A DNA stretch of 44,371 nt. It comes from a virus. Under the pieces are notes generated by a model. That model was not told the DNA's origin, did no database searches, and saw only the letters and a program-made list of their open reading frames with translations. Positions 1-44,371 of the stretch are shown here, one piece after another. Made by a program: the position numbers and the translations under genes. How positions within the stretch are numbered: the stretch's first letter is position 1; the number at the start of each line of letters is the position of its first letter. The DNA lies in the IMG/VR virus record IMGVR_UViG_3300031951_010912, positions 1 through 44,371 of that record; one strand, 5' to 3'.

Positions 1-373
1 CTGCAGGTGCATAAAATACGCCAAGTTGTTCAATTAATGAAACATTCCAATCACGAGAAGTGTCCGCAAACTGAATATGCTTTAGATTCTTTAAATCGTC
101 ATGAGAAGATTGCCAAGCAATTTTGCAAAATTCATTATCTGTACTTCCTGTCAATAGAACTGCGTCGCGATCTGCGAAATCTTGGAACAACTTATCATAT
201 GCAACAATCTCTGTAGGACATACAAATGTAAAGTCTTTTGGATAGTATACAATAACTTTCCACTTACCATCGAAAGACTTTTCTGTAATGTCAAAAAATT
301 GTTCACCTTTACTACCAATCGGATTAACTCCTGTTACTGCAAATTCTTCTAATTTATCGCCAACTGTTTTCAT
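1..373 (-). CDS. ahpC: AhpC-type 2-Cys peroxiredoxin (3' end cut by window edge)
   Basis: Reducing hydrogen peroxide and organic peroxides in the cytosol is the known role of this thioredoxin-fold family. Reading leftward from the ATG at 373, 124 residues are visible. They include the peroxidatic-cysteine motif FVCPTEI (Cys about residue 52) and a GSTDNEF segment typical of AhpC/Prx1 proteins. The C-terminal half, with the resolving Cys, lies outside the window. The start is supported by an AGGAGA Shine-Dalgarno site 5-6 bases upstream. A hairpin with a T-tract lies just upstream, so the gene may be transcribed apart from the exonuclease/phoH block. It is unusual cargo for a phage and probably an auxiliary metabolic gene taken from a host. 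Family assignment is secure; its benefit to the phage is inferred. Confidence 0.93.
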   Translation of the reverse strand, partial: MKTVGDKLEEFAVTGVNPIGSKGEQFFDITEKSFDGKWKVIVYYPKDFTFVCPTEIVAYDKLFQDFADRDAVLLTGSTDNEFCKIAWQSSHDDLKNLKHIQFADTSRDWNVSLIEQLGVFYAPA

Positions 374-392
374 TAAATTCTCCTGTGTTTCA

Positions 393-417
393 AAAAATAA
401 AGAGGATTTTCACCCTC
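393..417 (-). terminator. Hairpin plus T-tract, probable intrinsic terminator
   Basis: On the minus strand, GAGGGT-GAAA-ATCCTC can pair (six pairs including one G-T) with a GAAA loop, followed by TTTATTTTTT. It lies between the stop of the exonuclease gene (485) and the ahpC start (373). It could end the upstream transcript, or act as an attenuator in the ahpC leader. The rest of the 111-bp gap is very AT-rich with several TATAAT-like strings but no clear -35, so I do not call a promoter there. Confidence 0.5.
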
Positions 418-484
418 GTATATAATATTTTATAATAGTTTTTATTAAATAGCAATTAATTTTTCATTGTATTTTTTAATCGCA

Positions 485-1135
485 TTAATATCCTCTTTCA
501 ATGTGAAATTGATTTCTTAAGTCAATGAATTTGTTGATCCATGTGTTTCTTTTTTCTTCGAAAATCAATGGCGACTCATCATCAACAGCCATCAATATCA
601 CAATTTTCGGAACAGAGATTCCTGTTTGTTCTTCGAACGCTACTGCATATGCAGCACATTGCATAAAGTAACCATGAATGTCGTCTCTACGCTTTATTCT
701 TTTTGATGTTTTAAAATCTACAACACTAAGTTTACCTTCGTATTCTGCGATACAGTCAACTGTTCCTGCGACTTGTAGGTGGTCAGAATAGAGTGGAGTT
801 TCCAAGCAGTGTATGTTGTTGATTTTTGAGAGGACTGGTTTAAATGTAGACCAAGTTTCTGAGTCAAAGATATCTGGTTCAACAGACTCATTATTGAGAT
901 AGGATTCGCAGAGTGAGTGTATTCTTGTTCCGCGATTTGCTGCTTTTGTTGAGATACGATTGGCTTCTTCTTCGCCAACTCGTTTTCTCCATGCGATGAT
1001 TGCTTCTTTTCCAAGCAATCCTGTAACGCTTGTGACGGAAGGATAGCGTTTACCCGAAGGGGTTTCGTAGAGTCTACCATCTGGGGTCTCAACACGCTGT
1101 ATTCGCTGTATATCATGATGTATATGTGTAAACAT
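485..1135 (-). CDS. PD-(D/E)XK exonuclease, RecB/MGME1-like
   Basis: A 216-residue nuclease of the Cas4/RecB/mitochondrial genome maintenance exonuclease type, found in many T4-like aquatic phages. Visible motifs are GTRIH (about residue 90), the catalytic core GTVDCIAEYEGKLSVVDFKTS (Asp, then D-x-K, about 123-144) and a QCAAYAVA helix corresponding to the RecB-family QxxxY motif. It probably degrades or trims DNA ends during replication, recombination or host-DNA breakdown. It follows phoH with a 2-bp gap, so the two are probably co-transcribed. The ATG at 1135 is the only good start. Fold and nuclease class are firm; the exact substrate is not known. Confidence 0.85.
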   Translation of the reverse strand: MFTHIHHDIQRIQRVETPDGRLYETPSGKRYPSVTSVTGLLGKEAIIAWRKRVGEEEANRISTKAANRGTRIHSLCESYLNNESVEPDIFDSETWSTFKPVLSKINNIHCLETPLYSDHLQVAGTVDCIAEYEGKLSVVDFKTSKRIKRRDDIHGYFMQCAAYAVAFEEQTGISVPKIVILMAVDDESPLIFEEKRNTWINKFIDLRNQFHIERGY

Positions 1136-1137
1136 TA

Positions 1138-1917
1138 TTACGGTTCCACTTTATCTTCATACTTTAATTTTGCCATTATGTAGTCTTTAACTAAACTACT
1201 TCTTACGATGTCATCAACAGTAAATTCAATCCTAGTAAAAGCATGCATGTGGTGAGCAACATCAAAAAATTTTAAAATTCCAGTCACATCATTCTTCCTT
1301 TTATTTAAGTCAGTTTGACGATAATCACCACACCAAATAATTTTAGAACGATAGCCAACACGTGTCATTACTGTATCAATTTCTTCAAAATTTAAGTTCT
1401 GCATCTCATCAACAATAATAATAGCATCATCAAAAGACATACCACGAATGAAAGATGTTGAAATGAAAGAGATGTGTCCCTGTTCTTCTAATCTTTGGTA
1501 TGCGTCTTTACGACCAAATAATGTCTCACATATTTGTCGATATGGTTGCTCATAAATCTCCATCTTTTCACCAACATCGCCTGGAAGATGACCCATCTCA
1601 CGAGATTGAACTGCTGAACGAACAATAATAATTTTATTAAATGGATTACTTTTATCTAAGACTTCTTCAATTGCTTTATAGAGAGCGATAAAAGTTTTTC
1701 CAGTTCCAGCAACACCATGTAGTGCTACGAAATAATCCCCACGTTTATATGCATCAAAAAATATTTTTTGATTCTCTGTTAGAGGTTGGAAAGTTTTTAA
1801 ATCATCAATTCTTAATTTTAAGTGATTATTTGCATTTGTGTTTATAGAAGTTACTCTTCTATTTTGAGGCTCAACACTATCGGATTCTAGTAATTTTGCT
1901 GTTGCTTTTCGAGCCAT
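1138..1917 (-). CDS. phoH: PhoH-like P-loop ATPase
   Basis: A 259-residue PhoH-family ATPase, the C-terminal-type domain common in marine and freshwater T4-like phages. The Walker A motif is GVAGTGKT (about residues 68-75) and Walker B is IIIVDEMQN (about 166-174). An SxxQSREMGHLPGDVGEKM stretch between them is characteristic. The family is linked to phosphate stress in Escherichia coli and to RNA-associated ATPase activity, but its role in phages is unsettled. It sits upstream of the exonuclease and downstream of the small FmdB-like gene. Its presence fits the phosphorus theme suggested by plcP-agt elsewhere in the window, but that link is inference. Confidence 0.95.
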   Translation of the reverse strand: MARKATAKLLESDSVEPQNRRVTSINTNANNHLKLRIDDLKTFQPLTENQKIFFDAYKRGDYFVALHGVAGTGKTFIALYKAIEEVLDKSNPFNKIIIVRSAVQSREMGHLPGDVGEKMEIYEQPYRQICETLFGRKDAYQRLEEQGHISFISTSFIRGMSFDDAIIIVDEMQNLNFEEIDTVMTRVGYRSKIIWCGDYRQTDLNKRKNDVTGILKFFDVAHHMHAFTRIEFTVDDIVRSSLVKDYIMAKLKYEDKVEP

Positions 1918-1926
1918 TAGTTTTCC

Positions 1927-2175
1927 TTAAAGTTGACTAGATATTTTATTCAATTTGCTTCCTGGAGTTCGTTCATGTACTTTTTGCAGGACTTCTTTAA
2001 ATCCAGTATCCATTTTACGTGCGCCAACTCTTACTGGATCGCAAACCATTGGAGCGCCAGTAATAATAGTCTCTAGATGCTGGTGTTCTTGTAAGTATTC
2101 TTCTCTTGCAGAAATACTCATAAACTGTTCGAAGGTTTCGCCAGTATTTTTATTACGAAAGGTATATGTAGGCAT
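1927..2175 (-). CDS. Small conserved phage protein, FmdB-like without zinc ligands
   Basis: An 82-residue protein starting MPTYTFRNKNTGE. The opening resembles FmdB/Zn-ribbon regulators (MPTYxF), but the CxxC pairs are missing; only one Cys remains. The C-terminal part (GFKEVLQKVHERTPGS) recalls small proteins of T4-like cyanophages. I chose the inner ATG at 2175 instead of the longer frame from 2199 because it removes the overlap with the ATP-grasp gene and matches the family opening. An exact TATAAATA lies five bases upstream. Function unknown. Confidence 0.75.
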   Translation of the reverse strand: MPTYTFRNKNTGETFEQFMSISAREEYLQEHQHLETIITGAPMVCDPVRVGARKMDTGFKEVLQKVHERTPGSKLNKISSQL

Positions 2176-2179
2176 ATTT

Positions 2180-3076
2180 TTATTTATAAAGTGAAACAAG
2201 ATAATCTGCGGTTAATTCGTGAATTGGTGTACCTGTTACCTTTTCGTGTTGTTCTAATGTACAACTACAGTTAGATTCCCCGTACACATATCCATCATCA
2301 GTTTCATAAACATCGATGTAACAAATTCCAATTTTTCCAGCACCAGTAACTTTAGCAATATTCTCAACAAATTTTATAAGTTCTGGATCAACATTTTTCT
2401 CATGTTTTACATGAGGATTAATACAGACAGTGCATTTCCAACCACCTGGTAATGGAGCATCCCAAGTTACTGCTTCTGCAACAACTTTACCACCATGAAC
2501 AATACATCTAATAATCCTGGAATACTTTAATGTTTTCTGAATTGTCCATTGATCAACGTAGGTTAAACGATTAAAATCGAAATCATCAAGTTCTTTCTTC
2601 TTTAATCTCCAAACATTGCTACCATTACCAGAAGAATAATTTGGTTTTATTACAATGTCATCAGTATCTAGCTGTTGCATAATTTCTTCAATTCTATATC
2701 TGTTGCTAGTTGGGTTTCCATCATTAAGAAATATTTTATCATAATTTAATGCAGTCTTTATACCACCAGCAATAGCAACCTTTTGTGCGTACAATTTATT
2801 ATTTGTTATGTGGATATATTCTGATGTATTTACTAAAATGGCTCCATTATTTTCTATATTAGAATATTTCTGCACATCCTTCGCATTGTATGTTCTAAAA
2901 TGCACAAGATTTTTCTCTGTCTTTGTTTCTTGGAATACATTTAGGAAATTACCAGCAGAGCAAAGTTTTACTGGAATATTGTATTTGGTTTTTATTACAG
3001 ACGCTATCCATGCTGGATAAGTAATAATCCCCAATGTATTTCTTTCTTCCATAAAAGATGATAGTATGTAAATCAT
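2180..3076 (-). CDS. ATP-grasp ligase (RimK/GshB-like)
   Basis: A 298-residue ATP-grasp enzyme. The nucleotide-binding strand is DIVIKPNYSSGNGSNVWRL (about residues 140-158). The metal-binding end is ICYIDVYETDDGYVYGESN (about 251-269), with the usual D...E-x-N arrangement. Such enzymes join a carboxylate to an amine, thiol or hydroxyl using ATP. The substrate cannot be read from the sequence. It overlaps the next upstream gene, a second ATP-grasp-like protein, by 4 bp (ATGA). It is the last gene of a cassette with a cupin and an asparagine-synthetase-like enzyme. It lacks the N-terminal leader-binding features I would need to call it a RiPP ligase. ATP-grasp fold is confident; pathway is unknown. 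Confidence 0.82.
   Translation of the reverse strand: MIYILSSFMEERNTLGIITYPAWIASVIKTKYNIPVKLCSAGNFLNVFQETKTEKNLVHFRTYNAKDVQKYSNIENNGAILVNTSEYIHITNNKLYAQKVAIAGGIKTALNYDKIFLNDGNPTSNRYRIEEIMQQLDTDDIVIKPNYSSGNGSNVWRLKKKELDDFDFNRLTYVDQWTIQKTLKYSRIIRCIVHGGKVVAEAVTWDAPLPGGWKCTVCINPHVKHEKNVDPELIKFVENIAKVTGAGKIGICYIDVYETDDGYVYGESNCSCTLEQHEKVTGTPIHELTADYLVSLYK
2181..2188 (-). promoter_or_regulatory. Exact T4-type late promoter octamer (TATAAATA)
   Basis: The minus strand reads TATAAATA, identical to the T4 late-promoter -10 element. It overlaps the stop codon of the ATP-grasp gene and lies five bases before the ATG of the small FmdB-like gene. That spacing would give an almost leaderless transcript, so chance is possible. 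No transcription data can be seen here. Confidence 0.35.
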
Positions 3077-3918
3077 TTAAGTAAATATTTTGCAATTTTA
3101 ATATGATGATTGCCATTTGTTACTGTTTCAAGAGACGATTCGAAGCAAGCAAAGACCCTTAAAGATCCAGAGATATCTATTACTATCTCAACAATACCAA
3201 TCTCTAAGTTAATCGCTTTTGCTGTAGAATTGACAAGAGTTTCTATTGCAGGATTTTTGAATTTTTCAAAACTAGAATATGATAATGTACTAGAACATAT
3301 TGTTGAATCATCAACATACTTACCATTAATGACTCTAGATCTTGTGTATTTTTCAACAGGTGGACACTCAAAAATCATCCACAAATAATCAAGATTTATG
3401 TCATCAGAGATATATGAATTTTTTTTATGCAATTTATGCCAATAATTAAAGTTTTTTGCTCTTAAATAAAACTCTTGTATATTGTATTCTCTTACATATT
3501 CAACAAGAAAATCATTAAAGTTTTGACCAAATCCTCGTGTTCTATCAAGATTTGTTTTTGCAAAAGTTTGGTCGTGTAAGTAAACAGTAGGTATTTTGTT
3601 CTCTACAAGTTTTTCATTCAATAGTTTATAATCTCTAAGAACTGTGAGTGTATCAAAAGAATTTACTAATTTAAATCCACGAGCTTCTAATTTTTTAGAC
3701 GCATTTAATATATCAAGATTTAAAGATCTTATGTAAATTTTATCAGAATCTGAAGATGGATACACATAATCATCGACCATATTCATAAATAGTTTTTGTG
3801 AAATTATTTTACATTTCTCACCAGATTTAAGTATCTCTACAGCAATACTCTCGACATTCAACACTTCCCCTGAACATCTTTGTTTCCATGATTGATTATC
3901 AACAAGAATATAGATCAT
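3073..3918 (-). CDS. Divergent ATP-grasp-like protein
   Basis: A 281-residue protein that begins MIYILVDNQSW, parallel to MIYILSSFMEE of the neighbouring ATP-grasp protein. It has the same layout: an N-terminal domain, an RDYKLLNEKLVENKIPTVYL segment typical of the ATP-grasp linker, and a late I-x-E-I-V-I-D strand followed by CFESS. The final E-x-N metal site appears as E-S-S, so it may be weakly active, non-catalytic or a partner subunit. It overlaps the cupin gene and the next ATP-grasp gene by 4 bp each, indicating translational coupling. The assignment rests on layout and weak motifs, so moderate certainty. Confidence 0.55.
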   Translation of the reverse strand: MIYILVDNQSWKQRCSGEVLNVESIAVEILKSGEKCKIISQKLFMNMVDDYVYPSSDSDKIYIRSLNLDILNASKKLEARGFKLVNSFDTLTVLRDYKLLNEKLVENKIPTVYLHDQTFAKTNLDRTRGFGQNFNDFLVEYVREYNIQEFYLRAKNFNYWHKLHKKNSYISDDINLDYLWMIFECPPVEKYTRSRVINGKYVDDSTICSSTLSYSSFEKFKNPAIETLVNSTAKAINLEIGIVEIVIDISGSLRVFACFESSLETVTNGNHHIKIAKYLLK

Positions 3919-4604
3919 GCCTTATATGTCCTGTTTAACATAGTATGATTATGGTCAGTTGGACCCCAATCTCCATCTGGATGAAATGCTATCACAACCA
4001 TATTGCTTTGGTTGGTTTTAAATCTATGCAATTCTCTCTCCTCAATACAAAACAGTGTTCCTGGTGTTAAAGGTATTTCTTTCTCATTAATCTTATCTTC
4101 TTTCACACAAGCTGTCCCACTACCAGAAATTACCATACCAATTCTAATACTTGGGTGAATGTGATATGACTGCTCAACATGTGGTGGGAAAAACAACGCA
4201 CTCACTGAAGGATCGCCTTGCCTTGGTGGATAAATTAATAAACTATCGCTACATCCGTCAATATAAACAAGACGACCAGAATCTTCGAGTGGACCACCAA
4301 CCATGTCTTGTCCTCTAAAACCTATTCTAGTAATAATTCCTACTTTACCACTATATCTTAATTCATTACAACCCCAAGACCAACACGAAAAATATTGACC
4401 AGCAGTTGCGCTCATTCCGTTTGGTAAAAGAACATCACCAGAAAAAACATATCCGTAAATATTTGAATATTCATTTGTGTATGTAAATCCCTGATCGTAA
4501 CTTCCATTAATACATTCTGTGGAATCGTACATCGCTGCCGAAGATGGATACATTGTGTTGGTATAATCCAACCACACTTCGTTTTCTTTTGAGTAGATTT
4601 TCAT
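3915..4604 (-). CDS. Cupin-domain protein (possibly bicupin)
   Basis: A 229-residue protein. The C-terminal half is a cupin barrel: YHIHPSIRIGMVISGSG (about residues 155-171) supplies the first motif, and PLTPGTLFCIEERELHRF (about 188-205) the second, with the metal-type His and Glu positions present. The N-terminal half (YVFSGDVLLPNGMSATAGQYFSC) may be a second, degenerate cupin. Members act as isomerases, dioxygenases or sugar/small-molecule binders; which one cannot be told. It lies within the overlapping cassette, two bases after the PP-loop enzyme and overlapping the ATP-grasp-like gene. A role in modifying or binding the product of that cassette is inference. Confidence 0.7.
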   Translation of the reverse strand: MKIYSKENEVWLDYTNTMYPSSAAMYDSTECINGSYDQGFTYTNEYSNIYGYVFSGDVLLPNGMSATAGQYFSCWSWGCNELRYSGKVGIITRIGFRGQDMVGGPLEDSGRLVYIDGCSDSLLIYPPRQGDPSVSALFFPPHVEQSYHIHPSIRIGMVISGSGTACVKEDKINEKEIPLTPGTLFCIEERELHRFKTNQSNMVVIAFHPDGDWGPTDHNHTMLNRTYKA

Positions 4605-4606
4605 GA

Positions 4607-5767
4607 TTAAAAAATAAAGCTGTTGTTTTTGTTTAATAGAAGTTCCGAGTCTGGAACAATGTCATAGTAATTCATATTAGAATCAATCGCCATAGCCATC
4701 GGTTTACGGTTGCATATTTTTGGTAAGCTACCAATCTTAATTTTGTTCAATTTATAATTTTCATTTTTATCAAAGTCAAAAATATATTCCTTACATATAT
4801 ATTTGTAGGTTTTAAGCGTATCATAGATATGCTCATCGCTATTGTTCATAGACCACAATTGAAATTCTTTTGTGCTAAAAAACATGAAATAATTATCTTC
4901 TGGTTTAACATACATTCTAGTTTTTGCTGACACTAGGGACAAAATCCTAAAGTAAACACACTGCCATTTTAATGTGAGATTACACCACCAAAGAAATTTA
5001 CTCATAGTATCAATTTTTACTGGCGCATTTAATGTAATCTGTTCAAGTAAATTAACATAGTGTTCTGTTTGTTGTAGCGTATTAGATGGACTATTGAGAT
5101 ATTTCATCAGTTTAGAGTGCGTAAGTTCATCGTGCACAATTTCTTTTTCGCCATATCGTATAATCAACTGTTGCATCATCCATGATCCAAAAAGCTGGTC
5201 ATTTCCTTCTGCAGTAACACAAATATATTTTGGATCACCAATCGTATTAACAAAACTATGCGATGGTATAATCTTCAAATTGTTTGAGATATAGTTCTCG
5301 TAAAAATCTTTATTCTCACAATAGCTCTCAAATGACATCATAATATTAATTAATTTCTTTTGTGATTTAGTCGCCACTTTTAACATAGAAACAACAACAC
5401 AAGTGCTATCAATTCCGCCACTGTAAAATATACACAGTTCTCGGTTAGTTTTTTCGGCATGCTCAAGTAACTGCTTAGCTCTTAACTCACAACATTCACC
5501 ATACGATATTGTCGTCTTTTCATATGTAGGCAGCTCAAATCCAGGCAGCAACTTTATATTAAATGGAGACTTTATAGTGTTCGTTCTATCATAAAACGTA
5601 ATGTTTTTTCCGAGAAAAAACAAAAAGTTTTTAAAATTATTAATTCCAGGATAATCTCCGTATTTCTGTAGAAATTCTGATTTATTACTACCATATACGC
5701 CAGTCATATCCTCGTAAAACATCTCAACAGTATTAACAAAATAAAACTCAGAGGATACCATATTCAT
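4607..5767 (-). CDS. Asparagine-synthetase-like PP-loop enzyme lacking the amidotransferase domain
   Basis: A 386-residue protein with the N-type ATP pyrophosphatase loop CIFYSGGIDST (about residues 113-123) and the AsnB-type motif AEGNDQLFGS (about 207-216). These place it in the asparagine synthase C-terminal family, which activates a carboxylate as an acyl-adenylate for amide formation. The usual N-terminal glutamine amidotransferase (starting Met-Cys) is absent, as in lasso-peptide and beta-lactam synthetase relatives. Those enzymes use an internal or other amine instead of glutamine ammonia. The start at 5767 has an AAGGAA site 5-7 bases upstream. It overlaps the unknown upstream gene by 20 bp. 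Family is secure; product is unknown. Confidence 0.8.
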   Translation of the reverse strand: MNMVSSEFYFVNTVEMFYEDMTGVYGSNKSEFLQKYGDYPGINNFKNFLFFLGKNITFYDRTNTIKSPFNIKLLPGFELPTYEKTTISYGECCELRAKQLLEHAEKTNRELCIFYSGGIDSTCVVVSMLKVATKSQKKLINIMMSFESYCENKDFYENYISNNLKIIPSHSFVNTIGDPKYICVTAEGNDQLFGSWMMQQLIIRYGEKEIVHDELTHSKLMKYLNSPSNTLQQTEHYVNLLEQITLNAPVKIDTMSKFLWWCNLTLKWQCVYFRILSLVSAKTRMYVKPEDNYFMFFSTKEFQLWSMNNSDEHIYDTLKTYKYICKEYIFDFDKNENYKLNKIKIGSLPKICNRKPMAMAIDSNMNYYDIVPDSELLLNKNNSFIF

Positions 5768-6449
5768 ATGCTTCCTTGATAAAGTTTGAAACTACTTCCT
5801 GTATTGCAAAGAAATCTGTTTGTTTTATAACCAAATCGGTATATTTCATCCGTAGAGTTTCGGTCTCATTTAAATATGATAAACGAAGAGTACGCATAGT
5901 GATAATCTGCTCAGCTGCTTGTTCGAGAGTAATGTTCTTAATCTCAGCATATGATTTTAAAAACAAAGTGTTTCCCGCATTCTTTGTTGCTAAGTAGGTA
6001 GTTGCCTCAATATATTTCTGCGTGTAAATATCATCTTGTAAAAACATATCATTATATTGTTGATTACGAATGAAAGCGATTTCAAGATGAATTCTGTCAA
6101 GCGCAGATCCTATTTCATTAAGTAGCATACAACGATAGTATTCTTCAAAACTATTAAAGTTTTTTGCTTGTGGAACCAACGCTTTATACTCGTTAAACCA
6201 GCCCCAGTAAATACAGTTATCATGAGTAATCTCATTATCCCATTGTCTTGCAATGCGTTTATTACAAGATGAAATCTCATTAACATTAATTATTGTTGAC
6301 ATCGCTCTAGTTGTGCTTGTATTGTTTGTTACGCACACAACTCTCTGTGTTTCTAAATCAATCAATGAATGTAATCGTCCACCATAGTTTGTGACTTTTA
6401 TAACTCTATTGTGCGATTTTAGTTTTTCTTTAAATTCAATTTCATTCAT
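5748..6449 (-). CDS. Unknown protein at head of the ATP-grasp/PP-loop cassette
   Basis: A 233-residue protein without a motif I recognise. The N-terminal half is mixed alpha/beta. The C-terminal half (about residues 110-230) looks strongly helical, with charged and Leu/Ile-rich heptad-like segments. No signal peptide or membrane segment is visible. It overlaps the PP-loop gene by 20 bp and the preceding gene by 4 bp (ATGA), so it is probably co-translated with the cassette. Whether it is a biosynthetic partner, carrier or unrelated gene is open. Confidence 0.7.
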   Translation of the reverse strand: MNEIEFKEKLKSHNRVIKVTNYGGRLHSLIDLETQRVVCVTNNTSTTRAMSTIINVNEISSCNKRIARQWDNEITHDNCIYWGWFNEYKALVPQAKNFNSFEEYYRCMLLNEIGSALDRIHLEIAFIRNQQYNDMFLQDDIYTQKYIEATTYLATKNAGNTLFLKSYAEIKNITLEQAAEQIITMRTLRLSYLNETETLRMKYTDLVIKQTDFFAIQEVVSNFIKEAYEYGIL

Positions 6450-6994
6450 ACTGTAAACCAGTTAGGAATTTGTCTGTTGGTCCATTTTGCGAAATGCGCT
6501 TTCTTTTCTATATAATATTTTTTATAGGAAGCAATTGAGTCGCCTGGAATTTTGCAATCTTCTGGCATAGCTGGTGTTGGTTCTGTAAATGAACCGATTG
6601 GAATATTTTTAGGAAAATTATTTTTAAGAGTTTGCATCAAACCTGATCTCTCAACACTGTGTGTTTTATTGTACCGATGAGTATACTCTCTACAGGTTTC
6701 TTCAAGAAGTTCAGCTAACCACATGTAGTTTTGCGCATTTTTTCTAGCCCAAATTGCTGACGGATGGTTGATGTGCGATGCTTTGAATAGAATAGAGTCA
6801 AGAGAAACTTCTTCTAATTTCCATCTCTTAATATTTCTACCTGCTTCAGTTTTTCCAATGTATTGTTTACCATCAAGTAAACGATGTGCTGTTGACAGTA
6901 GCTGAGCATACTCAAGTATCATCTTAACTACATGCTTATCTAAGTGCATCTCAGCGCAAGTGTGCGGATTATTATCTAAATAAAAAATATTCAT
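6446..6994 (-). CDS. Conserved phage protein of unknown function (DKHVVKM family)
   Basis: A 182-residue protein starting MNIFYLDNNPHTCAEMHLDK. This opening, including HxDKHVVKMILEYAQLLSTAHR, recalls a family common in large tailed phages that has no firm function. The C-terminal half carries conserved-looking His, Cys, Trp and Pro residues (HPSAIWARKNAQNYMWL; IPGDSIASYKKYY). It is mostly helical by eye. It overlaps the HAD nucleotidase gene by 4 bp, so it may act near nucleotide or DNA metabolism. I considered pyrimidine-dimer glycosylase but could not match T4 DenV. Confidence 0.72.
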   Translation of the reverse strand: MNIFYLDNNPHTCAEMHLDKHVVKMILEYAQLLSTAHRLLDGKQYIGKTEAGRNIKRWKLEEVSLDSILFKASHINHPSAIWARKNAQNYMWLAELLEETCREYTHRYNKTHSVERSGLMQTLKNNFPKNIPIGSFTEPTPAMPEDCKIPGDSIASYKKYYIEKKAHFAKWTNRQIPNWFTV

Positions 6995-7491
6995 CGTAAT
7001 GCTTTAATAGCGAATAATTGTAAAACAATATTATCTAACAACATTAATGTTTGCCTAATAATAGAATCATTATGTAAAATACCATGACCACCAGCACGAA
7101 CAAATGGATCAATGCATCCAAACGAATCATCGATTAAGATTGATTCAGGTGTTGCGTAATTGGCTTTCTCCTGTTTACTTCTTACAAAATTTGCTTTGTA
7201 TGTAATATTATGTTTGCGTAACCAAACAAGTTTCTGCCTTTTCGCTTCTGCTCCTTGTGATGGATCGAATGTTCCCATTGATGTTAGCATTTCAATCTTT
7301 ATTCCCCTAAGATTCGATACATGAGAAAGAAGAATGTTTGTATTTGGCATTGGCTCTAATTCTTCAAAGATTTTATAATCCATAACAGCTGAACGAAACT
7401 TTTTTCGATCTTCTTTCTTAGGATCAAATTCTCTATATGCTTTGTCGAAATTAGCGACAACGCCATCCATATCAAGATATAATGTAATCAT
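6991..7491 (-). CDS. HAD-family 5'(3')-nucleotidase-like phosphatase
   Basis: A 166-residue HAD-superfamily protein. Motif I is LYLDMDGVVANFD (Asp about residues 7 and 9), motif II is MLTSMG and motif IV is ILIDDS (about 137-142). The DMDGVVANFDKAY opening is typical of NT5C-type deoxyribonucleotidases, which dephosphorylate dUMP/dTMP and other nucleoside monophosphates. It overlaps the MazG-like gene by 4 bp, and the dCMP deaminase lies a little upstream, suggesting a nucleotide-pool block. Fold is firm; substrate specificity is inferred. Confidence 0.82.
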   Translation of the reverse strand: MITLYLDMDGVVANFDKAYREFDPKKEDRKKFRSAVMDYKIFEELEPMPNTNILLSHVSNLRGIKIEMLTSMGTFDPSQGAEAKRQKLVWLRKHNITYKANFVRSKQEKANYATPESILIDDSFGCIDPFVRAGGHGILHNDSIIRQTLMLLDNIVLQLFAIKALR

Positions 7492-7862
7492 TTTACAAAT
7501 TGTTTAAAATCAGGTGGCTTCCATCCCTCTGGCTTGAGGATTTTACCGTCCTCACGTTTTTTAACTCTCAAAGTAACTGGGTCAATTTTGGAAAGATTTG
7601 ATTGAGAACCTTCATCCCAAATTTTCTCGCAATCCCAACCACGAGATTTCATGTATCCAACAATTACCCACATCAAATCAAAACAGGCATCGCAAATTTC
7701 CGTATCGTTTTTATCAAGATTAGCATCCATTAATTCGCGATACTCTTCTTTAATAAGTTCGAAATATAAGTTAGATTGAGCAGATGGGTTTGCGTTAAAT
7801 GGGGGGATATCCTGCCCTGCCGAATTCATAAAGACGTGAACATCTGAGAATACTTTTGTCAT
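7488..7862 (-). CDS. MazG/HisE-like nucleoside triphosphate pyrophosphohydrolase
   Basis: A 124-residue all-alpha NTP-PPase-like protein. The metal-binding pattern is visible as KEEYRELMDA followed by EICDACFDLMWVI (ExxE...ExxD type, about residues 38-67). The family hydrolyses (d)NTPs to NMP and pyrophosphate, or phosphoribosyl-ATP. In phages it is often annotated as phosphoribosyl-ATP pyrophosphohydrolase-like. It is short, a single domain. It is coupled by 4-bp overlaps on both sides, with the HAD nucleotidase downstream. A role in trimming nucleotide pools or (p)ppGpp-like signals is inference. Confidence 0.72.
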   Translation of the reverse strand: MTKVFSDVHVFMNSAGQDIPPFNANPSAQSNLYFELIKEEYRELMDANLDKNDTEICDACFDLMWVIVGYMKSRGWDCEKIWDEGSQSNLSKIDPVTLRVKKREDGKILKPEGWKPPDFKQFVK

Positions 7863-8323
7863 GCTTTCATTCCACAGTTTTTATCATAGCAAACATAATT
7901 CTGCATTGTTGCTGTTGGTAATTTACAAACAGGGCAAATTGTTTTTGCTAAAGAAGTTACTTCTTCATTAATTGAAAGATTGATATGCTTTCCTTTTTCA
8001 GTAACAACATATTCGCTTTTTGATTCAGATGGATTTACAATGAAACCCTGCTCATTATCCATCAATTGTTCAGTTGTCCAATTAAATGTAATTGGCGAAG
8101 TTGTATCAATATCAACTTTATAATCAGAAGAATCTTCATATTCTTCTTCAGTAAATTCTTCTTCAGTAACAAAATCTAAGTTACCATCAAACCGAAATCC
8201 TGACCCACGAAGGAAGTCTTCCATATAATATAAAACATCATTAAGACTATCTGCTTCGAACTCAACAGTAACTTCTGGATTACCACCATAACCCTCTTGC
8301 TTTGATTTAAATGTAAATTTCAT
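7859..8323 (-). CDS. Conserved phage protein with C-terminal zinc ribbon
   Basis: A 154-residue protein. The N-terminal part (KFTFKSKQEGYGGNPEVTVE, then a DVLYYMEDFLRGSGFRFDG helix) resembles a family widespread in phages. The middle is acidic. The last 25 residues form a zinc ribbon, CPVC...CYDKNC. It overlaps both neighbours by 4 bp. No catalytic motif can be seen; nucleic-acid or protein binding through the ribbon is plausible. Function unknown. Confidence 0.72.
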   Translation of the reverse strand: MKFTFKSKQEGYGGNPEVTVEFEADSLNDVLYYMEDFLRGSGFRFDGNLDFVTEEEFTEEEYEDSSDYKVDIDTTSPITFNWTTEQLMDNEQGFIVNPSESKSEYVVTEKGKHINLSINEEVTSLAKTICPVCKLPTATMQNYVCYDKNCGMKA

Positions 8324-8757
8324 AGTTCAACCTTTTCACCATCTTTTGTAAAAAATACGTCAATCTTTTTTTCATCACTCCATTTATTACAGTAATCATT
8401 ATCCTCATCACAAATACGTAATGCTTCTTCTTCTGTAACAACTCTATGAGAAACAATTGATTCACCAATATGTTCCTGAGAAAATTCTTTTGCTTCTTGC
8501 ATAGTCACAGTATCAAGCGCCCAATCTTTTTTACCAATAGGAACTTGAACCATATATCGCATACGAAATTGCGAGACAGTATCAACCAAAACCCATTCCA
8601 ACTCTTGCTTCTTGCTCATTTCCCAACTCCCATCACCAAGATCTTTCCAGTTAATTATATCTCCTTCTTTCCATTTTGTCAAATCAAGAATGTCTTGATT
8701 CAATGGAATATAGAGCTCTCCATCTTCGCTTTGCTCAACAACAATAGTCCATCTCAT
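8320..8757 (-). CDS. Conserved phage protein, AbrB-like N-terminal region
   Basis: A 145-residue protein starting MRWTIVVEQSEDGELYIPL. The segment LPLNQDIL...WKEGDIINWKDLGDGSWEM resembles a SpoVT/AbrB-type swapped-hairpin domain seen in small phage proteins. The rest (about residues 55-145) has no motif I know. I preferred the ATG at 8757 over the ATG at 8778 because it creates an ATGA junction with the preceding stop, as elsewhere in this window. It may be a regulator, but this is not shown. Confidence 0.65.
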   Translation of the reverse strand: MRWTIVVEQSEDGELYIPLNQDILDLTKWKEGDIINWKDLGDGSWEMSKKQELEWVLVDTVSQFRMRYMVQVPIGKKDWALDTVTMQEAKEFSQEHIGESIVSHRVVTEEEALRICDEDNDYCNKWSDEKKIDVFFTKDGEKVEL

Positions 8758-8972
8758 TGCATATTCTCTTTTGGCCACTCATGATTTTGCATAATCTCTA
8801 GGAACTCTTTAAACTTTTCTTGAGTTGAGTTATCTCTAAACTCTTGCGCAATTACTCCAAGAAAAACACCAAACACTTGCATCGGTGTTGTATCTTCTTC
8901 TTGTATTAATTCTTCATATAAAGAACGAACTTTTCCATATATTTCAAAAAATTTATCATCTTGATTATCCAT
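8754..8972 (-). CDS. Small helical conserved phage protein
   Basis: A 72-residue acidic helical protein (MDNQDDKFFEIYGKVRSLYE...). The start at 8972 is favoured over 8993 because GGAG lies 7 bases upstream. It overlaps the dCMP deaminase end by 8 bp and the next gene by 4 bp. No domain recognised. Confidence 0.65.
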   Translation of the reverse strand: MDNQDDKFFEIYGKVRSLYEELIQEEDTTPMQVFGVFLGVIAQEFRDNSTQEKFKEFLEIMQNHEWPKENMQ

Positions 8973-9402
8973 CAATTTTCTCCACTGTAACATTACATTT
9001 TTTAAGGAAATTTATACCATTATCATCACGATAACTATTACGATAAAAGACAGAACTAATACCAGCGCCATATATCATTTTCGCACAATGAATGCATGGA
9101 GCATGAGTTAGGAACATCGATGATTCTTTCCCAGATTCTCCGTCACGTGCGAGTTTGCTTATTGCGTTTGCTTCTGCGTGAATAACTTCGTCTTTAGTTT
9201 TTGTAATAATGCCACCATCTTCGTGGGTTTCGATAATTTCTTCGCATTCATTATCCCATCCTGCTGGTGTTCCATTGTAACCGATGGATATGACTCGATG
9301 CTCTTTGACCACGATTGCTCCAACTTTAAGTCTTTTGGCATGACTGAGATCTGCGAACCTTTCAGCCATGTCAATATACGCATTAACCCACTTTCTCTGC
9401 AC
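8965..9402 (-). CDS. dCMP deaminase
   Basis: A 145-residue zinc-dependent deoxycytidylate deaminase converting dCMP to dUMP, the substrate for thymidylate synthase (ThyX is also in this window). The zinc and catalytic motif HAEANAI (about residues 73-79) and PCIHCAKMI (about 100-108) are complete. The start is GTG (9402), giving MQRKWVNAYIDMAERFA, which fits the family opening. It overlaps the preceding gene by 20 bp. T4 has the same enzyme (gene cd). Assignment is secure. Confidence 0.92.
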   Translation of the reverse strand: MQRKWVNAYIDMAERFADLSHAKRLKVGAIVVKEHRVISIGYNGTPAGWDNECEEIIETHEDGGIITKTKDEVIHAEANAISKLARDGESGKESSMFLTHAPCIHCAKMIYGAGISSVFYRNSYRDDNGINFLKKCNVTVEKIDG

Positions 9403-9853
9403 TTTTCGCCTTCGATTTTTTTGCTGGTTCTGCTACCACCACTCCTTCTGGCAGAACATCAGGAAAGTTTTTCTTGACAAACTCTGCGGTAAATTTTGGA
9501 TAGAGCGCATCTAACTTTTGATCTTTAATTGCATTAACAATTTTTACTTCTGATGCATGCAGAGATTCAAGTAGTTGAACATATAACTGCTCACGACGTA
9601 GACGTTTTACATCACTAAATTTTGTGAAGATATAAAACTTCTTAGTCTCCATTCGAAGATTCGCTGCAGTCATTCCTATTGGCTGAGGTGCTGGCTTAAA
9701 TGGCGGTGCTCCATCAGGAAGAACAAATTTATACTCTGTATCAAAAGCGCATTTTAATACAGTTTTAAAAGCAAAATCTTCTTTGTAATTTGCCACTTTA
9801 GATGGATCTTTATTAATCTCATCAAAAACTTCGGTAATATATTTTGTTGCCAT
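9383..9853 (-). CDS. Conserved T4-like phage protein (DUF6433-like)
   Basis: A 156-residue protein (MATKYITEVFDEINKDP...) resembling a family found next to RNase H in many T4-like aquatic phages; I recall it as DUF6433, from memory only. The middle reads KCAFDTEYKFVLPDGAPPFK. The C-terminal tail is Lys/Ala-rich (AEPAKKSKAKSAEK), suggesting nucleic-acid contact. It touches the RNase H gene by one base. Function unknown; its position suggests DNA replication. Confidence 0.75.
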   Translation of the reverse strand: MATKYITEVFDEINKDPSKVANYKEDFAFKTVLKCAFDTEYKFVLPDGAPPFKPAPQPIGMTAANLRMETKKFYIFTKFSDVKRLRREQLYVQLLESLHASEVKIVNAIKDQKLDALYPKFTAEFVKKNFPDVLPEGVVVAEPAKKSKAKSAEKVG

Positions 9854-10725
9854 TAGAATTCCTCCACGTCATCTAGTAATAGTTTACAGCGATGTTCAGT
9901 CAAATACTTAAACACAGACATTTTATCGCCCTTTGGTTTGTTATTTAGATATCTATCTTTAATCCCTTGCTGAATATCTTCAGGAATATGTTTAAAATCT
10001 ACAAGAATTGAATTTCTTTCCCAGTTACGACGTTCATCATCATTCTTTAATGCTCTATCGATGTCTTCAAAAAATTCATCTAGTCGTTTAGCAGTAACTG
10101 ATTTTTGTTTTGTTCCAGTAACAAACACATCATCAGCAGAAAAAATATTAGGAATGCCATCACCAGAATCACCACGAACAATATGTTCAATAATTTGACG
10201 TGTAATTTCAGAATGTTTACTAGTAACTGCTTTCTTTTGGATTGGTGACCATTGTTTCACATTGTCAAAAATATGTAACTGCTTAAAATCTTTATCGCTA
10301 GAAACAATCATTACTTTATCATTATTACCGAACTCTTGTGTCAAGAAAGTCAACGAAGCAATAATGTCATCTGCCTCAGCACGATCCATATGGATTACTT
10401 TCCACGGAAAGTGTTCCTGTATATCAATGCGAATATCATTCAATGTATCAAAAATTAAGTTCCAGTCAAGATCGCTGGCTTCTCTAGATTTTTTACGCCC
10501 AGCTTTGTAGTTTGGGAACACATCGCGACGCCAGTAATGACGACCATCGCAACAAATAATAATCTCACCATACTCTTTTCCGTATTTCTTTTTATAATAT
10601 TTGATAGTCGATAGTGTTGAATGACGAATCAAATTTTTAATATCCGCTGGCGAACCTTTCTTCAGATCACTCTGAAACGCAAGGATATTACTTAATGCAA
10701 CTTGACTATAATCGATTAGAATCAT
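9853..10725 (-). CDS. rnh: T4 RNase H-type 5'-3' exonuclease (FEN-1 family)
   Basis: A 290-residue 5' nuclease that removes RNA primers and flaps from lagging-strand fragments, as T4 Rnh does. Visible acidic metal ligands are ILIDYSQ (Asp5), IICCDGRHYWRRDVFPNYKAGRK (Asp and the basic helical arch), MDRAEADDIIA, SSDKDFKQL and GDSGDGIPNI (the helix-hairpin-helix DNA-binding site). The length agrees with T4 Rnh (about 305). It overlaps the upstream unknown gene by 4 bp and is transcribed from the strong promoter before that gene. Confidence 0.92.
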   Translation of the reverse strand: MILIDYSQVALSNILAFQSDLKKGSPADIKNLIRHSTLSTIKYYKKKYGKEYGEIIICCDGRHYWRRDVFPNYKAGRKKSREASDLDWNLIFDTLNDIRIDIQEHFPWKVIHMDRAEADDIIASLTFLTQEFGNNDKVMIVSSDKDFKQLHIFDNVKQWSPIQKKAVTSKHSEITRQIIEHIVRGDSGDGIPNIFSADDVFVTGTKQKSVTAKRLDEFFEDIDRALKNDDERRNWERNSILVDFKHIPEDIQQGIKDRYLNNKPKGDKMSVFKYLTEHRCKLLLDDVEEF

Positions 10726-11819
10726 TTAAACACTTTCAATAAAATTGTTTCTTCATTAATCCGACCATTCGGTTGCGCTTCCTTCGTTTTGATATTACGA
10801 AACTCTGGAGTAAGACTACGCTTCGGAGTAGATAGCACTTTCGGTAGGAAATCCTCAGGTTTGCGAAGGGTTTTCATACTCGATCCCTTAACAGTATAAT
10901 TAATAATAGTTGTTCCCTTAACACCAAGACCATTGCTATCAGCAGAACGATACACTGCTAGACGACGATACTTCGTACTATAAACCCACAACTCATCAGC
11001 GCCAATTATATCAGCAGGATTAATACTCTTGAGATTTAATTCAGCGAACTCTTTAAGATATTTCATCTTAGCAACTTGTACGGAAGCAGGTTTTGCTTTG
11101 CGAGCACGTGGTTTACGAATTGCTTTGGCAGCAACTTTTTGCTCTTCGCATTGAGTAACTAGATCTTCAAGCAAAACAATAAATCGTTTGAGTTCTGTTC
11201 TCTTAAAGTTACTATATCCCTCAACGAGTTGCTCATCTTTCCCATCATAAGCATCTTGCATCTCAGCAATGCGTGGTTTAATAAATGATGCAATATATTT
11301 TACAATCTGTGAATTATAAGATTTAATCGGTGTTTTGAATTTAAAATCTTTTGGGCACTTAGAAAGAACAAATTCATCAATCTCGCCTTCGATTTCTCCA
11401 CCAATCTCACGTGCTTTCTCAAGAATACGATCTTGAATATTAATAACAACAGTTGGTGCTGTTACTTTTGCTTTTGTTTTTTTGGTTTGTTTTGCGGTAA
11501 GTTCTTTGATCTTGTTGTTCAAAAACAACTGTTCTGTTTCTTGGAGTTTGCCACCAAGATCAACAGAACGAATAAGAACACCGATGGTGTGGAAGTCAAA
11601 ATCAGGCAACGAGTCAAAATGCTCTGCTAGTTGCGTATGTTTTTGTTTTTTGTAATGTTTGACAACCCAAGACTTACGAGTTTTCGAATCAGTGTGTTTG
11701 GCATGCCAATTTAACACTTCATTCAAATCATAATCGTCTTCGGTCAAGAATGGCTCATCGCCTTTACCTGAAACCTTGTCAATAAGTTGTTGGCGCTTCG
11801 CTGCTTTATCACTAGACAT
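10722..11819 (-). CDS. Conserved T4-like phage protein upstream of RNase H
   Basis: A 365-residue basic protein. The N-terminal region carries an LNWHAKHTDSKTRKSWVVKHY segment. A Lys/Ala-rich linker (about 105-125) follows, and another basic linker AIRKPRARKAKPASVQVAK occurs near 232-250. The C-terminal part (IIGADELWVYSTKYRRLAVYR) looks beta-rich. It recalls a cyanophage protein that is always near the 5' nuclease, but I know no activity for it. It is the first gene behind a consensus sigma70 promoter with AAGGAG 7 bases before the ATG, so it is expected to be strongly expressed early. DNA binding is plausible from charge. Confidence 0.75.
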   Translation of the reverse strand: MSSDKAAKRQQLIDKVSGKGDEPFLTEDDYDLNEVLNWHAKHTDSKTRKSWVVKHYKKQKHTQLAEHFDSLPDFDFHTIGVLIRSVDLGGKLQETEQLFLNNKIKELTAKQTKKTKAKVTAPTVVINIQDRILEKAREIGGEIEGEIDEFVLSKCPKDFKFKTPIKSYNSQIVKYIASFIKPRIAEMQDAYDGKDEQLVEGYSNFKRTELKRFIVLLEDLVTQCEEQKVAAKAIRKPRARKAKPASVQVAKMKYLKEFAELNLKSINPADIIGADELWVYSTKYRRLAVYRSADSNGLGVKGTTIINYTVKGSSMKTLRKPEDFLPKVLSTPKRSLTPEFRNIKTKEAQPNGRINEETILLKVFK

Positions 11820-11841
11820 AAAAGTCTCCTTTCAAGTATAT

Positions 11842-11870
11842 ATTATACCTGAAACCATAATAATTGTCAA
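11842..11870 (-). promoter_or_regulatory. Consensus sigma70 promoter P1 (RNase H operon)
   Basis: On the minus strand: TTGACA (11870-11865), 17-bp spacer ending in AGG, TATAAT (11847-11842). Both boxes are perfect. The -35 begins 3 bases beyond the stop of the upstream small membrane gene. The predicted start of transcription near 11835 leaves a 15-base leader with AAGGAG. A short inverted repeat GTATA-ATA-TATAC overlaps the -10. Confidence 0.85.
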
Positions 11871-11873
11871 GCA

Positions 11874-12059
11874 TTATTTTTTGTTGGATAAACCAATTCC
11901 AGAAAGTCCTGCGAAGAGGAAAAAAGAAGCCAACCATGTTTCCAATGTATACGGAATAGTAAGAACTGGGAACAATGTATTAAGAGACCAAATAGTTGCT
12001 AATGGTGTAGCAATCAATAGAAATAAAATAAACAAAGCCCAAAATGTAAGTTTTGCCAT
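11874..12059 (-). CDS. Small two-helix membrane protein
   Basis: A 61-residue hydrophobic protein (MAKLTFWALFILFLLIATPL...), with two likely membrane helices (about 4-24 and 40-56). I used the inner ATG at 12059; the longer frame would overlap the upstream gene entirely. It is one base after the upstream membrane gene. Small inner-membrane phage proteins of this kind can be holins, exclusion proteins or host-modifying peptides; nothing distinguishes these here. Confidence 0.65.
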   Translation of the reverse strand: MAKLTFWALFILFLLIATPLATIWSLNTLFPVLTIPYTLETWLASFFLFAGLSGIGLSNKK

Positions 12060-12060
12060 A

Positions 12061-12291
12061 CTATTTCCCTTTGATAAGAGATGCTTTCTCACATGTAGAA
12101 CGAACGTCTCTACTGTTTGTAGTAAGTTGAGATGCGCAAGCAGCAGTAACAGGGTCAACGCCACGTGCAATTGCTGCGTTTACAATATCTTTCGAATTGT
12201 TACTGTCAACAACATAAAAATATGTTACACAACCAATTAGCGTTGTTGCAACAATTCCCAATACAGCAATAAACATATTACTTTCATTCAT
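12061..12291 (-). CDS. Small membrane-anchored protein with periplasmic Cys
   Basis: A 76-residue protein with one N-terminal membrane helix (MFIAVLGIVATTLIGCVTYFYVV, about residues 6-28). A soluble tail containing two Cys follows (TAACASQ and RSTCEKA), which could form a disulphide in the periplasm. The start at 12291 has GAGGG about 8 bases upstream and overlaps the previous gene by 8 bp. No family recognised. Confidence 0.65.
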   Translation of the reverse strand: MNESNMFIAVLGIVATTLIGCVTYFYVVDSNNSKDIVNAAIARGVDPVTAACASQLTTNSRDVRSTCEKASLIKGK

Positions 12292-12664
12292 TTTTATTTC
12301 CCTCTTCAAAAATAACTGGCTCTGGACACGATGGATAATCATCAGTAAGTTCACCATCGAATTCAATAATCGAGTCGTAACGGAAAGATCTCCAATCTTT
12401 TTTATCAAGATCAAAAACAGCAATTGAATCTTGCGGAGATTTTCTTTTACTACTTCCATCAGACTTCTTATCTTCTGGGATAAGTTCTTCATTTAATGTA
12501 CACCTCATCTTTCTTGTTTCACCATTTACTTTTTTAAAGACGAGATTAATTTCAATCTCTTTCAATAAACCAGCAAACCATTTTTTAAAATTGGGATGAT
12601 TGAGTTCTTCTTTACGTCTCTTCTCATCTTCAACTGTTTCAACATCAATAATATCACTTGTCAT
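12284..12664 (-). CDS. WYL_2 / Sm-like beta-barrel phage protein (DUF2693-like)
   Basis: A 126-residue acidic protein. The segment KMRCTLNEELIP followed by VFDLDKKDWRSFRYDSI is the signature of a small family in T4-like phages described as an Sm-like SH3 barrel (WYL_2). It binds an unknown ligand and is usually near early genes. It overlaps neighbours by 8 and 11 bp. Family recall is from memory; function unknown. Confidence 0.7.
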   Translation of the reverse strand: MTSDIIDVETVEDEKRRKEELNHPNFKKWFAGLLKEIEINLVFKKVNGETRKMRCTLNEELIPEDKKSDGSSKRKSPQDSIAVFDLDKKDWRSFRYDSIIEFDGELTDDYPSCPEPVIFEEGNKNE

Positions 12665-12995
12665 TTACTTCTCTCCATATTTCTGCGCCCTCAAAAATAA
12701 CACCTTTTTTCTTTGGATGCGCATAATTAAATTTATCATAAAGTTCATCTCTTGTTTTACCTTGGCAAATAAAAGATTGGTTTGTTGTATTGTAAAGAAA
12801 ATATTCTTCGTTGTGTTTTTCAACACGCATTGGAATTATATTTTCTTTAAGCTGATTGTGTATGTCATTAAACAACACATTTATTAACTGTTCTTGCAGT
12901 TGCCTCGCACGATGCCGAGCCCAAATCTCGCGAAGAACCCATCCAGCATTAAATGCGCCAATGACGATAGCAACTAAAAATAAGTAATCAATCAC
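12654..12995 (-). CDS. Membrane-anchored conserved phage protein
   Basis: A 113-residue protein starting at GTG (12995), forming a GTGA junction with the gene before it. One N-terminal membrane helix (DYLFLVAIVIGAFNAGWVL) precedes a cytoplasmic helix and a small beta domain (EYFLYNTTNQSFICQGKTRDEL). The helix-plus-small-domain layout recurs in T4-like phages. Function unknown. Confidence 0.7.
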   Translation of the reverse strand: MIDYLFLVAIVIGAFNAGWVLREIWARHRARQLQEQLINVLFNDIHNQLKENIIPMRVEKHNEEYFLYNTTNQSFICQGKTRDELYDKFNYAHPKKKGVIFEGAEIWREVNDK

Positions 12996-13675
12996 AGTAA
13001 CCTATCTTGCTTGTGCTCAGACATGTCAACTTCCATTGGAACAGCAATCCAGCCAATGGTATTTAAATCATATGCGACTTCATCATCAACGAATCCTTCA
13101 TTACCAGAACAATACCAATTAAGATAATCGCCCTCGCCAAGAATGTCAGCAATTAAACCACCAGCACTTCTCCAACTCATACCATATTCACCCTCTGCTC
13201 CAACTTTGTACACATCAGTGTTACACATAGCAGCATAGAATCTTTTACAGTAATCTTTGCTCGCACGCATCTTGCTCTTGATAGTATCAGAATCAATAAT
13301 GTCACGATAGAGATTGGGAGTTTTTAGATCAATGTGGTCATCATCAACTTGAACAAAGTCGATTTGTTTTTCATAAGACATAATACGCTCTTGTCTAAGT
13401 TCTTCAACAAACTTATGAGAGTTGCGAATAGAAACTTGACGATTGACTTCGTCTAAGAAATGTGTAAAATCTTTAAACTGTTCTTCAGACAAAAACATCT
13501 TGTAAGAATTGAACTGTAGTTTTCCTGCATTATCTGTTCTGCAGATATCAATCTCAAGTTGACCAGTGCTTGGCACATCAAAAACACTTACGGTGATAGT
13601 AGTATCAGTTTGTGCAATCTCTAAATGTTTATGTATCTTTTCGTCCATATATTTGTCAAAACGATTCATTACCAC
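12992..13675 (-). CDS. Conserved phage protein of unknown function
   Basis: A 227-residue acidic protein with body MNRFDKYMDEKIHKHLE.... The C-terminal part (DYLNWYCSGNEGFVDDEVAYDL) is distinctive, but I cannot name a family. The GTG at 13675 lies 7 bases after AAGGAG and is the better-spaced start; the ATG at 13669, two codons later, is the alternative. The frame upstream of these is open but overlaps a small basic gene. No membrane segments. Confidence 0.68.
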   Translation of the reverse strand: MVMNRFDKYMDEKIHKHLEIAQTDTTITVSVFDVPSTGQLEIDICRTDNAGKLQFNSYKMFLSEEQFKDFTHFLDEVNRQVSIRNSHKFVEELRQERIMSYEKQIDFVQVDDDHIDLKTPNLYRDIIDSDTIKSKMRASKDYCKRFYAAMCNTDVYKVGAEGEYGMSWRSAGGLIADILGEGDYLNWYCSGNEGFVDDEVAYDLNTIGWIAVPMEVDMSEHKQDRLL

Positions 13676-13793
13676 GATACTTCTCCTTACGAGTGTATTT
13701 CTTTTTGCTGGTTTCAAAACGCATGCGATATTTTGGTGTGCGTAAATCCTTAGCAACCAAATTTCTTGGTTTACTTACGGGAATAACCAGCAC
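13656..13793 (-). CDS. Small basic phage protein with non-ATG start
   Basis: A short reading frame with the body VAKDLRTPKYRMRFETSKKK then YTRKEKY. The KYRMR...KKKYTRK pattern recalls small, very basic proteins conserved in T4-like phages. No suitable ATG exists: GTG at 13793 (45 residues) or TTG at 13760 (34 residues) would serve. It overlaps the gene downstream by 20 bp and that upstream by 23 bp. It probably binds RNA or DNA by charge. Reality is moderately supported. Confidence 0.55.
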   Translation of the reverse strand: MLVIPVSKPRNLVAKDLRTPKYRMRFETSKKKYTRKEKYRGNESF

Positions 13794-13956
13794 ACATCGA
13801 GTATCCATCATCATGCCCTTGCATATATTGTTGCATTCCGAGAGTGTTTAAATAACTCTCTAACTCTTTATATTTTACTTTAGAAATAGTATTAATGTCA
13901 ACCCCCAATATACAAAGAATTTTTAGGGTTGCGGAATCAAGTTCGCTCTGATACAT
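13771..13956 (-). CDS. Small hypothetical protein
   Basis: A 61-residue protein (MYQSELDSATLKILCILGVD...), helical, ending HDDGYSMCAGYSRK. It overlaps the preceding gene by 20 bp. The end resembles short phage proteins with a DDGYxxC motif. No function known. Confidence 0.55.
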   Translation of the reverse strand: MYQSELDSATLKILCILGVDINTISKVKYKELESYLNTLGMQQYMQGHDDGYSMCAGYSRK

Positions 13957-14185
13957 CGCTCGACTCTTTCTTATTCATTGAGAGTGGTTTATTTTTCGCA
14001 TCACGCTCAGCCAACTCAGCCTGAATCATTTGTCTCTTAAATGTATTACGATCTTCAGCATCTCTAAATGGCATCAAAGCCAACATTCTCTTTGTTGTTT
14101 TTGACATTAGAAATGTTGATGTCGGTTTCTGTGTCCAAGAGATATACTCAAAATGCTCTACTTTTTTTACTTTTTTCTTTGCCAT
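13937..14185 (-). CDS. Small basic conserved phage protein
   Basis: An 82-residue protein starting MAKKKVKKVEHFEYI, with a basic N-terminus and a helical centre (EDRNTFKRQMIQAELAERDAK). ATG at 14185 is preceded by AAGGAGAAAA. It starts 10 bases after the small membrane gene. It resembles short phage proteins of unknown role. Confidence 0.65.
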   Translation of the reverse strand: MAKKKVKKVEHFEYISWTQKPTSTFLMSKTTKRMLALMPFRDAEDRNTFKRQMIQAELAERDAKNKPLSMNKKESSDVSERT

Positions 14186-14195
14186 ATTTTTCTCC

Positions 14196-14480
14196 TTATA
14201 GCATTCTAATTAGACCGATAGTATCAATCGTTGTTAACAAGATGTAGTTAGCCAACATCCCAAAAGATTTCCGAGTATAACTAGCCCAAGCATACATGGC
14301 ACAACCACCAATCCAAATAGGATAGAGAACCAGTAGGGGAGGATTAGGGACGGTAAGTGCCATTGTAACACTGCACCCAATGCTAATAGCCCAAGCAAGC
14401 AACTCAACAATAAAGCGAAACTTATTAGAACTCCAGTCATCACGAATCCATTCAAATGTAGGTCGAAAAATATCAATCAT
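14196..14480 (-). CDS. Three-helix membrane protein, conserved in T4-like phages
   Basis: A 94-residue protein (MIDIFRPTFEWIRDDW...) with likely helices at about 21-38, 45-65 and 70-92. I used the ATG at 14480 instead of the TTG two codons upstream. Small polytopic proteins of this type lie in early regions of cyanophage-like genomes. Function unknown, possibly inner-membrane modification or exclusion. Confidence 0.68.
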   Translation of the reverse strand: MIDIFRPTFEWIRDDWSSNKFRFIVELLAWAISIGCSVTMALTVPNPPLLVLYPIWIGGCAMYAWASYTRKSFGMLANYILLTTIDTIGLIRML

Positions 14481-14808
14481 ATTCAATTTCTAAAAAATTT
14501 GTTTCCTCTGGTAAAACAACACATGTTCCGCCAGATTTTTCTATTTTATCTATCAGGTTATTTAGTATGCCTCGACCATAATGGTTTGTGCCATATTCAG
14601 TTTTGCTACAGAAATACACAGATCCAGAACTGCCCTCAAACTCATAATGATTGTCAGAAGAAATGACTCTCGTAATTCCACTGTTTAATTTCCAAGAGTC
14701 AGCGCCAGCCCATCCACCATACCAGCAAGCAAAGACTTTATACAGAGGTGGATAATCTTTACCAGTGATTTTAACAACAACCCATTTGTCAGGATGGTAA
14801 TCGCTCAT
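14473..14808 (-). CDS. Conserved phage protein of unknown function
   Basis: A 111-residue soluble protein with KVFACWYGGWAGADSWKLNS and a GSSGSVYFC...EYGTNHYG segment. These aromatic/Gly motifs recur in small proteins of large phages. It looks like a compact beta-rich fold with two Cys. It is next to the metallophosphoesterase (1-base gap). No activity known. Confidence 0.7.
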   Translation of the reverse strand: MSDYHPDKWVVVKITGKDYPPLYKVFACWYGGWAGADSWKLNSGITRVISSDNHYEFEGSSGSVYFCSKTEYGTNHYGRGILNNLIDKIEKSGGTCVVLPEETNFLEIEYD

Positions 14809-14809
14809 T

Positions 14810-15670
14810 TTATATCTCCAACACCTTTAATTCAAAACGATCTGCTCGATCTTCGTAATTAATATAGCCACGAGGATTACAAACAACACGAGTGCTCACA
14901 ATCATGTAGTCAAAGTCTTCGTGAGTGTGACCATGTGTCCACAACTTAATCATTGGTCGTTCCATAATAAATCCATCCAACTGTGAGTTGTATGCACCAT
15001 TCATTAGTGTGTCATGCTTGTAACGAGGATGCTCAGAACCCTTGCTTGGGGCATGATGAGTGCAAACGACATTGACCTTACTTGGATCGTAAGACTCTTC
15101 AATAAACTTCAGCATTTCTTTGTGGTCTTCAAGAGCATGTCTTGGTGACCATGTTGCGGGTCTCTTATGAAACTTTGCTTTATCATTATCAAATGTTCTG
15201 TAGTTGACCATCTCAGCACTGTTCTGGCAGATTTGAAAATCATTCATACGACGAGTAACATGATTCATAGTCATCTCATCTTCACCATTAAAGTCAGTCC
15301 AGAGTGTGCCACCGATAAAACGAATCCCATCAATGTCAATGGTTTGCTTATCAAGGAAGTGAACATTGTCTAGTTTATATTCAGACAACATTGCACGAAT
15401 TTTAATAGGACTATCAACCACATCACCATGATAGTGCTCATGATTACCCATAATGTAAATTACATGGGGAAACTGGAATGAACATCTCTTAAAGAAGTCA
15501 ATGATGCGAGTGCTCTTCGCACCTTCCATAAAACCATGTGGATCTGGGCGACCAAGATCTGCAGTGACCATAATATCACCAGACAAAATCAGAACATCTA
15601 TATTCTGATCATTCGTTAAGAATAAATCTCCGAACTCTAAATGAAGATCGGAGCATACAGCAACTTTCAT
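14810..15670 (-). CDS. Calcineurin-like metallophosphoesterase
   Basis: A 286-residue phosphoesterase with a full set of metal motifs: SDLHLEFG (about 8-15), LSGDIM, MGNHEHYHG (about 94-102), THHAPS and THGHTHEDF (about 245-253). The family cleaves phosphomonoesters or diesters in nucleotides, nucleic acids or proteins; the substrate is not evident. It differs from the plcP-like protein elsewhere in this window, lacking the motif context of that family. It follows the 127-residue conserved gene by 3 bases and shares promoter P2. Confidence 0.85.
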   Translation of the reverse strand: MKVAVCSDLHLEFGDLFLTNDQNIDVLILSGDIMVTADLGRPDPHGFMEGAKSTRIIDFFKRCSFQFPHVIYIMGNHEHYHGDVVDSPIKIRAMLSEYKLDNVHFLDKQTIDIDGIRFIGGTLWTDFNGEDEMTMNHVTRRMNDFQICQNSAEMVNYRTFDNDKAKFHKRPATWSPRHALEDHKEMLKFIEESYDPSKVNVVCTHHAPSKGSEHPRYKHDTLMNGAYNSQLDGFIMERPMIKLWTHGHTHEDFDYMIVSTRVVCNPRGYINYEDRADRFELKVLEI

Positions 15671-15673
15671 TTT

Positions 15674-16057
15674 TTAACCTCTACGCATTTTTGAAATATC
15701 CTTCGCTTCCTGATCGGAAAAGATAGGAACGGCATTGGATTTATGCAATGTACCGATGCCGATTATTTTATCACCAGTGTAACGCTTACCTTCTATCGGC
15801 TTAGTAGCATTACCGAGCCCAGTATCGACACTAGGATAGTTGATAGATTCTCTCCCAGGTGGACTTGTAAGTTTGTAGCCTGAAAGAGTATTTGTTGATA
15901 CAGATTTTTTGCTTGGTTCAACATAATGTTTCCTTTTCAATTCATTCCAAGATTGTTCAAGTTGAAAATGCTTACGCTTTTCTTCGGCAGATTTAAATTT
16001 CTGCTTTTTACGTTTCCTTGTGTTTGTCGTACTAAAAAACGCTGGCATCATACCCAT
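15674..16057 (-). CDS. Conserved phage protein (TGDKIIGIGTLHKSNAVPIF family)
   Basis: A 127-residue basic protein. The N-terminal third is Lys/Arg-rich. The C-terminal segment (ATKPIEGKRYTGDKIIGIGT, then LHKSNAVPIFSDQEAKDISKM) is a pattern I recall from many unrelated phages. It is the first gene after promoter P2 with AAGGAG 6-7 bases upstream. Function unknown; often beside small early genes. Confidence 0.75.
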   Translation of the reverse strand: MGMMPAFFSTTNTRKRKKQKFKSAEEKRKHFQLEQSWNELKRKHYVEPSKKSVSTNTLSGYKLTSPPGRESINYPSVDTGLGNATKPIEGKRYTGDKIIGIGTLHKSNAVPIFSDQEAKDISKMRRG

Positions 16058-16077
16058 ACTTTTCTCCTTATAAGGAT

Positions 16078-16106
16078 ATTATACCTTAGATTCGTATTAT
16101 TGTCAA
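16078..16106 (-). promoter_or_regulatory. Consensus sigma70 promoter P2
   Basis: Minus strand: TTGACA (16106-16101), 17-bp spacer ending AAGG, TATAAT (16083-16078). A perfect 10-bp palindrome CCTTATAAGG (16066-16075) covers the expected transcription start and the start of the ribosome-binding site, so it may be an operator or a leader hairpin. It serves the 15674-16057 gene and those after it. Confidence 0.85.
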
Positions 16107-16130
16107 GCATTAACCTTACTTATGGTAGGG

Positions 16131-17153
16131 TTATTTTACTTCGATACTGTAAGACGCTACACGTGTAGCGAGGGAATTATCCAGCAAAAATTCTATATTG
16201 GCTGGAACTTTTTTGTTGGTTTGTATTACTGTAGTATCTGTCTCAAAATAGTTGCTTGAATTAAAAAAGATGTAATTATTCTTTTTCGAAGAACCAGCAG
16301 GATAAAACTCAACCATTCTGAGATTGTGTGTTGTGTATCTCATCTGACTTAGAACAGAACCATTCGAGTCTTTTAAAATTATCGTAAAGTAATTGACATT
16401 GTATTTAGAAACATTTTCCAATTCAATACCAATATCATAACAATTGTTCGAATCAATCTGTTTACCATCAGTAAAGCAATATGTATTACCACTTCTCGGT
16501 GCTGCTTTAGCAGGGTTCATAATTACAGAACCAGCAACCAAAACTGGATGATAAAAAGATGTGCCATAGTAAACATTACTTTGATAATTTTTGTCAACCG
16601 ATTCTTTTCCAGCGTACTTAGCAAAATTTTGAAAATCATTTACCCACTTATGTTGCCAAGAAACATGCCCAGTAATTGTTACTTTACTAACTGATGAGAA
16701 TGGAGACACATCAACTCTAGTCGTTGAAAAATGTAAAGCAGGTGTTTCAGATATTTTTTCTACAATCGTTTTACGATTATTCATCTCACTAATCTTTGAT
16801 CTTATTCTATCATCGATTAGTGGTTTATCACGTTCGACCTGAAACACACTTGGTTTGGTTTCATCAACAACAGCACGAATAGTTACTGTCCAATGCTGCT
16901 GACTTCGTTGAGAACGCAAAACTTCTGACTCGAGTATAATTCCTGAGACATAATCATCTATTTCTTCAGAATATTTTTTGCCATCAGTTTTTCTATGACC
17001 AAGATTAAAAGAACCTGTCACTTTCTCAACTGCTTCAATTTTTGCTCTGCGTAATGCTTCTTCTTGGGTATCGCCTTTACCTGTCGCTTCAACAGTTACA
17101 GCAGCAAAAGCAACCTGCGTGAAAAAGCAGGTTGCTAATATCAAAGATTTCAT
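16131..17153 (-). CDS. Exported protein with FlgT/LPP20-like N-terminal domain
   Basis: A 340-residue protein with a Sec signal peptide (MKSLILATCFFTQVAFAA, cleavage near residue 17-18). A domain reading VEATGKGDTQEEALRRAKIEA follows, the pattern of the FlgT-N/LPP20-like fold. The remainder (about 140-340) looks beta-rich and carries a Cys pair (TYCFTDG...NNCYD), suited to the periplasm. It overlaps the upstream lipoprotein gene by one base; both share promoter P3. It may act at the outer membrane as an envelope modifier or exclusion factor, by inference from location. Confidence 0.7.
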   Translation of the reverse strand: MKSLILATCFFTQVAFAAVTVEATGKGDTQEEALRRAKIEAVEKVTGSFNLGHRKTDGKKYSEEIDDYVSGIILESEVLRSQRSQQHWTVTIRAVVDETKPSVFQVERDKPLIDDRIRSKISEMNNRKTIVEKISETPALHFSTTRVDVSPFSSVSKVTITGHVSWQHKWVNDFQNFAKYAGKESVDKNYQSNVYYGTSFYHPVLVAGSVIMNPAKAAPRSGNTYCFTDGKQIDSNNCYDIGIELENVSKYNVNYFTIILKDSNGSVLSQMRYTTHNLRMVEFYPAGSSKKNNYIFFNSSNYFETDTTVIQTNKKVPANIEFLLDNSLATRVASYSIEVK

Positions 17154-17827
17154 TATCGAAGACCCTCAATCATTGCCTTTAGTTGATGCGAAGCAGCAAT
17201 AGAATGTTTAGAAACACGAACTTCTACTGATACTAGGTTGCTATCTTTCTCTACGTTTCGAGCTGTAATAACAAGACCACGCAAAAGAGCAGCAGAGTTG
17301 TCAGTCATTTGTTCTTTAACATAAGTCGCAACACGCTGACCACGATTACGATCTTCGGCTGTCATAGTTTCTGAATTGCCACCACCACCATCTAAATCTA
17401 GATCCTCAAGATTTGATGTCTTATCATTACCTTCAGTCTTATTAGACTTTAATGATTCATTCGAATCATTCTTTAGAAGTGTTTTGGTAATTGTTCTTGA
17501 AAATTTGTTTGAACTAACATCATTAGACAAGAATTCCGAAACATTTCGCTTGGCACGCATCAATGCTATATTATATGCATCTTCACGTGAGGCTGTATGG
17601 TTTGTTTGGATATAAGCAGTTCCTGTTGCAGTAAGACCATAGAAATTTCCTTGTTCGTCAAACTCAACTTTAATGAGTCCGTTCGATTTTAGAAATTGTG
17701 CTTCCCTCTTTTCGAGTTTGGCAACTGGAGCAGGCGCTTCGGGTGGGAGTTGTGTGACTGTTTTAGTTGACGAACAACCAGTAACGAACAACGCACAAAC
17801 TGACATAACAATAATACTTCGTTTCAT
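17153..17827 (-). CDS. Phage-encoded lipoprotein, LPP20-like
   Basis: A 224-residue lipoprotein: signal peptide MKRSIIVMSVCALFVTGCSS with lipobox VTGC (Cys 18), then a Pro-rich linker. A domain with EDAYNIALMRAKRNVSEF resembles the LPP20 alpha/beta fold. A Ser/Asn/Asp-rich insert (about 115-150) includes a Gly run. The protein should be attached to the outer membrane. It is first in a two-gene transcript from consensus promoter P3, followed by the exported FlgT-like protein. Both being exported suggests that they work together. Confidence 0.72.
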   Translation of the reverse strand: MKRSIIVMSVCALFVTGCSSTKTVTQLPPEAPAPVAKLEKREAQFLKSNGLIKVEFDEQGNFYGLTATGTAYIQTNHTASREDAYNIALMRAKRNVSEFLSNDVSSNKFSRTITKTLLKNDSNESLKSNKTEGNDKTSNLEDLDLDGGGGNSETMTAEDRNRGQRVATYVKEQMTDNSAALLRGLVITARNVEKDSNLVSVEVRVSKHSIAASHQLKAMIEGLR

Positions 17828-17859
17828 AATTTAGATCCTTTTCAAGTTAAGGTATAGTA

Positions 17860-17888
17860 ATTATACCCTAATTGTTATTTTTTGTCAA
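17860..17888 (-). promoter_or_regulatory. Consensus sigma70 promoter P3 with overlapping palindrome
   Basis: Minus strand: TTGACA (17888-17883), 17-bp spacer ending GGG, TATAAT (17865-17860). An inverted repeat GGTATA-ATTAC-TATACC (17851-17867) spans the -10 and the expected start site, as an operator would. The -35 overlaps the end of the 391-residue gene, so the exported pair has its own promoter. Confidence 0.85.
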
Positions 17889-19060
17889 GTATCGTTATCT
17901 GGAGCTCTTCTGGAGTTGAATTTTACTGTTCCAGCTCTTTTTGTTTGTTCGTTTTTGCTATTTTGTTCGTTCCAAGGATTCTTCGGATCAAAGTCTTCGT
18001 TCTTGGGTTTGAAGAAATCTTTTACAATTTTCAAGAATTCTTTTGGTGGTTCTTCGGCTGGTGGTCCTTGCAAAATCGTAGGATCCCATTCTTGTTTTGT
18101 TGGTTCTGTTGGCTGATAGACTGCAGTAATTCCAGTATATGGATCATAATTTAAATCTCCTGGTTTCAATTCTCCTCGAATCGAAGAAATAATTTTATTC
18201 CATCTACTCTCAGATTTTTGCGCATCAACTTCTTCATCTAGCAAACGAGCACGCTCTTTTCCTCGATTAAACCAATCATTGACTTCTTTATCATCATCGT
18301 CATCAGATTTGGTTTTTTGTAGTAAAGATTCTCTGTTTGCTGCAATCAATAATAAAACTGCAAGCGGATCAAATACGAAAACAATCATAAGAATGACGAT
18401 ACGAACAGAAGACTCAAGTAAAGAATCGTCCATCGTATCGCCATATATTAATGCTGCAACATATTTTATCGGACCAACCTCTGCTTCTACTTTTCTTACC
18501 TCAGAAGCAATGGGTGATCTTTCTTCATTTAATTTTGCTATTTCTTGCTGCGCTTTACTGACTTCGTTGATGAGACTGGTTCGCTCCTTTGCTTGTCGCT
18601 GTCTGATGGCGACTGCGTTGGCTGCTCCTTTTTCATCACTCGATCTATCAAGAGTTTGATCGACTTGACGATCCAACTGAGTAAGTGCTTTACGTGCTGC
18701 ATCTATATTCTCCTTTTGGGTTTTAATTTTTTCATCTATGAGGGATAATTTAGATACGATATCGCCTGTTGGCACTGCTTGGTCTAAATGCGCTTTCGAC
18801 AAATAGCCAAAGATACCCATCGATGTGAGTATCATTAACACAACAACAGCAGTTGTGAAATATGTTTTAAGTAGTTTTGGGGCTGTGTTCCAGTTTCTAT
18901 ACAACCAAGAAGCTGCTACAAGTTTACTTGCTTCTAGAGCAGATCCCATAATTGCGATGGGAATTACTGCAGTGGAGAAAATAGCAATTAACCCCATCAC
19001 AGCATAGTAAGCTGCTATTGCGGATAAAAAGAATCCACAACCGAATAATAGGTACATCAT
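17885..19060 (-). CDS. Membrane protein with long coiled coil
   Basis: A 391-residue protein. Hydrophobic helices lie at about 3-27, 28-45, 66-88 and 218-242. Between the third and fourth is a charged coiled coil (about 103-190: IDEKIKTQKENIDAARKALT and following). The C-terminal 130 residues are charged and Pro-rich. The layout resembles DUF4407-like membrane proteins seen in T4-like marine phages, from memory. Location in the inner membrane is predicted. The role is unknown; it ends the primase/nrd operon. Confidence 0.75.
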   Translation of the reverse strand: MMYLLFGCGFFLSAIAAYYAVMGLIAIFSTAVIPIAIMGSALEASKLVAASWLYRNWNTAPKLLKTYFTTAVVVLMILTSMGIFGYLSKAHLDQAVPTGDIVSKLSLIDEKIKTQKENIDAARKALTQLDRQVDQTLDRSSDEKGAANAVAIRQRQAKERTSLINEVSKAQQEIAKLNEERSPIASEVRKVEAEVGPIKYVAALIYGDTMDDSLLESSVRIVILMIVFVFDPLAVLLLIAANRESLLQKTKSDDDDDKEVNDWFNRGKERARLLDEEVDAQKSESRWNKIISSIRGELKPGDLNYDPYTGITAVYQPTEPTKQEWDPTILQGPPAEEPPKEFLKIVKDFFKPKNEDFDPKNPWNEQNSKNEQTKRAGTVKFNSRRAPDNDT

Positions 19061-19446
19061 TTTTTAATATGTTTCCTGTGCGTTTTTATCATAATCCAAT
19101 CATTATAATAATTATCCTCTAGAAGAACATTATTGTCAAATTGATATTTTGCTTCCCAGTAATTCGTGTTTCCTCTTGTTTCACATAGTTTCAAAATTTT
19201 TCGTGTAAAGTTTTCCTTACCATATTTATCAATATCAGCAAGTAGTTCTTTGTTGGAACCCCAGTAATCACGCCAATCGCTCTCAACTCTTGTTCGTTTT
19301 TTCTTACCTTTTACTTGTCTAGTTTTTGCTTGACTGAAGTATTTACGACCAATGTATTTTTTACCTGTTAGGTTGTTGGTGATTTCATAAATAAACCCAT
19401 ACCAATTCTCAGGGTCATTCAGGGGTTGGTTGTTGTATATCCACAT
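19057..19446 (-). CDS. GIY-YIG nuclease-like protein
   Basis: A 129-residue protein with YGFIYEITNNLTGKKYIGRK (about residues 16-35), the GIY-YIG core, followed by SDWRDYWGSNKELLADI and GKENFTRKIL, and a Glu in NYWEAKY at the expected catalytic position. The family includes homing and Seg-type endonucleases. It is short, with no DNA-binding C-terminal module, like the free-standing versions in cyanophages. It overlaps the coiled-coil gene by 4 bp. Nuclease fold confident; mobility not shown. Confidence 0.78.
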   Translation of the reverse strand: MWIYNNQPLNDPENWYGFIYEITNNLTGKKYIGRKYFSQAKTRQVKGKKKRTRVESDWRDYWGSNKELLADIDKYGKENFTRKILKLCETRGNTNYWEAKYQFDNNVLLEDNYYNDWIMIKTHRKHIKK

Positions 19447-19564
19447 TTTCTGGTTTCTTATTGGTCAATCCTTCTGCTTGAGAAGTGTCTAATGCTTGAC
19501 CTTGTGGATTTTTAAGTTTACTGAACCAGTCGTCGCCTTGTAAATCTGTTGTGTTTTCAGGCAT
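19415..19564 (-). CDS. Small acidic phage protein
   Basis: A 49-residue hydrophilic protein (MPENTTDLQGDDWFSKLKNP...). The ATG at 19564 has GAGGAGG 5-8 bases upstream and overlaps the zinc-ribbon gene by 8 bp; the longer frame to 19606 has no site. It is Gln/Pro-rich at the end and probably disordered. It overlaps the GIY-YIG gene by 32 bp. Function unknown. Confidence 0.6.
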   Translation of the reverse strand: MPENTTDLQGDDWFSKLKNPQGQALDTSQAEGLTNKKPENVDIQQPTPE

Positions 19565-19712
19565 CTTCATCCTCCTCAAAGTCTTCCTCTTCATATATAT
19601 CACCACCGCAGAATGGGCAATATGCTACATCAGAAGATTGAAGTTCGCCTTCCTTAAATGAAATTTTTCCATGCGCTCCGCATGATTCACAATCAAAAAA
19701 TTTAACTGACAT
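19557..19712 (-). CDS. Small zinc-ribbon protein
   Basis: A 51-residue protein from the ATG at 19712: MSVKFFDCESCGAHGKI..., then AYCPFCGG and an acidic tail. Two CxxC pairs (about residues 8/11 and 32/35) form a rubredoxin-like zinc ribbon. Small ribbons of this type are common in phages and often bind RNA polymerase or nucleic acids. It overlaps the desaturase end by 11 bp. Confidence 0.72.
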   Translation of the reverse strand: MSVKFFDCESCGAHGKISFKEGELQSSDVAYCPFCGGDIYEEEDFEEDEDA

Positions 19713-20412
19713 CTCTTACCTTCGCTAATCCTAGTTTATTAAAAACCTTAAACCACATCCAACCCATATCAAACTCTAATGGCTTTCTACTTAGTTTTGG
19801 ATTTGCTGGATCTCCATGGTGGTTGTTATGTAATTCCTCACCACCAATAATAATTCCCCATGGAACTATATTAGTTGATTTATCCTTACTGTTATAATTT
19901 CTGTATCCATAATAATGCCCAACGCCATTCACAACACCTGCTGCCCAGAATGGAATCCATACCATTTGAATTGCCCAGAACCAAATTCCCCACCATCCTA
20001 ACAACATTAAACTAATTGCTAGCATGAGCACTATTCCAGCGTATGGAAATTTAGAATAGATATTTTTTTCTACCCAATCATCTGGAGTACCGACACCATA
20101 CTTCTGAATCATTTCTTTATCTCTTGCGGATTGAACATAGCAAGAAACTCCAGCGAACAAAACAAACCAGATACCTTCGTTGTGAGGACTATGGGGATCG
20201 CCTTCTTTATCGGAGTTCTGATGATGTTTACGATGTATCGCAACCCATTCTTTTGTTATCATACCAGTTGTTAACCACAACCAGAATCTCATAAAATGCG
20301 AAAGAACTGGATGAAACTCTAACCCTCTATGTGTTTGCCCTCTATGTAAAAACAAAGTAACACAAACAATGGTAATGTGTGTCATTACCAACAGATAAAC
20401 TAATTCAATCAT
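19702..20412 (-). CDS. Delta-9-type fatty-acid desaturase
   Basis: A 236-residue membrane-bound acyl-lipid desaturase. The three histidine boxes are HRGQTHRG (about 23-30), HRKHHQN (about 60-66) and NNHHGD (about 197-202), as in DesC/OLE1-type enzymes that add a double bond to a saturated acyl chain with a di-iron centre. Four hydrophobic stretches surround the boxes (about 2-22, 38-52, 81-96, 124-160). It is near full length for the bacterial short form. It is in the operon that also holds plcP-like and agt-like genes, so it probably takes part in remodelling the host membrane. The electron donor is presumably from the host. Confidence 0.9.
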   Translation of the reverse strand: MIELVYLLVMTHITIVCVTLFLHRGQTHRGLEFHPVLSHFMRFWLWLTTGMITKEWVAIHRKHHQNSDKEGDPHSPHNEGIWFVLFAGVSCYVQSARDKEMIQKYGVGTPDDWVEKNIYSKFPYAGIVLMLAISLMLLGWWGIWFWAIQMVWIPFWAAGVVNGVGHYYGYRNYNSKDKSTNIVPWGIIIGGEELHNNHHGDPANPKLSRKPLEFDMGWMWFKVFNKLGLAKVRDVS

Positions 20413-21043
20413 CTTGCCTTTCGTACATTACGGTATTGGTATCTCCCAATGACCACTTAGAATCTGTTTCTACAGACCAGCGTTTTGTTGCTACTTTAAA
20501 ATCTGGCATCTTTAGTTCCCGAGGATTAGACGAAGGCTCGAGGATAATAAGACGATTGTTTGGCTGAGCAGCGAACTGCCCATTATCACACATAATAAAA
20601 TTATAAGATTTATGATCTTCGGGATCTTCAGTAAATCCAGTGTCAAGAATATTAAAATCAGGGTGAGCAGAGTCAACAGTGAATAGATAGGTACCATACA
20701 TCCAATTTCCGTCTTTAAGTTTAAATTTGCATTTTAATGATTGCAGCTGTGCTTTTTTTAACACAGTTATATCATATGACAAACAATCCCAAAGTTGTAA
20801 GTAGTCTAATGGTAATGGTACTCCTTCAATCGGCTTCCAGCAAAATGCGTGTAATGGCAGTTTATCATATAAAGCGCCATAGTTATTTAGATATGCTTCT
20901 ATTCTAAATGCTTGTCCTCTTAATGACTTAATACTTATCCACCAACATGGTTCTAATTCATCGTGCCCTTTCGCAAAATCGTATAGAAACTGTTTACGGA
21001 CAAAACATTTAATAGGTGGAAGATTTGCTATTATGTGCGCCAT
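20405..21043 (-). CDS. Conserved phage protein between nrdB and desaturase
   Basis: A 212-residue protein (MAHIIANLPPIKCFVRKQFL...) containing CWWISIKSLRGQAF, HAFCWKP and DYLQLWDCLSYDI. It resembles a protein beside nrd genes in T4-like aquatic phages, rich in Trp and Cys. A late segment GQFAAQPNNRLIILEPS is characteristic. It overlaps nrdB by one base and the desaturase by 8. No catalytic motif identified. Function unknown. Confidence 0.7.
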   Translation of the reverse strand: MAHIIANLPPIKCFVRKQFLYDFAKGHDELEPCWWISIKSLRGQAFRIEAYLNNYGALYDKLPLHAFCWKPIEGVPLPLDYLQLWDCLSYDITVLKKAQLQSLKCKFKLKDGNWMYGTYLFTVDSAHPDFNILDTGFTEDPEDHKSYNFIMCDNGQFAAQPNNRLIILEPSSNPRELKMPDFKVATKRWSVETDSKWSLGDTNTVMYERQDD

Positions 21044-22038
21044 TATGCAGCTTTAGCCCAAACATCTTGCCAGTCGCCTGTTAATGCGCCTTTCGCATAG
21101 TCAGTAGCACGATTCTCAAAAAAGTTAGTATGAGTTGGTGCGTTAATCATTTCTTCAACCCAAGGAAGAGGATTTTTCTTAACTTTAAAAATACCCTTAA
21201 GACCTAACGAAATTAAACGACGATCTGCGATGTAGCGAATGTATTTCTTCACATCATCTGATGTCAAATCTCGCATATCACCCAAACTAAAAGCAAGATC
21301 AATAAACTTATCTTCGAGTTCAACCATTTTTTCAGCAATAGTATATATCTTACTCTTCAATTCATCATTCCATAACTCACGATTCTCTTCTACATAAGTT
21401 CTAAACAACTTAATCATAGACTCAGCATGCATTGTCTCGTCGACGATTGACCATGTGACAATCTGACCCATTCCCTTCATCATACCATGACGAGGAAAAT
21501 TGAGCAACATAATGAATGATGAGAATAATTGCATGCCCTCAGTAAAAGCAGAGAATGCTGCAATATTTGTTGCTACTGATTCGGCAGTGCCATTGGCTTT
21601 AGATAATGCCATAAAGTAGTCATGTTTGTCCCTCATCTGCGCATACTCGAGAAACTCATTATAAGTTGATTCTGGCATACCAACTGTCTCAATCAAGTGA
21701 CTATACGCAGCAACATGTAACGCTTCTCTAGCAGAAAAGCCAAGCAACATCATACGAACTTCTGGTTGTTTAAAGTATGGTAAATAATTATTAACATACC
21801 CACCAGCAACATCAACATCTCCTTGAACAAAGAATCTAAAAATATTTGTTAAGAAATGTTTCTCTTCATTTGTAAGTTTTTTCTTCCAGTCTTTTACATC
21901 TTCCATCATAGGAACTTCTGTATGTAACCAGTGCGCTTGTTCATGCTTCAACCAAGCATCATATGCCCATGGGTAATTAAATGGTTTAAACGAGTTTCTA
22001 TCGTCTGTTAATTTTAATTTTTCTCTTTTATGCGCCAT
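21043..22038 (-). CDS. nrdB: Ribonucleotide reductase class Ia small subunit
   Basis: A 331-residue di-iron protein that generates the tyrosyl radical for ribonucleotide reduction. Ligands are visible: the first Asp in FVQGDVDVAG, Glu and His in REALHVAAY (with the radical Tyr four residues after His), Glu in SAFTEGMQL, and Glu/His in DETMHAES. I moved the start to the ATG at 22038 (MAHKREKLKL); the frame extends to 22092 but that would overlap the glycosyltransferase. It lies two bases after that gene, separated from nrdA by the plcP/agt insertion. Together with NrdA it supplies dNTPs. Confidence 0.95.
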   Translation of the reverse strand: MAHKREKLKLTDDRNSFKPFNYPWAYDAWLKHEQAHWLHTEVPMMEDVKDWKKKLTNEEKHFLTNIFRFFVQGDVDVAGGYVNNYLPYFKQPEVRMMLLGFSAREALHVAAYSHLIETVGMPESTYNEFLEYAQMRDKHDYFMALSKANGTAESVATNIAAFSAFTEGMQLFSSFIMLLNFPRHGMMKGMGQIVTWSIVDETMHAESMIKLFRTYVEENRELWNDELKSKIYTIAEKMVELEDKFIDLAFSLGDMRDLTSDDVKKYIRYIADRRLISLGLKGIFKVKKNPLPWVEEMINAPTHTNFFENRATDYAKGALTGDWQDVWAKAA

Positions 22039-22040
22039 TC

Positions 22041-23024
22041 CTACTCTCCGATTATTTCTAAAAACTGTTTTGTTGATTGTTTCCAAGACCATTTTTTTGA
22101 TGACTCGAATACTTCTACTCTGTTTATTAATTTACATGCTTCGACATTATGTGCTAAGTTACCACTATACATTCCATTATACATAAGATTAATTACCTCT
22201 ATCGGTCCAGGTTGCTCATAACTTGCAACTGGAGTACCGCACGCTATTGCTTCTAATATAACTATACCAAAGGTATCAGTTTGGCTTGGAAATACAAACA
22301 CATCTGCATTTGCTACAAGTTCAGCTAATTCAACACCAACTTTAGTTCCAACAAAATCTACTTCTGGAAATTTTTTTCTTAATTCATTTAGGTATGGTCC
22401 ATCACCAACCAAAACCTTTTTACCTTTTAATTTACAAAAATCGTCTAAACCTTTTTCTTTAGAAACTCTACTTACACAAACAATATAATGCGATGGTTTA
22501 TTTCTACGACTCGGATTAAAAACTTTTGTATCTACACCACGAGACCATACATCAACTTTAGTAAATCCTTTGCTGATTAACATGTCACACATAGTTTGTG
22601 TGGGAACCATTGTTGATCTAGCATTGTTATGAAACCAACGATAGAAAGGATAGAACACAGAAGCAGGAATCTTTGTTCTCTTTTGAATAAACTCTGGAAA
22701 TTGTGTATGATAGCAAGTTGTGAATTCTTTCTTACGAAGTAACATACGAGCATAAATTCCAAGTGGTCCTTCAGTTGCTATGTGTATTTTCCATCCTTCA
22801 TATAAAGATACCCAGATTTTCTGTTTCATTTTCCATGGATTTATCACAAGTTCTATTTCAGGATATGCTGGAAATTTAACTCTTTTAAAACCAACGCAAT
22901 AAGGATGTATAACATCAACAACCTTACCATTCTTCTCAAGTTCATGAATAGTGTTTTGATATGTCCTAACAACACCATTTACTTGTGGTTCCCATGCGTC
23001 TGTAATAATTAAGATTTTTTGCAT
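22041..23024 (-). CDS. agt: Agt-type GT4 glycosyltransferase (diacylglycerol glycosyltransferase-like)
   Basis: A 327-residue GT-B glycosyltransferase of family 4. The opening IITDAWEPQVNGVVRT, then HIATEGPLGIYAR (about 80-92), CYHTQFPEF, WSRGVDTKVF (about 159-168), VSRVSKEKG and VFVFPSQTDTFGIVILEA (about 247-264, EX7E end) match the Agt group. In heterotrophic bacteria Agt makes glucosyl- or glucuronosyl-diacylglycerol from the diacylglycerol released by PlcP. The plcP-like gene is immediately upstream (with a 56-aa frame between), which is the known plcP-agt arrangement. Alternative: a generic phage cell-wall glycosyltransferase. Family match is from memory. Confidence 0.8.
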   Translation of the reverse strand: MQKILIITDAWEPQVNGVVRTYQNTIHELEKNGKVVDVIHPYCVGFKRVKFPAYPEIELVINPWKMKQKIWVSLYEGWKIHIATEGPLGIYARMLLRKKEFTTCYHTQFPEFIQKRTKIPASVFYPFYRWFHNNARSTMVPTQTMCDMLISKGFTKVDVWSRGVDTKVFNPSRRNKPSHYIVCVSRVSKEKGLDDFCKLKGKKVLVGDGPYLNELRKKFPEVDFVGTKVGVELAELVANADVFVFPSQTDTFGIVILEAIACGTPVASYEQPGPIEVINLMYNGMYSGNLAHNVEACKLINRVEVFESSKKWSWKQSTKQFLEIIGE

Positions 23025-23179
23025 TGTCCTGTCACTTTAAACGATTGAAACTTTAACCAGTATGTCATATTTTCCAGTGCTTGTAAACATTGTTGTTCAT
23101 TACTAAATTTTATTTCTACTTTTCCTGGCACATCATTTGGATTGTTCGTGTGAACTGCCAGTAGAATCAGTACCCACAT
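23009..23179 (-). CDS. 56-residue protein with hydrophobic N-terminus between plcP and agt
   Basis: A frame from the ATG at 23179 to the TAA at 23009: it opens MWVLILLAVHTNNPNDV and ends WLKFQSFKVTGQCKKS. The first nine residues are hydrophobic, like a short signal or membrane anchor. The rest (VEIKFSNEQQCLQALENM) looks like a folded small domain with two Cys. It fills the otherwise empty 108-bp gap and overlaps plcP by 47 bp and agt by 16 bp. Similar tiny proteins occur in T4-like phages, I believe. Whether it helps the lipid enzymes is unknown. Confidence 0.6.
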   Translation of the reverse strand: MWVLILLAVHTNNPNDVPGKVEIKFSNEQQCLQALENMTYWLKFQSFKVTGQCKKS

Positions 23180-23921
23180 TTATCATTTCTCCCCAGTGAA
23201 CAATTTGCCATCTACCATCTAAGTGCTCTACTAATGCTGTACATGATTCAACCCAATCACCATCATTCATATACATTACTCCTTCAATTTCTTTTATCTC
23301 GGCATTGTGTATATGTCCGCATATAACACCATCATAACCTTTTTTCTTACAATATACAGCAAGATTTTTTTCGAATTGAAAAATAAAATCTACTGCTTTT
23401 TTAACTTTATGCTTAAGAAACTTACTAAGACTAAAATAACCAAACCCCATACGATGCCGAATCCAGTTATATTTACTATTGAGATTAAGAACAAAGTCGT
23501 ATGCCTTATCTCCTAGAAAACTAATCCATGGCGCTAGTCTAGTGATACCATCAAATAAATCTCCATGAACAACAAGATATCGTTTCCCATCAATGCCATT
23601 ATGTTCACATTGATTGCACAATTCTATCTTACCAAAAGACAAACCATAAGGTATCATTGGTCTTAAAAACTCATCATGATTACCACTAACATAGACTACA
23701 CGAACACCACGTTTAGCATAACCAAGAACTCTACGAACCACATTTGTATGGCTCTGTTTCCATCTCCACTTATTGCGTTGTATTTTCCAAGCATCAATAA
23801 TGTCACCTATGAGATATAATGTCTCACAGGTGTTATGTTTTAGAAAATTATTTAGTAAGTCTGCTTTGCAGTCTTTTGTACCTAAATGCACATCACTAAC
23901 GAATATGCTTTTGTAATGCAT
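23133..23921 (-). CDS. plcP: PlcP-like phospholipase C (LpxH-fold metallophosphoesterase)
   Basis: A 262-residue calcineurin-fold enzyme with all metal motifs: SDVHLG (Asp10, His12), GDIIDAW (Asp40), GNHDE (Asn81, His82), VHGD (His119) and GHIH (His203, His205). Database labels for this group are often UDP-2,3-diacylglucosamine diphosphatase. The features LGDKAYDF, KHKVKKAVDFI and NDGDWVESCTALVEH are those of PlcP, which removes head groups from phospholipids in phosphate-starved marine bacteria. Adjacency to an agt-like gene strengthens this. It follows nrdA directly (no gap). LpxH-like activity on lipid A precursors is the alternative. Confidence 0.82.
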   Translation of the reverse strand: MHYKSIFVSDVHLGTKDCKADLLNNFLKHNTCETLYLIGDIIDAWKIQRNKWRWKQSHTNVVRRVLGYAKRGVRVVYVSGNHDEFLRPMIPYGLSFGKIELCNQCEHNGIDGKRYLVVHGDLFDGITRLAPWISFLGDKAYDFVLNLNSKYNWIRHRMGFGYFSLSKFLKHKVKKAVDFIFQFEKNLAVYCKKKGYDGVICGHIHNAEIKEIEGVMYMNDGDWVESCTALVEHLDGRWQIVHWGEMINVGTDSTGSSHEQSK

Positions 23922-25718
23922 TTATCCCTCACATGCAAGACAATCATTTCCCTCAGCGAGAGATTTTAAATCAATCTCTTGAATTACTTCTCGTTCAATT
24001 TTCTTTGCAACTTTATCAGCTTTGCCAATTTTCTCACTTCGGCAATAGTAAAGTGTTTTGAGACCCTCTTTCCATGCTTGGAAGTGTACTGCGTGTACAT
24101 ATTTGATGTGGGAATCTGGTCTAAAGAATAAGTTAAGTGATTGTGCTTGATCAATATATTCTTGCCTGTCTGCTGCATGCTGTACAAGCCATCGCTGATC
24201 GAGTTCCATTGAAGTTTTGAAAACATCTTTCTCCCATTCTGTAAGGAACTCGAGATGTTGAACACTTCCATCGTTGGCGATAATACTTGACCAGACTTCG
24301 TTATAGTCCAGCTTACTGTCTGCATCACACTTCTCCTTAATAATTTTGTCAAGATATTTGTTTTTGTTCAACGAAGAACCCGAAAGAGTATCCTGCCGAT
24401 AAGCATTGGCACGATAAGGTTCAATAGAAGGACTAGTGTTGCCCATAAGAATGGAAGAAGAAGCATTGGGAGCAATAGCCATAAGATGACTAAAGCGATT
24501 CCCAGTACCCACTGCATCAGGCGCTTCGCCTCGCTCAGTTCCCAATTCTTTATTAGCACGATCTAATCCCTCTCTGATGTGTTTAAAAATTTGTTTGTTT
24601 CTTCCGACAGCCATCGCCGATTCCCAAGGAAAATTATTGCGCTGAAGATATGCATGCCACCCCAAAGCACCAATACCAATGCTTCGTTCTTGTTTAGCAC
24701 TATATCTGGCACGACTAATGGCGTCAGGAGCATTGTCAATAAAAAACTGCAAGACATTATCCAACATCTCAGCAACATCACGTAAGAATAAAGGTTCGTT
24801 TTTCCATTCATCATAATACTCCAAGTTTAGCGACGACAAACAGCAAACAGCTGTTCTTTCTTCATTAGTTGGTAAAATAATTTCTGAACAAAGGTTTGAT
24901 TGGTGAACTTTTAAACCTTTATCTTTTAACCATTGTGGTAGATGACGATTGCTTGTATCGATGAAGTGAATGTAGGGTTCACCTGTCACCATACGTAGTT
25001 CTAGAATTTGTTGCCACAAAGCACGAGCAGAAACAACTTCACGAATCTCTCCGCTGTGTGGATCTTTTAATTCCCAGGAATCATCTGCTTCTGGATCAAG
25101 CATACATTTCTCAATAATTTGCATAAATGAATCGGGAATGTTTATCGCATGATGCAGATTAAGACAACGGAGATTTTGGTCTCCAGTTGGCTTGCGCATT
25201 TCTAAGAAAGGGATAATATCTGGATGGCTAATGTCGAGATAAGCAGCATAGCTGCCACGACGAGTACGACCTTGGCGATATGCCAAAGAACTGGCATCGT
25301 AAATTTTGAGGTGAGGCATGACACCAGTAGATTTATCATCTGCCGAACGAATACCAAAACCAATACCAACACCGCCACCAAGCATACTAAGCCAATTAGT
25401 TTCACTAAGATTGTCAACTAGTCCCTCCGCTGTATCTTCAATATAATTTAAAAAACAAGAGATAGGCATACCCCTTTTACTTCTCCCAAAGGATAGAATT
25501 GGTGTTGAATATGACAACCAATGCCTGGACGAATAGTCGTACAAGCGCTGAGCATGCTCACGATTACTACTAAAAGTATTCGATACATACGCAAATCTTT
25601 CTTGTGGGGATTGCTCTTCTTCTTTCATATATGATTCACGCAGTCTTTTTACACCAAGTGAATCAAACAAACTATCTCTGCTATAATCTACTACCAACCC
25701 ATTAATGGTGCCTTGCAT
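23922..25718 (-). CDS. nrdA: Ribonucleotide reductase class Ia large subunit, no ATP-cone
   Basis: A 598-residue catalytic subunit. Motifs: SCFLN (first active-site Cys), SNLCSEI (radical Cys with Asn and Glu), CCLSSLNL (second redox Cys), NASSS and LYYCRS (radical-transfer Tyr pair). The C-terminal CLACEG is the shuttle cysteine pair. Compared with about 760 residues in E. coli, the N-terminal ATP-cone (overall activity control) is missing, as in cyanophage versions, so dATP feedback is probably lost. It starts 21 bases after thyX with GGAG 4-6 bases before ATG. It is followed directly by plcP, not nrdB. Confidence 0.95.
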   Translation of the reverse strand: MQGTINGLVVDYSRDSLFDSLGVKRLRESYMKEEEQSPQERFAYVSNTFSSNREHAQRLYDYSSRHWLSYSTPILSFGRSKRGMPISCFLNYIEDTAEGLVDNLSETNWLSMLGGGVGIGFGIRSADDKSTGVMPHLKIYDASSLAYRQGRTRRGSYAAYLDISHPDIIPFLEMRKPTGDQNLRCLNLHHAINIPDSFMQIIEKCMLDPEADDSWELKDPHSGEIREVVSARALWQQILELRMVTGEPYIHFIDTSNRHLPQWLKDKGLKVHQSNLCSEIILPTNEERTAVCCLSSLNLEYYDEWKNEPLFLRDVAEMLDNVLQFFIDNAPDAISRARYSAKQERSIGIGALGWHAYLQRNNFPWESAMAVGRNKQIFKHIREGLDRANKELGTERGEAPDAVGTGNRFSHLMAIAPNASSSILMGNTSPSIEPYRANAYRQDTLSGSSLNKNKYLDKIIKEKCDADSKLDYNEVWSSIIANDGSVQHLEFLTEWEKDVFKTSMELDQRWLVQHAADRQEYIDQAQSLNLFFRPDSHIKYVHAVHFQAWKEGLKTLYYCRSEKIGKADKVAKKIEREVIQEIDLKSLAEGNDCLACEG

Positions 25719-25739
25719 TTAACACTCCAAATATTATTT

Positions 25740-26408
25740 TTATTGTACGAACTCTTTAGACAGGGGGAATACTTTCGCAATTACCTCAGCACATGCTTTG
25801 GCGATGAGTGTGTGTTCTTTTTGTGTTCCGTTTGATGAGCGTAACTGTATATAGTGAATCCAGGATCTTAAGGTTCCATTCATATAAAGTTTAGATTCGG
25901 TGAGTCCTTCTGGAAGAACAGCTCTTGCTTGTTCTTTAGCGATACCCTTAGAAACAGCCCAAGCATATACATCAGTACTTCTTTGGATTAAATCACGCTG
26001 AAGATTTTCCCACTGGTAAGCAATTTGACGATGCTCATCGTTCTTAAAATCAATTTCAATAGAGTTCTGTCTATTCTTATCATCTTGTAAACGTGCTTCA
26101 CGAATAACAAAATTAAGATCCTTCGTTGGATCAGCATACCTTTGACTAAACTCTTGGAAAGAAAAACTACGATGACGTAGCATCTGTCTTGCAATGTCAC
26201 GTGTTGTTGTTATTTCTAAACAAACATTTACCATTTCTAGTGGAGACCAATGCTGATTTTTAATTAGATACTTGATTAGTTTCTCACTAGTTTCTTTGTT
26301 GCTTTGATTACTTGGATTACTCACACGTGCACAGAATGCTACAAGTTCTGTCATGTTTTCAGCAAAGTATTCAGCTGGTTGCGAATACGAGATTAATTCT
26401 ACTTTCAT
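25740..26408 (-). CDS. thyX: Flavin-dependent thymidylate synthase ThyX
   Basis: A 222-residue ThyX, making dTMP from dUMP with FAD and methylenetetrahydrofolate. The signature RHRSFSFQEFSQR (RHRxxSxxxxSxR) is complete (about residues 74-86), and LPEGLTESKLYMNG plus a late HTLIAKACAEV helix fit the family. I chose the ATG at 26408 (MKVELISYS), preceded by GAAGGA; the frame extends in-phase to 26486, overlapping primase, and cannot be excluded. It works with the dCMP deaminase and ribonucleotide reductase of this phage. Confidence 0.93.
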   Translation of the reverse strand: MKVELISYSQPAEYFAENMTELVAFCARVSNPSNQSNKETSEKLIKYLIKNQHWSPLEMVNVCLEITTTRDIARQMLRHRSFSFQEFSQRYADPTKDLNFVIREARLQDDKNRQNSIEIDFKNDEHRQIAYQWENLQRDLIQRSTDVYAWAVSKGIAKEQARAVLPEGLTESKLYMNGTLRSWIHYIQLRSSNGTQKEHTLIAKACAEVIAKVFPLSKEFVQ

Positions 26409-26470
26409 TTTAGTTCCTTCATCAATAACTCTTTGTGCCCACATTTCTTCATTTTCGAGAACAGGGATAT

Positions 26471-27484
26471 TTAAACTTTCTTCCATACAGCATATCTCGC
26501 TTTCGCTTCTAAACCAGTTACGGTATATTCATCAATCATCTGTACAATTTTTTCCTGCGTATAACCAGCAAGAAATAAATCATTTATATCTTTATAACCT
26601 GTCTCTGGCATCAATGAAACTGTATAACCAAGATCGATGCATTTTTCAATCTGCTTACACAACTCTTTATTTCTTGGTTCATTATCAAAAACAACTACAA
26701 GATTACTAGCAAGACTACGAAGATAAACAGAATCAAAGCTGGCGCCTGCAACAGCAATTGCGTTTGGTATAAACAAAGAATCGATCGGTCCTTCAACAGC
26801 ATAAACTTTTTTACTAAAGTCAACTCTCTCAAGTCCATAAATCCTCTCCATGTTATCGTCTAGTTTAATCGTCATATACCTTGGCTGCTCGTCGCCAAAA
26901 GCTCTTCCCTGAAAAGCAAAAACTTTTCCATGTTCATTAAAGAAGGGAATTACTAGTCGAGGATGATCATCGTCTTCAGAAGTGTAAGTATATTTAACCT
27001 TGTTCACGTATGATTTCCATTTCGCAGCATAAAAAAGATTCTCATAATGCTCATGTGGTATTTTACGTTTTTGAACATACAACACAGCAGGATGATCTGC
27101 TCTCATTGTATCAATCCTTCTAAGACCATTTAACGTATCGTCCTGTAGATCAACAAAAATCGGCTTTGTATCAGCAATTTCTATCTTTTTATGATCATTA
27201 TATCTCTTTGGACCCGACTTATATCGCTCTACTACATACTGATCATAAAGGTACGGATCAACCTGTTTTATCAAGTTTCCTGCATTTGTTGACACACCGC
27301 AATTATGACATTTATAAAATAAATCATTTTTCGAAGGATACACATACCCCCTCGCTTTAAGTTTATTTTTTGTACTATCGCCACAGAATGGACAAGAGAA
27401 ATTAAATGTGTTGTCCTTCTTCTCCTTAAAGTTTCGGAGACGAGGACGTAGTTGGGTGATGTATTTTAGATCAATGTAAAGCAT
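26471..27484 (-). CDS. DNA primase, T4 gp61-like
   Basis: A 337-residue primase that makes RNA primers with the phage helicase. A zinc ribbon CPFCGDS...CHNCG lies at about residues 31-63. The TOPRIM core is YAVEGPIDSLF (about 226-236) and VVVFDNEPRNKE (about 260-271). The size equals T4 gp61 (342). It is first in the operon behind promoter P5, whose -10 ends six bases before the ATG, so it may be translated from a leaderless message. Its end overlaps the open frame upstream of thyX. Confidence 0.93.
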   Translation of the reverse strand: MLYIDLKYITQLRPRLRNFKEKKDNTFNFSCPFCGDSTKNKLKARGYVYPSKNDLFYKCHNCGVSTNAGNLIKQVDPYLYDQYVVERYKSGPKRYNDHKKIEIADTKPIFVDLQDDTLNGLRRIDTMRADHPAVLYVQKRKIPHEHYENLFYAAKWKSYVNKVKYTYTSEDDDHPRLVIPFFNEHGKVFAFQGRAFGDEQPRYMTIKLDDNMERIYGLERVDFSKKVYAVEGPIDSLFIPNAIAVAGASFDSVYLRSLASNLVVVFDNEPRNKELCKQIEKCIDLGYTVSLMPETGYKDINDLFLAGYTQEKIVQMIDEYTVTGLEAKARYAVWKKV

Positions 27485-27490
27485 AATATA

Positions 27491-27519
27491 ATTATACCCC
27501 GAATGGGGTTAAAAAGCAA
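27491..27519 (-). promoter_or_regulatory. Sigma70-type promoter P5 (primase/nrd operon) with inverted repeat
   Basis: Minus strand: TTGCTT (27519-27514), 17-bp spacer, GG, then a perfect TATAAT (27496-27491). The spacer carries an inverted repeat ACCCC-ATTC-GGGGT (27496-27509), a possible operator or hairpin; it lacks a following T-run, so is not a standard terminator. The -35 is weaker than in P1-P4, which suggests an activator or regulator at the repeat. ATG follows at 27484. Confidence 0.65.
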
Positions 27520-27520
27520 G

Positions 27521-27847
27521 TTAATTAAAAAACTTCGTAAACAAATCTGAATGGCCAATAACATATCCAAGAACTATTGCACCGCCAACAATCATAAATC
27601 TCCACTTCTCAAGAACACCAACACGATTGTCAATCTTATGCATCTGATCCGACAGAGATTGATGTTGAGTAGTAGCGTCATGTTTAATTGAGGCTGTCGA
27701 ATCCTCAATCTTTTCCACGATTTCTCTTGTGGTAGTTGTAATTCTAGAATGCACTTCTTTTACATCGGAACGAATTTCGGAAATATCCTCTTTTAGATTT
27801 TCGACATTCGTCTCAAGAGAAGCAACTCTCTCTTCTACTGGACTCAT
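27521..27847 (-). CDS. XhlA/holin-like coiled-coil membrane protein
   Basis: A 108-residue protein: long N-terminal coiled coil (SPVEERVASLETNVENLKED and on to about residue 80), then one membrane helix MIVGGAIVLGYVIGH (about 85-100) with a short tail. This is the layout of XhlA/haemolysin-type phage proteins that help lysis. The inner ATG at 27847 has GAGGAAG and forms ATGA with the i-spanin stop. Neighbouring spanins support a lysis role; no endolysin is in the window. Confidence 0.65.
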   Translation of the reverse strand: MSPVEERVASLETNVENLKEDISEIRSDVKEVHSRITTTTREIVEKIEDSTASIKHDATTQHQSLSDQMHKIDNRVGVLEKWRFMIVGGAIVLGYVIGHSDLFTKFFN

Positions 27848-28452
27848 TTTACTTCCTCGTATATTTGCTTTTGAGTTCGATACCATTCTTGCCACCCCTT
27901 TAACTTGCTTCTTACTTCGTAGCAGGTTGCGTAGTTGTCGACGACGACTTCAAGGACTTGACTGGCTTTAACATCGGAGGTTCCTCCATCAGTTCCTTGG
28001 GCGCTTCTGGAAACTTCATTTTTACTGGCACTGTCATGAAGCATGACTGCAGAGTTAGGCAAGCTGCACTGATTGTCAAGATCTTTAGCAACGACATCTT
28101 TAATGACTTGTTTGTTTTCATTAGCAGTTTCCCTTACAATTTCTATTTCTTTTACAACTTTCTCAACAATTTTTACATTTTGATTCTTTGATTTTTCTTC
28201 AGCTACTTTCACTTTTTTCTCATATTCTTTTGCTGCTTCAACCCAAGACTTTGATGCGTAGTTATATCCTTCTAAGAATAAACCAGCAATTAAAAATACC
28301 CCAGCGATTCCTTTTACTATGTGTCCGTATGTCGAAACAAATGGTAGCTTTGATCCAACTGTTCCAATTATAACACCACCAACACCAATAACGAATATTG
28401 CATGAATAGCATAGGCGATCCACTCAGCAGGAATAAACGACAACATTAACAT
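27844..28452 (-). CDS. i-spanin (Rz-like) with two membrane helices
   Basis: A 202-residue inner-membrane spanin-like protein. Hydrophobic segments are at about 9-32 and 44-63. A long charged coiled coil (about 70-125) and a C-terminal DNYATCYEVRSKLKGWQEWY segment, seen in other phage Rz proteins, follow. Two helices instead of one are unusual for Rz, though I recall such forms in large phages. An o-spanin is encoded inside it in another frame. Both fuse inner and outer membranes at lysis in Gram-negative hosts. Confidence 0.7.
   Translation of the reverse strand: MLMLSFIPAEWIAYAIHAIFVIGVGGVIIGTVGSKLPFVSTYGHIVKGIAGVFLIAGLFLEGYNYASKSWVEAAKEYEKKVKVAEEKSKNQNVKIVEKVVKEIEIVRETANENKQVIKDVVAKDLDNQCSLPNSAVMLHDSASKNEVSRSAQGTDGGTSDVKASQVLEVVVDNYATCYEVRSKLKGWQEWYRTQKQIYEEVK
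27912..28121 (-). CDS. o-spanin lipoprotein nested inside the i-spanin gene
   Basis: A 69-residue frame fully embedded in the i-spanin gene: signal sequence (SLLKILTISAACLTLQSC) with lipobox LQSC (Cys 27), then a Pro-rich tail (KFPEAPKELMEEPPMLKPVK). Such Rz1-like lipoproteins are attached to the outer membrane and bind the i-spanin. Starts are ATG at 28121 or 28097 (MSLLKIL). The nested arrangement equals lambda Rz/Rz1, which makes both calls mutually supporting. Confidence 0.78.
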   Translation of the reverse strand: MKTNKSLKMSLLKILTISAACLTLQSCFMTVPVKMKFPEAPKELMEEPPMLKPVKSLKSSSTTTQPATK

Positions 28453-28453
28453 G

Positions 28454-28951
28454 TTATACTTTCTTTACTCTTTTCAACATTCGTATCTGTTTTATTTTTT
28501 TTCTAACAATAGGTTCATCAGTAGAAACAGCAGAACCAGTGGCATTTGTTGGGACTTCTTCTGATAAGAACTTCTCTACTAGCAGAAACTCCTCACAGAG
28601 AATTATATCTTCTCTTCTAATTTTCGTCAAAAGATTATTATAGTCTTCTTCTAAATTATTAATTGATCTTTTGTTTTCTACACATTCTCTAACAAGAAAA
28701 TAAGCAGCTGCCAATGTGCCTAGTTTAGAACCAAGACCTGGAACTTTTTCCATAATTCGTTTGATTCTAAATGCCATTCTATGTAACATTGAATACTGAT
28801 CTTTTTCAGTAAATGTCATATCCTTTAATTTCTTAAGAGGATTTCCACTTTTGTCGATAATGCCGAGTTCATATGCTTTGGTTTCTTCAAACGGAGTTAC
28901 CAGCATATTTAAAACTCTAAATGCAATTAAATTGTCAACAAACTGCGACAT
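28454..28951 (-). CDS. Conserved T4-like phage protein
   Basis: A 165-residue helical protein (MSQFVDNLIAFRVLNMLVTP...), with TFTEKDQYSMLHRMAFRIKR and an LAAAYFLVRE helix. I recall similar proteins in structural regions of T4-like phages. The C-terminus is very basic (VRKKIKQIRMLKRVKKV). It overlaps the previous gene by one base. No function known; may be associated with DNA packaging or the head. Confidence 0.72.
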   Translation of the reverse strand: MSQFVDNLIAFRVLNMLVTPFEETKAYELGIIDKSGNPLKKLKDMTFTEKDQYSMLHRMAFRIKRIMEKVPGLGSKLGTLAAAYFLVRECVENKRSINNLEEDYNNLLTKIRREDIILCEEFLLVEKFLSEEVPTNATGSAVSTDEPIVRKKIKQIRMLKRVKKV

Positions 28952-29322
28952 TAAATTTTCCTTAACTCAGAAATTATCTTTTCATCTAATCTAAAGTCTG
29001 AAGAAACTAACATTGTTCCTGGTACGTTTTCTGGTAATTTGTTTATATAGATTAAGAATGTTGCTAATAAGTTCCAATCTTCTCTTTCTATCTTATAAAA
29101 CAACATTTTCAGTGTTGCTTCACCGAACAAATTGAAAAGAACGATAAGATGATTTAGAATTAATCTTTCTTTCAACTCATCGTTCTTTTTATATCTAGTA
29201 AACAGTTTTTTAATATAAAGGAATTTCTTCAGATCTTCCTCAAACTCACTAACAGTAGAGCACTGAGGATTATCATAATTATGCATTGCATACTGTAAAA
29301 ATTCCGCATCACTTTTGAACAT
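28951..29322 (-). CDS. Conserved T4-like phage protein
   Basis: A 123-residue helical protein (MFKSDAEFLQYAMHNYDNPQ...). The centre KERLILNHLIVLFNLFGEATLKMLFYKI and FLIYINKLPENV are characteristic of a family in T4-like aquatic phages with no known role. The start at 29322 has no clear ribosome-binding site. One-base overlap with the next gene suggests that both work together. Confidence 0.72.
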   Translation of the reverse strand: MFKSDAEFLQYAMHNYDNPQCSTVSEFEEDLKKFLYIKKLFTRYKKNDELKERLILNHLIVLFNLFGEATLKMLFYKIEREDWNLLATFLIYINKLPENVPGTMLVSSDFRLDEKIISELRKI

Positions 29323-29331
29323 ATTTACATA

Positions 29332-30294
29332 TTAAGCAGAACAGTAATTAAATAGAGATCCAGCATTTTGGCTGCTAGTAACTGATGTTGGGATTGTATT
29401 TGCTGTATTATACCATCCACCTGGAGCATAATAATACCATTTTGCTGTTCCAGTCAAATCAAGCCAAGCGTACCAAATTGCGTATGTTCTTGCTACGTTT
29501 TCTGTTCTAATTCTCCAATATGATTGTCCAGAGTTTGTTGATCCACCAGTTGGAGAAATATCTAAACTGTTTGTTTGAGTAACATTTAATACCCAGACTT
29601 TTCCAATGTCTTGTGTTGACATAACAGGTAAATTAATAATTTGACCAGAAGCGCCAGAGGCAGTGATAAACACAGCACCGCCATTTCTCATATCAGAAGC
29701 AGATGGAGAAATTGTTGAAGAAGTTGAAACAGTATAACCAAGAGCTTGTGTAAATCCGTTTTGTGTTCCTACGAATGGCAGAACACCAAATCTTGAGTAG
29801 ACATGGTCTCTTACAAACGCACCACCTGTTGCAGTAACACCGAAAACTTCAGTGCCACCAACAGTCATTTTAAACCCACGACTATTTGCAGAAGATGCGC
29901 TGTTTGTAATAGCCAGATTTAATGAAGTAAAGTCAAGACCAGCAGAGTTCCATGTTTCTGTAATAGCCAAACTTGTTCCGCCAACTGTGTTCAATGCGCC
30001 AATATTAAACACAAATTTATTATCAGCTGTTGAATTGTTTAATGTAAGCGTTGGTTGTGTTGCATTACCAGTTAGTTTGAAAATACCATTTGCTGCAGAA
30101 CCACCAGTCGCCTTAACAATATATGAATTTGTTGTTAGCGTAAGGGTTGGATTTACTGACACAGTAGTTGTCATATTACCAAGCAAACTGTCTAAAGTCA
30201 ACTTACGATTGTCTCCAGACTGCACGATTAAGAATGTTTCTGCGCCTGTTAACGACGCAGCTGAATTTAATTCAGATATTTTTTTAGAAGCCAT
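29332..30294 (-). CDS. Tail-fibre-like virion protein
   Basis: A 320-residue Ser/Thr/Gly/Asn-rich protein. The N-terminal MASKKISELNSAASLTGAET followed by VQSGDNRKLTL is the opening common to many phage fibre or appendage proteins. The centre is beta-strand-like repeats (TLTLNNSTADNKFVFNIG). A Trp/Tyr-rich end follows (SYWRIRTENVARTYAIWYAW). It probably contacts the host surface. GAAAGGT upstream of the ATG serves as the ribosome-binding site; a candidate late promoter lies at 30341-30348. Confidence 0.75.
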   Translation of the reverse strand: MASKKISELNSAASLTGAETFLIVQSGDNRKLTLDSLLGNMTTTVSVNPTLTLTTNSYIVKATGGSAANGIFKLTGNATQPTLTLNNSTADNKFVFNIGALNTVGGTSLAITETWNSAGLDFTSLNLAITNSASSANSRGFKMTVGGTEVFGVTATGGAFVRDHVYSRFGVLPFVGTQNGFTQALGYTVSTSSTISPSASDMRNGGAVFITASGASGQIINLPVMSTQDIGKVWVLNVTQTNSLDISPTGGSTNSGQSYWRIRTENVARTYAIWYAWLDLTGTAKWYYYAPGGWYNTANTIPTSVTSSQNAGSLFNYCSA

Positions 30295-30340
30295 TTTTTC
30301 ATGTACCTTTCAGGTTATTGAAAATTGTTGATGATAAAGT

Positions 30341-30348
30341 TATTTATT
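30341..30348 (-). promoter_or_regulatory. Candidate T4-type late promoter (AATAAATA)
   Basis: Minus strand AATAAATA, one mismatch from TATAAATA and within the NATAAATA pattern I recall for cyanophage late promoters. It lies 47 bases before the fibre-like gene start, overlapping the preceding stop codon. Sequence-only evidence. Confidence 0.35.
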
Positions 30349-30871
30349 AACTGTCTGCAAGAACTGAATCGTCAGCAGCATCGCCAGTGATCAAATTACG
30401 ACCAGCTACCAATGTTTCTACTTGTACACGACCAGACTTACCACCAGTTAAAGCGATACGACGAACCCATCCTGGGCTTGCGCCGACTTTGTTGCCAGCA
30501 ACTTTCTGTTCTGTTGCGTCAACACCGAAGATATCTTCAAGAGCAGCTTTTCCTGGAGCTGTTCCATCAGCTTGTGAATTGCTGTCTTGATATGCATATT
30601 TTGGTTGTTGTTGAATCTTTACGTTAGCAATAGCCAATGTAGCAGCTGTTGTGCCAGTAAAGTTATCTGCTAATGTCAATGCAGTGTTTGATGCGATTGC
30701 AGCAACACGATTTTTTGTTGTTGTACCAGAAGTGATGATGAGAACATCACCAATATCTAGATCTGTTAAAAATGATGTACCAACTCCAGTTACTGCAGTC
30801 GATGCATTTGTTACGCCAACAGTTGTGCCAGTAGATGGTGCTGCAGCGTCTTGTTTTCCCCAAAGTGCCAT
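30347..30871 (-). CDS. Virion structural protein (decoration type)
   Basis: A 174-residue protein opening MALWGKQDAAAPSTGTTVGV, very like a class of T4-like cyanophage virion proteins. Compact Thr/Ala/Val-rich beta segments are followed by QQQPKYAYQDSNSQADGT and LTGGKSGRVQVETLVA. No enzyme motif. It has AAGGAG 8 bases upstream of the ATG, indicating high expression. Its exact place in the particle is unknown. Confidence 0.75.
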   Translation of the reverse strand: MALWGKQDAAAPSTGTTVGVTNASTAVTGVGTSFLTDLDIGDVLIITSGTTTKNRVAAIASNTALTLADNFTGTTAATLAIANVKIQQQPKYAYQDSNSQADGTAPGKAALEDIFGVDATEQKVAGNKVGASPGWVRRIALTGGKSGRVQVETLVAGRNLITGDAADDSVLADS

Positions 30872-30888
30872 TTTAGTTTTCTCCTTGT

Positions 30889-32235
30889 TTATCTAGAATT
30901 AGGAAGATGTAATGGATAACCTGTCATCTCTACACCACTTCCTTTTTTCTTTGGTGTTGACCCTTTTTGCCTTGCGCCAGATGCAGAACCTTTCGGTCTA
31001 CCACGCCCACGTTTCTCTGTTGATGATTCTTTGTCATCATCAGCATCATATCCCTTTTCGTCCTTATCCTTTTCACCCTTATAGTATTCTGTACCATATT
31101 TACCAGTCACTTTACGAGAAGGAAGATCTGACATTTTAATTTCGTCTAAAGAAAATCCCTTAAATGAAACTAATTCTGTTTCTTCTTTTTTGGTTTCGCG
31201 ATCTGCCGACAGCTTGGCAGCGATTGCCATCTGGCGACGTTTTTCCATAGATTTACCAGCAAACTGTGGAGCATCTGATTTCTTAAAATCTTTAATGACA
31301 TCGCCCATAGATGCTTTTGACATATTCATTTTTTCTGCGATTTCAATAAACTGCTCGATTAGTTGTAGTTCTTCTTGTGTAAATTCCATTTGGGTTTCCT
31401 CTGCTTTCATTGCAGCACGACCAATTGCTACGTTTAGGTTTTGTGCTCTTTTGTAGCCATACTCAGCTGGATCTAATTTAAGACCACGATTAATTTGTGC
31501 GCCTTTAGATGCAGCCATTAGATTCTTCATTGTCTTGTTTCGTTTTGCTTGATCAGATTTTTCTTCAACTTGTTCAACTTCTTCTTTCATTTTGGCAGCT
31601 TTCGCAGCTTTTTCTTTAGCCATTAATGCAGCAACTTTATTAAGTGTCTTAGAATCAGATGGTGTTAGTTTTGGTTTCACTGGAGGAATGTATCCTTCTT
31701 CAACATCCTCTTTAACTTCTTTCTTTGCCTCGTCTTCTTTTTTCTTAGCAGCCATTTGAGCCAAATGTTTGACACGAGACATTGGTGAATGTTTGGCGCC
31801 AGATTTATCTGTTACTGTATCAGAAACTTTCTTATATGGACCATCGAATGGAATATTTGTAGATTCTTTTGTTGGCACGCAGTTAGGAACTTTCTTTCCG
31901 TTCTTCATCTTCATACCAACTGCGGTATATCCTTTCCAGCATGCATCTTTAAGACCACCAGTGGCTTTCTCAACCTCATCGATCTGCTCAACTTCTTCTT
32001 TCATTTCTTTCTCTTCTTCATCATCTTCTTCATCTTCCATCTCGTTTTCTTCATCTTCCATCTCGTCGTCTTCTTCTTTTTCTTTGGCTTTCTCTGAGAC
32101 GAGTTCTTCTTTCATTTTCTTCGCACGCAGCTTGGCCAGATCTTCGCCTTCGATCTTTCCGTCTTTATCTACGTCAATTTTGTGCTGTCCGCCTTTTAGT
32201 GCTTCCAGATATATTTCTCTAAATGGGTTACTCAT
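30889..32235 (-). CDS. Acidic/basic EF-hand internal head protein (predicted)
   Basis: A 448-residue highly charged protein. The opening MSNPFREIYLEALKGG resembles a capsid-targeting peptide, though not with the exact cleavage motif. A DVDKDGKIEGEDL loop (about 22-34) is an EF-hand/dockerin-like calcium site. A long Glu/Asp run (about 48-85), then GLKDACWKGYTAVGMKMKNG (a module seen in several marine myovirus proteins), and repeated VEQIDE/VEQVEE/TELVSF segments follow. The C-terminus is basic (RGRGRPKGSASG). It probably is a head core or injected protein; function otherwise unknown. Confidence 0.65.
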   Translation of the reverse strand: MSNPFREIYLEALKGGQHKIDVDKDGKIEGEDLAKLRAKKMKEELVSEKAKEKEEDDEMEDEENEMEDEEDDEEEKEMKEEVEQIDEVEKATGGLKDACWKGYTAVGMKMKNGKKVPNCVPTKESTNIPFDGPYKKVSDTVTDKSGAKHSPMSRVKHLAQMAAKKKEDEAKKEVKEDVEEGYIPPVKPKLTPSDSKTLNKVAALMAKEKAAKAAKMKEEVEQVEEKSDQAKRNKTMKNLMAASKGAQINRGLKLDPAEYGYKRAQNLNVAIGRAAMKAEETQMEFTQEELQLIEQFIEIAEKMNMSKASMGDVIKDFKKSDAPQFAGKSMEKRRQMAIAAKLSADRETKKEETELVSFKGFSLDEIKMSDLPSRKVTGKYGTEYYKGEKDKDEKGYDADDDKESSTEKRGRGRPKGSASGARQKGSTPKKKGSGVEMTGYPLHLPNSR

Positions 32236-32666
32236 TTAAGGTGACTCCTTATCATCCATGCGTGTTTTTCGTGAATATCTATTCTTCCAGCGAGAAAATC
32301 AGCTAATCCCTGCTTATTCTCTCTAATAGCGATCTCCATCGATTTATTTAGTGATTCTAGAACTCCATCGTTAGCAATTTGAAGATCTTGAAGCATTTGT
32401 TCTACTGTAGACGAAACATTACCCTCGTTTAGTGTTTTATATTCATAAATTTCAGAAATAGTCCTTGGAGCATATTCCCCCATAGCACGAATTTCTTCTG
32501 CAATATGATCAATAGAACCATAAACATCTTCATACAATTTACCAAAAAAATCGTGAAACTGAGAAAAATTTATTCCCTCTACATTCCAGTGGTGTGATTG
32601 TGCTTTAAAATACATAACAAATGTATTTCCAAATAAAACTCTAAGAGATACTATCAATTCATTCAT
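32232..32666 (-). CDS. Dps-family ferritin-like protein
   Basis: A 144-residue Dps: four-helix ferritin fold that oxidises iron with peroxide and protects DNA. The dimer-interface ferroxidase residues are present: His26 (SHHWNVEG), His38 (SQFHDFF), Asp53 and Glu57 (DHIAEEIRAMG). Length is close to the bacterial family (about 155-170) without an N-terminal DNA-binding tail. It sits among virion genes, overlapping the EF-hand gene by 4 bp, and could be made late or packaged. It is rare cargo for a phage. Confidence 0.92.
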   Translation of the reverse strand: MNELIVSLRVLFGNTFVMYFKAQSHHWNVEGINFSQFHDFFGKLYEDVYGSIDHIAEEIRAMGEYAPRTISEIYEYKTLNEGNVSSTVEQMLQDLQIANDGVLESLNKSMEIAIRENKQGLADFLAGRIDIHEKHAWMIRSHLK

Positions 32667-32948
32667 TTAACAATCCCATGCTTTTCTTGACCAGTAATTT
32701 GCGCTGGTCTTATCTGTTAAATTACCCTGACCAGAAGATCTCGCGCAATAAGATTTTTTACGAGCAGGGATATGTTTTTTAATGGAAAGGTTTTTGTCAC
32801 CAAAGTTGACCTTTTGCGCTTTACCATCACCATCTGGATCAACAAAAACTTTAGATTTCTTAACATCACCAGCCATTGGTTTGTTAAGAGTGACTTTCTT
32901 ACCTTGATATGTTGCTTCATTGAGATAATACTCTTTAAACGATACCAT
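32667..32948 (-). CDS. Small phage protein with capsid-targeting-like N-terminus
   Basis: A 93-residue basic protein. The first residues MVSFKEYYLNEATYQGKK match the T4 internal-protein targeting pattern with a possible prohead-protease site after L-N-E (residue 11). The C-terminal SYCARSSGQGNLTDKTSANY then WSRKAWDC is a domain I recall from T4-like phages (DUF6321-like, from memory). It also has a DPDGDGK acidic loop. One-base spacing from Dps. Predicted to be inside the head. Confidence 0.68.
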   Translation of the reverse strand: MVSFKEYYLNEATYQGKKVTLNKPMAGDVKKSKVFVDPDGDGKAQKVNFGDKNLSIKKHIPARKKSYCARSSGQGNLTDKTSANYWSRKAWDC

Positions 32949-34001
32949 TTATGTAGCCCTCCCTGCGCTTTTTAATGAACTTAATGGGTCTGATTGAGAG
33001 TCAAACTTGTGGGCTTGAGAAGCAAACTTTTTACCATTGTGATAGAAGTGTACTGAACCACCACTAGATTTTACTGTAATATTCTTGTGATCTTTAAGAA
33101 TATGTTCATGATCTTCGCTTGGTTTGCTTGTATGATGCTGAACACCTTTAGCAGTTTGATATGTTGTATGTTTTATAAAAGTATGTCCTTTTTCTTCAGC
33201 TGGAGTTGAATGGGCATGAAGAACCTCACGAATATGCTTAACAACATGCTCGTGATTACCAGAATCTAAATGATGTTGTAATTCAGAAGCATGACTATGG
33301 GCAACTTTATGCAATAGATCTTGATTGCGTTTCTTTATATCCGCTTGCATTTTAGGATTACTTTTAAGAATTTCTTTACGTTCTACTTTATTTTTACCAC
33401 TCAAATCAGGATGCGCTTTAAGAATAGCAGCTTTGTGTGCATTAAAGTGTTCTCTGGCTTTCGAACCACCTGATTCCATACCAAGACTTGATGCTGGAAT
33501 GTTCTTATTTGATTTATCGCTGACCTTTAAACTTATACCATGATGTGTTTCTTTACCTGTTTTTGGATGTTTAGTAGTAACATATACATCAGAAGAATCT
33601 TCTTTCTGACTTGCTTTATGTCCTGTTACCTTTTCTGTGTCTCCAGGTTTTGAAGTCCAATGAACTGCATGAATTACATGACCCTTGTGAGTAGAATCTA
33701 TATGCGCTTTAATGTGTGCAGCAGCAGATTTTGCATTAGCTGCAATCCTGTTGTAATCATTCGGATGTATTTGTTTCTCTAAACGATCATGTGCTTGTTG
33801 GGGTGTCTCATCGTTTTCGTTTTTGTGCTTCTCTAGATGTTTGCCATTGTTTAAATGTCTACCAACTAGAAGTTCATGCAATACACCTTTGGTATTATTT
33901 GAAACACCACCTTCTTTAGTAGCATCATCTACTGCTTCATTTAATTCTTCCAAATACAGAGATTCGTATTCTTCAGTTATGAACCATTTAAATGTTTTCA
34001 T
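32949..34001 (-). CDS. His-rich internal protein with PD-(D/E)XK-like motif
   Basis: A 350-residue His/Lys-rich protein. It starts MKTFKWFITEEYES, close to T4 IPIII's MKTYQEFIAEA, with I-T-E as a possible protease site. A segment with DSSDVYVTTK...HHGISLKVSD (about 137-162) looks like a D...(S)xK nuclease core. A His-dense region (about 220-315) may bind metal or DNA. It is directly followed by the 93-aa gene. Nuclease role is plausible but unproven; packaging is inferred from the N-terminus. Confidence 0.6.
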   Translation of the reverse strand: MKTFKWFITEEYESLYLEELNEAVDDATKEGGVSNNTKGVLHELLVGRHLNNGKHLEKHKNENDETPQQAHDRLEKQIHPNDYNRIAANAKSAAAHIKAHIDSTHKGHVIHAVHWTSKPGDTEKVTGHKASQKEDSSDVYVTTKHPKTGKETHHGISLKVSDKSNKNIPASSLGMESGGSKAREHFNAHKAAILKAHPDLSGKNKVERKEILKSNPKMQADIKKRNQDLLHKVAHSHASELQHHLDSGNHEHVVKHIREVLHAHSTPAEEKGHTFIKHTTYQTAKGVQHHTSKPSEDHEHILKDHKNITVKSSGGSVHFYHNGKKFASQAHKFDSQSDPLSSLKSAGRAT

Positions 34002-37000
34002 TTTGTAAATTTCTTATGTTGTAATCTTGATTTTTCTATCTGACGGATTCTTGGCGCAACTCTGCGTGATAATCTGTCTACTAATGCTTTTCTAGTTTGT
34101 AAAAATCTCTCGACTCTTTCTTTTTCTGGTAATGTTGCTTTGTTTGGATCTTTACGCAGTAATCTACGCTTAATCATAGCAGTTGCTAAACGACGAGCAC
34201 GCTTGTTTATTGTTGTTTGATTTGATGTTCTTCTTAGCGCAATCTGAGCACGAACTTCACGTTTAGACTTTGTTCTAGCAAATCTCTGCTTACGGCGAAT
34301 ACGCTCCATACGAGAGATCTCAAGAATAATAATTTTACCTTCTTTTATCTTTGCTTCTTCTTCTTTATCTTCTTCTTCGTATCCATCAGTGTCTAATTCT
34401 TCTCCGCTCTCATCATCAACGATTGCGAATTCTTCATCATCATAGGCATCGATAATATGTTCTGGCTCTGACATACTTGTGATATCGTCATCGAAATCTT
34501 CTTCGTCAAAATTTTCTTCTTCAGTTTCTTCATGCATGTATCTTTTTTGTGCCATAGTGAATGAAGATTTGTTTTTTAAATTCTCTAAATCTGATACATT
34601 TTGAATTCCAAGAAATCTCTTCATAGCATCATATGTAAGTTTTCCTGTATCTCCAACAACGAACTTACTATCATCGTATGTAGATTGCTCATGCTCTTCA
34701 TACTCAATTTTTTCTTCACCCAAAGCACGACTTAAACCACGAATAGCATAATCATGTTTCTTTAAATGAGCAGGACCTGCCCAGTCAGATTTCCTCATTG
34801 ATTCTCTTTCAGTTTTCAAATGACGAATTATTTGTTTTGTTTTTATAACACCATGTTTTTTAACAATTGATCCGTAGTCAGAATGACCTTTTATATGGTT
34901 ATCATAAACAGAAGACGATTCCTCTTTAACTTGTTTCTTTTGTTCTGCTTCTTTCTTCTCACGTGCTTGGCGTTCTTGTTTAGCGATACGTGACATTTTC
35001 TTTAAGAAAGATGGTTTGTTGTAATACGCAGTAGCCTCGCCGAGTTCTTCTCTCGACTTTAGATAATCTCTTACGCTTGAAATATAATCCTGAGCCAATG
35101 TTATTTTTGATTGAACCCATTCTGGCATATTGTCATCCATTGACAGCATGTTAATAAGTTCCTGAGAATTTCTTACTACTGTTTGCAGTTGAGTTCTTGC
35201 CATTGCGCCTTCGTAATCGTACTCGCCTTTGTCGATTGTTGAAATCGCTTCTTCTAATGCATTAAGAGCATTATCAATCAGTTCAAATTCTTCAGCAAGT
35301 TCTAAATGCGTATTATGTTTAGACTTCATTGCTGCTTTAAACGCATTTGCTTTATCAGCAGGAACTTTTACATATGTTGCTTTGTCGCTTATTTCTGAAA
35401 CTTTAGCGTCATGATCTTTAAATGTTTTCTCATGACCAGGAGTAACTTTCTGACGATGATCAATTCTAAACTCTACGTGCGATTCGTCAAGTTCTGTTTC
35501 TTCTTTAACAGATTTACCAGCTGCAGGATTTCCATAAGCTGCTTTACGTGCTTTTAAAATTTCTTTACTTTTTTTCAGTTTAGCAGCCAACTCTGGATCA
35601 CCCTTTATCATCCAACCTGGACGCATATTATGTTCTGGTTTTAATCCTTCCTTTACTTCTTCTTTGTCATCTTCTTTTTCTGAATTCTTAAAACGCAATG
35701 TATGGGCACGGATTTTTCTACCACGCTTGTCTAATTTTGTGTCAGAAGTTTCAATCTCATCGTATCCTTCTTCAATCTTTCCTGGAACAAGTTTCTCATC
35801 ATAGTTGATGCCTGCTTCTCTTGCTGTTTGTAGCATATTTTTAAGAACAGACATATATTCTGGACGCATAGGTTTATTGCGTATTTTCCTTAGCGCATTA
35901 TTAACAAGTTGATCTGCTGATGACGATTTTTCAACATCAGGAACACCAAGAGCATCAGCAATGATTCTTGCCACTTTTATTTTGTCTGATGAACTGAACT
36001 TCATCTCTATTAGTTCTTTAAAAGTTTTCATAGATTCTTCCATGCCCTCTTCTTTTTCCATATGGTACTGCGCACGCACTTGATCAATATCGTGAATTGC
36101 GTGGTTAATGTAATCTGCGTGGTGGTGTAACTCTCCAAGTTTCATCAGATATTCTTGAGCCATCTGAATAGACGAATTAAATTGGTCAACTTCTTCTTCG
36201 CTAATCTCATCGTATTCAACTGCTTTATTTAAAATAGAATGATACTCGTCAGTTGATTTTAATGCGTTAAGAACTGCAACTGGATCAACATCATCTCTAG
36301 ATGTTAGTCTAGAAAATGCTGCAATAACTTGTGGATGTTTAATGTTTTGTGGTTTATAATTCTTATATGAGAAATCGCTTGTGTCTTCGGTTTCTTGGTA
36401 ATCTTCAACAACTGTTACATTGTGCAACCACTTACGATGTGTATTACCAGAAGTATCAACCACAGTAAGATAATTGGAGCCTCTATCAAGAATTTCATAT
36501 CTCTCTCCGTTTGATTCAACTATCTGACCAACTTTGAAAATTTCGCCTCTGTGGTATGACTCTCGTAACCAATCAGTAACTGTAACTTGTTCCTTAACAA
36601 CATCAAGACCCATTGCTTGACGGATTTCGTTCATCAAACGACGACCATCCATTGTGGTAAGAGTTGTTGGTAATCCCTTTTTGAATGTATCAAAATCGCC
36701 TTTTTTAGCAGCTTCTCTCATTTTGGTACCAGACATTCCAGTTGCATCATCGCTATCTGGATCACGCTCACCAGCAGACACTACTTGTATTGTGTTAAAG
36801 TTAAATTCTTTGCCGTTGTACTGATTTAACAGTTTGGTGTACTCTACAACACGATCGCTTCCTGCGACCATAATAATATCTTTGTATTTTTTATTAAGTT
36901 CTTTAGCAACTTCGATGAATGTTCTTGTTGATGGACCAGCAGCCATAAATTTTGCTGTTGGAAACATTCTTTTGAGATAGTAAACCTTACGATCTACTGG

Positions 37001-37189
37001 GAGTGGGTTTTTAGTTTTGTCCTGAGTTCTGGACGCATAGATTACATGAGAAGCATTATGAGTAGATGCAAGACGCTCTACTGCACGAACCAATAATTCG
37101 TGACCTGTCGTTGGTGGCTGGAAGCGACCAAACGCAAAAACAATCTTTTTAGAAGGTAATTCCTTCAGGAATTGGCTATATGCTTTCAT
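33998..37189 (-). CDS. 1063-residue nucleotidylyltransferase fusion, predicted internal head protein
   Basis: A multi-domain protein. Residues about 1-12 (MKAYSQFLKEL) resemble a capsid-targeting peptide with L-K-E cleavage motif. At 14-200 is a cytidylyltransferase/NMN adenylyltransferase domain: FAFGRFQPPTTGHELL (HxGH-type), SDRVVEY and GMSGTKMRE. Next is a small beta domain (about 220-262, NGERYEILDRGSNYLTVVD). A long charged, low-complexity region with repeated ETELDES-type pieces and acidic runs (about 890-960) follows. The last 100 residues are very basic (RRKQRFARTKSKREVRAQ). Nucleotidyltransferase fold is firm; substrate unknown. Phage relatives are annotated cytitidyltransferase. Confidence 0.78.
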   Translation of the reverse strand: MKAYSQFLKELPSKKIVFAFGRFQPPTTGHELLVRAVERLASTHNASHVIYASRTQDKTKNPLPVDRKVYYLKRMFPTAKFMAAGPSTRTFIEVAKELNKKYKDIIMVAGSDRVVEYTKLLNQYNGKEFNFNTIQVVSAGERDPDSDDATGMSGTKMREAAKKGDFDTFKKGLPTTLTTMDGRRLMNEIRQAMGLDVVKEQVTVTDWLRESYHRGEIFKVGQIVESNGERYEILDRGSNYLTVVDTSGNTHRKWLHNVTVVEDYQETEDTSDFSYKNYKPQNIKHPQVIAAFSRLTSRDDVDPVAVLNALKSTDEYHSILNKAVEYDEISEEEVDQFNSSIQMAQEYLMKLGELHHHADYINHAIHDIDQVRAQYHMEKEEGMEESMKTFKELIEMKFSSSDKIKVARIIADALGVPDVEKSSSADQLVNNALRKIRNKPMRPEYMSVLKNMLQTAREAGINYDEKLVPGKIEEGYDEIETSDTKLDKRGRKIRAHTLRFKNSEKEDDKEEVKEGLKPEHNMRPGWMIKGDPELAAKLKKSKEILKARKAAYGNPAAGKSVKEETELDESHVEFRIDHRQKVTPGHEKTFKDHDAKVSEISDKATYVKVPADKANAFKAAMKSKHNTHLELAEEFELIDNALNALEEAISTIDKGEYDYEGAMARTQLQTVVRNSQELINMLSMDDNMPEWVQSKITLAQDYISSVRDYLKSREELGEATAYYNKPSFLKKMSRIAKQERQAREKKEAEQKKQVKEESSSVYDNHIKGHSDYGSIVKKHGVIKTKQIIRHLKTERESMRKSDWAGPAHLKKHDYAIRGLSRALGEEKIEYEEHEQSTYDDSKFVVGDTGKLTYDAMKRFLGIQNVSDLENLKNKSSFTMAQKRYMHEETEEENFDEEDFDDDITSMSEPEHIIDAYDDEEFAIVDDESGEELDTDGYEEEDKEEEAKIKEGKIIILEISRMERIRRKQRFARTKSKREVRAQIALRRTSNQTTINKRARRLATAMIKRRLLRKDPNKATLPEKERVERFLQTRKALVDRLSRRVAPRIRQIEKSRLQHKKFTK

Positions 37190-37218
37190 TTAATCCATCT
37201 ATATGAGTAATAATCAAT

Positions 37219-37225
37219 TATTTAG
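37219..37225 (-). promoter_or_regulatory. Weak candidate late promoter (CTAAATA)
   Basis: The 43-bp gap before the 1063-residue gene holds CTAAATA followed by an AATAAT-TG-ATTATT inverted repeat. It is one base off the T4 late consensus in its core. Low support. Confidence 0.22.
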
Positions 37226-37232
37226 TCATCTT

Positions 37233-38450
37233 TTATCTTTGCTCGATCCAAGTAAGCGATGCTACTACATCCTTGTTTCCTACAGAACTAGCAGCAGCAA
37301 TAGTAAGAGTGTCGCTGACTGTGCCTAAATTGCTGCGTCCAAGTTGATAAACTGTATCTGTATCTACTCTGATGCCAGTTCCTCCGCCACCAGCTGAAAT
37401 AATACCTGATTGTAGATCATTTCCATTCGTAATAGCACCAGTGCTGGTATAGTTGTACTGTGTAAAGGCATCAGAATCAGGGTGATCTACCCAAGTTCCG
37501 TTTATCGTAGCATTTCGAATAAGTTTAAAATATATGGTGGTATTATCAATAGTAGCTGCTTGGAAAAATGTTGGTAGTACTATTCCTGTTAGAGCTGTGC
37601 TTTTTAATCTAATACTTACTACAGGATAAAAAGTTCTAGCAGCAGGTAAATTAATACCAGTTAGGGGAGTCAATATACTTTCAGCGATTCCCAACTTCTC
37701 AACCGATCCTTCTGCCAATAAACTATTACTGCCCTGCCACAAGTAGTGAGTGCCAGCTACACCTGTAAGATTTTCTATTTCAAGTCTAATAGGTAAAAAT
37801 GGAGTTTTACACCATGGAGTTTGTAGTCTATTACCATTGTTAACAACATGTATAAGTCTTGGCGTACCATCAATTAAAAACGAAAACCTTATCTGGCCAG
37901 CACCATACCACTCATAATCCATTACCACTAACTGTTGCGCTTGGGGATCTGCTGTAATACCACTAGGACCATTGCCATCTAATTTATCGTAGTTCCAATC
38001 TTTGCGATATATTCTTTCTACTGTAGGTACAGCACCATCGCTATTGATTACTACACAAGCATACTGTGGCTCTCCTGTCAATGCATCGACTGTACCACAG
38101 TCCTCAAAGAAAAATCCATCAGTACCATCAAACATACCAAATCTACGACGTATACCAGTAACTGGAGTTTGCAACCTAACAGCAAATGCTATGGTTTGTG
38201 TACGACCTGGAGTATAACGCTGTACATTGCGAGTTTGTCGTATGACTTTAGAACCCACTTGATTGGTTACTTGCATACGAACTTGACTTAATGAAGCGTC
38301 AAATACAGCAGAACCACCATTGTATGTAGCTTCATCCCATACATCTGTCTCTTTACCATACTGAAATGTGTTAAAGAAAATGGTTTGCTGTGTCTGTACT
38401 TTAACACGACCCTTACTGTCTAATTCTGTTTCTTGAAATAAATACGTCAT
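37233..38450 (-). CDS. Virion protein, tail-fibre/appendage type
   Basis: A 405-residue beta-rich protein (MTYLFQETELDSKGRVK...). The pattern RTQTIAFAVRLQTPVTGIRRRFGMFDG with many Trp/Gly/Asn segments resembles a structural protein family found in T4-like aquatic phages. I used the ATG at 38450 (ATGA with the preceding stop); the frame also has GTG at 38462. The C-terminal third looks like a carbohydrate-binding beta sandwich. Function inferred from neighbours and composition. Confidence 0.72.
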   Translation of the reverse strand: MTYLFQETELDSKGRVKVQTQQTIFFNTFQYGKETDVWDEATYNGGSAVFDASLSQVRMQVTNQVGSKVIRQTRNVQRYTPGRTQTIAFAVRLQTPVTGIRRRFGMFDGTDGFFFEDCGTVDALTGEPQYACVVINSDGAVPTVERIYRKDWNYDKLDGNGPSGITADPQAQQLVVMDYEWYGAGQIRFSFLIDGTPRLIHVVNNGNRLQTPWCKTPFLPIRLEIENLTGVAGTHYLWQGSNSLLAEGSVEKLGIAESILTPLTGINLPAARTFYPVVSIRLKSTALTGIVLPTFFQAATIDNTTIYFKLIRNATINGTWVDHPDSDAFTQYNYTSTGAITNGNDLQSGIISAGGGGTGIRVDTDTVYQLGRSNLGTVSDTLTIAAASSVGNKDVVASLTWIEQR

Positions 38451-39100
38451 ACTATTTTCCACCCATCTCTATAGATCATTTGAATACCACCATTGTCAAC
38501 CCTTAATATAAATCCATCAGGATCATTGTCAACATTGCCTTGAACAATAATTGGAAATCTAGAGCAACGACCTGACTCGTCTTTGATTATAATATATCTA
38601 CCATTTTTTACATTTGTTGGTAGTGTTATTGTTACTGTTCCTGCATAGTTAATTCCAACATAGTAGTCTTTTCTTCCAACTGTATAAGTTGCTGCTGTTA
38701 CTAGTGTTGTTTGGTGGTCGAGATTAACAACATCTCCAGCGCCACCACCTGGACCATAAGCAGCAATTCGACCAATCGCTTGTTCAAGAAACTGCATCTT
38801 CTTGATAATACCAGCGATGTTTGGATCAACAGGTTGTGGAGCAGGTTGCTGAAAAGAATCTTTGTTCGTTACTTCTTTTTCAACAATAACTTCTTTCTCA
38901 ACGATAACTTCTTTTATAATTTCTTTTGGTTGCGCTTTCTTCTCAACAAATATTCCAAGCAATTCACCAATCTCATTATTTTTTTTGAGTCTTTCCTGAA
39001 CACCCTTTAGTGCTTGACCAGCAGGAGTGCTTTCCTGTGCTTTTTTTGATTCTGCTTTGGCTTTAGCAAGTTCAGCAAACAACTCTTTTAGTTCACTCAT
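38447..39100 (-). CDS. Virion protein with coiled-coil and repeat region
   Basis: A 217-residue protein: helical Lys/Glu-rich N-terminus, an IIKEVIVEKEVIVEKEV repeat (about 72-88), a Pro-rich linker, and a C-terminal beta domain (TVTITLPTNVKNGRYIIIKDESG) like those in phage tail fibres. Start at 39100 makes an ATGA junction. It probably anchors or trimerises with the 405-residue protein, by inference from adjacency. Confidence 0.7.
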   Translation of the reverse strand: MSELKELFAELAKAKAESKKAQESTPAGQALKGVQERLKKNNEIGELLGIFVEKKAQPKEIIKEVIVEKEVIVEKEVTNKDSFQQPAPQPVDPNIAGIIKKMQFLEQAIGRIAAYGPGGGAGDVVNLDHQTTLVTAATYTVGRKDYYVGINYAGTVTITLPTNVKNGRYIIIKDESGRCSRFPIIVQGNVDNDPDGFILRVDNGGIQMIYRDGWKIV

Positions 39101-39333
39101 ACTACTGCCAATATTCCTTGCGCTGCAGCTACAATCCAACGACAGGCTACTTCGTCATTAGCCAATTCTTGTTGCGCTCTAATTTCAGCAACCTCTTTAA
39201 CAAGAAACTCGTATTCTTCTTTAGTAAGTTGACCACTTGTGTATTGCTCATAAAATGAAATTAAATCACTAGCAAGAGTACCTGCTGCACCACCCATTCC
39301 TGCTTGCTGCTGTAATTGTTCTATTAAATTCAT
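39097..39333 (-). CDS. Small helical phage protein
   Basis: A 78-residue protein (MNLIEQLQQQAGMGGAAGTL...) with helical LTKEEYEFLVKEVAEIRAQQEL. The inner ATG at 39333 has GGAG six bases upstream and ATGA overlap with the lipoprotein. The end (WIVAAAQGILAVV) is hydrophobic. Function unknown. Confidence 0.65.
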   Translation of the reverse strand: MNLIEQLQQQAGMGGAAGTLASDLISFYEQYTSGQLTKEEYEFLVKEVAEIRAQQELANDEVACRWIVAAAQGILAVV

Positions 39334-39674
39334 CTTCCTCTCCATGCGTTAGTAATTACTTCTACTCTTGTCTTTTGTAATTTAACAACACCTTCGCAGA
39401 ATTTCTCATTGCTTGATGCTTGCGCTTTCTTTAGAGCATCTTCCATATTACCTAATGCTTCAGCTTGTGGATCTTTGCGTAAAGTAGCGTAGGTTTTTAA
39501 TCTCTCAACTTTATCAAAAGTTGTTTTCCAATTTCTATCTGCGCAAGATAACTTGTTAACAGATATCTTTAAATCAACAAGATCGCCAAACATAACTGGA
39601 TCGTGCGGAATTGGCATAATAAAAGAGCATCCTGTTAAAACAACTAATGCTATACCTGCTATTAGTTTCTTCAT
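39330..39674 (-). CDS. Phage lipoprotein in structural region
   Basis: A 114-residue protein: signal MKKLIAGIALVVLTGC with lipobox LTGC (Cys 16), then a helical domain with two further Cys (KLSCADRNW and EKFCEGV). It should be outer-membrane linked. It lies between a KxDG-motif protein and fibre-type genes. Its place suggests late expression; possible roles are exclusion of other phages or lysis. No family recognised. Confidence 0.72.
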   Translation of the reverse strand: MKKLIAGIALVVLTGCSFIMPIPHDPVMFGDLVDLKISVNKLSCADRNWKTTFDKVERLKTYATLRKDPQAEALGNMEDALKKAQASSNEKFCEGVVKLQKTRVEVITNAWRGR

Positions 39675-39676
39675 AC

Positions 39677-40885
39677 TTACCTCGGTCTATTTAAGAAGTT
39701 GTTTCTAGAAAATTCAAGACGATCAACCAACTTAACAACACGATCTCCCTGAACAGCCACGAATCCTTCTGGTGTTGTTGGAACAAGAGAGTTTCCACGC
39801 TCAACAAAACCAGCGACTCCTGTTTCTAATTTATTCAGTTTATTTACAATGATCATTTTACATGTAACAATCAAAGAAAACGCTTCATACGCTTTCTCAA
39901 GAACAACTCTGTTCTTATCAAGGAAATCTACAATTTGTTGTCTCTCGTCAGATTTCTTTTGTTTTGTTGTTGATGTTTTTACTTTATCGATATCTTTTTG
40001 CAACTCATCATGAACATATTGAGCAAACCCATGCGCATGCGTGAGACCAGTATAATTACCTGCACGAACATTGGCGTTGTTGTATTTTGCCATTAGCACA
40101 GATACCTGTTTATGTGTAGAAAGATATGATAAAAAAGAATTGGGGATTGCAACTTTAAGTTTTTCTAATTGAGCATGCGCTTTTAACACAGTTGCTTGCT
40201 CGTCAGCATTCAAAGACAAGTCTTTTGTTTTATCTTTTAAAATCGCATCATCAACAAAAACATTCTTTGATTTTTTAAGACTAGCGATTGAATAACCGAA
40301 GTTTGCTTTCATAGTAGCTGGGTCAGAGCCAGTATAGAAAGTATGGAAAATAATCCCCATTTTGCTTGCGAGGATTCTTCTACCAAGATCACTATCAGCA
40401 GCGACAGCATAAACAATAGTATTGGGTTTGAAAGTAACATGTTTTACTCCATCAATAACTAATGGTTTCAAATCATTGTCAGTATAAAGGAAATCTCCCT
40501 GCACTGTTCCATTTATTCCAAGTTCTTTACAATATTTTAATGCGAATTTTAGTTTTTCTACAAGACCAGCAGAATGTCCATGGTTCTCTTCAATATCTTT
40601 ATCTGTACGATTTAATTTAGGAGAAGCATTAAACGCTGACTTTGAAGCAACCCAAAAATCTGTTCCTGAATCATGAATGATAATTGATGGCGATCCATCC
40701 CATTTCGTAGTAATTAATGTTCCTGGCGCTTTATTGTACAGAGCATTAACATATATTTGAATGCTCTCAACAGCAAAATTCAATCCTGATCTACCTTCTT
40801 CAAACATCAAATCTTCTAAATGTGAAAGGTGCTTGAGGCGAGTGGTGTCGTTTGCTGTTTCTGTTAAGTAATCGGAGAATCTCAT
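39677..40885 (-). CDS. KxDG nucleotidyltransferase (DNA/RNA ligase-like), predicted head protein
   Basis: A 402-residue protein. It opens MRFSDYLTETAND, with L-T-E as a candidate prohead-protease site. The ligase/capping-type motif I is visible as TTKWDGSPS (Lys about residue 61), followed by FWVASKSAF (motif Ia-like), GTVQGDFLY (motif III/IV-like) and GFVAVQGDRVVKLVDR (motif V-like, about 372-387). T4-like phages carry such a protein, I recall as DUF6267. It would form an enzyme-AMP intermediate. Nucleic-acid ligation or capping is inferred. Confidence 0.72.
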   Translation of the reverse strand: MRFSDYLTETANDTTRLKHLSHLEDLMFEEGRSGLNFAVESIQIYVNALYNKAPGTLITTKWDGSPSIIIHDSGTDFWVASKSAFNASPKLNRTDKDIEENHGHSAGLVEKLKFALKYCKELGINGTVQGDFLYTDNDLKPLVIDGVKHVTFKPNTIVYAVAADSDLGRRILASKMGIIFHTFYTGSDPATMKANFGYSIASLKKSKNVFVDDAILKDKTKDLSLNADEQATVLKAHAQLEKLKVAIPNSFLSYLSTHKQVSVLMAKYNNANVRAGNYTGLTHAHGFAQYVHDELQKDIDKVKTSTTKQKKSDERQQIVDFLDKNRVVLEKAYEAFSLIVTCKMIIVNKLNKLETGVAGFVERGNSLVPTTPEGFVAVQGDRVVKLVDRLEFSRNNFLNRPR

Positions 40886-41937
40886 TTTGTGTATATTCCT
40901 TTTCCTACTTCCAAATAAAATTTTGCTTCATTCGCAGGTGGTGGTCTAAGTTTTGTTCTTATTTGAAAGATTGGCGCTTTAGATTCTTTGTCCAAAAATA
41001 CTAGATTGTTACCCTTTGCTTCTGCAATTAATTTTGTAGTTTTTTCAAGATTATCAAAATAATCTACAGTAATTTCTTTTACTGCGCCACGCTGTACGTC
41101 AACAACATTAGCAAGATCAGAACCAAAAATGCTTTTCTTTAAAAATGAATATGCAGTTTTTGAAAAGTTTGCCTCGGTTGATTTTTTAAGTATTTCTTTT
41201 TTTAGATCATTATACATTGAACTGATTAATTCAAATTTTGATTTCTGTTCTTCTGGTCCATTAAACGATTTACTCAATCTTACATATTTCTCTCTAGCAT
41301 CCCACTTAATATTCATAGCATTAGCAAAATCTAGCATACCATTATATGGCGATAAGTTGGCAACTGTAACACTTTCTGATTTTAATGAGAAAGGTAAAGA
41401 ATCTGACATAATTTTTTTAGTAGAACCTTTTGCTGTTGCATAAATCTCTAGAGTAACATCACCCTTTATTTCGCCACCACTAGATTCTCCTGCGATTCCA
41501 TCTGCAATAACTGTAAATGTTGCAACCTCACCTTTATTATTATCTAGAAAATAATCTACTGCCTTGTTTGTCTTTTTTGCAAAATCTGCTCTATCGAAAG
41601 ATTTTATTAATTGTTCAACTTTCTGATCAATCTTACCGATGTCCTTGGAAGATTTATAAAGCACATCATAATCTTTACCAAACGCTCCGATAACAGACTC
41701 AGGTTTCAATCTCATCTCAAACCCGACATTAAAAAAGTCAGGTGCGTTCTTTCCCTTTTGTCTCTTTAGATTTTTTGCGACAGAATATTTGAATCTTCCT
41801 GTAGAAAACATTTTAGTATCAACTTCTGATCTAATTTTGTTTAATACATTTTTTTCAACTTTGCCGTACGCTAGATGCAGTGATAAAGCAATAGTAAAAA
41901 TGCCTTCGATCACATCGCCTTCGTTTAGTTTAGCCAT
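40882..41937 (-). CDS. Conserved T4-like phage protein, possible endonuclease-like fold
   Basis: A 351-residue protein. A segment GGEIKGDVTLEIYATAKGST...PFSLKSESVTVANLSP (about 155-200) has D, E and S-x-K spaced as in PD-(D/E)XK enzymes. I recall a similar protein paired with the KxDG protein in other T4-like phages. It overlaps that gene by 4 bp. No targeting-like N-terminus. Its role could be processing of DNA in the virion; not demonstrated. Confidence 0.6.
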   Translation of the reverse strand: MAKLNEGDVIEGIFTIALSLHLAYGKVEKNVLNKIRSEVDTKMFSTGRFKYSVAKNLKRQKGKNAPDFFNVGFEMRLKPESVIGAFGKDYDVLYKSSKDIGKIDQKVEQLIKSFDRADFAKKTNKAVDYFLDNNKGEVATFTVIADGIAGESSGGEIKGDVTLEIYATAKGSTKKIMSDSLPFSLKSESVTVANLSPYNGMLDFANAMNIKWDAREKYVRLSKSFNGPEEQKSKFELISSMYNDLKKEILKKSTEANFSKTAYSFLKKSIFGSDLANVVDVQRGAVKEITVDYFDNLEKTTKLIAEAKGNNLVFLDKESKAPIFQIRTKLRPPPANEAKFYLEVGKGIYTK

Positions 41938-41949
41938 ATTTTTGTAAAA

Positions 41950-42669
41950 TTATCTCTGTTTTTTTCTTTGTTTATAAGCAACTCTCTCATATTTATTGCT
42001 CCACTTAATAACCTGTTTGAACAACTTTGGTATTGCTTGGTTGTTGTGGGCATCATAATTAAATGTTTTGAGATAATATCGAAGAGTTTTAGAATCTCTT
42101 CCTTTTCTGGCTCTAGAAAGTAGTTGAGTTACTGGAATATTTGGTCGATTTCTTTTAAAGTCCAAATATATGCAATGAGCATATGCTTGTATTTCATCAA
42201 ACTCCGAAAGATATTTTCTTTCTTCATTCCTTTTAAGTTGTTTTACTTTTTTATAGGGAAGGACATAATTTGACCACTCATCGCATCTTCTGTCAAACTG
42301 CATAAAGTGCACTAGTTCATGCATTGAAATTTGTATAAGTCTAAACTTAAATCTTTTCCAAGTAGTGTCTGTAAATGGAAACTTATTGAAATAATCTGTG
42401 TAGATATGAATTGTGCAACGTCTTTCTTGTGGGTCATACTCACCACCCATTGCGACATTTGTTTCATAAAATTTAGACTTCAGTTTCTCTGGGCGATACT
42501 CTATTCTTGTTCGCCATTTTTTGAAGTAGTTGGAAAGACCCTTTGAATCATTGCGATAATGATCTAGATCGTCCCAAATTTTGGATGGTATGAACTTCGC
42601 TCTGAACGGACGTTCAGAGAAAGGAAGGAATTCTACGAAATCGATATTGACTTGATTGAGATGTTCCAT
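41950..42669 (-). CDS. HExxH zincin-like metallopeptidase
   Basis: A 239-residue protein with MHELVHFMQFDRRCDEW (HExxH, about residues 116-120) and a downstream EFDEIQAYAHCIY helix with a Glu that could be the third zinc ligand. The rest is basic. It is the first gene after promoter P4, and heads the structural series. T4-like phages have related proteins of unknown substrate. Peptidase function is inferred from the motif. Confidence 0.7.
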   Translation of the reverse strand: MEHLNQVNIDFVEFLPFSERPFRAKFIPSKIWDDLDHYRNDSKGLSNYFKKWRTRIEYRPEKLKSKFYETNVAMGGEYDPQERRCTIHIYTDYFNKFPFTDTTWKRFKFRLIQISMHELVHFMQFDRRCDEWSNYVLPYKKVKQLKRNEERKYLSEFDEIQAYAHCIYLDFKRNRPNIPVTQLLSRARKGRDSKTLRYYLKTFNYDAHNNQAIPKLFKQVIKWSNKYERVAYKQRKKQR

Positions 42670-42691
42670 AGCAACCTCATAAGGTTAGGAA

Positions 42692-42699
42692 TATTTATC
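42692..42699 (-). promoter_or_regulatory. Candidate late promoter (GATAAATA) downstream of P4
   Basis: Minus strand GATAAATA, matching NATAAATA. It lies just past the P4 -10 box and 22 bases before the metallopeptidase ATG. With P4 it may allow early and late transcription of the same genes. Sequence-only. Confidence 0.35.
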
Positions 42700-42703
42700 C
42701 TTT

Positions 42704-42732
42704 ATTATACCTTATGGGTTGTTCGTTGTCAA
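42704..42732 (-). promoter_or_regulatory. Consensus sigma70 promoter P4 (structural series)
   Basis: Minus strand: TTGACA (42732-42727), 17-bp spacer ending AAGG, TATAAT (42709-42704). It lies between the glycosyltransferase stop and the metallopeptidase start; the leader is about 28 bases. Confidence 0.85.
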
Positions 42733-42737
42733 GCAGT

Positions 42738-44087
42738 TTATCCGAAGAATTCGTCTAAACTCAGAGTTTCTTTCTTTTCGAAGTGTTCATCGAACATATT
42801 TCGCGAATTTTTAGGTAAATTCGGATCAAAATTCGACTTTGTAAGAAGTTCGTTTAGATAACCAGTTGGCTTCCCAGCGGAGAGATCAATATAGTGCTGG
42901 GCAATACGCTTTCGGTCAAACTGTTGAATCAACTCATAGTTGTTCTGAACGATTCTCATATATTCTGCCTCAGACATATCGCAGTACTCAGCGATCTTCT
43001 CACCATATTCTTTTGGCGTATATGACTTCTTGAGCATGCAGTAGTTTACGCCTGCTTTTAACAAAACACCATTACCTTCTTCATTGTTGGAAACCCCAAA
43101 ATTTACAGCAATGGGCACAGCCCCGATCCGCATAGCGTCAACCACAACACGATTAAAATGCTCACCAAAAGTATTACTCCAGCTAGGATCAACCAGAAAC
43201 TTGGAGGTTGACAGTATTTCGTCGCGTTTTTCTCCAGAAATAAAACCAAGATAGTCAAAGTTGCCAGAATTCTCAGCATTTTCCCAAATACGTTTTCCCT
43301 CTCGATCAGGTGTTACATCTGGATCGTATTGTCTAGTGGCAAAATATTCTTCTTTACATTTGTCTTTCGACATCATATATGCTGCTTCAATACCATAACC
43401 ACCAACAAGTGTCTTAACATTTTTCATGTAAGGCACTGCACGGATAAGGTCGTCCACACGCTTCCAGCGCTTAAAGGTCTGTATAGACAGGATTTTGTTC
43501 TCGCGACCAGCAAACTGCGGAGTAGGTGGTACGCCAGCGATATCCTGAGGGTTCAAAATTAACGCTCGAGGTGTGGACATAAAATCAGCCGACTCGTACG
43601 CAGCAGGATGCACGCATGCGAGACCAGCAAAATGTTTTTCAAACAAACTAATCCAAGGATAGAGTTTCTTCAGATTTGCGTCGTGGATAATTACGACTTG
43701 TTTTGCTTTGACATTTTCAATCATCGGCAACCAATCTTTATACTTTTCAGTGTCTTTATTTTTAAAACCGAAAATAGATTGCCAAATAACAATATCATGT
43801 TTGTTCGCATCATCAACAAACTTGTCGATAGATTCTTTTACTTTATAAGAATAGTAGGGAGCCATCCATCCATCACCTTGGTGGACAGGATAACCAGAAC
43901 CAATACCAATCTCCCACCCTTCTTTCAATACAGAAGGAATCTCAACAGGGCGAACTGTTTTTGTTCCTTTGAGATATGCAAAATTTACTTCATGACCAAG
44001 TTCTTTCAATCCTGCCATCAAATGTTCACAGTGATTAATAATTCCACCAAAGTTGTTAAAGGTATGCATTACCATTAAAATTTTCAT
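42738..44087 (-). CDS. Glycosyltransferase, GT-B type (GT4-like)
   Basis: A 449-residue protein opening MKILMVMHTFNNFGGIINHC, a typical GT4 N-terminal domain. A C-terminal nucleotide-sugar domain includes ILSIQTFKRWKRVDDLIRA (about 206-224), DPSWSNTFGEHFNRVVVDAM (about 305-324, E-x7-E-type region) and IGAVPIAVNFG. The ATG at 44087 makes an ATGA junction with the truncated upstream gene; the TTG two codons earlier is less likely. It probably glycosylates phage DNA, virion or host surface; the substrate is not visible. It is unrelated in detail to the Agt-like enzyme. Confidence 0.85.
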   Translation of the reverse strand: MKILMVMHTFNNFGGIINHCEHLMAGLKELGHEVNFAYLKGTKTVRPVEIPSVLKEGWEIGIGSGYPVHQGDGWMAPYYSYKVKESIDKFVDDANKHDIVIWQSIFGFKNKDTEKYKDWLPMIENVKAKQVVIIHDANLKKLYPWISLFEKHFAGLACVHPAAYESADFMSTPRALILNPQDIAGVPPTPQFAGRENKILSIQTFKRWKRVDDLIRAVPYMKNVKTLVGGYGIEAAYMMSKDKCKEEYFATRQYDPDVTPDREGKRIWENAENSGNFDYLGFISGEKRDEILSTSKFLVDPSWSNTFGEHFNRVVVDAMRIGAVPIAVNFGVSNNEEGNGVLLKAGVNYCMLKKSYTPKEYGEKIAEYCDMSEAEYMRIVQNNYELIQQFDRKRIAQHYIDLSAGKPTGYLNELLTKSNFDPNLPKNSRNMFDEHFEKKETLSLDEFFG

Positions 44088-44371
44088 GTCCAAAGTCCTT
44101 GTCTAATTTTAATCAAACGAATCATCATGTCTTCGTCTTCTTGCTCATAGCGTTGCTCAATTTCAGTGCACAAGTCAAGTGCCTTTTTAGTTTCTTCTCT
44201 TTCTTCTTCGGTACGATCCTCGTAGTCAAAGAATCCTTTGTCAGCCTCGCGACGCTTATTGCAGATAGCAGTCCAACCAGAAATCTCGTGTGGGTCAGGA
44301 CGCTTTGGTCTCTCAACAGTCCACCATGTATATAGATCTAGTATTTCTTGCGCTTTGATGGCTTGACTAGT
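44084..44371 (-). CDS. Conserved phage protein (5' end cut by window edge)
   Basis: Ninety-five C-terminal residues are visible, running right to left from the window edge to TGA at 44084. The body reads ILDLYTWWTVERPKRPDPHE, then an acidic helical stretch (DRTEEEREETKKALDL), ending RLIKIRQGLWT. The YxWW...RPKRPDP pattern recalls T4-like cyanophage proteins of unknown role. Its start lies beyond 44371. Confidence 0.72.
   Translation of the reverse strand, partial: TSQAIKAQEILDLYTWWTVERPKRPDPHEISGWTAICNKRREADKGFFDYEDRTEEEREETKKALDLCTEIEQRYEQEDEDMMIRLIKIRQGLWT

Follow-up and report, generated by a model that had tools for sequence, protein, structure and literature searches.

What does a freshwater phage make or modify with five contiguous genes that combine an asparagine-synthetase-like enzyme, a cupin and two ATP-grasp-related proteins? 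All five are on the minus strand of the window (the whole 44,371-nt stretch of DNA analyzed here), and are numbered 1 to 5 in the direction of transcription. Genes 1 and 2 overlap by 20 nt, a 2-nt gap separates genes 2 and 3, and the 3/4 and 4/5 junctions are overlaps of 4 nt each, so that the ORF coordinates agree with the tightly coupled cassette of the preliminary description. Homologues of all five genes occur elsewhere with the reading frame kept, and all five are therefore real genes. Reading-frame coupling does not define the cassette ends, because flanking ORFs on both sides overlap it too: the upstream gene w6446 (6994-6446) shares 4 nt with gene 1, and the downstream ORF w1927 (2199-1927) shares 20 nt with gene 5. 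The ends are instead set by synteny, since homologues of w6446 and w1927 adjoin each other without the cassette in L020 and L024.

The overall interpretation first given to this cassette holds only in part, and the idea of a five-gene unit does not survive comparison with other genomes. The complete set was seen only in the window record and in two near-identical contigs (L002 and L003), and a single conserved five-gene set was rejected. The conserved core is genes 1 and 2, often with gene 3. Synteny is kept among homologues of genes 1 to 3, while those of genes 4 and 5 are largely scattered without it. Genes 4 and 5 are a pair separate from genes 1-3: in another phage contig, L006, where genes 1 to 3 are absent, a gene-5 homologue (45-46% identical) is paired with a gene-4 homologue. 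Gene 2 has at least 492 viral relatives, and in 65 of 84 clusters the gene immediately upstream of the gene-2 homologue is a homologue of gene 1, the commonest junction being a 4-nt overlap. The distance matrices of the two genes are correlated (r = 0.79, reached by 0 of 2000 permutations), which shows co-inheritance, not interaction. A fusion of the two genes in L139 was considered and found unsupported. In bacteria, of which two phyla were sampled, the pair is rare. Sequenced phages yielded no relative of the gene 3 cupin, of gene 5 or its L006 homologue, of the L020 gene-2 homologue or of the L008 gene-1 homologue; gene 2 itself had one weak match there (Cygsa01, 23.5%, called MnmA), and 20 kb of the window searched at the DNA level had none. 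The literature search, a weak one as subscription journals were mostly outside its reach, found no paper on the pair.

Gene 2 (4607..5767, 386 aa) carries the motifs SGGIDST, a PP-loop, and AEGNDQLFG. Its score against Pfam Asn_synthase (PF00733) is 13.4 bits (E = 0.061), below the cut-off of 21. Despite this, the predicted fold is clearly of the AsnB/beta-lactam-synthetase type: with the AF2 model (mean pLDDT 90.8) as query, fold matching (VIA) gave Z 13.5 to beta-lactam synthetase (1mc1, 205 residues aligned), 13.2 to TsnB9 (7ylz, 256 aligned) and 11.6-12.2 to asparagine synthetases. The top 12 entries have Z 10.9-13.5 over 185-256 residues, and the next group is at 8.7; beta-lactam synthetase, TsnB9, asparagine and carbapenam synthetases all fall within the upper range, versus Z <=8.7 for GMP and NAD synthetases. 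SGGxDS is present in 79/79 gene-2 cluster representatives of at least 300 aa, and strict GExxDQ-like and KxKxGS-like patterns in 68/79 and 60/79. Residue K344 is invariant in 23 aligned members. Its equivalence to the catalytic lysines K443 of beta-lactam synthetase and K449 of AsnB is read from the alignment ends (345 opposite 444, 350 opposite 455) and supposes that no gap interrupts the final aligned stretch. No GATase family in Pfam matches the region before SGGIDS, which starts at residue 116, and the description of gene 2 as a PP-loop amide synthetase without the glutamine domain is thus upheld. Beta-lactam synthetase, carbapenam synthetase and TsnB9 keep an N-terminal domain derived from the glutaminase, whereas gene 2 has about 85 other N-terminal residues and is only 11-14% identical to these enzymes. 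When gene 2 was compared by profile with a full AsnB-like protein of L036, the alignment was confined to the PP-loop.

By its fold, gene 2 would bind ATP via the PP-loop, adenylate a carboxylate and then pass it to an amine, and because it has no glutaminase, that amine would be free ammonia or an amine of the substrate. Viral asnB has been listed as an auxiliary metabolic gene (PMC8226683), and gene 2 could in principle use ammonia to make asparagine or some other metabolite of the host, the other genes being unrelated passengers. We consider this highly unlikely: the AsnB-type fold fits, but the strict pairing with gene 1, the shared neighbors, the lack of a glutaminase domain and a sequence far from that of asparagine synthases all argue against it. 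PP-loop chemistry is also used to modify bases in DNA and tRNA, and a QueC-like PP-loop protein lies near gene 2 in 12 loci. However, in fold comparison gene 2 comes closer to AsnB and beta-lactam synthetase than to the LarE, GMP- or NAD-synthetase types, and the recurrent neighbors listed include no transglycosylase, deazapurine or other set for modifying DNA or tRNA bases. A nucleobase had been allowed for as a product of the cassette, and we now give it very little credence.

Gene 1 (5748..6449, 233 aa) was modeled by AF2 with a mean pLDDT of 86.6 as a two-part protein, with an N-terminal alpha/beta part (1-95) and a C-terminal long-helix domain (101-232). It has no family match in Pfam, NCBIfam or PADLOC, and a PDB fold search returned no significant match. 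In BFVD it matches phage proteins without a name (best E = 9.7e-9), and DUF4376-named entries at E = 0.07 and 0.26. A profile of 61 gene-1 members compared with PDB sequences gave at best E = 0.1, to the straight-fiber domain of tip attachment protein J. In PHROGs, unnamed families were matched by 8, 5 and 1 of these members, and "baseplate wedge subunit" by one (E = 0.0048). The layout, two parts with a C-terminal helical domain, recalls phage tail-fiber chaperones, namely Pam3 gp25 and the DUF4376 proteins V22 gp27 and A5 gp9. Against 7ypx chain a, which has the 162 residues of gp25, gene 1 gave Z 4.6 (91 aligned, rmsd 3.0), a value within the range that unrelated helical proteins give. Assignment of gene 1 to DUF4376 is weakened by an empty profile comparison with V22 gp27 (probability 0.05%); a family search matched nothing, controls included. 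Gene 1 would be a dedicated partner of gene 2 that probably presents or positions the substrate.

What that substrate may be is suggested by the neighbors of the pair. Within three genes of gene 2, 73 loci contain a cupin in 25 cases, a Na+/solute (SSF) symporter in 10 and a radical SAM protein in 9; 2OG oxygenases also adjoin the pair, as do YcaO clusters in Patescibacteria. The radical SAM neighbor is similar to the maturases of RiPPs, and its SPASM domain scores above the cut-off. Upstream sequence is available for 14 radical-SAM loci (two more begin where their contig begins or ends). Ten of the 14 have, no more than 2.2 kb upstream, a Cys-rich and mostly adhesin-like protein whose last residue is in every case G; among picked ORFs of at least 100 aa, 110 of 1819 share this ending. 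In Patescibacteria, a YcaO gene is present in 4/6 gene-2-positive genomes versus 13/379 (Fisher p = 3e-5 with the shared genome removed), counts that are few and not phylogenetically independent. YcaO is found with a nitroreductase beside gene-2 relatives, and the Gly/Cys-rich protein of these genomes is mostly several genes away from gene 2. The association of AsnB-like families with peptide-natural-product enzymes, first pointed out from known pathways, is observed among the relatives of gene 2 themselves. Tail-fiber genes adjoin the pair in some relatives, and the substrate may therefore be a peptide or a virion protein.

We thus propose, tentatively and at a little less than an even chance, that genes 1 and 2 form a two-component ATP-dependent acyl-activating ligase, acting most likely on the carboxylate of a peptide or protein that is tailored further by neighboring enzymes. 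In other loci these would be radical SAM/SPASM proteins, 2OG oxygenases, methyltransferases and YcaO. By analogy, RiPP enzymes such as TsrC, ScdTA, PesC and the lasso cyclases offer a possible precedent: these AsnB-type synthetases activate the carboxylate of a ribosomal peptide, and AsnB-like enzymes amidate or nitrilate the C-termini of such peptides (PMC13060819). Gene 2 differs in having no glutaminase, a length of about 370 aa, a gene 1 partner, a viral setting and a score below the Pfam cut-off, with a peptide as its putative substrate.

The same neighborhood can be read differently. Gene 2 could act on a free acid resembling an amino acid and turn it into an amide or lactam, like its closest folds, beta-lactam synthetase and TsnB9; gene 5 would then add an amino acid, the cupin would oxidize or isomerize the product, and the symporters adjoining the pair in other phages would import a building block. 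The SSF symporters and the TctC-type binding proteins of 5 loci are no less compatible with such a small molecule than with a peptide, and an alpha/beta hydrolase (L116, L118, L122) and a tandem methyltransferase (L116) would also suit it. On the other hand, the pair's YcaO, radical SAM/SPASM and Cys-rich neighbors indicate ribosomal peptides, and gene 1 matches no enzyme fold. We regard a small-molecule product as somewhat less likely than a peptide or protein, yet as a serious competitor.

The remaining genes of the cassette, for a cupin, an ATP-grasp ligase and the degenerate relative of that ligase, may supply further modifications. Gene 3 (3915..4604, 229 aa) is confirmed as a cupin, with Pfam Cupin_2 at its cut-off (27.2 bits, E = 3e-6), residues H148, H150 and H193 invariant in 9 aligned members, and acireductone dioxygenase (4qgl, E = 1.3e-4) as the best PDB match. 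The claim of two ATP-grasp-type proteins stands for gene 5 (2180..3076, 298 aa), a RimK-like ligase (PF08443, 22.3 bits for a cut-off of 21; TIGR00768, E = 6.5e-8) with the motifs IVIKP and GESN. It stands only partly for gene 4 (3073..3918, 281 aa), which matched no family in any family search, Pfam and NCBIfam included, and whose kinship with gene 5 comes only from a profile comparison (probability 95.1%, E = 3e-8). Gene 4 has no counterpart of the IVIKP lysine or of the E-x-N of gene 5, and judged from these residues it is a degenerate relative rather than an intact enzyme. Graspetide (microviridin) clusters likewise have two adjacent ATP-grasp-related genes, but there both ligases are active, whereas gene 4 appears degenerate. 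Three motifs for the graspetide core had no match in the six frames of the window.

As had been noted before, neither a precursor peptide nor a transporter was recognized in the window, and the former point also favors a small molecule. The record, possibly a fragment, has no Cys-, Gly- or Pro-rich run, no radical SAM gene and no YcaO, the last differing from YcaO/azoline (TOMM) clusters and from relatives L030 and L032, where YcaO is present. The gene for a peptide or protein substrate would thus lie outside this 44-kb record, or be present in it yet unrecognized. Over the 73 loci, low-complexity proteins were not significantly more frequent near gene 2 (13/574 near, 10/928 far, p = 0.056), and tail-fiber adjacency was rejected as a general rule. 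No Cys- or Gly-rich tip protein was found in four pieces that together span the 79.8-kb L008 contig, nor a Cys-rich one in the approximately 70 kb of G010 (84.5 kb) outside 40,001-55,000. In both contigs the filter passed chiefly a Pro-rich membrane protein, joined in G010 by a 574-aa protein with a Gly-rich stretch. A role in defense or counter-defense found no support in PADLOC, where none of the five window proteins has a match.

A more specific form of the peptide/protein reading, which we hold to be rather unlikely, is that the phage chemically finishes its own tail-fiber tips, with genes 1 and 2 as the core and gene 1 derived from a chaperone. Gene 1, descended from a tail-fiber chaperone, would hand over the C-terminus of the fiber, where runs rich in Cys, Pro or Gly often close with Gly or Gly-Gly. 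Gene 2 would adenylate this C-terminus and couple an amine, and the tip would be cross-linked or decorated by radical SAM, 2OG oxygenase, cupin or ATP-grasp enzymes.

The gene pair, with hundreds of viral copies, is here tied to peptide-tailoring enzymes. Should its substrate be a small molecule, phages would possess a compact pathway for amide formation. If it is the tail fiber, the Cys-rich fiber tips would be explained, and the chemical maturation of receptor-binding proteins would add a new layer to host recognition, which in that case would depend on a virion protein bearing RiPP-like chemistry.

The cassette runs from 6449 down to 2180 on the minus strand of an IMG/VR virus record (44,371 bases), and the ORF coordinates bear out the five genes of the preliminary description, with their lengths and junctions. 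Near-identical cassettes are carried by two further IMG/VR contigs (L002 and L003). Nothing points to very recent import: GC3 in the cassette's genes runs from 0.18 to 0.31, and the average for twelve other genes falls inside that range (0.26, s.d. 0.05). In L003, a copy of the synthetase gene, gene 2 (8001-9032), lacks 129 nt in frame between two AACAG repeats, which is either a real deletion or an assembly error. The window record may be a fragment, and at its edge (2-373) lies what looks by eye like the start of a peroxiredoxin-like gene.

Gene 2 is barely detected by sequence libraries (Pfam Asn_synthase, E = 0.061; NCBIfam asn_synth_AEB, E = 0.021). Its AlphaFold2 model, built on 23 aligned relatives, has a mean pLDDT of 90.8. 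When the Foldseek matches were looked at again with VIA-align, beta-lactam synthetase 1mc1 came first (Z 13.5, rmsd 3.6, 205 aligned); TsnB9 7ylz (Z 13.2, rmsd 4.4, 256 aligned), human asparagine synthetase (Z 12.2), E. coli AsnB (11.6) and carbapenam synthetase (11.3) also scored highly, and the values then fall to 8.7 at GMP synthetase. Judging by this ranking and drop, the modeled protein is of the AsnB/beta-lactam-synthetase kind, rather than a LarE, GMP- or NAD-synthetase. The PP-loop is intact in the window's gene 2 and in 79 of the 79 cluster representatives of at least 300 aa, and residues 1-85 match no glutaminase family in Pfam. It is established that AsnB-type enzymes make an amide after adenylating a carboxylate; those of RiPP pathways close lasso rings, or amidate or nitrilate C-termini (PMC13060819).

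The gene 2 profile picked out at least 599 candidate stretches in viral contigs, of which at least 492 are relatives. The 80 best loci were retained; pooled with the earlier loci, they yield 130 gene-2 ORFs, which fall into 84 clusters at 85% identity. A homologue of gene 1, the partner protein, lies directly upstream in 65 of the 84 clusters; it is downstream instead in L029 and after the second gene-2 copy of L012. Among 64 pairs with long sequences, a 4-nt overlap is the commonest junction, and the distances within the two families are correlated (r = 0.79, 0/2000 permutations). The gene-2 family is rare in cells, being found in 1/379 Patescibacteria genomes and, for X. albilineans, in 1/398 genomes of the phylum and 1/149 of the family, each time the genome used as centre. 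Between the gene 1 and gene 2 copies of L012 sits an Acb1-like (anti-CBASS) protein (5293-5787; Pfam E = 1.8e-24).

Gene 1 matches no family in Pfam, NCBIfam or PADLOC, and its PHROGs matches are at chance level. In its model (pLDDT 86.6), long helices come after a small alpha/beta part; a PDB fold search returned nothing significant, and the best VIA Z, 7.0, is a level that helical proteins attain by chance. At rank 43 (Z 4.6) stands 7ypx_a, a 162-residue chain of the Pam3 fibre complex. This is the length of the Pam3 chaperone gp25 (Met1-Phe162), whose C-terminal domain, from Pro64, is helical (PMC9608196). In BFVD the matches are unnamed phage proteins (best E = 9.7e-9), and two entries named for DUF4376 follow with E values of 0.07 and 0.26. 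Tail-fibre chaperones that contain DUF4376 are found in phages V22 and A5 (PMC7289586, PMC10579305). A direct profile comparison of gene 1 with V22 gp27 gave no match. Taken together, these results make descent of gene 1 from a chaperone no more than a hint.

The cupin (gene 3) has H148, H150 and H193 invariant across nine members, and its best PDB match is acireductone dioxygenase (E = 1.3e-4). Gene 5 bears RimK-like ATP-grasp signatures (Pfam, NCBIfam) and matches gene 4 in a profile comparison with two sequences per side (probability 95.1, E = 3e-8). Gene 4 is probably non-catalytic, since it has no counterpart of gene 5's IVIKP lysine or E-x-N. In L006, homologues of genes 4 and 5 (30-34% and 45-46% identical, respectively) stand as a pair without genes 1-3, and an SSF-symporter-related ORF follows them; across 73 loci, genes 4 and 5 lie no more than three genes from gene 2 in the window alone.

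Within that distance in the same loci are cupins (25), SSF symporters (10) and radical SAM proteins (9). Within six genes are a second, QueC-like PP-loop protein (12 loci, including L075 at 5579-6616), S74-type tail fibres (6), a TctC-type binding protein (5) and an alpha/beta-hydrolase-like protein (5). On a single strand, L093 (1-16499) carries a 2OG oxygenase, an alpha/beta hydrolase, gene 1, gene 2, a cupin, a second gene 2, a radical SAM gene and an S74 long tail fibre; this oxygenase is a Pfam match, and several further 2OG-oxygenase-like genes were judged by eye. Small proteins of about 97 aa, in two BLAST groups, recur near gene 2 (L018, L037, L075, L082, L136, L143; L108, L116, L122, L126, L131). 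In Pseudomonas phage Cygsa01 (L025, 4616-6858), two gene-2-like ORFs annotated MnmA flank the gene of a 90-aa protein that contains Pro, and are preceded by an S74-like fibre and a Gly-rich protein.

The radical SAM protein has a SPASM domain above cut-off and resembles PapB, geopeptide, CcpM and SCIFF maturases, each below cut-off. The radical-SAM model matched 16 ORFs, two of which start at a contig end. Upstream of 10 of the other 14, within 2.2 kb, is a protein with at least six Cys in 30 residues near its C-terminus, and 10/10 end in G; the independent number is below 10, because L085/L087 and L022/L024 are near relatives. The loci lacking such a protein are L093, L094, L044 and L045. As background, 50/5127 ORFs of at least 60 aa pass the Cys threshold, and 110/1819 picked ORFs of at least 100 aa end in G. 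One family of adhesin-like proteins has C-termini made of (NC)n or (AC)n and a final G, each of its listed members lying just upstream of a radical SAM/SPASM gene (L020 3925-4314, L035 4920-5315, L090 4931-5347, L092 2623-3120 and others). In Achromobacter phage JWF (L044, 5793-9314), the tail fibre upstream contains an internal NCNCDCNCNCSC run, which a Hint (intein-like) domain immediately follows, and next come a 240-aa gene and the radical SAM gene; self-cleavage of the fibre could expose a Cys-rich end. In Xanthomonas-type prophages (L034, L037, L040), a poly-Pro ORF ending PGG or PDG precedes gene 1; in L034 and L037 it belongs to a tail gene, and gene 2, a cupin and a 2OG-Fe(II) oxygenase follow. 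Low-complexity proteins near gene 2 show no significant excess over the 73 loci (13/574 vs 10/928, p = 0.056).

The Patescibacteria loci include YcaO proteins (L030, E = 7e-49; L032, E = 3e-33) and a nitroreductase (L030, L028). YcaO matches of the L028 and L029 genomes fall by coordinates inside those loci; the L031 genome has one match, the L027 and L036 genomes none, and the phylum 13/379. Of the seven loci, six (L027, L028, L029, L030, L032, L036) have a short Gly- or Cys-rich ORF that by eye looks exported, and the 6-kb contig L031 has none; in the four where it passed the low-complexity filter, this ORF is 3-9 genes from gene 2.

The 44,371-base window contains neither a candidate precursor nor a low-complexity run, and neither a radical SAM nor a YcaO gene. 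The AsnB-type chemistry (PMC13060819) and the neighboring families together lead us to favor, tentatively, a gene-1/gene-2 pair that tailors a putative peptide or protein substrate; the main rival reading, a small-molecule product, is judged somewhat less likely. Counted within this peptide or protein tailoring, it is conceivable, if improbable, that the pair modifies the tips of the phage's own tail fibres.

Follow-up and report, generated by a model that had tools for sequence, protein, structure and literature searches.

The closest described counterpart of the proteins studied here is the capsid-targeting system of phage T4, in which the internal proteins IPI-IPIII and the protease gp21 follow a simple pattern: aromatic residues at positions 4 and 7, Ile or Leu at 8, Glu at 10, and cutting by an (L/I)-x-E rule. 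The T4 internal proteins, whose unrelated bodies have only the leader in common, are small proteins that inhibit the GmrSD restriction enzymes (PMC12373910). T4 also has Alt, a large ADP-ribosyltransferase with an N-terminal propeptide that is cut by gp21, and this enzyme is ejected into the host (PMC9026906). In addition, a gp21-related protease trims many internal proteins after Glu in the giant phages 201phi2-1, phiKZ and SPN3US (PMC9026906, PMC10052503). As for marine phages, mass spectrometry has identified nucleotidylyltransferase homologues in purified virions of the cyanophages S-SM1, S-CREM2, S-SCSM1 and S-SZBM1 (PMC3037559, PMC10665884, PMC9602691, PMC9146016); in two of these reports the authors warn that enzymes detected in virions may be contamination (PMC10665884, PMC9602691).

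We have analysed a 44-kb viral fragment (the window, positions 1-44,371 of IMG/VR record IMGVR_UViG_3300031951_010912), in which otherwise unrelated proteins share a leader with the same residues and the same (L/I)-x-E rule as in T4. In contrast to the T4 internal proteins, the bearers of the leader here are enzyme-like proteins and a 1063-aa mosaic, and the phages concerned are marine and only distantly related to T4. No homology to Alt was seen, and the Alt leader is different (MELITELFDE). The giant-phage proteases have diverged and have their own cleavage logos, whereas the window leader is of the T4 kind. The tag mechanism is already known in T-even phages, while the enzyme cargo and the mosaic 1,063-aa carrier appear new from the literature consulted: a search of open-access papers joining 'capsid targeting' with cyanophages found only a T4 review, and no leader or cleavage is mentioned in the passages covered of the four cyanophage virion papers.

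The leader and its bearers in the window

A sequence-only reading of this DNA had proposed four N-termini with a shared leader and a fifth that is similar. All of them were found at the positions it gave, on the minus strand within 30889-40885, and the (L/I)-x-E cut motif closes the leader in 4/5 named proteins (the DUF6267/KxDG, nucleotidylyltransferase, 350-aa and 93-aa proteins). The arrangement of aromatics at 4 and 7, Ile or Leu at 8 and Glu at 10 is exact in the nucleotidylyltransferase and the 350-aa protein, and offset by one residue in the other two; MKTFKWFITEEYESLYLEELNEA, MVSFKEYYLNEA and MRFSDYLTETA are leaders of cluster proteins. The fifth, an EF-hand protein, has only a loose leader (MSNPFREIYLE↓A; homologues MNPFRKVYLEQ and MNPFRQVYIEQ) and was rejected as a full member of the set because its leader ends in Y-L-E (Y-I-E in one of these homologues) in place of (I/L)-x-E; the case for it as a targeted protein is weak. 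Searching the window region against phages with megablast gave no match. The features are listed below, with ↓ for a predicted cut.

30889..32235, minus strand: mosaic protein of 448 aa, rich in acidic residues and Lys, opening MSNPFREIYLEAL; it has a single EF-hand-like loop (PF13202 under its cut-off, E 0.031)
32232..32666, minus strand: Dps/ferritin-like protein in the cluster, without leader (PF00210 E 4.6e-24, phrog_3636)
32667..32948, minus strand: 93-aa protein opening MVSFKEYYLNEA, with domain xYxGKxVxLNKP (phrog_7595 E 6.8e-12)
32916..32948, minus strand: leader of the 93-aa protein, MVSFKEYYLNE↓ATYQGKK, whose junction tracks the presence of the S77 protease
32949..34001, minus strand: 350-aa His-rich protein, possible PD-(D/E)xK-like nuclease (invariant E43, D138, S157 and K159, counted with Met)
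33936..34001, minus strand: two-part leader of the 350-aa protein from the alignment, MKTFKWFITE and, after a linker that varies, LNE↓A (residues 20-23); IPI-like layout
33998..37189, minus strand: 1063-aa carrier; nucleotidylyltransferase domain at about residues 14-290, then acidic linkers and additional modules
34001..34513, minus strand: C-terminal module of the carrier (residues 893-1063), a separate 150-aa ORF opening MITFQEFLSTDITEEE in locus L138
35009..35233, minus strand: carrier module (residues 653-727), a separate S-WAM2 ORF opening MKTFKQLREE (67% identity over 61 aa)
36005..36037, minus strand: internal junction of the carrier, MEE↓S and then a second peptide resembling a leader, MKTFKELIE (from residue 387), conserved in two related contigs
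37160..37189, minus strand: nucleotidylyltransferase leader, MKAYSQFLKE↓LP, matching the IPIII-derived pattern
39677..40885, minus strand: 402-aa DUF6267 protein with KxDG and other covalent nucleotidyltransferase motifs (PF19782 E 2.9e-86)
40859..40885, minus strand: DUF6267 leader, MRFSDYLTE↓TANDT, with Glu9 in 22/23 homologues before a variable-length spacer

The carrier is a mosaic, since its modules are separate ORFs in relatives. Its nucleotidylyltransferase domain matches cytidyltransferase families (phrog_3041/395, E 1.6e-71/1.1e-54) and shows both the GRFxPPTxGH and the SGTKMR motifs, with 19.7 bits against PF01467, slightly under the 21-bit cut-off. At the P1' position its leader has Leu (Leu-Pro), unlike known E↓A sites, and many homologues have Ala or Ser there; for this leader, targeting is therefore surer than cleavage. 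The internal MEE↓S/MKTFKELIE junction may possibly serve as a protease site, or translation may start there internally (ggaag lies 5 nt before the atg).

The DUF6267 protein scores 290.6 bits against its profile (cut-off 27). In the alignment of homologues, K61, D63, E373, G374, V376 and K385 are invariant and G64 is nearly so; motif I (KxDG) and the later EGxV and Lys motifs of the covalent nucleotidyltransferase (ligase/capping) superfamily are present. The top PDB matches of its model, built with rows from viral contigs only, are DNA and RNA ligases, though weak (E 0.055 or worse, TM about 0.2); a profile search of the PDB with the alignment gave nothing significant, and neither did a literature search on DUF6267 return anything. 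Residues 1-18 are disordered in the model (pLDDT below 50), and in some cyanophages DUF6267 occurs without the leader.

The 350-aa protein has no Pfam or PHROG match and no tblastn match among isolate phages; close relatives are present in IMG/VR. Its AlphaFold model (pLDDT 81; residues 16-22 below 50) has HinP1I as top PDB match (E 7.5e-3, probability 0.92, TM about 0.3) and also resembles MspI (E 0.07, TM about 0.3), and a profile search of the PDB with the family alignment found nothing significant. In PD-(D/E)xK nucleases a Ser replacing Glu/Gln is unusual. The protein is possibly a PD-(D/E)xK-like nuclease, with its activity inferred.

Conservation and frequency of the leader

In the 350-aa family, Phe4 and Glu10 are invariant in 17 homologues, down to 27% identity, and 13/14 have an hxE↓A/S/K junction before the domain, with differing linker lengths. 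This layout is the same as in T4 IPI (MKTFKEFTSTTTPVSTITEA). According to the codon table, positions 4, 7, 8 and 10 are constrained while 3, 6 and 9 vary, and the constrained positions are the four that mattered in T4 IPIII mutants (PMC9026906). The positions for targeting and cutting are under selection at the protein level. In this family the first LxE precedes E, Q or I, not A. Cleavage had been anticipated after Glu at residues 9-11; from the alignment, the true cut in the 350-aa protein would probably lie after residue 22 rather than 10.

The 93-aa family links the junction to the protease. In phages with the S77 (gp21-type) prohead protease, hxE stands directly before the domain (LNE↓ATYQGKK), whereas in most phages without it the protein begins at the domain (MATYKGKS, MAKYKGRT). 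The junction is found in 6/6 phages with S77 vs 0/10 without (Fisher P 1.2e-4; P 0.008 once related phages are thinned), where the window entered the count through its relatives. A cut after Glu, which is inferred, would recreate the leaderless N-terminus.

The protease of this very phage is not seen, since the window is a fragment and its own 44,371-base record lacks PF03420 (T4-type prohead protease, gp21). In its lineage the protease is documented in relatives only: PF03420 is found in 5/5 isolate relatives first checked, in Immutovirus, and in two large window-related contigs (G001 and G002). The gp23 propeptides of relatives close with like sites (FLSE↓A, FLTE↓T, FLGE↓I, ALFE↓A). Overall, processing is likely, while the position of the cut is inferred; the 93-aa and 350-aa families give the strongest case.

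A regex modelled on the observed N-termini themselves was run on the 66 predicted window genes and matched 4, all of them the named genes, vs 0.20 (shuffled N-termini) or 0.19 (internal positions) expected. A pattern set beforehand from the residues that matter in T4 IPIII (an aromatic at positions 4 and 7, Ile or Leu at 8, Glu at 10), which recovers T4 IPII and IPIII, matched 2/66 window genes vs 0.014 expected (P about 1e-4), and 77/3,589 de-duplicated proteins of related phages vs 0.48 expected; these 77 include many orthologues and are thus not independent events. A looser pattern gave 160 matches falling in 34 body clusters, with about 15/160 expected by chance. Because loosening the pattern also brings in three unrelated window genes, the specificity of the motif depends on spacing, and we dropped a looser pattern as evidence within the window.

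The virion-detected cytidylyltransferase/NMNAT-like proteins of S-SM1, S-CREM2, S-SCSM1 and S-SZBM1 are homologues of the window nucleotidylyltransferase, and in all four cyanophages they carry the leader (MKKFSAFLNE↓A, MKNFSSFLTE↓A, MKSFLQFLKE↓A, MRFRQFIIE↓A). In S-CREM2, four proteins with an FxxF(L/M)xE-type leader (ORFs 12, 13, 14 and 154) are all virion proteins, and a looser pattern marks 5/48 virion proteins vs 2/188 others (P 0.004). The adjoining DUF6267 protein of S-SZBM1 begins MAKNTHLEHLED, has no leader, and is not on the virion list. By regex, HTVC008M and S-WAM2 have no strict leader; the HTVC008M nucleotidylyltransferase begins MKTLKELLRKK. Packaging is well supported: others have demonstrated it for the nucleotidylyltransferase homologues, it is inferred for the rest, and there are no virion data for this phage.

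Interpretation of the leader

Very probably, the window leaders are capsid-targeting sequences of the T4 type and are removed by a homologue of gp21, as the sequence-only reading had suggested; the S77-linked 93-aa junction, the leader-bearing homologues detected in virions and the match to the IPIII positions all support it. The products of the cluster at 30889-40885 would thus be proteins from inside the head of a T4-like marine phage, and at least four of them, unrelated to each other, each bear a leader between 9 and 22 residues long. The aromatic/hydrophobic face of the leader would bind the prohead core, and the S77 protease would cut after Glu in (I/L)-x-E↓(A/S/T...), freeing the mature protein in the head, from where it may leave together with the DNA upon ejection. 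The presumed cargo includes the KxDG protein, which resembles nucleotidyltransferases and ligases, and the nucleotidylyltransferase, whose mosaic carrier has more candidate sites for internal cutting; the small 93-aa domain and what is possibly a restriction-like nuclease also belong to it. Ejection and a role in the host are inferred by analogy with the T4 internal proteins and Alt, and the activities of the enzymes are likewise inferred. We put the probability of the whole reading, from targeting through cutting to ejection, at about 0.87.

It remains conceivable, though unlikely, that the leaders target the proteins and are cut but that the proteins serve as core or scaffold in head assembly rather than as effectors in the next host. 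Two carriers are indeed long mosaics rich in acidic residues and Lys, candidate cut sites in the 1063-aa protein number 10 vs 4.8 in shuffles, and the T4 core proteins gp22 and gp67 are fragmented by cutting and mostly lost (PMC9026906). However, the cargo has conserved domains of enzyme type (KxDG, nucleotidylyltransferase), for which a scaffold has no need, and the nucleotidylyltransferase homologues stay in mature virions (PMC3037559, PMC10665884, PMC9602691, PMC9146016). We consider it quite improbable that the leader is instead a docking peptide for another phage or host partner and no substrate of the prohead protease. Such a peptide would agree with the absence of measured cleavage in any marine T4-like phage examined, and with the residues after the first LxE of the 350-aa family; it does not account for the second LxE↓A kept directly before the 350-aa domain, for the 93-aa junction that tracks S77, or for gp23 sites with the same grammar.

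That the N-termini are alike by chance or through a DNA-level signal, such as a translational element in the first codons, can hardly be maintained. Codons 2, 4 and 5 are identical (AAA, TTT, AAA) in 13/13 sequences compared in the 350-aa family, as such a signal would have it, but positions 7, 8 and 10 switch codon with the residue class kept, the residues at 3, 6 and 9 change freely, and the junction is kept despite variable-length linkers. Based on the match counts and the codon table, we rejected both chance and a purely DNA-level signal.

Meaning for marine T4-like phages

Taking the leaders as capsid-targeting sequences, we would give even odds to a broader proposal for marine T4-like phages (Kyanoviridae and relatives): the T4-type code may be a general loader for a changing enzyme arsenal, where cargo is gained by placing the leader before a free-standing gene, and some cargo travels as polyproteins split in the head by the prohead protease. 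The arsenal proposed comprises ligase-like, nucleotidylyltransferase, restriction-like nuclease, HAD phosphatase, J-domain, RimK-like ATP-grasp and kinase proteins. If this is right, the proteins that very abundant marine phages inject could be read from genomes and metagenomes by a simple sequence rule. The recurrence of cytidylyltransferases in cyanophage virions would also be explained; those who discovered them there could not separate them from contamination. For the question of what marine phages deliver at infection, there would be a set of proteins open to testing, with counter-defence or host-takeover enzymes probably among them.

Leader peptides in the window and in related phages

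The sequence-only reading had named five N-termini resembling the capsid-targeting sequence (CTS) of T4, and proposed that the proteins bearing them are packaged in the head, cleaved and injected. We have found all five on the minus strand of the window:

39677-40885, minus strand: DUF6267 protein, 402 aa
33998-37189, minus strand: nucleotidylyltransferase carrier, 1063 aa
32949-34001, minus strand: 350-aa protein
32667-32948, minus strand: 93-aa protein
30889-32235, minus strand: EF-hand protein

The (I/L)-x-E ending holds for four of the five, the EF-hand protein ending in Y-L-E. A regular expression built around the finding itself matches 4 of the 66 predicted window genes (0.2 expected), all of them named genes. 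To avoid this circularity, a second pattern was set from T4 alone (aromatic-4, aromatic-7, I/L-8, E-10); IPIII mutants have linked residues 4 and 7 to targeting, and 8 and 10 to processing (PMC9026906). It matches 2/66 window genes versus 0.014 expected, and 77 of 3,589 de-duplicated related-phage proteins versus 0.48; many of these 77 are orthologues, and the figure overstates the count of independent events. Since it recovers only IPII, IPIII and the unknown gp61.1 from the T4 proteome, missing IPI and Alt, this pattern is specific rather than sensitive. A looser one gives 160 matches (~15 expected by chance), with bodies in 34 unrelated clusters. T4 gp61.1 itself (NC_000866 18966-19130, locus L209; 54 aa) opens MKTFKEFIKED, matches the IPIII pattern no less well than IPII and IPIII, and is a candidate further internal protein.

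Selection acts on the leader peptide. Across 17 sequences of the 350-aa family, with identity down to 27%, Phe4 and Glu10 are invariant; at codon level residues 4, 7, 8 and 10 hold their class while 3, 6 and 9 vary freely. In 13 of 14 sequences the leader is followed by a linker of variable length and sequence, and then by hxE↓A/S/K (h, hydrophobic; ↓, presumed cut) abutting the conserved domain. Because of this junction, and because T4 IPI (MKTFKEFTSTTTPVSTITEA) shares the two-part layout, the 350-aa protein is probably cut after residue 22 and not after residue 10. In DUF6267, 22/23 homologues retain Glu9, the spacer behind it differing in length, and the structure prediction leaves residues 1-18 disordered.

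Prohead protease and presumed cleavage junctions

No gp21-type protease was found in the whole 44,371-base record. The corresponding family, PF03420, is encoded by HTVC008M, Melnitz, C48C1, DLP6 and S-WAM2, as well as by G001 and G002, two large window-related contigs. Propeptides of gp23 in these relatives end in FLSE↓A, FLTE↓T, FLGE↓I, LLGE↓A and ALFE↓A, the same site type as the leaders and like FLTE↓A of T4 gp23.

The 93-aa domain is found across very different phages. It is preceded by hxE in six phages or lineages counted as protease-bearing, i.e., the window, G002, C48C1, HTVC008M, Melnitz and Immutovirus (LNE↓ATYQGKK, LTE↓AEYQGKK, LEE↓AEFQGKK, MME↓SEYQGKD, LDE↓GEYRGKD; internal to a longer protein in Melnitz and Immutovirus), versus none of ten phages without PF03420 (Aegir, HTVC026P, HTVC111P, HTVC112P, HTVC202P, CRP-901, CRP-2, CRP-3, CRP-6, uvMED-S30-C28), in most of which the ORF starts with the domain itself (MAKYKGRTVKLNKP, MATYKGKSVSLNKP). 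The association gives a Fisher P of 1.2e-4, or 0.008 once related phages are thinned, with the window counted on the protease side by inference from G001 and G002. A cut after Glu would recreate the N-terminus that leaderless phages obtain by starting at the domain. One homologue (L189:13559-13963) opens MSNSIDE↓ATYQGKK, retaining the cut site and lacking the aromatic targeting part.

Virion evidence: cargo or contaminants

The packaging claim gains support for the nucleotidylyltransferase: mass spectrometry of purified virions has detected its homologues in S-SM1 (PMC3037559), S-CREM2 (PMC10665884), S-SCSM1 (PMC9602691; also the record note) and S-SZBM1 (PMC9146016). All four carry the leader (MKKFSAFLNE↓A, MKNFSSFLTE↓A, MKSFLQFLKE↓A and MRFRQFIIE↓A, respectively). 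The adjoining S-SZBM1 DUF6267 gene is leaderless (MAKNTHLEHLED), and its product is absent from the list of 30 virion proteins. Further S-CREM2 virion proteins, the non-structural ORF12 (annotated Cas9-like nuclease) and ORF14 (kinase) and the hypothetical ORF13, show RFASFMAEA, RFDAFLTEE and LHSFLTEQ, respectively. The S-CREM2 authors regard such enzymes as possible contaminants; the leader argues that they are cargo. In ORF12 (OR473000, 7704-10313) and ORF14 (10579-12846) it begins several residues inside the called start; the called starts may be wrong, or a leader extended at its N-terminus may be tolerated.

Proposed enzyme cargo and its spread

In DUF6267 the KxDG, EGxV and Lys motifs are invariant, and fold matches are to ligases, weakly. 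The 350-aa protein has no family match; since its predicted model weakly resembles HinP1I and MspI and D...SxK is invariant, a PD-(D/E)xK-like nuclease is plausible but not shown. The 1063-aa carrier is mosaic in make-up: S-WAM2 and L138 encode its modules as individual ORFs that open with leader-like sequences. Its internal junction MEE↓SMKTFKELIE, kept in two related contigs, and 10 candidate hxE↓A/S/G sites versus 4.8 in shuffles suggest that the protein is cut again within the head or that translation also starts internally. Other leader-bearing genes occur in relatives:

L156:1494-3698, L155:3364-5283, L163:9992-11944, L158:9998-12127: ligase-like and nucleotidylyltransferase domains fused in one ORF with a single leader (also phrog_455)
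L098:8088-20211 (IMGVR_UViG_3300033182_000902): row of ~10 genes with MKTFxQ(Y/F)(I/L)xE-like leaders; one encodes a J-domain protein, and unknown families are present as paralogous pairs and triplets
L023:82-1131 (Melnitz-3): RimK-like ATP-grasp protein, leader MTQKFSQFITEE
L158:8075-8734, L156:4595-5221, L152:8427-9056: HAD phosphatase-like proteins, leaders such as MIKFKQFILEESKGSLHVFDIDDTLF

Fusion behind a single leader suggests that the two domains work together. The L098 row is, as judged from its leaders, a putative expanded internal-protein locus, and the HAD phosphatase-like proteins are a candidate further cargo class. Inside the window cluster lies a leaderless Dps/ferritin-like protein (32232-32666), and similar genes occur near these families in many relatives. 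Residues 95-124 of the EF-hand protein (31864-31953) form a short module, ACWKGYxxVGxKxKxGKxVPNCVP, which these phages repeat in numerous proteins that are not related in other respects.

Injection of CTS-led internal proteins by T-even phages is well known, and their genes were likewise found by leader (PMC9026906; PMC12373910); the mechanism is therefore already known. No report of such leaders in cyanophages or pelagiphages was found in the open-access literature, subscription papers being outside the search. With cleavage, ejection and host roles inferred here rather than directly proven, what is new is the putative cargo of enzymes, together with the mosaic carrier and the spread of the leaders through marine relatives.
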